From IMG/VR virus record IMGVR_UViG_3300036766_002119, positions 1 to 25,097 of that record: a DNA stretch of 25,097 bases. One strand, 5' to 3'. Position 1 is the stretch's first letter, and every line of letters begins with the position of its first letter. A model generated the notes under the pieces. The model was not told the DNA's origin and ran no database searches. It saw only the letters and a list, made by a program, of their open reading frames with translations. The DNA is from a virus. A program made the position numbers and the translations under genes. Shown here piece after piece: positions 1-25,097 of the stretch.

Positions 1-275
1 ATGAAAGCAGGACAAAGACTGGCATGAAATACACGTTTAACAAAAGCAGCCCGTCAATCTTCTCTTTAAGCCCCAGGTTGTTGCTTCTTAAAACTTTAAA
101 CCAATGCTTAAAAGCACACTGCATATGACTGTTTGGCTTGTGTGTTTGACCATCGGAATGGGCCGCTTTTCACTTTAACCTATCTCTCCCTGCTGCTCTC
201 GAAGTACCTTCAGTCTTTAAGTTTAAATGCGGAGTACATCATGAAAACAGAAGTGCCTGGTGAAGAGGGGTTCCT
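1..275. other. Left-end segment without a convincing gene
   Basis: No convincing coding region is visible in these 275 bases. The only open frame of any length (133-315) has no ribosome-binding site and overlaps the better-supported gene at 276. The segment is AT-rich, with scattered TTTAAA-like runs. No tRNA-like or attachment-site-like sequence was recognised. It holds the promoter of the gene at 276. Confidence 0.5.
216..228 (+). promoter_or_regulatory. Candidate archaeal TATA box for the gene at 276
   Basis: TTTAAGTTTAAAT lies about 50-60 bp before the ATG at 276. This would place a transcript start near 248 and a short leader carrying the ribosome-binding site GAGGGG at 265-270. The call rests on sequence and spacing only. 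Confidence 0.35.
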
Positions 276-455
276 ATGGGTGGTAGTTATCAGCAGGGTT
301 GGGATGATTGTTTAGATGCAGTTCTGAGTATTCTGCAGAAGGCGAAGGATGTGAAAGAAGCCATGAAGAAAATTGAAAGTATTCAGGTTCTTGTTAAGGC
401 GAAGAAGTTTGAGCAGATCAGGAATGAGCTTGGCGTTTTTGACGAGCTCTTTTAG
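276..455 (+). CDS. Small helical protein of unknown function (59 aa)
   Basis: The gene has an ATG start with GAGGGG five bases upstream, so this frame is preferred over the overlapping 133-315 frame. The product begins MGGSYQQGWDDCLDAVLSIL and continues as a charged, Lys/Glu-rich amphipathic helix (KAKDVKEAMKKIESI), ending GVFDELF. It looks like one or two long helices, possibly a dimerising coiled coil. I do not recognise a family. Its last 38 bases overlap the 3' end of the convergent winged-helix gene, so the two transcripts would be antisense to each other there. Confidence 0.6.
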   Translation: MGGSYQQGWDDCLDAVLSILQKAKDVKEAMKKIESIQVLVKAKKFEQIRNELGVFDELF

Positions 456-711
456 CCTCGAGTATGTCGCTGATCTCTTTTAGTTTCTGGGCGATGGCTT
501 CGCCGTCCCCGGTCAGTTGAATGTATCGCGTGTAGGGCCTGATTCTTTCTTCGTCGATCAGCTCTAGTTTTGCTAGGGTGTTTAGGGCTCGGTAGACTGT
601 TCCGCTGCTGGCGTCGATGTCTATGTCTGTGACTTTGGTTTTGCCTCTTTCGTGAAGGAATAGTAGAATTTGAAGGACTCCGCTATTTTCTAACTCTTTA
701 ATTGAAGTCAC
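418..711 (-). CDS. Winged-helix transcriptional regulator (97 aa)
   Basis: This is probably a DNA-binding repressor or activator of the divergent switch at 712-806. The pattern is a typical single winged helix: a first helix (SGVLQILLFLHERGKTKVTD), a recognition-helix region (SSGTVYRALNTLAKLELIDE), a wing (RPYTRYIQLTGDGEAIA), and a C-terminal dimerisation-type helix (KLKEISDILEAKRAR). It resembles archaeal MarR/PadR/ArsR-like small regulators. It starts with GTG at 709-711, with GGAGAG about seven bases before it on the minus strand. It is divergent from the AbrB-like gene and convergent with, and overlapping, the small gene at 276. It is a plausible autoregulator acting on the repeats at 731-797. 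Confidence 0.8.
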   Translation of the reverse strand: MTSIKELENSGVLQILLFLHERGKTKVTDIDIDASSGTVYRALNTLAKLELIDEERIRPYTRYIQLTGDGEAIAQKLKEISDILEAKRARQKRQAHS

Positions 712-730
712 GGTTCTCTCTCCTTTCGCA

Positions 731-797
731 TTCTGAAATGTGGAAAGTGTTATAAATAACTTGTGAAGGTATATTCTATTTCGAAATGTGAAAGGTG
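731..797. promoter_or_regulatory. Divergent promoter with direct-repeat operators
   Basis: A TATA-like element, GTTATAAATAAC (749-760), is nearly palindromic and could serve both directions. It lies about 50 bp before the ATG at 807 and about 38 bp from the minus-strand GTG at 711. Two similar 19-mers flank it: TTCTGAAATGTGGAAAGTG at 731-749 and TTTCGAAATGTGAAAGGTG at 779-797, spaced 48 bp apart. The first abuts the TATA element and the second covers the expected plus-strand transcript start and ribosome-binding site. A shorter partial copy (GGTGAAATGTG) follows at 794-804. The layout suits repression by the neighbouring winged-helix, AbrB-like or ribbon-helix-helix protein. Confidence 0.5.
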
Positions 798-806
798 AAA
801 TGTGCC

Positions 807-986
807 ATGAAAGAGGAAATATTTGATGTTGTGAAGCCGATATCGCAGGGCTCTAGCGTCAAGGCCAGCCTCTACGTTCTAGTGCCTCTGGCAATCAGAG
901 AAAAACTGAACATCAACGATCAAACACAGTTTGTTGTGATCTTGGCGGCAAACGGCGACATAATCTACCGTCGAAAGGAGGCTTAG
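807..986 (+). CDS. AbrB/MazE/SpoVT-like swapped-hairpin DNA-binding protein (59 aa)
   Basis: This is a small transition-state-type regulator. The swapped-hairpin signature is visible in the middle of the protein: a strand VKASLYVLVPLAIREKLNI followed by TQFVVILAANGDIIYRR. The VPLAIREKL segment matches the usual IP-x-x-IR-x-x-LGI core of AbrB/MazE families. The family binds DNA as a dimer with interleaved hairpins. I chose ATG 807 because AAAGGTGA lies at a good distance; an in-frame GTG at 795 would add four residues and overlap that site. It is the first gene of the rightward operon. No toxin partner is next to it, so a regulator is preferred to an antitoxin. Confidence 0.8.
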   Translation: MKEEIFDVVKPISQGSSVKASLYVLVPLAIREKLNINDQTQFVVILAANGDIIYRRKEA

Positions 987-990
987 AGGC

Positions 991-1158
991 ATGGCTAAGG
1001 AGAGCTGTGTAGATATCCAAGTTCGCAACATCCCAAAAAAACTGCTCGAAGAGTTTGACGAAACAGTCGTTAAGCCTTTGTTTCCCGGTGGCCGCGCTGA
1101 AGCGATCCGTGACTTAATGCGTAGGGCTATCCAGGAGCAGAGGGCAAAGGGGGCTTAG
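991..1158 (+). CDS. Ribbon-helix-helix (CopG/Arc-like) regulator (55 aa)
   Basis: The gene has an ATG start four bases after the AbrB-like stop, with GGAGG at 977-981. The product has a short N-terminal strand (CVDIQVRNIP), then helix A (KKLLEEFDETVVKPLF), a glycine-containing turn (PGGRAEA), and helix B (IRDLMRRAIQEQRA). This is the ribbon-helix-helix fold, in which the strand pair enters the DNA major groove. The length is typical for stand-alone members, which are common in archaeal viruses. The sequence RAEAIRDLMRRA matches the usual second-helix start (RSEAIRxALR). It is likely a transcriptional repressor acting with the adjacent regulators. Confidence 0.85.
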   Translation: MAKESCVDIQVRNIPKKLLEEFDETVVKPLFPGGRAEAIRDLMRRAIQEQRAKGA

Positions 1159-1162
1159 GGTT

Positions 1163-1333
1163 TTGCCTAAATGTCCAATTTGCCCGCATAAATGCGAAGG
1201 CTACGAGACGCTTTTCACGCATCTAATGCAGTATCACAAGAAAAACGACATTGTTACAGCTTTCCTCAAGAGCATGGAAAGACAGGAGAAAGTAGTTGCT
1301 TTTCAAAGTGCTTGTGAGGAAGAGGAAGGATGA
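1163..1333 (+). CDS. Small C2H2-type zinc-finger protein (56 aa)
   Basis: The product starts MPKCPICPHKCEGYETLFTH, with a following HLMQYH. The arrangement C-x2-C, then His-x4-His about a dozen residues later, is that of a C2H2 zinc finger with a third cysteine between. A helical, charged tail follows (KSMERQEKVVAF, then acidic residues). A TTG start at 1163 is inferred because the preceding gene ends at 1158, AAAGGGGG lies about ten bases upstream, and no ATG or GTG is available. The stop overlaps the next ATG by four bases (ATGA). It probably binds DNA or protein in regulation; the target is unknown. Confidence 0.7.
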   Translation: MPKCPICPHKCEGYETLFTHLMQYHKKNDIVTAFLKSMERQEKVVAFQSACEEEEG

Positions 1334-1527
1334 AGATGCAGCGTGATTTTAAAGTTGTATCCAAGGGTCTGAAAGGCAAAAACAAGACGCCCTTTGTTAC
1401 TTTGCAGACTCTCGAAGGCGAAAAGCTGACTTTGCATCTTGAATCTAAAACGCAGCTGGGCCAGTTTGAAGTTGACCAGGAGTTTACGGTTAAAATTGTG
1501 GAAGGAGAGCAGCAGAGTCTTGGCTGA
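1330..1527 (+). CDS. Small beta-rich protein of unknown function (65 aa)
   Basis: The sequence alternates strands and short turns: DFKVVSKGLKGKNKTPFVTL, EGEKLTLHLE, and EFTVKIVEGEQQ. This suggests a compact beta barrel such as an OB-like or SH3-like fold, but no family is recognised. The gene overlaps the zinc-finger gene by four bases (ATGA) and the next gene by eight, so translation is probably coupled. A second ATG at 1336 is an alternative start two codons in. Confidence 0.65.
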   Translation: MKMQRDFKVVSKGLKGKNKTPFVTLQTLEGEKLTLHLESKTQLGQFEVDQEFTVKIVEGEQQSLG

Positions 1528-1942
1528 TGTTGAGAAGCCTAAGGTTACCGAGCTCATCCCTTTCAGCCGTGAAATCTTCTGTGACGATACGATGCGAGAA
1601 TTTAACCAGGTTATACGTTATGACATCGTTTTTGGCAGGCCTTTAAGGGTACAACTGCTCCTTGATCGGCGCCATAAGTTTAACAAAAGCCTCAGTAAGC
1701 CCCTAGGTTATTTTCGCATAAGCAGCATAGATCAGCTTTTGCGTCTTGGCACAAACGCTTTGGCTGCTGCAACTATTCTAGCCTTCTTTCAGCAGAATCG
1801 CACGGAGCCAGTCCATGAGGAAGTTTACCAGGCCGTTCACAACTTGATTAAAATGGTTTCGCCAGACGTGGAATTGACGACTGAGACTATTTTGAATCAG
1901 CTTAAGGTTCGCAGGATGGCGGAGGGCGTAGATAATGTGTAG
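1520..1942 (+). CDS. Unknown helical protein (140 aa)
   Basis: I place the start at TTG 1520 (reading M-ADVEKPKVTEL). It overlaps the previous stop by eight bases and has GGAGAG about ten bases upstream. An open frame extends back to 1439, but it lies inside the previous gene and has no ribosome-binding site. The N-terminal half has mixed strands (FNQVIRYDIVFGRPLRVQLL). The C-terminal half looks helical (LLRLGTNALAAATILAFFQQ and EEVYQAVHNLIKMV). No catalytic motif or membrane signal is clear. The overlaps on both sides place it in the early regulatory operon. Confidence 0.65.
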   Translation: MADVEKPKVTELIPFSREIFCDDTMREFNQVIRYDIVFGRPLRVQLLLDRRHKFNKSLSKPLGYFRISSIDQLLRLGTNALAAATILAFFQQNRTEPVHEEVYQAVHNLIKMVSPDVELTTETILNQLKVRRMAEGVDNV

Positions 1943-2258
1943 GTGTTGGCTTTGTGGTGCAGTTAGTCATAATGAGGCTGAGTTTGAAGTCAGTTATGGT
2001 CGTGAGGATCGTTTACTACGAGTATGCCGGTGGTGCCGAGAGGACCTGACGCTTTTCGGCGTAAGGCTGAATCAGGTTGTGCGTTTGCCCTTGGCGGCGA
2101 AGCATGTTGTCATGGTTGTTTTTGGGTCTGGCCTCAGCCTATTCATGGAGAGGGAGAATTTGAGAGTTAGAGGCGTCTTACATTACACTCGGTATGAGTT
2201 AGACCGGCCTAACTGTGCCTCGGAACTCTCAACTCCAAACTTTAACGGAGGCTTCTAG
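1935..2258 (+). CDS. Zinc-ribbon-like protein with two CxxC motifs (107 aa)
   Basis: Cysteine pairs occur at the start (CRCWLCG) and at residues about 31-34 (CRWC), which together could bind one zinc in a treble-clef or ribbon. The remainder (RLNQVVRLPLAAKHVVMVVF and following) is beta-rich and basic and lacks a recognised domain. The gene begins with ATG inside the last codons of its upstream neighbour (8-base overlap). It ends immediately before the GTG of the HerA-like ATPase, so the two are probably co-translated. Its job may be DNA or nucleoprotein binding; this is inference. Confidence 0.65.
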   Translation: MCRCWLCGAVSHNEAEFEVSYGREDRLLRVCRWCREDLTLFGVRLNQVVRLPLAAKHVVMVVFGSGLSLFMERENLRVRGVLHYTRYELDRPNCASELSTPNFNGGF

Positions 2259-3812
2259 GTGAGGTTGCGTTTGTCTTCTGATTTTGTTGTTGATAGTGAT
2301 GTTGAGCCTTGGCGTCGTGAAGGCTTACGTATTGCAATGCTTGGCGGTCCTGGCAGCGGTAAAAGCTGGAATAATAGTTTGTTGGCTGAGCAGTTCTTGC
2401 AGCAGGGCGGCACTGTCGTTATCTTTCAGCCTCGAGACGAATACTTCACTTTGAAAGAGAAGTTTGATGTTCTCAGTGTTGGCGGTGTGCACGCGAAGGA
2501 TATGGAGTTTGCTTTGACTAGTCCAAGTCTGTATGCTAAGGCTGTGGTTGAAGATGGCCTAAGCATGATCTTCTACACGTCAGCAGTTGACGATGAACAG
2601 AAGCTAATCGACTGGGTTTCTCGTTTCATCAGTTTAATTCTGAAATACCAGGAGCAACACAAAAGACCGTTGTTGCTTATTCTCGAGGAGGCTCAGGAGT
2701 ATGCGCCCAGATCAGCCAGTGGCCACGTGGCGCCGCCTTGGATTTACAATCGCATGATCAAAGCCTTCAAAGACTGTTTTACTCAGGGCAGGAAGCTTAA
2801 CATTATTGCTGTGGCAAGCAGCCAGCGTCCACAAGAATTAAACTTCACTATAAGGCAGCTTGCGAACCTCACATTTTATGGTAAGTTCAGCGATCAAGAC
2901 ATTGGCTACATTGATAAAGAATGCTTAAAGTATGTGCGCCAGCATGGAATCAGCATTGATGCTTCAAAACTTGTGGAGCTCAGCCTAGGCGAATGGCTTG
3001 TTATTATGGGTAAGAAAAGCCGCTTTGTCAAGGTAACGGAAAAGCGCATTACGAAGCATGGTGCAGAAACTCCCAAGCTGGAATATGTTGCACCCCGTCC
3101 TACAGAAGTCAAGAAAACTATTGATGAGCTGAGCAAGTCGATTTTGGCTGCTTTGGAGAAGGAAGAAGCGGAAAAGTCGGAGCTGGAGAAGATAAATAGG
3201 AAGCTTCATGAGACCGAAGAGAAACTGAAGGCAGCAGAAAAGAAAGCGGACATTAAGGTTTCAGTTAGGGAAATGCTTGAGGGCAAGCAAGATGTAGGGG
3301 CGGCCGCCCCTATTGACAATGGGGTTGATGTTGAAGAGCTTAAACAAGAGGTTCTAAAGCTTCGCGATCAAGTGGAAACCGGCAAAGAGACCATTGAGAA
3401 GCTTCAAAAACAGCTTGGCGCCGTGGATAAGATTCGTGAGAGCTTCAAGGACCTTGGGCTTATACCTACGCCTATGCCTACGAGTATACCTACTGAAAGC
3501 CAACAAGTTGGTTTGCAGGCTTCTACAACTATTGTCGACGTGCCTGCTGCTGAGAAGCATGTTACTATTAATACTGAGAGTATGCGTGGGAAGATTCTAG
3601 CAGTTGCTAAGAAGGGCAAGTTAAATGCCTGGCGTAAGCTGGGTGAGATTGTAAGCGCAATTCAAGAGGAAAAATGGTCGGCGGATTCCGCAGAAGTCAA
3701 CAATGCCCTAAATGATCTTGAGAAAGATGGGTTAATCGCTAAGAAGCATGCGGACCGCAACTACTTCTGCCTAGCACAAGGCGTGAGGTTTGCGAAGGAG
3801 GTGAATACATGA
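2259..3812 (+). CDS. HerA-like P-loop ATPase with coiled coil and C-terminal winged helix (517 aa)
   Basis: This belongs to the HerA/FtsK superfamily of hexameric DNA-pumping ATPases. Walker A is GGPGSGKS at residues 29-36. Walker B is LLLILEEAQ at 138-146, with the catalytic Glu. The segment TQGRKLNIIAVASSQRPQEL that follows is the classic HerA sensor region with its conserved SQRP. From about residue 286 to 400 the protein is a charged coiled coil. Residues about 442-517 look like a winged helix (KLGEIVSAIQEE, then VNNALNDLEKDGLIAKK and NYFCL). A GTG start abuts the previous stop. Cellular HerA works with the nuclease NurA, but no NurA, Sir2 or other effector is adjacent. A large terminase is also present, so this ATPase is unlikely to package DNA. 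Genome segregation, replication or host modulation are possible. Confidence 0.88.
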   Translation: MRLRLSSDFVVDSDVEPWRREGLRIAMLGGPGSGKSWNNSLLAEQFLQQGGTVVIFQPRDEYFTLKEKFDVLSVGGVHAKDMEFALTSPSLYAKAVVEDGLSMIFYTSAVDDEQKLIDWVSRFISLILKYQEQHKRPLLLILEEAQEYAPRSASGHVAPPWIYNRMIKAFKDCFTQGRKLNIIAVASSQRPQELNFTIRQLANLTFYGKFSDQDIGYIDKECLKYVRQHGISIDASKLVELSLGEWLVIMGKKSRFVKVTEKRITKHGAETPKLEYVAPRPTEVKKTIDELSKSILAALEKEEAEKSELEKINRKLHETEEKLKAAEKKADIKVSVREMLEGKQDVGAAAPIDNGVDVEELKQEVLKLRDQVETGKETIEKLQKQLGAVDKIRESFKDLGLIPTPMPTSIPTESQQVGLQASTTIVDVPAAEKHVTINTESMRGKILAVAKKGKLNAWRKLGEIVSAIQEEKWSADSAEVNNALNDLEKDGLIAKKHADRNYFCLAQGVRFAKEVNT

Positions 3813-4003
3813 CATTAGCGAAAGGCGATCAGTTGCTAATCAGAAGAAGTGGTAAGATACTCGTCGATGAAGCGAGCAAAGACATCGTGCAAGTGTCAGG
3901 CGAGGCGCATCATATCTTTGAGGTCCTTGACTTTTCATATCTTCCGACTAGCGCACCTGATGGTAGGCCGCTTCAGATGATTCTTGTCAAGGTCGTGAAA
4001 TAA
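3809..4003 (+). CDS. Small beta-rich protein following HerA (64 aa)
   Basis: The ATGA overlap with the HerA-like gene implies coupled translation. The sequence reads as several strands with turns (GDQLLIRRSGKILVDE, DIVQVSGEAHHIFEVL, PLQMILVKVVK). It has no cysteine or catalytic pattern and no membrane segment. It could be a small partner of the ATPase, but no family is recognised. Confidence 0.65.
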   Translation: MTLAKGDQLLIRRSGKILVDEASKDIVQVSGEAHHIFEVLDFSYLPTSAPDGRPLQMILVKVVK

Positions 4004-4004
4004 G

Positions 4005-4406
4005 ATGTGTTGGAAGCAAGAGTGGGCTATGGCCATAAACAACTTGAATCGTGCCGCAGTTCATGTTATGTTGGCAAAAGCGAAGCTTCAGAAGCGGTTA
4101 AAGAGGAATGAGGCTAATCTTCAGCGTTTGGGGAGCAACAAGAAATACAATTATGCTTCAATGCTTGCGCCGGTGCAGGCACTCATCGAGAAGAATCGTG
4201 CGGGCATCCAAGAGTGCGAACAAGTAATCGCTGATCTCAAGGCGAGGCAGGACCAGCTTTTTCGCATGATTCACACTTATGGCATAAAACATTCGGAAGC
4301 GCCTCAAAGAGTCTACGAGCTTATGGGAAACTATCAATTTCCAAAGGCCATCGTTGTCGGTGCAAATGACGTAGTTTTCGAACGGAAGAAGGAGGCTGAA
4401 TCTTGA
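4005..4406 (+). CDS. Coiled-coil protein of unknown function (133 aa)
   Basis: The central part is strongly helical, with heptad-like spacing (LAKAKLQKRLKRNEANLQRL and, further on, QECEQVIADLKARQDQLFRM). It ends in a mixed segment (NYQFPKAIVVGANDVVFERK). Start choice is uncertain: ATG 4005 follows one base after the previous stop, while ATG 4029 would remove eight residues. The stop overlaps the next TTG by four bases. It is probably an oligomeric accessory protein. Confidence 0.65.
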   Translation: MCWKQEWAMAINNLNRAAVHVMLAKAKLQKRLKRNEANLQRLGSNKKYNYASMLAPVQALIEKNRAGIQECEQVIADLKARQDQLFRMIHTYGIKHSEAPQRVYELMGNYQFPKAIVVGANDVVFERKKEAES

Positions 4407-4678
4407 CAGACCCTATTACAAGTGAACCGAAGCACATAAAATTCGTAACCGATGGACGTAGTAAGTCAGGCAAGACACAAATTTGGAAGGTTCTAACAAA
4501 GGACGGCGATACTCTCCTAGGGCATGTGCATTGGTATGGTCCTTGGCGCTGTTACTCCTTTTTTGTTTCTTCGAGATACGGCGAATTTGACTTAGTCTTC
4601 GAGAAGACATGCCTGCGTGACATAGCTAACTTCTGTGAGAATCAGACAAAACTTCAGAGGGAGGCTTGGAATGAGTAA
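4403..4678 (+). CDS. Conserved small phage-type protein (91 aa)
   Basis: A TTG start overlaps the preceding stop (TTGA), with GGAGG at 4390-4394. The core pattern is a strand (TQIWKVLTKDGDTLLGHVHW), an aromatic segment (YGPWRCYSFFV), then CLRDIANFCENQTKLQRE. I recall small hypothetical proteins of this layout, with a W-Y/F-G-x-W-R segment and a C-terminal CLRDIA-type helix, in many phage genomes; their function is not established. The fold is probably a small alpha/beta unit. It sits in the operon between a coiled-coil protein and a zinc-knuckle protein. Confidence 0.7.
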   Translation: MTDPITSEPKHIKFVTDGRSKSGKTQIWKVLTKDGDTLLGHVHWYGPWRCYSFFVSSRYGEFDLVFEKTCLRDIANFCENQTKLQREAWNE

Positions 4679-4970
4679 TCAAAGGTTTGAGAAATGTTTT
4701 TGGTGTGGCGGAGAGCATGACCCTAAGGATTGCCCTGTTGGAAACGAGCAAAAGCTAAGGCGGTGTTTTCAAGCGATTGCAGCGCCATTGATTGACGGCG
4801 ACTACATTGGACCTTTGCGTGGAGAAGTTAACGTCTGTCTTAACGTGATATATTATTATAAGGCGTTCGAGGAAGCTGCTGAGGAAATTCTGGAGCCTGA
4901 AAAGGTTAAGCAAATTCGAGAGCGTGCCTACGAGATCAGGCGGAAGAAGTACGGCACATTATTGTGGTAG
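4671..4970 (+). CDS. Zinc-knuckle protein (99 aa)
   Basis: ATG 4671 is chosen because GGGAGG lies at 4659-4664. The N-terminus contains CFWCGGEHDPKDC, a C-x2-C-x3-H-x4-C zinc-knuckle-like motif one residue shorter than the CCHC consensus. The rest is helical, with a tyrosine-rich middle (NVIYYYKAFEEAAEEIL) and a basic end (IRERAYEIRRKKYG). The zinc knuckle suggests single-stranded nucleic acid binding, by family knowledge. The gene overlaps its upstream neighbour by eight bases. Confidence 0.7.
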   Translation: MSNQRFEKCFWCGGEHDPKDCPVGNEQKLRRCFQAIAAPLIDGDYIGPLRGEVNVCLNVIYYYKAFEEAAEEILEPEKVKQIRERAYEIRRKKYGTLLW

Positions 4971-4982
4971 GAGCTGCTGTTT

Positions 4983-5135
4983 TTGCCTAGGTGTAAACAT
5001 TGTCCCATAATCGATGAGTGCAGTAAAAGCCCGATCATAGTCCTCTCTCCTGACAAGTCAGGCAAGCCTGTTAAGCGGCGTCTTTGCCCGCTTACTATTC
5101 TTCTGGCTCGAATGAATCCAGCAGCAAAAGAATAG
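4983..5135 (+). CDS. Small cysteine-rich protein (50 aa)
   Basis: A TTG start gives MPRCKHCPIIDECSKSPIIV and ends LARMNPAAKE. Cys pairs at residues 4 and 7, plus C13 and a later Cys (RRLCPL), could bind one metal ion. The start context (TTTTGCC after a G-rich stretch) mirrors that of the zinc-finger gene at 1163. The gene ends eight bases before the proposed start of the next one. No family is recognised. Confidence 0.55.
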   Translation: MPRCKHCPIIDECSKSPIIVLSPDKSGKPVKRRLCPLTILLARMNPAAKE

Positions 5136-5143
5136 GTGATTTT

Positions 5144-5950
5144 TTGGCTAGGCGACCCAAGCCTTTTATCGGTTCTACCAATTCTGGTAAATCTGCTAAT
5201 GATTATGATAGTTATGGTGAGAGTGTCCGGCAGCGTGTATTCCGCGAGCTCGACAAGAATCCATTGTTAACGCCCTTAGCTCTTCGTTCTATCCTCAAAG
5301 TCGATGGTAAAAACTGTTTGCAGCTCTTAGCCAATTACAAGACTCAGTGGCGCCATAACTATAGAAGTGAGCGAGGTTTAAAGTGTTCATTGCATGGGTG
5401 GCGTGGTTGGTGTTATCTGCCTAGTGAGGTAGGGGTCGCGACCCTTAGTGATGCGTTACGCACCAGGGCGGTTGAGGTTGGTTGGTTGGCGAGTAGGGCT
5501 AGGAATCGTTGGTTGTTGTGGAAGGATCGTTTAGGAAGGCTTCAGTGGTTTGAGACTGGAAGGGTTAACTTGTATGTGCGGAAGCCGGCTAATCTTGGTA
5601 AGGCGTATCAGCTGATCTGTAATGCCTTCAGTTTTACTGGTTTAATCACGGACATGAAGGTTCTCGAGGAAGTCTTGAGCGGGTTACGGTTTAAGGGTGC
5701 GCATTATGTTTTTCCAGTGGGCCAGCGGTTGCCGAAGCTTACGATTGACTTGTTTCAGAAGAGTAATGGAATCGTGATTAAGGTTGGTGATGATACTCAT
5801 CCTGATAGTTTGGAAGTGCTTGCGACGTATCCTGATTGGGCTGAGAGAAACGAGAGAATCCTTGAGCAAGTGAATGAGGTTTTGAAGCGGTTATTTGAGC
5901 CCTCAGGAAATCTTCAGTCGAAAAGAGGAGACGTGAACTATGTTACTTAG
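5144..5950 (+). CDS. Probable DNA-binding protein of unknown family (268 aa)
   Basis: The open frame extends back to 5084, but that stretch overlaps the preceding small gene. TTG 5144 has GGTGA at 5135-5139 and is preferred. The segment at residues about 28-75 (VRQRVFRELDKNPLLTPLAL, then LLANYKTQWRHNY) looks like a winged helix followed by a Cys/Trp-rich patch (CSLHGWRGWCYLP). The C-terminal half is alpha/beta (NLGKAYQLICNAFSFTGLI, LPKLTIDLFQKSNGIVIKVG, ERNERILEQVNEVLKRLFEP), perhaps a ligand-binding or oligomerisation domain. Replication initiation or regulation are possibilities I cannot separate. Confidence 0.65.
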   Translation: MARRPKPFIGSTNSGKSANDYDSYGESVRQRVFRELDKNPLLTPLALRSILKVDGKNCLQLLANYKTQWRHNYRSERGLKCSLHGWRGWCYLPSEVGVATLSDALRTRAVEVGWLASRARNRWLLWKDRLGRLQWFETGRVNLYVRKPANLGKAYQLICNAFSFTGLITDMKVLEEVLSGLRFKGAHYVFPVGQRLPKLTIDLFQKSNGIVIKVGDDTHPDSLEVLATYPDWAERNERILEQVNEVLKRLFEPSGNLQSKRGDVNYVT

Positions 5951-6122
5951 CTATGCTCGTAGTATTGTTTTGGCTGTGAAACATTGTTCAAATGGCATTT
6001 TTGGGTATGTACGTCGCTATGGGAAAAGTCCATGCTTTTTGCGTTGTACCTTTTCTAGTGTTGTTAAGGTAGATCATGGGGGCTTAGTTTTCAGACATCT
6101 TAACATTCACGATTTGCTATAG
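5940..6122 (+). CDS. Possible small basic protein (60 aa)
   Basis: ATG 5940 is preceded by GAGGAG at 5925-5930 and overlaps the previous gene by 11 bases. The product (MLLSYARSIVLAVKHCSNGI, then YVRRYGKSPCFLRC) is basic with a hydrophobic start. It has no recognised domain. It could also be a chance frame in a 185-base gap between genes. Confidence 0.4.
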   Translation: MLLSYARSIVLAVKHCSNGIFGYVRRYGKSPCFLRCTFSSVVKVDHGGLVFRHLNIHDLL

Positions 6123-6135
6123 TGGATGGTTTGGT

Positions 6136-6609
6136 ATGGAAAACACTATGGAATCTATTGCGACTGGGCGTAAAAAGCGTTCGCAGGAGGCTAAAGTGGG
6201 CAGGATAAAGTACACTTTGCAGCAGATTAAGGAGATGCGTCGCGATATTGCCGAGGTTAAGCTTATGCAGCGCACGATTTTTCGTGGTCTTAAAGATTAT
6301 TTTCATTTTGAGAAGCCGTTTATTGAAAAGATTTCTTGTGTTGATCAGCTTGACATTGACATTCTTCAATTGCTCTATGAAGTTGGTTCTGGGGGGATTC
6401 TTCCGAAGGATGTTGCTTCAAAACTTGCGGAGTACAGGATTACTCGGCATCATGTTAGTCGTCGCCTCCTTCGCATGAATAAGCGGTTAGAAAAGGAGCT
6501 GGGGCAGCGTGTGGCTGAGAAGCGTGGTCATCATTGGGCGCTGACAAGTTTTGCGGTTGAGGTTTGGCAAGAAACAGAAAAGGAAATGGAAGAGGAGGTG
6601 AAAAATTGA
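6136..6609 (+). CDS. Helix-turn-helix protein with N-terminal helix (157 aa)
   Basis: Residues about 20-60 form a basic amphipathic helix (YTLQQIKEMRRDIAEVKLMQ). Residues about 75-145 fit a winged helix: QLDIDILQLLYEVGSGG, then KDVASKLAEYRITRHHVSRR as helix 2 and recognition helix, then a wing (RVAEKRGHHWALT). It probably binds DNA as a dimer. It overlaps the ParB-like gene by four bases, and the pair may act together at one site, as regulator plus partition-like protein. ATG 6148 is an alternative start; neither has a strong ribosome-binding site. Confidence 0.7.
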   Translation: MENTMESIATGRKKRSQEAKVGRIKYTLQQIKEMRRDIAEVKLMQRTIFRGLKDYFHFEKPFIEKISCVDQLDIDILQLLYEVGSGGILPKDVASKLAEYRITRHHVSRRLLRMNKRLEKELGQRVAEKRGHHWALTSFAVEVWQETEKEMEEEVKN

Positions 6610-7547
6610 AAGAATTAGGAAATATGAATCTAACTGAAAAACAAATTATTTATCCATCGCCAAGAAACCCAAGACTTAAGGGCTTAACAGTTAAAGAGGC
6701 AGGCATCAGAGTGTTGGCTGAAAGCATAAGAACCGTTGGGCAACTTCAACCTATTATCGTACGAAAATATGACGGTAAGTTTGAAACAGTTGATGGCGAC
6801 AGAAGATGTATCGCAATTTTCAGGGTTCTGAAGCTCGGAACGATAAAGGCACTAGTGTATGAGATGGATGACTTGGAAGCGGGTAGGTTGCGTATCATCG
6901 CAAACATCCAAAAAGAAGACTTGTCAACTGCGGAGAAGGGAAAGTATTGCAGGGATCTTTTCGATCTTACCACCATTCAGGCAAATCTGAACCCGAAAGA
7001 AGCGTGGCAGAGTCGACTGGCTCGCTCGAAATATTTGGCTCAGATAGCAAGTGAAATTGGCGTAACTGTTGACTCAATACTTAATTGGATTAGGCTCTGG
7101 GAGGAGTATTCGCCTGAGGCGCAGGCAATGATCGCAAAAAATAAGGAAGACTTACGAGACGGCCTTGTACCAGCAACGCTTGCGATTCGAGTCGCGTCTA
7201 TTGCCAGGAGACTGGACGCAGACCCAAACGCCACACTTAAACTGTTTACACAAAATCGCTGGAGTGCACACGAAGCGGAGATAATTAATCACAGAATAAA
7301 AGAGGAGAAAAGACTCACTCTTGATAAATTGCCCGAGATCGTGCGAGAGTTCAGGCAAAACTACATTTACAGGGCGGTTGACTTCGAGGCTGAATCCTAT
7401 CGACTCTTCCTCAAGCAAGCTGAAGAAGATAAGATTCGCTTTGATGATTATCTGAGCTTTGCAGTTAAATTCGCCTTGACACATAAACTCGAGTTTCGCC
7501 AATTCGTCACTAATAGTATAGCACAGAAGCAACTGATGAGACAGTGA
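6606..7547 (+). CDS. ParB/Srx-domain protein (313 aa)
   Basis: I choose TTG 6606 because AGGAGGTGA lies at 6593-6601; the open frame upstream to 6564 lies within the previous gene. The ParB N-terminal signature is clear: LAESIRTVGQLQPIIVR at 37-53, VDGDRRCIAIFRVL at 62-75 (the GERRxRA-type nucleotide-binding box), and ANIQKEDLSTAEKG at 99-112. A helix-turn-helix follows at 143-164 (YLAQIASEIGVTVDSILNW). The C-terminal third is helical with no known domain. ParB proteins are CTP-dependent DNA clamps that bind centromere-like sites. No ParA ATPase is adjacent, so a regulator or adaptor role is also possible. It ends two bases from a convergent gene. Confidence 0.85.
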   Translation: MKELGNMNLTEKQIIYPSPRNPRLKGLTVKEAGIRVLAESIRTVGQLQPIIVRKYDGKFETVDGDRRCIAIFRVLKLGTIKALVYEMDDLEAGRLRIIANIQKEDLSTAEKGKYCRDLFDLTTIQANLNPKEAWQSRLARSKYLAQIASEIGVTVDSILNWIRLWEEYSPEAQAMIAKNKEDLRDGLVPATLAIRVASIARRLDADPNATLKLFTQNRWSAHEAEIINHRIKEEKRLTLDKLPEIVREFRQNYIYRAVDFEAESYRLFLKQAEEDKIRFDDYLSFAVKFALTHKLEFRQFVTNSIAQKQLMRQ

Positions 7548-7549
7548 TG

Positions 7550-7798
7550 TTAAGATTCACGTGTGGGCCATAATTGCTCGAGGGCTTCGCAATGGGATAA
7601 AAATTCGCTACCTTTAGGCGTTAACCTAACAGGTTCACCCCAAGATCCTTGAATTAGGAAGCCCGCATCGATAATCTGTTGCATAAGCTTCATGCTAACA
7701 GAGCAACGAGATGCTATTCGCGATTTTGCTCTGTTTTTTTCTTTAACTTCAGCCAGAACAGCAAAAACCATATTCCAAACGCCGCGTTGCATTTGCAC
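7550..7798 (-). CDS. Archaeal-type winged-helix regulator (82 aa)
   Basis: The order of elements matches archaeal single-winged-helix proteins: a first helix (GVWNMVFAVLAEVKEKNRAK), a SRIASRCSVSMKLMQQIIDA segment as helix-turn-helix, then GFLIQG and a wing with LTPKGSEFLSH. The final LTPKGxEFL is characteristic of that group. The first codon could be GTG at 7796-7798 or ATG six bases later. No strong ribosome-binding site is visible, but a TATA box lies about 25-30 bp upstream, which suggests a leaderless transcript. It is divergent from the virion operon and is a candidate late-gene regulator. Confidence 0.75.
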   Translation of the reverse strand: MQMQRGVWNMVFAVLAEVKEKNRAKSRIASRCSVSMKLMQQIIDAGFLIQGSWGEPVRLTPKGSEFLSHCEALEQLWPTRES

Positions 7799-7957
7799 TC
7801 AGGTTAATCAATAATTTTATTATATATTAGCATTTATGATTCTGAATAGTGATTAAGCGTTAAAATAGTTTATTTTGTCGAAAAACTCCTTTTAATACGT
7901 CTTAACGCGAGTTGTGTTTCATTTTGCCGCCTTAGAGTGGCACTACGGTGAAGTATT
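7799..7957. promoter_or_regulatory. Divergent control region before the virion operon
   Basis: On the minus strand, TATATAATA (about 7819-7827) is a good TATA box for the regulator gene. On the plus strand, TTTTAATA at about 7890-7897 could drive the virion operon, with GGTGA at 7947-7951 before TTG 7958. An inverted repeat, GCGTTAA at 7857-7863 and TTAACGC at 7902-7908, brackets the plus-strand candidate; its left arm lies in the near-palindrome TTAAGCGTTAA (7853-7863). This could be the operator of the adjacent winged-helix protein. The segment is AT-rich and non-coding. Confidence 0.45.
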
Positions 7958-8182
7958 TTGGTTCATAGAAGAAGCGAAAAGAAATTATTATTGAGGAAGA
8001 TTCGAGGGATAATATACTCGCTGAGTTATGACGATAGGCTCATCTGCGAAACAGTTAGCAAAGTCTCCCGCGTTGACGTTCTGGCGTTTCTCGATCAAGC
8101 TATTCAAATCAGTGATGTCCCTAACGTGGAGAAGGGTGAGGTTCTGGTTGACAGTCGGGGCCAAGGAAGTTTTCAGCGGTGA
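7958..8182 (+). CDS. Small protein at the head of the virion operon (74 aa)
   Basis: A TTG start six bases after GGTGA gives a basic N-terminus (VHRRSEKKLLLRKIRGIIYS) followed by a helical segment (CETVSKVSRVDVLAFLDQAI). No family is recognised. Its stop overlaps the next GTG by four bases (GTGA). Its position just before the terminase genes suggests a packaging-related or regulatory role; that is inference only. Confidence 0.6.
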   Translation: MVHRRSEKKLLLRKIRGIIYSLSYDDRLICETVSKVSRVDVLAFLDQAIQISDVPNVEKGEVLVDSRGQGSFQR

Positions 8183-8583
8183 AAAAAGGTAGGTATAGGG
8201 GTAGGTGCTCAGTTACGGTTAATTTGAAGTCAACTGAGAGGGTAGGCCTATACCTAGGAAAAATTCGACGCATTGCGCGTGTGGATAGTCAAGGGATACG
8301 TGCTAAACTGCTGAATCAGCTTGACCAGCTCTTTAATTTGGCTTTTTCGATTGCGAAGGGTCAGGTTAAGCGTCTTCGAGATGATGAAGGGAAGGAGTAT
8401 AGTGTTACTCCAGGGCAGCGGCAGAAGTGGGCACGGTTGGCAACGTACACGGCGCAGGTTATGCAGAATCTGAGTAAAGGGTTTGATGAAAAGGAATTTC
8501 AAACGGACCTGAAAAAGCTGGAGAGGATGGTTAATGAGATCAGACGCAAAAAAGCTGCAGAAAACAATAGAACAGTTGTATGA
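8179..8583 (+). CDS. Candidate terminase small subunit (134 aa)
   Basis: The gene sits immediately before the large terminase and overlaps it by 50 bases. The protein is basic and mostly helical (RAKLLNQLDQLFNLAFSIAK, then PGQRQKWARLATYTAQVMQN and DLKKLERMVNEIRRKK). Small terminases are oligomeric helical DNA-binding proteins that recognise the packaging start. Size, charge and position fit, but no diagnostic motif is visible. The GTG start overlaps the previous stop. Confidence 0.5.
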   Translation: MKKGRYRGRCSVTVNLKSTERVGLYLGKIRRIARVDSQGIRAKLLNQLDQLFNLAFSIAKGQVKRLRDDEGKEYSVTPGQRQKWARLATYTAQVMQNLSKGFDEKEFQTDLKKLERMVNEIRRKKAAENNRTVV

Positions 8584-9943
8584 AGAAGCCGAAGAAAAGA
8601 ACACTAAAAGTTCACTACCAATCCCTACAGACCCTGTGGAATTTGCTCGAGTACTTTTCAAGTTCAAACCCACTGAGTATCAAGCCAAACTGTTAAGCGA
8701 TAAGAGCAAGCGGATCGTGATTCGCTGGAGCCGGCAAGCTGGCAAGACAACATGCATAGCCCTTAGGGCAATATGGTTTGCAATGGTTCACCCGAAAACG
8801 CTTACGCTGATCGTGGCACCAGGGCTCCGCCAAAGCATGATAGTATCCGACCGGATTGAAAATTTCCTTTCCTGTTTGCCGAAAGAGGATTCGGAACGCG
8901 GGTTTGACCAGAAACATCTTATTCAAAAGTTGCAGAGAACTTCAATCCGTTTTAAGAATGGTAGCCGTATCATCGCACTACCGAACAGTCCCCAGCTACT
9001 TCGTGGCTATACGGCTGATCAAGTTATAGCGGATGAAGCCAATTTCTTCAAGGATGACCAACTCATCTTTTATAGCGTGCTGTATCCGATGCTGTCGACC
9101 ACGGATGGCACGCTGATTGCATCGTCGACACCTTGGAACAAGGATAGCGTGTTTTTCAAGATGTGGGAAAGCAAAGAGTTTAGCAAGCACATCGCGACAT
9201 ACGAAGATAGTGTGAAAGGGGGACTGCAAAAGCAGAGTTTTTTTGAGGAGCAACGTGAGGTACTTCCGTTTGAACGTTTTCAGCGGGAGTACATGGCGGA
9301 GTTTGTTGAAGATATTGATGCTTGGCTTACACAGAGCTTGATCGTCAGCTGTATTGACAGTCAACTGCAGCTTTATGATTTTCAGGATATGCCGAAGGGC
9401 GAGTTTTACGTTGGTGTCGACTTCGGAAAAGAGCGGGATTTTAGTGTTGTGCTGGTGCTTGAAAAGTCTGGTTCGACATTACGTGTAGTGCATGTTCACC
9501 GATTTCCCCTAAAAACAGAGTATGCAAGCGTAATCGGCTACATCAAGAGCCTTCAGGACCGTTGGCCATCAGTTCGAGCCGTGTACTCTGACATAACGGG
9601 TGTAGGCGGCTACATCGTTGAGGATATGATAAGAAGCGGGATCCAAGGCGTCACTGGCGTAACATTTACGGTGCAGTCGAAAGAGGAAATGGCCACGATT
9701 TTGAGGGAGAAGATGCGTGGCGCTGAAGTACGGATTCCGTATATTCCTGCTAACAGACTTGAAGACGTAGACTTGACTGCAGAATTGAATATCGAAAAAT
9801 ACAAGTTAATGAAGACAGGCCATATCCAATTTAGTCATCCTGAGGGCGGGCATGATGATGTGTTTTGGAGCGCTGCCCTGGCGGTTTATGCGAGTGTTCA
9901 GGCGCCGTTACCTGGTAAGGGCGCTGTTATGCTTCCACATTAA
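8534..9943 (+). CDS. terL: Terminase large subunit (469 aa)
   Basis: This is the DNA-packaging motor ATPase and nuclease. The ATPase Walker A is SRQAGKTT at residues 66-73. Walker B is VIADEAN at 164-170, with D167/E168. The coupling motif is ASSTP at 196-200. The RNase-H-like nuclease domain follows, with acidic residues in VGVDFG (D296), YSDITG (D353) and HDDVFWSAALA (D441/D442). Length and motif order are normal. The ATG start has GGAGAGG upstream and overlaps the candidate small terminase. It would dock on the portal to translocate DNA and cut concatemers. Confidence 0.95.
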   Translation: MRSDAKKLQKTIEQLYEEAEEKNTKSSLPIPTDPVEFARVLFKFKPTEYQAKLLSDKSKRIVIRWSRQAGKTTCIALRAIWFAMVHPKTLTLIVAPGLRQSMIVSDRIENFLSCLPKEDSERGFDQKHLIQKLQRTSIRFKNGSRIIALPNSPQLLRGYTADQVIADEANFFKDDQLIFYSVLYPMLSTTDGTLIASSTPWNKDSVFFKMWESKEFSKHIATYEDSVKGGLQKQSFFEEQREVLPFERFQREYMAEFVEDIDAWLTQSLIVSCIDSQLQLYDFQDMPKGEFYVGVDFGKERDFSVVLVLEKSGSTLRVVHVHRFPLKTEYASVIGYIKSLQDRWPSVRAVYSDITGVGGYIVEDMIRSGIQGVTGVTFTVQSKEEMATILREKMRGAEVRIPYIPANRLEDVDLTAELNIEKYKLMKTGHIQFSHPEGGHDDVFWSAALAVYASVQAPLPGKGAVMLPH

Positions 9944-9958
9944 CCTTGGTGAAATAAG

Positions 9959-10156
9959 ATGGAAGAAGAGATTTTCGTTGCTAATTCAAAGGGCGATGTG
10001 AAAGCCTTGGGCATGAAAATAAATTGTGCTCCAGCGGATCTTCACATCTACGTTAACGGCGTGGACATTACAAAAAACGTGGTTCTTGAAGAAGTCCGCA
10101 TTGTAATCGAGAGGGCGCCTGAAAGTAAAGGTGTTGTCTTAGCGGCTACAAAGTAG
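9959..10156 (+). CDS. Small beta-rich protein between terminase and portal (65 aa)
   Basis: The ATG is preceded by GGTGAA. The sequence (EIFVANSKGDVKALGMKI, HIYVNGVDITKNVVLEEV, IVIERAPESKGVVLAA) looks like a small beta sheet. The phrase VNGVDITKNVVLEEVRI resembles small hypothetical phage proteins that occur beside portal genes. Function is unknown. Confidence 0.65.
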   Translation: MEEEIFVANSKGDVKALGMKINCAPADLHIYVNGVDITKNVVLEEVRIVIERAPESKGVVLAATK

Positions 10157-10198
10157 CTGGAAACTGAAAACTATGTCATGGAAAAGGGGGTGAATAAT

Positions 10199-10408
10199 AT
10201 GCCGTGGAAAAGCACTTTAAAAGACGGTTTCGAAGCTCAACGGCAAGTTCCGCCAGAAATTAGCAAGCGCCAGATTGAAGAGGAGATCCCGGTTAGCTGG
10301 AAACAGGATGGGATGCTTTGGGGCTACGTTACCAAATATATGCTTAAGGGCAGTGGTGCAGGCTTCGTAACTCCGCCCTATACAGCATTTGTGGTATCAG
10401 GATCCTGA
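10199..10408 (+). CDS. Probable N-terminal portion of the portal protein, split off (69 aa)
   Basis: ATG 10199 has GGGGGTGA at 10186-10193. The product begins MPWKSTLKDGFEAQRQVPPE and reads to PPYTAFVVSGS. It is in the same frame as the portal gene at 10433 but is separated from it by two TGA codons (10406 and 10418). Between 10389 and 10433 the +1 frame reads LWYQDPELQAEIGSG, which looks like portal sequence leading into MWGAVPIEDL. A single-base gain near 10388 and a loss near 10433 would restore one continuous portal. It could instead be a genuine separate small protein. Confidence 0.55.
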   Translation: MPWKSTLKDGFEAQRQVPPEISKRQIEEEIPVSWKQDGMLWGYVTKYMLKGSGAGFVTPPYTAFVVSGS

Positions 10409-10432
10409 GCTACAAGCTGAAATTGGGAGCGG

Positions 10433-11629
10433 ATGTGGGGAGCCGTACCGATAGAGGACCTTCCCAAGTACAAGGATCTTTTTACGTTTACTCCATATAT
10501 CTCCGCATGTATCAATGTTACGATTAATCTTGCGATTAGCAACGGTTTTGAGTTGGAAGGCGGAGATGAAGCTGTTAACGAGTGGTTGATTGATTGGCTT
10601 GATGAGCATAACATTTTGCAGACTCTGCGCATAATTGGAACGGATATGCTTGTTTTTGGGAATGGAGAGTTTGAGATCTGCCGAGAAGAGGGTATGCCGC
10701 CTGAAGAATGGTGGCTTAAGCCGCTGGATCCTGTGCATGTGCGGGTCCGCAGAGATGCTTATGGCAATGTGTTCGGTTACATTCAATTGTTGACTTTTCC
10801 CCCTGTAGTATTCACAGCTCAGGACATAGTTCATTTTCGGTGGGGCGCCAAAAGTTGGTGGTACGAATTTTCATATGGCACGAGTTTGCTGAGACCGTTG
10901 CTGAAGATTCAGGCGTTGATTGATCAGCTTGAAGATGACATGGCCATCATTGTTCACACTTATACTAAGCCCATGCTCGTAGTCAAAGCGGGAAGGCCTG
11001 AAATGCCCTTCAGCGATCCGCAGCTTCAAGCGCTTATGGAAGCTTTCCGTGATCGTCAGCCTGCGACTGACGTGTTCGTCCGTGGTGATGTTGCTGTTGA
11101 TGTTGTGCCCAGCCTTACGAAGGATGTGAATGTTCAGTTTTGGCTTGATTATCTTTACAAGCAACGCGAAGCAGTTTTAGGCGTTCCAAAAATCTTTCTC
11201 GGACAAAGTGAAGGGACTAACCGGGCTACGGCTGAGATTGTGATGCAAGAGTATGTCACGCGCTTGCGAATGCTGCAGGAGCTCATCGGCGACACGCTTG
11301 AAACAATGCTGTTTAAGCAGCTCGTGGAAGCTAAGTTTGGAGAGGGCGTTGAAGTTCCAACTATTAAGTGGCGTCCGATCTGGGAGCCTACACTTGATGC
11401 TAAAGCTAAATTCATCGGTGATCTCGTGGAGAAAAACATTATTTTACGGAGCGAAGCTCGGCCACAGTTAGGCTATCCAGAGCAGCCTACTGATGAAGCG
11501 TTAGCAGCTGAAAAGATGCTCCCCGCACCGCAGCCGAAGGGACAAGTTGACAATGCAATCCAAAAAACTGTGAAGCATGTGCTTGAGAAGTCGCAAGTAC
11601 CAGGAGAACAAGAGGAGCCCACGCAATGA
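10433..11629 (+). CDS. Portal protein (398 aa visible)
   Basis: The dodecameric portal sits at the capsid vertex, receives the terminase and is the channel for DNA. Characteristic segments are TPYISACINVTINLAISNGF near the N-terminus, LRIIGTDMLVFGNGEFEICR, PLDPVHVRVRRDAYGNVFGY, and AQDIVHFRW. The stem/wing region QREAVLGVPKIFLGQSEGTN RATAEI is typical of HK97/SPP1-like portals. The C-terminus is Pro/Gln/Glu-rich. The ATG at 10433 has no well-spaced ribosome-binding site, and the family normally has more residues before the TPYI region, so the true N-terminus probably lies in the disrupted segment upstream. Confidence 0.92.
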   Translation: MWGAVPIEDLPKYKDLFTFTPYISACINVTINLAISNGFELEGGDEAVNEWLIDWLDEHNILQTLRIIGTDMLVFGNGEFEICREEGMPPEEWWLKPLDPVHVRVRRDAYGNVFGYIQLLTFPPVVFTAQDIVHFRWGAKSWWYEFSYGTSLLRPLLKIQALIDQLEDDMAIIVHTYTKPMLVVKAGRPEMPFSDPQLQALMEAFRDRQPATDVFVRGDVAVDVVPSLTKDVNVQFWLDYLYKQREAVLGVPKIFLGQSEGTNRATAEIVMQEYVTRLRMLQELIGDTLETMLFKQLVEAKFGEGVEVPTIKWRPIWEPTLDAKAKFIGDLVEKNIILRSEARPQLGYPEQPTDEALAAEKMLPAPQPKGQVDNAIQKTVKHVLEKSQVPGEQEEPTQ

Positions 11630-11883
11630 GTTTTGCATGTAAGAAACTGTGCGGCCACAAACTTCGCAGGCCTCATTTCACCTGCCTTTTCTGCAGAATC
11701 AGACGGTTCTTCTATGGTAAAATGGATAAGACGCAATATCATTACAACAGCAAGATGCGCATAGTGATGCCGCAGGATTGTCAAACATACGTACTTTTCA
11801 TCGATAATAAACGTTCTCACGCAAAAATAAAGGCGCAGATTCTGAAGCGTTTGCTTACAATTTGCGAGTGGCTGGCTAATTGA
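11626..11883 (+). CDS. Small cysteine-rich basic protein (85 aa)
   Basis: The ATGA overlap with the portal gene and GAGGAG at 11612-11617 support the start. The N-terminus has CKKLCGHKLRRPHFTCLFC, a likely single zinc site, followed by a basic stretch (RIRRFFYGK) and a helical end (AKIKAQILKRLLTICEWL). It is probably nucleic-acid-binding or a structural zinc protein. No family is recognised. Its location inside the head-gene cluster is unusual for a regulator. Confidence 0.65.
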   Translation: MSFACKKLCGHKLRRPHFTCLFCRIRRFFYGKMDKTQYHYNSKMRIVMPQDCQTYVLFIDNKRSHAKIKAQILKRLLTICEWLAN

Positions 11884-11899
11884 TGGGAGTTGAAGAGTG

Positions 11900-12214
11900 A
11901 TGCCTGGATTGGATGAAGGCGAAACGGTCTGGCGTTACCGGGTGCAGGATCCAGGTAAGTTTGAGAAGTTTCGGGTTAAAGAGTTAGGGAAAGGCGTCAA
12001 GATCACGCTTGGAAAAGTGAAGGGTTCGGACCGTTGGGAAATTCAGAATTATATTTTTGAAAAAGGGCGGTTTAAGACTCGTGAGCAGGTCCGTCAGTGG
12101 CTTGATACTCACTTGAAAGGAGAGATTCGAACTCTCCTTGATTTTAAGGCATGGGATGAGTGGCGCCGTAGATTCGTTAACGCTTATGTTGAGATTTCAA
12201 ACGTTTCAGAGTGA
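11900..12214 (+). CDS. Conserved head-maturation-associated protein (104 aa)
   Basis: ATG 11900 is preferred to the adjacent in-frame GTG. The product (LDEGETVWRYRVQDPGKFEK, KGVKITLGKVKGSDRWEIQN YIFEKGRF, then KTREQVRQWLDTHLKG) resembles a module I know from phage genomes near, or fused to, prohead proteases. In that module an R-V-R/D-P segment is followed by a small beta sheet and a W-x-x-H helix. It lies just before the protease gene, which supports a role in head assembly. The exact activity is not established. Confidence 0.6.
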   Translation: MPGLDEGETVWRYRVQDPGKFEKFRVKELGKGVKITLGKVKGSDRWEIQNYIFEKGRFKTREQVRQWLDTHLKGEIRTLLDFKAWDEWRRRFVNAYVEISNVSE

Positions 12215-12220
12215 TCAAAA

Positions 12221-12622
12221 ATGAGTTTTGTAGCGAAAGAATGGGATACGAGCTTCATAAATTCGTTGCCTGATTCAGCGTTTGCTCTCGTTGTTAAAGG
12301 TGAAAAACAAGAAGGCAAAACGGTTCCGAGAACAAACCGCAACCTACCACATCACGACTCAAGCGGAAAAGTTGACTTGCCACACTTGAGGAACGCTATG
12401 GCGCGTGTGACACACACAAACTTAAGCAAAGCCCAGCAGAAGGAAGCCCATGACCATCTTCTCCGACATTATAAGCAACTTGGTATGGAGCATCCAAAGT
12501 GCAGTGTTCCCGGTTGCCAAGGCTATGCGCCGAAGAAGAGTATGCTTGAAGATGCTGGAGCCTTTAGAAGTTATCAGGAAGCTTGGATGCGAGCAAACAG
12601 AAAACAAGGTATTGTTTTTTAG
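12221..12622 (+). CDS. Head-maturation-associated protein with LPHHD module (133 aa)
   Basis: Residues 16-90 read LPDSAFALVVKG, RNLPHHDSSGKVDLPHLRNA, then ARVTHTNLSKAQQ and a helical end. I recognise this arrangement (PDSAFA, RxLPHHD, LRNALARV) from phage proteins adjacent to or fused with prohead proteases. A C-terminal extension contains HPKCSVPGCQG, a probable metal-binding hairpin, which I do not recall from the common form. Its position directly before the protease-scaffold gene fits co-function in capsid maturation. Confidence 0.65.
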   Translation: MSFVAKEWDTSFINSLPDSAFALVVKGEKQEGKTVPRTNRNLPHHDSSGKVDLPHLRNAMARVTHTNLSKAQQKEAHDHLLRHYKQLGMEHPKCSVPGCQGYAPKKSMLEDAGAFRSYQEAWMRANRKQGIVF

Positions 12623-13822
12623 GTGAAAAGAATGCAACTTCGATATTTTGTTCCGTTCAAAGCCCAGGAAGGCGTTGACGCACAGTACGCGCTGAAAGAG
12701 AAACTGCTGAATATAGAAGGCACTGCAATCGATAGTTCCGTAAACGCTAACAAATGGCAGATTCCAGAGGAAGACCTTGATTTCTTCGTTCAAAGTCTCC
12801 AAGGCGCCCAGTTACGTGTTGACCATGCTGAAAGCGCATTGATGGTCGTGGGTAAACTTACAGAGGCTAAACGCGATGGCAACAGGGTTCTCTTCCGTGC
12901 TGAAGTTGGGGAAGAGAAACTTATCGAGAAAATCCTTCGCAATTATGTTAATCATGTCTCTGCTCAGGTTGACAGCGACGATGTAGAATGCAGCAAATGT
13001 AAGAAACCTACACGGAAAGAGGGCATGCTTATTCACCTTTGCCCCGGAGCTTATGAAATCGTCCATAAGCCCAAAGTACGAGAGCTCAGCATCGTAGCAA
13101 GTCCAGCGTATAAGGATACAGAATTTCAGCCTGTAGGCTTTTTCGCGGCAATGAACGAAGACCAGTGGAAGGCTATAGTGAAAAGACAGGATGAAACAAG
13201 CACGATAATTCAAACTCTTACAAATTCACAGTTATCGGAAGATAACAAAGATGTGGGTTCTAAGCCTGAAGGGCTGCAAGAACCTGAAAACAAAAAGAGT
13301 GAAGCAAAAAAGGAGGTGAAACCTTTGTCTGAACAAAATGCTCAGGCCAAGGCTTCTCCGCATCAAGCACAAGGCGTAGTCAACGTTGCTCCGGGAGAAA
13401 CAGCGCCGAAACAAGTGGAATACCAAGACTTGATGAATCAGGTGCAACAACTGGAGAAGCAGATTAGGGAAGGTCCAAGCGCAAGCGACGCAGAACTGGA
13501 CGCTTTAAAGAAAAAGGTGGCTGAATTAGAGAGTGAAATTGGAAAAAGAGCAACGAAACGAAGTCTAAGCAAGAAAGTAAGTGAACTGTCAAAGAAGCTG
13601 GCAGAGCCAGAAGAAGGCGAATCTGGTGAAGCTGAGGCAGGAGAATTTCCGCCAAAGGCTGAGGGAGCTGAAGCTGAAGCTCAGAAAAACGCTGGCAAAG
13701 CATCTGGCAAGGGCATCGTAGCTGTTGATGAGATACAGAAGGATGTACTGGGCAATTATGATTGGTTCAAGGATATTCTCAAAGCTCACAGGATGCTGCA
13801 AACTCAAGGCTTCAAAGGTTAG
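12623..13822 (+). CDS. Prohead protease fused to scaffold (399 aa)
   Basis: The N-terminal 175 residues look like an HK97-type serine protease. They contain LLNIEGTAID, QLRVDHAESALMVVGKL with probable catalytic His68, YVNHVSAQVDS with probable nucleophile Ser113 (matching the usual SIGF region), and VRELSIVASPAYKDT matching the family E-x-S-x-V-x-x-PA. A cysteine hairpin, CSKCKKPTRKEGMLIHLCP (123-141), is inserted between the last two. Residues about 180-400 are acidic, Ala/Glu/Lys-rich coiled coil, typical of a scaffolding domain removed by self-cleavage. It starts with GTG directly after the previous stop. The decoration and capsid genes follow, as expected. Confidence 0.82.
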   Translation: MKRMQLRYFVPFKAQEGVDAQYALKEKLLNIEGTAIDSSVNANKWQIPEEDLDFFVQSLQGAQLRVDHAESALMVVGKLTEAKRDGNRVLFRAEVGEEKLIEKILRNYVNHVSAQVDSDDVECSKCKKPTRKEGMLIHLCPGAYEIVHKPKVRELSIVASPAYKDTEFQPVGFFAAMNEDQWKAIVKRQDETSTIIQTLTNSQLSEDNKDVGSKPEGLQEPENKKSEAKKEVKPLSEQNAQAKASPHQAQGVVNVAPGETAPKQVEYQDLMNQVQQLEKQIREGPSASDAELDALKKKVAELESEIGKRATKRSLSKKVSELSKKLAEPEEGESGEAEAGEFPPKAEGAEAEAQKNAGKASGKGIVAVDEIQKDVLGNYDWFKDILKAHRMLQTQGFKG

Positions 13823-13830
13823 TGTTTTGA

Positions 13831-14214
13831 ATGAGTGCACCTCAATTAGAAGGAACAACGCCGCTTGTCTCAGATCGTTACATTGTAACCCTTATCGCGG
13901 GCGAAGACATTAACATAGGCGATGTTCTCGAATACAGCGCAGATTGGACAGTTAAAAGGTCAACTGTCGTTGCGGGCACTAAGAAATTTGCAGGTATAGC
14001 TCTTACGAAGGCTCTAAGCGGCAAAAGCGTTAGTGTTGTGAAAAGAGGAATTTGCAGAGTAATCGCTTATGGCACTATAACTGCAGGAGATCAGGTCAAA
14101 CCACAGAATGGCACACGATTTGTGACAGACAACACGACTCTGAACACCACGATCGTAGGTCAAGCAGCCCAAGGCGCCGCAAGCGGCGGCACCGCATACA
14201 TTGACCTCTGGTAA
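13831..14214 (+). CDS. Capsid decoration protein, DUF2190-like (127 aa)
   Basis: The product is a small beta-barrel-type sequence: YIVTLIAGEDINIGDVLEYS, KKFAGIALTKALSGKSVSVV, GICRVIAYGTITAGDQVKPQ. It ends with a Gly/Ala-rich segment (GQAAQGAASGGTAYIDLW). DUF2190-like head proteins have this D-V-x-x-G-D-x-V / G-I-A / G-x-x-x-V-x-x-x-G plan and lie between the protease and the major capsid gene, as here. It would sit on the outside of the capsid lattice. Confidence 0.75.
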   Translation: MSAPQLEGTTPLVSDRYIVTLIAGEDINIGDVLEYSADWTVKRSTVVAGTKKFAGIALTKALSGKSVSVVKRGICRVIAYGTITAGDQVKPQNGTRFVTDNTTLNTTIVGQAAQGAASGGTAYIDLW

Positions 14215-14227
14215 AAGGTGATTTTAC

Positions 14228-15121
14228 ATGGCTATGGTTCGTGATGCTTTTACATGGGTCGACACAGGCGCTATAGCGTATCCGGCGTTGCATAAGCACA
14301 TCATCGAGTTAACGATGCCGGCTCTGGTCGTGAAACGGTTATTGCCAGAGTTTCCGCTTGTTGCAGGTCGAACAGCCACATTTCCGAAAGAACAAGGTTC
14401 AAGAAGCATTGGCATCAGTGAAATCAGCGAAGGAGCGGAAATTCCGATGGACTTTACGCCTTTAACAACTGTTACTGTGACGCCTTACAAGAAAGGGCTG
14501 CGAGAAAGGATTTCGCGTGAGGCAATCGAGGACTTGTATATTCCAGTGATTGAACAGCAGCTCCGGCGTCTCGCGAGACGTATGGCCTATCAGATCGACA
14601 AGGACTGCATGACAGTCATTGATCTCGGAGCTGGTAGTAGCAGTGCTGGCACGGGCAAAAGTCTTGGAGCCACAGGCACAGAGTTCACCATAACTGGCGG
14701 CATTGGTACGAAGGATCTGCTTTGGGCTGAAGCGAAAATTGCCAGCTACAACTTCATTGCTGATTCTTTGCTTTGTAACCCTGTCAACGCGCGTGATCTG
14801 AAATATTTACCACAATTTTCTCTATACGCTCAGTACGGGGAACCCGTGATTCAATCTGGAGCTATAGGGACGGTCTACGGATTGCAATTCTTTGTTAGCA
14901 ACGTTGTGCCTGCAGGTACCGCTTACGTGCTTAGCACGGGACAAAATCTAAGCGCATCCTATGCTCCTTTAGGCTTTTTCGTCATAAAGCGACCTCTGCT
15001 TACTGATATTGACATTAAAAAAGAGTTTGATGCAGTCGATATAGTGCTTACGACAAGGTTCTCGCCGGTTATTACATGCGGAGAGGCAATCAGCAAGATT
15101 ACGGGTTTGGCGACAACTTAG
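14228..15121 (+). CDS. Major capsid protein, HK97 fold (297 aa)
   Basis: The start has GGTGA seven bases upstream. The sequence fits an HK97-type capsid without a long N-terminal delta domain: FPLVAGRTATFPKEQGSRSI, GAEIPMDFTPLTTVTVTPYK, the spine-helix region ERISREAIEDLYIPVIEQQL, AYQIDKDCM, then LLWAEAKIASYNFIADSLLC and VYGLQFFVSNVVPAGTAYVL. The absence of a delta domain agrees with a separate scaffold fused to the protease. A long intergenic stretch with T-rich sequence follows, suggesting transcript ending or processing after this highly expressed gene. Confidence 0.9.
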   Translation: MAMVRDAFTWVDTGAIAYPALHKHIIELTMPALVVKRLLPEFPLVAGRTATFPKEQGSRSIGISEISEGAEIPMDFTPLTTVTVTPYKKGLRERISREAIEDLYIPVIEQQLRRLARRMAYQIDKDCMTVIDLGAGSSSAGTGKSLGATGTEFTITGGIGTKDLLWAEAKIASYNFIADSLLCNPVNARDLKYLPQFSLYAQYGEPVIQSGAIGTVYGLQFFVSNVVPAGTAYVLSTGQNLSASYAPLGFFVIKRPLLTDIDIKKEFDAVDIVLTTRFSPVITCGEAISKITGLATT

Positions 15122-15257
15122 AATTAGTTTCAACTTTTCGACTCATTTCCCCATTTTCTTAGTTTCCATGTCTTGTTTCAATCCTCAATCACACAGCGGG
15201 TTGAGGGAAACAGAGTCGTGGCAAAAATAAAAGCCTCATGGAGGTGAATAAAGAAAA
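15122..15257 (+). terminator. T-rich segment and weak hairpin after the capsid gene
   Basis: Pyrimidine-rich runs at about 15126-15165 (TTTCAACTTTTC, CATTTCCCCATTTTCTT) resemble archaeal T-tract terminators. A hairpin with stem CCTCAA (15183-15188) and TTGAGG (15201-15206) follows. The remainder contains AAAAATAAAAG (a possible TATA-like element near 15223) and the strong ribosome-binding site GGAGGTGA of the next gene. Partial termination is likely. Confidence 0.4.
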
Positions 15258-15722
15258 ATGTTGCAATTCAACTTGACGAAAGGCCTACTCTACGGCATAA
15301 CTCTTGGCTTACTCTTCGGCGTTGCCATATTCGTTCTGGCTTCAAATGCTTATGGTCTGGGTTTCATTCCTGCTGCACTGACGCCAACAGTGTTAGCGGG
15401 GCTTGTTTTCGGCAACGGCATCCTAACAGGCATTAGTTGGGAATATGGCAAGTGGCTCAAAGATTCGCATAATGGCAGTTTAATCTTCTGTGTTACAAAT
15501 GGGTTCTTGATGGGAGTAACTTTTGGAATTTATTTTGGCATAGGAATCTTTGTTGTTGCTGGAATTGCTGCTGGTTTAGGCTGGTTGACTTTAACAGCTA
15601 CAGAGTTGGCGGGTATCGCATTCGGCGCTTCTATTCTGATGTTCGTAACAAACGAGTATGCCGACTGGCTGGATCGTCAAAAAGTGCAGACTTCAGCAAC
15701 TGGCCCGCCTCCAACGCCATAG
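15258..15722 (+). CDS. Four-helix membrane protein with internal duplication (154 aa)
   Basis: Two tandem units of about 60 residues, at 8-67 and 81-138, share a plan. Unit 1 has LLYGITLGLLFGVAIFVLAS, then VLAGLVFGNGIL and WEYGKWL. Unit 2 has FLMGVTFGIYFGIGIFVVAG, then ELAGIAFGASIL and NEYADWL. Each has two glycine-rich transmembrane helices, giving four in all. The tail is soluble and proline-rich. GGAGGTGA precedes the ATG. It is a candidate holin or virion membrane-interacting protein, but no family is recognised and its position inside the head genes is not typical for lysis. It could also be an added accessory gene. Confidence 0.75.
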   Translation: MLQFNLTKGLLYGITLGLLFGVAIFVLASNAYGLGFIPAALTPTVLAGLVFGNGILTGISWEYGKWLKDSHNGSLIFCVTNGFLMGVTFGIYFGIGIFVVAGIAAGLGWLTLTATELAGIAFGASILMFVTNEYADWLDRQKVQTSATGPPPTP

Positions 15723-15806
15723 TTAGAAGCCTACGTATAAACCATAAAAAACTCCCCCTTTTTAGTCGCATAAATTTTTCTCATGGGAGAAAAGTAGGTA
15801 GATGAT
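15723..15806 (+). promoter_or_regulatory. Possible terminator and internal promoter
   Basis: CCCCCTTTTT (15754-15763) and a second T-run at 15775-15779 could end transcripts. TATAAA at 15736-15741 and a TAAAT at 15771-15775 could act as TATA elements for the downstream tail genes. Together with the gap at 15122, this makes the membrane-protein gene an isolated cassette. Confidence 0.35.
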
Positions 15807-16271
15807 TTGACGGTACAATACGCTACGGTAAGTGATATTCAGGCTCAGCTAAACGCTACGTTTGACTCTGCAGCCTTAACCTACACGGTTTTCGGCTTAC
15901 CCGTTTCTCAAGCCGCTTTCCAAGCCCATGTGGATTATGCAAATTTGTATGTTAACTCGATTGTGGGCCAGGATCTTCTCGCGACGGACTCGCGTTACAA
16001 TTGGGCTAAGATGACTGCTTTCAATCTGGCTTCACTTCGTATTCTTGTGGCTGCAAGCGGAGGCATGCTCCTCGGGGCTTTCGATTACCGCCTCGGAGAC
16101 CTTTATATTACAAAAGCTTCTATTGGAAGACTTGCGTTTGAAGGAGCAGTTCAAGGCTTCCGCAACGACTTGCTCAGAGTCTTAGTGAATTTTGCTATGC
16201 CCGTGAAGGCTGCTGAGGCAACGGCTGCCGGAGAAGTCCCAAAATACAAAGGCGGGTTGATTAATCCATGA
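15807..16271 (+). CDS. Head-tail adaptor / connector protein (154 aa)
   Basis: The TTG start has a GGTAGATGA ribosome-binding site upstream. The protein is helical (TVSDIQAQLNATFD, AAFQAHVDYANLYVNSIVGQ, NWAKMTAFNLASLRILVAAS), which fits the small helical adaptor family (HK97 gp6/SPP1 gp15-like) that docks on the portal. It follows the capsid gene and precedes the head-closure gene, the standard place for an adaptor. It ends with a flexible tail. Confidence 0.7.
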   Translation: MTVQYATVSDIQAQLNATFDSAALTYTVFGLPVSQAAFQAHVDYANLYVNSIVGQDLLATDSRYNWAKMTAFNLASLRILVAASGGMLLGAFDYRLGDLYITKASIGRLAFEGAVQGFRNDLLRVLVNFAMPVKAAEATAAGEVPKYKGGLINP

Positions 16272-16393
16272 GCAAAGTCTTGGGGAAGGGTAATTATATC
16301 GTGGCTAAAGTTAACAATGTTAAAATGGTTTTGACAAGCGCCGAGTTGAAGCAGCTTATGGATAATGGCTATGACGTTGAAGTTGTAGGATAG
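16268..16393 (+). CDS. Very small protein following the adaptor (41 aa)
   Basis: The ATGA overlap with the adaptor stop strongly suggests coupled translation. The product (MSKVLGKGNYIVAKVNNVKM, then LTSAELKQLMDNGYDVEVVG) has a beta hairpin and a helix. No family is recognised. Confidence 0.6.
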   Translation: MSKVLGKGNYIVAKVNNVKMVLTSAELKQLMDNGYDVEVVG

Positions 16394-16440
16394 GACATCA
16401 TCATAAAAACCCGAAACCATTCAGACGGTTTTGCGGTGAA

Positions 16441-16506
16441 ATGTCCTTTCTCCTTTACAGCAAACTTGTTGGTTGGGAGCTTTCTGAGAGGCGGGAATTT
16501 GTTTGA
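16441..16506 (+). CDS. Possible 21-residue peptide
   Basis: ATG 16441 follows GCGGTGAA and the frame (MSFLLYSKLVGWELSERREF, then V) ends one base into the next ATG. Ribosome-binding site and stop-start overlap are good, but the length is too short to be sure. It could be a leader that couples translation of the zinc protein. Confidence 0.3.
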   Translation: MSFLLYSKLVGWELSERREFV

Positions 16507-16625
16507 TGATTGAGAAGCTTAAGAGACTCAGCAAGCTTGTGTGCGAAAAGTGTTCTGTAGTCGATTATTCTGTTTGCGCTAATTGCGAGATTAAAAAGTT
16601 GATAGATGAGCTGATGGCAAAGTGA
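16506..16625 (+). CDS. Small zinc-binding protein (39 aa)
   Basis: The product begins MIEKLKRLSKLVCEKCSVVD and contains CEKC and CANC pairs, spaced as in a minimal zinc ribbon, then a helix (EIKKLIDELMAK). The stop overlaps the GTG of the head-closure fusion gene by four bases. It is likely a structural mini-protein or assembly factor; no family is recognised. Confidence 0.6.
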   Translation: MIEKLKRLSKLVCEKCSVVDYSVCANCEIKKLIDELMAK

Positions 16626-18241
16626 ATGTTCCACAAAGCTATTACGATTTCATAATGCATTACGCTCCATACTTTTACGTTATTCCAACGAATATGACTC
16701 AAAATGCGTCTGCTGGACAAAAAGACGTCACTGTTGCGGACGGTTCCAAGTTTCAAGCTGGATTTCCCGTCGAAATAAAGGATGATGCCCACAGCGAATG
16801 GAACACAGTGGCTTCTATTGCTGGTAACGTTCTAACCATGCAAAATAATCTGGCTTACACTTATTACGTTGCCAAAAACGGTAAGGTTGAAGGCCCAGAT
16901 CCATCCTTTGGAAGAGGAGCTTTTCCAGCAGCCTTCGCAATCGATTTTCTTTACGAAGCATATTCAGCCTCTCAGTTCTCGAGCAAACAAGCAGAGATCC
17001 TGGCTAAGATTGTGGCCCTTGCGGACTTCATTTTAACGCAGCAGTGCACGGATAATTTGAAGAAGGCTTATGGCGGATTCAAAAATGCTGAAGCTGGAAC
17101 GCAATATTGGAGCATTGATGCTGGTCGATGTATTCCGCCTCTTTTGAAGGCCTATGCACTAACAGGCACAGTCAGCTATCTCAACGCTGCTAAACTTGCT
17201 GGCTACACTTTCCTCTACAACATGCAACATGAACCTGAGATTTTAGGCGTCCATGACAAGTATTATGGTGGTTTCGCTCGATATGTCACTATAGATGATG
17301 CTTGGAGTCAGCCAATGAATGTTGAGGATCTCTACGATTTTATCGGTTTGAAAATGCTTGCTGAAACTTATGATACAGGTAACAAAACACGCTATGAAAC
17401 AATGATAAATGATGCTGCTGACTTTTTGTGTTTCGGCTTTGAAAATTTGTATTTATGGTTTGACCCTAAGCCCTCTGGCGATGGTAAATGGCACCGTGTA
17501 GGCACAAATGAGACTCAAGTTTACGATGACCCAATAAGCTTCGCATTGCTTGGGCTCTATACTTACGAGGGCTGGAGTGTAACATGCCAGAGAGTCTATA
17601 ATTTCATTGAGACAATTCGAGCTTCTGCACAGTACCCAGCTTATAACCCAGCGATTTGTTGGCCAGGCTACATTGATGTAGTAACTCGTTTTCCCGCATG
17701 CGCTTATTACGATGCTCTCACAACGGGCATTCTTGGAAAGATACGGGCTGCACACGATAAACCTGCTTACGCTCTGAGCATGCAGATCCTCAGTTCGTAC
17801 TATTCTCAATTCATGAATTGGGGTCCACAATTTACGGATTATTCACCGATAACTCCACAGAAAGCTATGGCGAATGTAACTTGGCTTGCACAGTTTTTCT
17901 TGACTTATCAGGACCCTTCAACAGAGATAACGCACATTCTAAGCGTCAACGGCGAAAGTCTGCTTCTGTACCCTATTCAGCAGGCGGCTGATCAAGTGAC
18001 GTGGGGATCGCCGCTTGATCTATTGGGCTTGGTGACTTTGGGTGCAGTGGGCGAGATTGTCTTGGAGCCTGGCTACATTACTGAGGATCATATTACTGTT
18101 TACAGCTTTTTGCCGGTGCGTGTGCATGACAAGATAAGGCGTGGAGGCGTTGACTATGAAGTTATTACAGTGTCGGTTTCTGACTTGAACGGTGATCCTC
18201 AAGTTTACAAGAGCGTCTGCAGGAAGTTGATCAGTCAATGA
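16622..18241 (+). CDS. Head-closure (stopper) protein with large six-hairpin glycosidase-like domain (539 aa)
   Basis: Three regions are visible. Residues 22-90 form a small beta module (VTVADGSKFQAGFPVEI, SIAGNVLTMQNNL) of the kind seen in tail proteins. Residues 95-432 contain about six helix pairs with aromatic loops (FAIDFLYEAYSAS, AGRCIPPLLKAYALTG, EDLYDFIGLKMLAETY, PISFALLGLYTYEGW, YYDALTTGILGKIRAA, AMANVTWLAQFFLTYQ), as in (alpha/alpha)6 glycosidases and lyases. Residues 438-539 look like a head-closure protein: VNGESLLLYPIQQ, EIVLEPGYITEDHI, VRVHDKIRRGGVDYEVITV, VYKSVCRKL. Stoppers are usually near 100 residues, so over 400 are extra. Catalytic residues cannot be assigned; the domain might be binding-only. 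It is flanked by adaptor and tail-terminator genes. Confidence 0.7.
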   Translation: MNVPQSYYDFIMHYAPYFYVIPTNMTQNASAGQKDVTVADGSKFQAGFPVEIKDDAHSEWNTVASIAGNVLTMQNNLAYTYYVAKNGKVEGPDPSFGRGAFPAAFAIDFLYEAYSASQFSSKQAEILAKIVALADFILTQQCTDNLKKAYGGFKNAEAGTQYWSIDAGRCIPPLLKAYALTGTVSYLNAAKLAGYTFLYNMQHEPEILGVHDKYYGGFARYVTIDDAWSQPMNVEDLYDFIGLKMLAETYDTGNKTRYETMINDAADFLCFGFENLYLWFDPKPSGDGKWHRVGTNETQVYDDPISFALLGLYTYEGWSVTCQRVYNFIETIRASAQYPAYNPAICWPGYIDVVTRFPACAYYDALTTGILGKIRAAHDKPAYALSMQILSSYYSQFMNWGPQFTDYSPITPQKAMANVTWLAQFFLTYQDPSTEITHILSVNGESLLLYPIQQAADQVTWGSPLDLLGLVTLGAVGEIVLEPGYITEDHITVYSFLPVRVHDKIRRGGVDYEVITVSVSDLNGDPQVYKSVCRKLISQ

Positions 18242-19224
18242 GCGCGTACGAGGACCCTGTAACAACCGTAATCAGGCTTCTTAGCAAGAAAATCCAAGTG
18301 ATTAAAAATGACAATTCAGTCGCAACTGTTTACGTAAGCAAAGAGTGGTATGACCGTGAGCTTTTCAAGAATTATGATGCGCAGATAAGCGTGGGTTTAG
18401 CTCAGAGTCAGGATGAGATGCTTGAGGTCTCTGGTAGAATACGGAGACGTATAGGGAGACTTCGTGTTAATATTTGGGCTACTGATAGACCTCAGACGTC
18501 TGACCCGGGCAGAACAATGCGGCAGAAGATCGTTGAAGAAGTTAACCGTGTTGTTAGGCAAAACATGAAGACTCCAAATCAAGCATTTTATGACTTCTCC
18601 GGCTTAGGCTACCCTTCGGGTGATCCGCATAAAGCGTTCTCAGGCGCTGGAGCGAGTGAGTTAGTGCCGAGTGATGCTGGCTGGGTTGAGCTTTCTAATT
18701 TAGACTATCAGAAAATTTGGCATCCAGATAGCATTGACTACAGCAAGAGCAAATCGGTGAACCTTCAGTATAGTATGATGCTTTTCCGTTTCAAACTCGA
18801 TATGGATGCGTCAAAAGTTCAGCAGATTGTCTTGAGTTTTCTTGGCTACGGAACTGCTCCTGGAGGCAACGGTAGCACTATTAAGGTTTGGAATCCAGGT
18901 GCTTCAGCTTGGCAAAATGCTGCAAGCGGGTCCGCCGGGGTTAATGAAACCGTAACTATAACGTTGACTTCAAACTTGTCGAATTATATCGATTCTAACG
19001 GGTATGTTTGGCTTCTCGCAAGAACAACAAACCCGAGTAACGGCACAACTGCAGCCGTTATAAACTGCGATTATGTCAGTTGCACAGTTACAGTTAATGG
19101 CATCACCTACCTAAATATTGAGAGTTATCGTGACGTTGACAGGGTTGATGTTAAGCCTTTCATCTTCAGGACGGAGTTTATCCTGAAATCATGGTCCTTT
19201 GAGGACATTGGAGGAGTATTCTAA
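18238..19224 (+). CDS. Tail terminator/completion protein with inserted jelly-roll domain (328 aa)
   Basis: Residues 1-110 (VIRLLSKKIQVI, YDAQISVGLAQS, RLRVNIWATD, GRTMRQKIVEEVNRVVRQN) and the C-terminus from about 289 (YLNIESYRDVDRVDVKPFIF RTEFILK) together look like one tail-terminator fold of usual size, about 150 residues. Between them, residues about 112-288 form a separate beta sandwich: MLFRFKLDMDASKVQQIVLS, STIKVWNPGASAWQN, SNYIDSNGYVWLLARTT, VINCDYVSCTVTV. This is the pattern of jelly-roll modules on extracellular and virion proteins. The gene overlaps its upstream neighbour (ATGA) and precedes the tail tube, as expected for a terminator at the neck. Confidence 0.65.
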   Translation: MSAYEDPVTTVIRLLSKKIQVIKNDNSVATVYVSKEWYDRELFKNYDAQISVGLAQSQDEMLEVSGRIRRRIGRLRVNIWATDRPQTSDPGRTMRQKIVEEVNRVVRQNMKTPNQAFYDFSGLGYPSGDPHKAFSGAGASELVPSDAGWVELSNLDYQKIWHPDSIDYSKSKSVNLQYSMMLFRFKLDMDASKVQQIVLSFLGYGTAPGGNGSTIKVWNPGASAWQNAASGSAGVNETVTITLTSNLSNYIDSNGYVWLLARTTNPSNGTTAAVINCDYVSCTVTVNGITYLNIESYRDVDRVDVKPFIFRTEFILKSWSFEDIGGVF

Positions 19225-19238
19225 AAAGGTGAATTTGA

Positions 19239-20123
19239 ATGAGTGTTGAAACATACGGTGCACAAGAATGCCGCGTCTATTTCGTGCAAGAATCAGTGTA
19301 TGGACAGATACCAACGAATCCTACGATGCTTGGCATAAACACTGAAGGCCCAGATCCGAAAATAAACCCCAGCCTAATCGAAGTCATGGGCGTAGGCAGT
19401 AAAGACCTTCAAGCTCTATACGTTGGCATGCGAAAAGTCAACCTGAAAATTCCTTACCTGCCAGGTCAAATAGCGCCCACCAGCTTAATTCAGCATGTGC
19501 AAACGTTGAGTAGCTTGAGCGTTCTGGTGGCTTACTACAAAGGATTGTGGACAAGTCCCTCAAACATCATTGCTTTTCTCCACACGGGCTGCAAAATCGA
19601 CAAGCTAACCGTTGAAAGCAAAGTTGATGATATTGTTAAAGCGGATGTTGAGCTGATTGGCCAAAACGTAGCCAGAAGCACAAGCCTGCCATCTGGTGCG
19701 ACTTTCGGCGATTATCCTGGGGGAATCCCGTTTTATCTCGCAAAAGTGCAGAAAGGAGCTGCTGGAGGCGGAAGCTTAACAGATCTTACTGATGTCACGG
19801 ACTGGAAGTTTGAGATTCAAAACAACCTTAAAGAGGTGCCAATCATCCAAAGTCTTCCAAGCGGTGCAACAGCGACTCTTCTAAAATACCTTCGTGAACG
19901 CAACAGAAAACTTTCTGGAGAGCTTACGTTAGAGTTTGAAAGCGACTGGGCTCTGGCAGACGTTTTAAACGATACTCAATTTAGCTTGAACTTCCAACTT
20001 GGCAGCGGGCATGCGGCTTTGTTCACGTATTGCAAGTGGGAAGAGTTCAATCCAACGACAAAAATCAAGGATCTCGTAAGCGTTAAACTCAAGTTTCTCG
20101 CACAAAATGTAGCCATAACATAG
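19239..20123 (+). CDS. Major tail tube protein (294 aa)
   Basis: The start has GGTGA upstream. Sequence features fit a gpV-like tube protein: an N-terminal CRVYFVQESVYGQIPTNP segment, GSKDLQALYVGMRKVNLKIP, a domain with IDKLTVESKVDDIVKADVEL, and a C-terminal beta segment with RKLSGELTLEFESDWALADV. Hexameric rings of this protein would stack to form the tail. It is followed directly by the assembly chaperones, which supports the assignment. No sheath or contractile component is seen, so a siphovirus tail is inferred. Confidence 0.8.
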   Translation: MSVETYGAQECRVYFVQESVYGQIPTNPTMLGINTEGPDPKINPSLIEVMGVGSKDLQALYVGMRKVNLKIPYLPGQIAPTSLIQHVQTLSSLSVLVAYYKGLWTSPSNIIAFLHTGCKIDKLTVESKVDDIVKADVELIGQNVARSTSLPSGATFGDYPGGIPFYLAKVQKGAAGGGSLTDLTDVTDWKFEIQNNLKEVPIIQSLPSGATATLLKYLRERNRKLSGELTLEFESDWALADVLNDTQFSLNFQLGSGHAALFTYCKWEEFNPTTKIKDLVSVKLKFLAQNVAIT

Positions 20124-20136
20124 GAAGCGGGCGAAA

Positions 20137-20478
20137 ATGGAAACAGAAACTGTTGAAGTTGACGAGCGGTATGGTAAAGAATACGCTGGAAAGTATGTCT
20201 TTCGAGAAATAACTCGAATTAAAAGGCTTCGCATAATCAAAAAGTACACGAAATATAATCCGCAAACTGGCGCTGTCATAGATTCAGACGTTGGCGCAAT
20301 AGATGCAGAGATAACTTGGGCGAGCTTAAAGGAGCAGCCGGAGAATAAGCCGATTACTCTTGAAAAGCTTTTGAGTGAAGATGCTGAAATGGGCGTTCCC
20401 ATAAAGCTAACCTCATTATTTGCCAAAACAGTTAACAAGCTTAACGGGCTGTCGCCTGAAGAAATAAAAAACTCTTGA
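20137..20478 (+). CDS. Tail assembly chaperone, G-like (113 aa)
   Basis: The gene lies between tail tube and tape measure, where all siphoviruses place their chaperones. The product (VDERYGKEYAGKYVFREITR, IKRLRIIKKYTKYN, TLEKLLSEDAEMGVPIKLTS, LFAKTVNKLNGLSPEE) has the small alpha/beta and helical character of this group. The reading frame ends in a canonical slippery heptamer just before its stop, so a fraction of ribosomes should produce a longer G-T protein of about 178 residues covering 20137-20672. The ratio of the two forms usually controls tape-measure folding. Confidence 0.8.
   Translation: METETVEVDERYGKEYAGKYVFREITRIKRLRIIKKYTKYNPQTGAVIDSDVGAIDAEITWASLKEQPENKPITLEKLLSEDAEMGVPIKLTSLFAKTVNKLNGLSPEEIKNS
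20466..20472 (+). promoter_or_regulatory. -1 programmed frameshift slippery site A_AAA_AAC
   Basis: In the frame of the upstream chaperone the codons are ATA AAA AAC TCT TGA, giving the heptamer A_AAA_AAC in exactly the X_XXY_YYZ register, four bases before the stop. A -1 slip continues as CTC TTG AGG into the frame of the downstream ORF. A GC-rich hairpin, GCGGG-GTAC-TCCGC at 20489-20502, follows 16 bases downstream and could stimulate slippage. Confidence 0.8.
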
Positions 20479-20672
20479 GGGCGATGAGGCGGGGTACTCC
20501 GCATAAGTCCCTTACAGAGTTTAGGTTATGCAAAGAGTTTGGTTGGACTATTCAAGAGCTTGATAAACAGCCAGCAAAGAAGATTGAGCAATTTCTTATC
20601 ATCCTTGGTGAAATAGATAGGCAGACGCAGGAAGAAATTGACAGGGCTAAGAGAGAGTCGGGGCGCCGTTAG
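20475..20672 (+). CDS. Tail assembly chaperone, T extension expressed by frameshift (65 aa frame)
   Basis: This frame has a TTG overlapping the upstream stop, but no ribosome-binding site precedes it (an A-run instead). Translation by -1 frameshifting is therefore more likely than separate initiation. The sequence TEFRLCKEFGWTIQELDKQP, then KKIEQFLIILGEIDRQTQEE, is typical of T segments, with a C-terminal helix that binds the tape measure. It ends four bases before the next gene. Confidence 0.75.
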   Translation: MRAMRRGTPHKSLTEFRLCKEFGWTIQELDKQPAKKIEQFLIILGEIDRQTQEEIDRAKRESGRR

Positions 20673-20675
20673 AGA

Positions 20676-21050
20676 ATGAGTATCCAGTTTCGTGTTGAGC
20701 TTAGCGGGGTTGAAGATTTTGCTGCTAAAATGCGTGCGTTAGATGAAGCCATGCAGAACTGTGTCCAAGACGCTTTGAATCAGACTGGTCAAATGGTTGT
20801 GCGTCGTGCTCAAGAGTTGGCGCCGGTGCGGACTGGTCGCTTGATGGCGGGGATTTACGCTCAGATCATTTATAAGTGGGTTGTCAAAGTCGCGTGCATG
20901 GTGCCTTACGCTTTGTTTCAGGAGCTTGGCACAAGATACATTAGTCCCCGCTACTTTTTGACGCGGGCTTTGGCGGAGAATGCGAGTAACTTCATGTTTA
21001 TTGTGTCTGCGGCTTTGGAGCGTGCTGCAGAGGAGGCGGGTGCAGAATGA
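20676..21050 (+). CDS. HK97 gp10-like tail completion protein (124 aa)
   Basis: The family signature is clear: QFRVELSGVEDFAAKMRALD, the helix VQDALNQTGQMVVRRAQELA, then APVRTGRLMAGIYA, MVPYALFQELGTRYISPRYF LTRA. The PVRTGRLxxSI and YAxxxExGT-x-x-xPRPFL pattern defines this group. These proteins normally sit in the neck gene cluster before the tail tube gene. Here the gene lies between chaperones and tape measure. The stop overlaps the tape-measure ATG. Confidence 0.85.
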   Translation: MSIQFRVELSGVEDFAAKMRALDEAMQNCVQDALNQTGQMVVRRAQELAPVRTGRLMAGIYAQIIYKWVVKVACMVPYALFQELGTRYISPRYFLTRALAENASNFMFIVSAALERAAEEAGAE

Positions 21051-21961
21051 GTACAATGGGTGAGATAGCGGTTACGATTCGAGCGGTGAATGAGGCTACG
21101 CCCGAGTTTGAAGCTGTCGCAAGTGATGCTGCGCGTATGGCTTCAGAGGTTGGCGCTCAGGCCGTAACTATTCATACAGAAAATTTGGCAAGCCCAGAGA
21201 TCAACCGAGTTGCTGAAGACGCTGCAAGAGTTAAGGCAGAGGTTGAAGGTTCACCGATAACGATCAGTTTTGCACCAGTTGAGGTCCCATCTATCCCACC
21301 TGTTGATACTTCTCCAATTCAAGCAAGCTTCAATGAAGTTGGAGTAAGTGCAACAGTCATGGGCGATAACGTGCGGGCATCAGCTTCCAGCTTTGATGAA
21401 ATGGGAGCGCATGCTGAAGCGACTATGGTAAGCTTGCGCACGGTTGCGGGTGGCATACGAAGCACGGCTATGATGGGCACGGAGCTAACAACGCTTGCTG
21501 CTGATTTCGGTCTTGTCGACAAGGAGACAAGTAAGTACCTGCGTACGATTATGTTGATGATCATGATTGTTTCCACTGCTGCTCGAATGTACAACTTTCT
21601 CACTGTTATGACAACTGGGCAAACTGCTGCTGTAGCCGTTGAAACTACCACCGAAACAGGAGCTACCGCAGCCGAGACTTCACATTCAATTGCTCATGGA
21701 ATTTACGCTGCTGCTTGCAACATCGCAACGATGGCTGAAAACGCCCTTAACATATCTCACGCGACTTTTCTGGCTTTGACAGGTGTTGGGATCGGTGTGA
21801 TTATTGCTGCTGCGGCTGCCGTCTCGATTTTTGCAAGTCAAATGAACGCTGCCACTGCAAGCGTAAAAGGGTACAATGCGGCTGCCTCGGAGACTCCTAC
21901 GAAAATGGCGGGCATAACCAGAGCTGGCGAGCAAGCTATGTATCGTAGAGGTGTTGAGTAA
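21047..21961 (+). CDS. Short tape measure protein (304 aa)
   Basis: Position between the chaperones and hub, high Ala/Thr/Val content and hydrophobic segments identify a tape measure. Residues 1-75 hold two related units (NEATPEFEAVASDAARMASE and ENLASPEINRVAEDAARVKA, each followed by ITI-type strands). Strongly hydrophobic helices occur around 166-190 (TIMLMIMIVSTAARMYNFLT) and 243-265 (GVGIGVIIAAAAAVSIF). The protein is much shorter than usual (often over 600 residues), so the tail should be short. At the usual 1.5 angstrom per residue this gives roughly 45 nm. The gene overlaps its neighbour by four bases and shows no frameshift. Confidence 0.75.
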   Translation: MSTMGEIAVTIRAVNEATPEFEAVASDAARMASEVGAQAVTIHTENLASPEINRVAEDAARVKAEVEGSPITISFAPVEVPSIPPVDTSPIQASFNEVGVSATVMGDNVRASASSFDEMGAHAEATMVSLRTVAGGIRSTAMMGTELTTLAADFGLVDKETSKYLRTIMLMIMIVSTAARMYNFLTVMTTGQTAAVAVETTTETGATAAETSHSIAHGIYAAACNIATMAENALNISHATFLALTGVGIGVIIAAAAAVSIFASQMNAATASVKGYNAAASETPTKMAGITRAGEQAMYRRGVE

Positions 21962-23587
21962 ATGAGCGTTAACATTCCAAAATGTGCCATTGTTTTTGGT
22001 AGTGTTACTCCGCCTCAAGGCGACGTGATAGATTTGCGTGCGCATCTGGGCTGCACTAAAGAGGTTAGCAGTTTTGAGTGTTTGCTTCAGAACTGGGATA
22101 AGAAGTATAGTCCAGGCGGGACTTTACCTATTAACGTGGGTATGGATGGAAGCATAAGCATCGGAAGAGGCACGAATGTTCCGCAGATAATTACTTGTCG
22201 TGTTGAAAAGGTTCAATGCGAATCTCCTACATCGACGGAACATTATCTTCGTGTTAGCGGAAGGTGTTGGGGAGAGAAGCTTTTCCGTAGAGTAGTCACG
22301 AAAAGTTATGATAACCAGAAAGGAGAGGCCATCGTTAAGGATTTGCTTGATTACTATGTTGGCTTAAGTCATGTTAGAGGTACCACGGAATTAGTGGAAA
22401 ACACGGATACCACTTACACGCACTTGGAATATGAAAACACACCTGTCTGGGACATAATAAAATACATTGCAGAGGCATCTGATAAAAACGGTGTTATTGG
22501 CTTTGATTTTCGTGTGGCTCCTGATGGCAAGTTTGAGTTTTTCCCGAAGAACAGCAAGACAAGCCCTGTAAGCCTAACCGAGAAAGTTGAGGTTAGCGAA
22601 TACCGCAAAGACATTCTGCGAATAAGAAATAGAATCAGAATTTACGGTTGTCAAGGAAAAAATTTTCCAGCAAACTTGGATTCTTGGAGTGAATCATTGG
22701 ATGGTTGGACAGTAGTTTCAGGAACTCTCTCATTAGAATCTGGAAGACAACGGAAGGGAAGTTACAACCTTCGTGTTGATGCGGCTGCAAGCGTAGAAGG
22801 AAATATTTACCGAACGTTCGACGCTCTATGTAAGCCTCAAACTTTTGTTGTGTGGGCTTGGATGCCGGGGAATTTGGGAGGAGGCTATGGTTATATTAGA
22901 TTGAGGGCTCCTGACAGCTCAAACTATTTCCAAGCAAACATAAAATCGATTCTTGAAAGTAACTGCATTCTGCAATGGGGTTTCATCTCATTGGCTTTGG
23001 GATCCAACCAAATGTATGATGCAAATCATAACCCTAACGGAATCTGGACAAAGGTTGGAAATCCTCAATGGAGTCAAATAAGCGGTCTTCAACTTATAAT
23101 ATGCACTATTGGCGCTGCATCATACTATATGTATGATGGCGACTTCGGTTTTCTAAACTGCTCTTATACTGGAACATCTGAAGATACTGGAAGCCAAAAT
23201 GCCTATGGCTTACGTGAACTCACGGAGACTGATGAGGAGCTTGCAAGCGACAACGAATGTGAATTAAGAGCTGAAGCTTTGCTTGATTACTTAAAAAACC
23301 CAGCAGAATCTCTCACCTTAACCAGCACGGTTATAGACTATGGCACCACACCCCCCCTCGCCGCAGATAAGATTCATGTCACATTGCCAAACGAGAATGT
23401 GGATTCTGACTTCCGCATCGAAACCGTTGAGTATCGCGTAGACGCAAAAACTCAGACGCTTGAAATAACTTTGGAGCTTGGCAAACTTCCGCCACTGCTC
23501 GCCGACTACCTGTACGGCATGCGCACAATGTCCATAACCATTGAGAAGCTTACACGGACAAAAGTTGGTAGAGGTGTTTTAGCGTGA
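21962..23587 (+). CDS. Tail hub / tip protein with inserted carbohydrate-binding-like domain (541 aa)
   Basis: The flanking parts look like a gp27/Tal-type hub. Residues 20-110 are DLRAHLGCTKEVSSFECLLQ, SISIGRGTNVPQIITCRVEK, and YLRVSGRCWGEKLFRRVV. Residues about 160-230 include PVWDIIKYIAEASDKNGVIG and RIRNRIRIYGCQGK. From about 408 come YGLRELTETDEELASDNECE LRAEALLDYL and the final SDFRIETVEYRVDAKTQTLE ITLELG. Between 233 and 405 lies a beta sandwich that begins LDSWSESLDGWTVVSGTLSL, with GSYNLRVDAAASVEGNIYRT and ends YMYDGDFGFLN. That is the plan of carbohydrate-binding modules in fiber proteins. It breaks the normal G-x(n)-YGxRE hub continuity, so it is an insertion. Confidence 0.72.
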   Translation: MSVNIPKCAIVFGSVTPPQGDVIDLRAHLGCTKEVSSFECLLQNWDKKYSPGGTLPINVGMDGSISIGRGTNVPQIITCRVEKVQCESPTSTEHYLRVSGRCWGEKLFRRVVTKSYDNQKGEAIVKDLLDYYVGLSHVRGTTELVENTDTTYTHLEYENTPVWDIIKYIAEASDKNGVIGFDFRVAPDGKFEFFPKNSKTSPVSLTEKVEVSEYRKDILRIRNRIRIYGCQGKNFPANLDSWSESLDGWTVVSGTLSLESGRQRKGSYNLRVDAAASVEGNIYRTFDALCKPQTFVVWAWMPGNLGGGYGYIRLRAPDSSNYFQANIKSILESNCILQWGFISLALGSNQMYDANHNPNGIWTKVGNPQWSQISGLQLIICTIGAASYYMYDGDFGFLNCSYTGTSEDTGSQNAYGLRELTETDEELASDNECELRAEALLDYLKNPAESLTLTSTVIDYGTTPPLAADKIHVTLPNENVDSDFRIETVEYRVDAKTQTLEITLELGKLPPLLADYLYGMRTMSITIEKLTRTKVGRGVLA

Positions 23588-23793
23588 GTCGATGGGCTGG
23601 CGAATCAATCCACGATGCCATTCTAAGCACGTTAACAAGTGCTCCAATAGGGAAAAAAATCACAAAGTTGATTGGCACACCGAACCCTGATGGGACAATT
23701 GCCACAATAAAAGCGTACCAAGATACAGAGTTGCTTTTCACGCTTACATTCACCTGGAACGCGGATGGAACATGGATTATTACTCGAACATAA
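23584..23793 (+). CDS. Small beta-rich distal tail protein (69 aa)
   Basis: The GTG start overlaps the hub stop (GTGA), with AGAGGTG upstream. The product (HDAILSTLTSAPIGKKITKL, then DGTIATIKAYQDTELLFTLT FTWNADGTWIITRT) has a C-terminal meander of strands common in baseplate and fiber-attachment proteins. No family is assigned. It ends 69 bases before the next gene. Confidence 0.65.
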   Translation: MSRWAGESIHDAILSTLTSAPIGKKITKLIGTPNPDGTIATIKAYQDTELLFTLTFTWNADGTWIITRT

Positions 23794-23862
23794 TCGGCTC
23801 GACACATTCGGCTTGCCAGATTGTGCGAGAAACCGAATTTAAAAATGGAGGAATAAGAAGAA

Positions 23863-24363
23863 ATGAGTTTCGAAGAAAAAGGAAAAGCCCATTTAACGTG
23901 GAAGTTGGAAAAGTTCAAGGCTAAAGACAGCAAAGAAATTGAAGAGAAAAACATTAAGCCATACGAAACCATTGAGTCTAAACACCAATGCTTATTGCAT
24001 GAAGGAATAACTAATCTTAGAAATCTAATTTGTGGCTTAGGAACTCCAACAGCTTGGAACAATGCCAACGCAAGAATAGGGGTTGGAAACGATGCAACGG
24101 CTCCTGTGGATACTCAAACAGGTTTGCTTGGAGCTTCAAAACTATACAAAGCAATGAACAGTGGTTATCCGCAACTGTCTGGAGACCATAATTCAGTTTG
24201 GCAATCTGACTTCGTTGATGGTGAAGCAGAGTTTGCGTGGCTTGAAGAAGCAATAGACAACGGTGCTGCGGCTGGTATTGACCTTTGTAGGCAAAACACA
24301 AGTTTAGGCACGAAACCGTCTGGGCAAACTTGGAGATTGACGGGCACCATAACGTGGAGCTGA
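23863..24363 (+). CDS. Conserved distal tail / virion surface protein (166 aa)
   Basis: GGAGG precedes the ATG. The core motif chain is LLHEGITNLRNLICG, NNANARIGVGNDATAPVDTQ, TGLLGASKLYKAMNSGYPQL, FVDGEAEFAWLEEA, LGTKPSGQTWRLTGTITWS. I recall this plan (NEGI...NAxIGVGDxxTAxxxxQTxL...YP...F...EANFAWxE...LGTKxxGxxWxLTxTITxS) from many phage tail or fiber proteins. The N-terminal 50 residues are charged and helical, likely the attachment end. It is probably a tail-tip appendage. Confidence 0.75.
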   Translation: MSFEEKGKAHLTWKLEKFKAKDSKEIEEKNIKPYETIESKHQCLLHEGITNLRNLICGLGTPTAWNNANARIGVGNDATAPVDTQTGLLGASKLYKAMNSGYPQLSGDHNSVWQSDFVDGEAEFAWLEEAIDNGAAAGIDLCRQNTSLGTKPSGQTWRLTGTITWS

Positions 24364-24378
24364 TTCAGGTGATAGTTC

Positions 24379-24594
24379 GTGGGAAAAACTATAACATTGA
24401 AAACATTGGAGTCTGGCGCTTCAATTTGTGCTGCCATAGATGACATACTTACTATGATGCAAACTGTTGCCAAGGAGAAAGCCATAGACATTAATGTAGC
24501 AACGGTTGAACAGAAAAGACAGGTTCTCAAAAGCATGGGTTATGAACCGTATTTTGAGATATTAAAGAAAGAGGTTGAGTTTCAATGGCTGTAG
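24379..24594 (+). CDS. Small helical distal tail protein (71 aa)
   Basis: The GTG start has AGGTGATAG upstream. The product (GASICAAIDDILTMMQTVAK, then TVEQKRQVLKSMGYEPYFEI) is mostly helical with no recognised family. It overlaps the next ATG by ten bases, so the pair is probably co-translated. Its position near the fiber-type genes suggests a virion or assembly role. Confidence 0.55.
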   Translation: MGKTITLKTLESGASICAAIDDILTMMQTVAKEKAIDINVATVEQKRQVLKSMGYEPYFEILKKEVEFQWL

Positions 24595-24872
24595 GCGATG
24601 TTGTGGCAGACATTCAAAGCATTGCAGCAGCTGCTTACTTGGACATTCAGCCAGCGTCTGGTGTTGAGTGGGTTATCCATAACATTTACCATGAGTCTGA
24701 TGTTGAATTGCATCGCTACGACGGAACTAACGACCTAACCTTTGACACCGACACAGGAGTAGGCGTACATGCAAAATACGCTTTTCACTGCAACAACACT
24801 GACCGAATTAGAGTTAAAAACACGAATGCGGCAGCGAAACTTATCGGGTATTGCGGTGTGCAAACCAAATGA
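24585..24872 (+). CDS. Small beta-rich virion protein (95 aa)
   Basis: AGAGGT precedes the ATG. The product has alternating strands (AAAYLDIQPASGVEWVIHNI, DVELHRYDGTNDLTFDTDTG, DRIRVKNTNAAAKLIGYCGV) of a small jelly-roll type. Proteins with this AYLDIQP-GVEWVIHNI start are found near tail genes in viral contigs as far as I recall; function is unknown. It overlaps the next ATG by four bases. Confidence 0.65.
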   Translation: MAVGDVVADIQSIAAAAYLDIQPASGVEWVIHNIYHESDVELHRYDGTNDLTFDTDTGVGVHAKYAFHCNNTDRIRVKNTNAAAKLIGYCGVQTK

Positions 24873-25097
24873 CAAGGATAACGCCGCTTCTGACAAGCCG
24901 TAAAGTTTTAACTTTCACTTACCCAGACGTTCAGGAAACAACAATTACACCTGAAACTCTTCCGACCACCGAACCAACTGACCCTCAGATAAGTTATACA
25001 GTGGGGCAGTCAGATTTAGTTCAATTAAGCTTCAACGTTTTTCAAAGAATAGAGGTTGCTATTCTTAATGCAAGCGGCAAGGTTGTAACAGCCGCAA
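24869..25097 (+). CDS. Partial gene at the right edge (76 aa visible)
   Basis: The ATGA overlap with the previous gene gives the start. The visible part begins MTRITPLLTSRKVLTFTYPD, has a Thr/Pro/Glu-rich linker, then SYTVGQSDLVQLSFNVFQRI and EVAILNASGKVVTAA. It is beta-rich and probably a virion surface or tail-tip protein. The open frame continues off the window, so length and function are unknown. Confidence 0.6.
   Translation, partial: MTRITPLLTSRKVLTFTYPDVQETTITPETLPTTEPTDPQISYTVGQSDLVQLSFNVFQRIEVAILNASGKVVTAA

Follow-up and report, generated by a model that had tools for sequence, protein, structure and literature searches.

A six-hairpin domain of the sugar-enzyme superfamily fused to the predicted head-closure protein of a Bathyarchaeia virus

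Head-closure proteins (stoppers) are regarded as conserved plugs, the known ones are small, and the expected places for sugar enzymes on virions are fibres, spikes or baseplates. The window analysed here, the 25,097-base virus contig IMGVR_UViG_3300036766_002119 of IMG/VR taken at its full length, encodes a 539-residue protein that the initial annotation had read as a stopper preceded by a six-hairpin glycosidase-like domain. This raises the questions of whether both halves of the protein are what they seem, how widely the fusion is kept and what such a domain might do at the neck of an archaeal virus.

Gene module and parts of the fused protein

The right-hand part of the window is a tailed-virus morphogenesis module, and the genes of the virus are syntenic with those of Bathyarchaeia proviruses carrying the same hairpin–stopper fusion. 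The module contains the following genes:

8534..9943, + strand: terminase large subunit (PF03237, 9.5e-15)
10433..11629, + strand: portal protein (phrog_9232, 5e-24; PF06074)
14228..15121, + strand: HK97-like major capsid protein (phrog_1650, 3e-16; PF25209)
15807..16271, + strand: probable head–tail adaptor, 154 aa, assigned by position and sequence character
16622..18241, + strand: fused head-closure protein P0001, 539 aa, a single open frame conserved in about 105 ORFs
18238..19224, + strand: tail terminator (completion) protein, 328 aa, assigned by core alignment with bare terminators, AlphaFold2 model and fold match
19239..20123, + strand: tail tube (phrog_290; PF18906, 1e-15)
21962..23587, + strand: YQBQ-like tail hub or baseplate protein (PF24032, 1.2e-6; phrog_400)

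A family search with the 15807..16271 ORF gave no match, and its probable adaptor identity is taken from the gene order major capsid protein, adaptor, stopper, terminator and tube. The frame of P0001 runs uninterrupted from a GTG start at 16622 to the stop at 18241, and the start of the terminator ORF overlaps its stop codon. Directly upstream of P0001, a short ORF at about 16500–16625 has two CxxC pairs (CEKC...CANC) and is possibly a small zinc protein; upstream of the terminase lie a ParB-N/HTH protein and a HerA-like (DUF87) ATPase (6564–7547 and 2259–3812). P0001 itself divides into four parts:

16622..16693, + strand: N-terminal helix, residues 1–24 (VPQSYYDFIMHYAPYFYVIP), from the 28-member alignment; helix at 5–14 in the model
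16694..16891, + strand: optional Rider-like beta-domain, residues ~25–90 (~66 aa), from PF24149, fold matches and BLAST
16892..17929, + strand: predicted (alpha/alpha)6 six-hairpin domain, residues 91–436 (346 aa), from AlphaFold2, Foldseek against PDB and PF06662
17930..18241, + strand: predicted head-closure (stopper) domain, residues 437–539, from PHROG profiles, fold matches and the bare homologue L253:6126-6500

By sequence profile, the stopper assignment is of moderate strength: phrog_939 ('head protein') matches the C-terminal domain in 16 of 23 members (best 3.6e-9), phrog_161 and phrog_8797 ('head closure Hc1') match it weakly (E 0.04–0.3), and an hmmsearch of the domain against PDB gave no match. 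The AlphaFold2 model of P0001, computed from an alignment of 28 diverse relatives (mean pLDDT 92.3, pTM 0.91), has six helical hairpins at residues 100–443 followed by an all-beta tail, whose strands at 445–535 form a beta-rich head–tail joining fold of ~100 aa. Compared with viral predicted structures, the model gave matches of ~110 columns to 'Head-to-tail connector complex protein', 'Bacteriophage SPP1, head-tail adaptor' and 'Head-tail joining protein', and matches of ~80 columns to tailspikes; judging by match length, the former probably represent the stopper and the latter the beta-domain. By position, the gene stands between the position-assigned adaptor and the tail terminator, before the tube, both in the window and in the syntenic loci L253, L026, L061 and L261. 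In the first of these, a related provirus, the corresponding ORF between the adaptor-like and terminator ORFs is a bare stopper homologue of 125 aa that starts at the joint, window residue ~437. The profiles, fold matches and bare homologue bear out the earlier reading of the last ~100 residues as a stopper, and residues 438–539, the part for which a separate comparison had been proposed, match head-closure and head–tail joining proteins. The C-terminal ~103 aa are thus like SPP1 gp16, PHROG Hc1 and phage 812 gp97 in beta-rich structure, gene position and head–tail joining fold matches, but where gp97 has an external beta-sandwich (PMC12886913), P0001 has a 346-aa toroid of sugar-enzyme type.

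At the other end, the N-terminal helix is common to all aligned members, including those without the beta insert, and the beta-domain is missing from 12 of the 28 (e.g., L029, L030 and L036). PF24149 (K1-lyase_Rider) matches the beta-domain in 12 of 28 members, at best with 0.005 and below the Pfam cut-off, and the fold matches in its size range (~80 columns, rmsd 1.5–2) are to tailspikes and K1 capsule depolymerase. In these viruses the beta-domain also recurs, with 33–63% identity, inside large tail proteins encoded downstream (L014:5693-8989, a 1099-aa ORF found by BLAST; L015:8638-12054; L081:13071-15986; L085:14075-15958; L098:14488-16392), and it is therefore shuffled between neck and tail.

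Fold, family and conservation of the hairpin domain

The initial annotation had counted about six helix pairs, and all six are present in the AlphaFold2 model (100–114/117–140, 164–181/184–207, 234–250/252–274, 302–316/320–330, 366–378/380–392 and 416–428/435–443), arranged in a predicted closed toroid. Foldseek found 128 matches in PDB at E <= 0.001, and the best 50 of these, with E down to 9.5e-7 and TM up to 0.64 on the target, were all (alpha/alpha)6 sugar epimerases or glycosidases: glucose, cellobiose and N-acylglucosamine 2-epimerases, GH126 (CPF_2247 and the Listeria exopolysaccharide hydrolase PssZ), GH76, GH8, GH127 and others. The fold check proposed for residues 95–432 thus gave a six-hairpin toroid, with sugar enzymes as its nearest solved relatives among the matches listed, and not an unrelated virion helical domain; the domain stood but its limits moved, as it starts at about residue 91 and residues 25–90 belong to the separate beta-domain. 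By prediction and comparison for the fold of both ends, we show P0001 as a stopper whose N-terminus is extended by a six-hairpin domain of the sugar-enzyme superfamily, and as far as prediction can show, the structural reading of the protein as six-hairpin domain plus stopper is supported.

The family is less easily named. Full-length P0001 had no match in PHROG, tblastn against phages and plasmids gave none, and the sole phmmer match in PDB was a PL10 pectate lyase (E 0.12). PF06662 (C5-epim_C) matches the hairpin domain in 25 of 28 aligned members (best 6.2e-6), passing the Pfam cut-off in several proviral copies and staying below it in the window copy, and an NCBIfam pectate lyase profile matches two members weakly (0.002). 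The D-glucuronyl C5-epimerase identity suggested by Pfam was rejected: hhalign against archaeal C5-epim_C (two template sequences, L286 and L287) gave Prob 5%, and the epimerase motif SAMAQG corresponds to SIDAGR in the hairpin domain. Family profiles of GH88, GH127 and PL10 reached only one or two of 28 members, at E 0.03–0.06 in Pfam, and the GH76 profile PF03663 matched none of the 28 at E <= 1; in host genomes, GH76 and AGE profiles gave mostly weak partial matches unfit for family alignments. The comparison with GH88, GH105, GH127 and PL families that had been proposed therefore holds for the six-hairpin fold and fails at the family level for all those named. AGE epimerases, GH126/PssZ, GH76, GH8, GH127 and the C5-epimerase C-domain share the fold and the hairpin sequence pattern with P0001, but identities in the matches listed are 8–15% and the tested motifs and profiles assign P0001 to none of them. 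By fold and, in some copies, by Pfam cut-off, the hairpin domain belongs to the six-hairpin superfamily, and a new family within that superfamily is its best description, none of the CAZy families tested fitting. Toroids of the (alpha/alpha)6 type are also found in noncarbohydrate proteins, such as terpene cyclases and complement TED.

Across the diverse set, the hairpin domain is more conserved than the stopper, and its dN/dS of about 0.11 (NG86, with dS near-saturated) indicates strong purifying selection. Residues D166, R169, W290, R292, Y301-D302-D303, E316, W347, Y362-Y363-D364, D379, W400 and W421 are invariant or nearly so, and three sites stand out as candidates:

17117..17119, + strand: invariant Asp166 where helix 164–181 begins, in the motif [YW]-[SA]-[IV]-D-A-x-R169; candidate pocket residue
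17522..17530, + strand: invariant Asp302-Asp303, preceded by conserved Tyr301, where helix 302–316 begins; candidate catalytic pair
17705..17713, + strand: invariant Tyr362-Tyr363-Asp364; candidate pocket residues

Because the alignment depth is modest, the putative pocket residues were placed by conservation and predicted secondary structure rather than by coordinates, and on this basis D302-D303 and the other candidates may have a catalytic role. BcGH76 has the adjacent catalytic Asp pair D124-D125 (PMC8362039), to which the invariant pair D302-D303 of P0001 might correspond in position. With the fold and this conservation, an enzymatic or glycan-related function of the domain is plausible.

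Distribution and hosts

Among the loci fetched from IMG/VR and from genome contigs, 95 ORFs matched all three parts and 10 more matched the hairpin and stopper domains without an N-terminal match. An architecture that recurs in ~105 ORFs is not a product of chance, and its origin from many samples and genomes rules out an assembly artefact. When newly fetched IMG/VR loci were searched with the stopper only, 71 of 72 stopper ORFs were fused to the hairpin domain; the remaining one, the single stopper without it among the 72, is a fragment cut by the contig end, and bare stoppers came solely from host genomes.

The hairpin domain was found in 40 of 257 genomes of Bathyarchaeia, abundant sediment archaea, often on long chromosomal contigs, and of the 25 genome contigs that have relatives, 24 bear a Bathyarchaeota or Crenarchaeota label. 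Labels other than Bathyarchaeota are one Crenarchaeota and one Njordarchaeum, and in the phylum of the latter genome the domain occurs at full strength in 1 of 196 sampled genomes. These counts support the initial call of an archaeal tailed virus, and the assignment of Bathyarchaeia as the host group is based on the labels of the metagenome-assembled genomes.

A few copies depart from the common form. The reading frame is disrupted in L028, L102, G129:C10 and G187, which are apparently errors or proviruses in decay, and L252:5321-7408, on a 1.2-Mb contig, joins a topoisomerase VI B subunit and a stopper domain in one frame, a recombination remnant or an assembly artefact. On the Njordarchaeum-binned contig, the ORF L055:503-1822 adjoins surface-protein genes and codes for a hairpin domain that stands alone, with a membrane segment at its N-terminus but no stopper; the end of the frame coincides with the domain border, which makes a domesticated viral gene possible.

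The many proviral copies in host genomes, and this membrane-anchored relative in a cell, would fit a domain that acts in the producing cell or at release, trimming exopolysaccharide or S-layer glycans to free the progeny or blocking superinfection in lysogens. The viral form lacks a signal peptide, however, and as it is fused to a virion part, its access to the outside comes with the particle or with lysis; we regard this alternative as very improbable.

Additions to the neck and their possible role

The provirus L253 combines its bare stopper with a bare terminator of 153 aa and syntenic tube, hub and small tail genes, its hub being 73% identical to that of the window over the N-terminal 231 residues. 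With bare forms of both proteins in a syntenic provirus, the extra neck domains are add-ons rather than part of the core. The terminator of the window has such an addition of its own:

18580..19092, + strand: predicted jelly-roll (CBM-like) insert in the terminator, residues ~115–285 (~170 residues), from its absence in relatives and fold matches

The core of the terminator aligns with the bare terminators of L051, L253 and L263, where the insert is missing. Its AlphaFold2 model (score 88.9) matches the HFTV1 tail (9fkb_Pa) in fold, and the fold matches of the jelly-roll include CBM4, CBM11, CBM15, CBM16, CBM22 and a chondroitin-sulfate CBM. A WD-40 match of the terminator profile, 41 residues with no single stretch passing, was dismissed. 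In L007 and L013 the terminators have a differing insert (481-aa ORF), and in L051 the insert is missing but the stopper fusion is retained.

At the same gene position in another Bathyarchaeia virus, a 580-aa protein (L256:4551-6293, - strand) has a stopper-like C-terminus behind an unrelated N-terminal domain, apparently an independent fusion. That domain, which also gives the impression of a toroid, shares 28–39% identity with proteins encoded in ~17 Bathyarchaeia genomes. Signal peptides and C-terminal membrane helices occur in several of these proteins, as do PKD, Ig-like, CARDB or dockerin-type domains. Searching IMG/VR with the L256 protein brought up no relatives. In viruses related to L256, L279:4740-5606 and L280:5040-6941 have stopper and terminator in one ORF, L280 being further extended at its end, and in a third type of Bathyarchaeia provirus the stopper (L263:4783-5421) has an apparent FnIII-like extension, a sequence impression that Pfam does not support.

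Such additions could be structural decorations that clamp or stabilise the adaptor–stopper–terminator junction and have no role at the host surface. The presence of the extension in nearly all relatives would agree with this, as would the neck of phage 812, which is stabilised by neck decoration proteins (PMC12886913). On the other hand, one or both additions are missing from L253, where stopper and terminator are both bare, from L051, whose terminator is bare, and from L263; the hairpin domain shows conservation of an enzyme type, and the L256 domain at the same place is unrelated and yet homologous to secreted host proteins. We consider a purely structural role improbable.

A noncatalytic lectin, giving reversible adsorption to host glycans without cleavage, is likewise unlikely, though less remote. 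The CBM-like terminator insert and the Rider-like domain suggest binding, and the profiles tested for a catalytic family motif identified none in the hairpin domain. However, lectin specificity sites usually diversify, whereas purifying selection on the hairpin domain is strong, and its invariant Asp clusters with Tyr, Trp and Arg at helix starts, including the adjacent Asp pair, exceed the conservation usual in variable lectins. Binding modules at this part of a virion would have precedents, as CBMs of neck passage structures and tail tubes are already known (PMC9863714).

The best explanation, and in our judgement a probable one, is that the stopper-fused hairpin domain and the CBM-like insert of the terminator form a glycan-active collar on the neck of Bathyarchaeia viruses. 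By analogy with SPP1 and phage 812, six stoppers would form the neck ring (PMC9701221, PMC12886913), from which about six copies of the hairpin domain may project outward. In phage 812, the stopper termini touch external decorations (PMC12886913), and since stopper termini reach the neck exterior in SPP1 and phage 812, an extension of the N-terminus would be exposed there in the form of a collar. The hairpin domains together with the CBM-like insert could then bind and cleave or modify a host-surface glycan, the glycosylated S-layer or an exopolysaccharide, at adsorption or release. Action on host glycans is suggested by the sugar-enzyme fold, the invariant residues, the tailspike-type beta-domain, the CBM-like neighbour and the membrane-anchored relative, and on these grounds the hairpin domain may attack or bind the S-layer.

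Known systems resemble parts of this proposed glycan-active collar. The neck appendage gp12 of phi29 is a separate trimeric protein with a beta-helix fold, unfused to a head-completion protein and directed at a different host. It is a glycan-degrading protein at the collar, where the phi29 appendages digest teichoic acid (PMC9863714). In the lactococcal neck passage structure, neck-borne carbohydrate-binding domains aid adsorption (PMC9863714), but these are binding modules only, in a dedicated protein. The archaeal tailed virus HFTV1 also displays a predicted carbohydrate-active and CBM-type domain on its particle, in the turret head protein gp31, which instead sits on capsid hexamers and has a polysaccharide deacetylase-like fold, no such neck domain being described there (PMC12494034). 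In the literature searched, no earlier description of a head-closure protein joined to a sugar-enzyme domain came up, and the main text of a paper on Bathyarchaeia viruses makes no mention of neck or head-closure proteins or of epimerases, its passages on glycosylation concerning other proteins (PMC10848311).

The HFTV1 authors stated that carbohydrate-degrading structural proteins were previously unreported for archaeal viruses (PMC12494034), and a second case, at another site and with another fold, is therefore informative on how archaeal surface layers are crossed. The hairpin domain is self-contained, making its expression and assay possible without culturing host or virus. With at least two unrelated domains gained on the stopper and a CBM-like jelly-roll in the terminator, there is an even chance that the neck is a dedicated glycan-processing collar, whose stopper and terminator repeatedly gain sugar-active or sugar-binding domains of secreted type, and that the hairpin domain represents a new (alpha/alpha)6 family of virion enzymes acting on the archaeal surface. 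The fusion of a domain of sugar-enzyme type to the head plug has been retained in a large group of Bathyarchaeia viruses, and it points to a part for the neck itself in dealing with the sugar-coated surface of the host.
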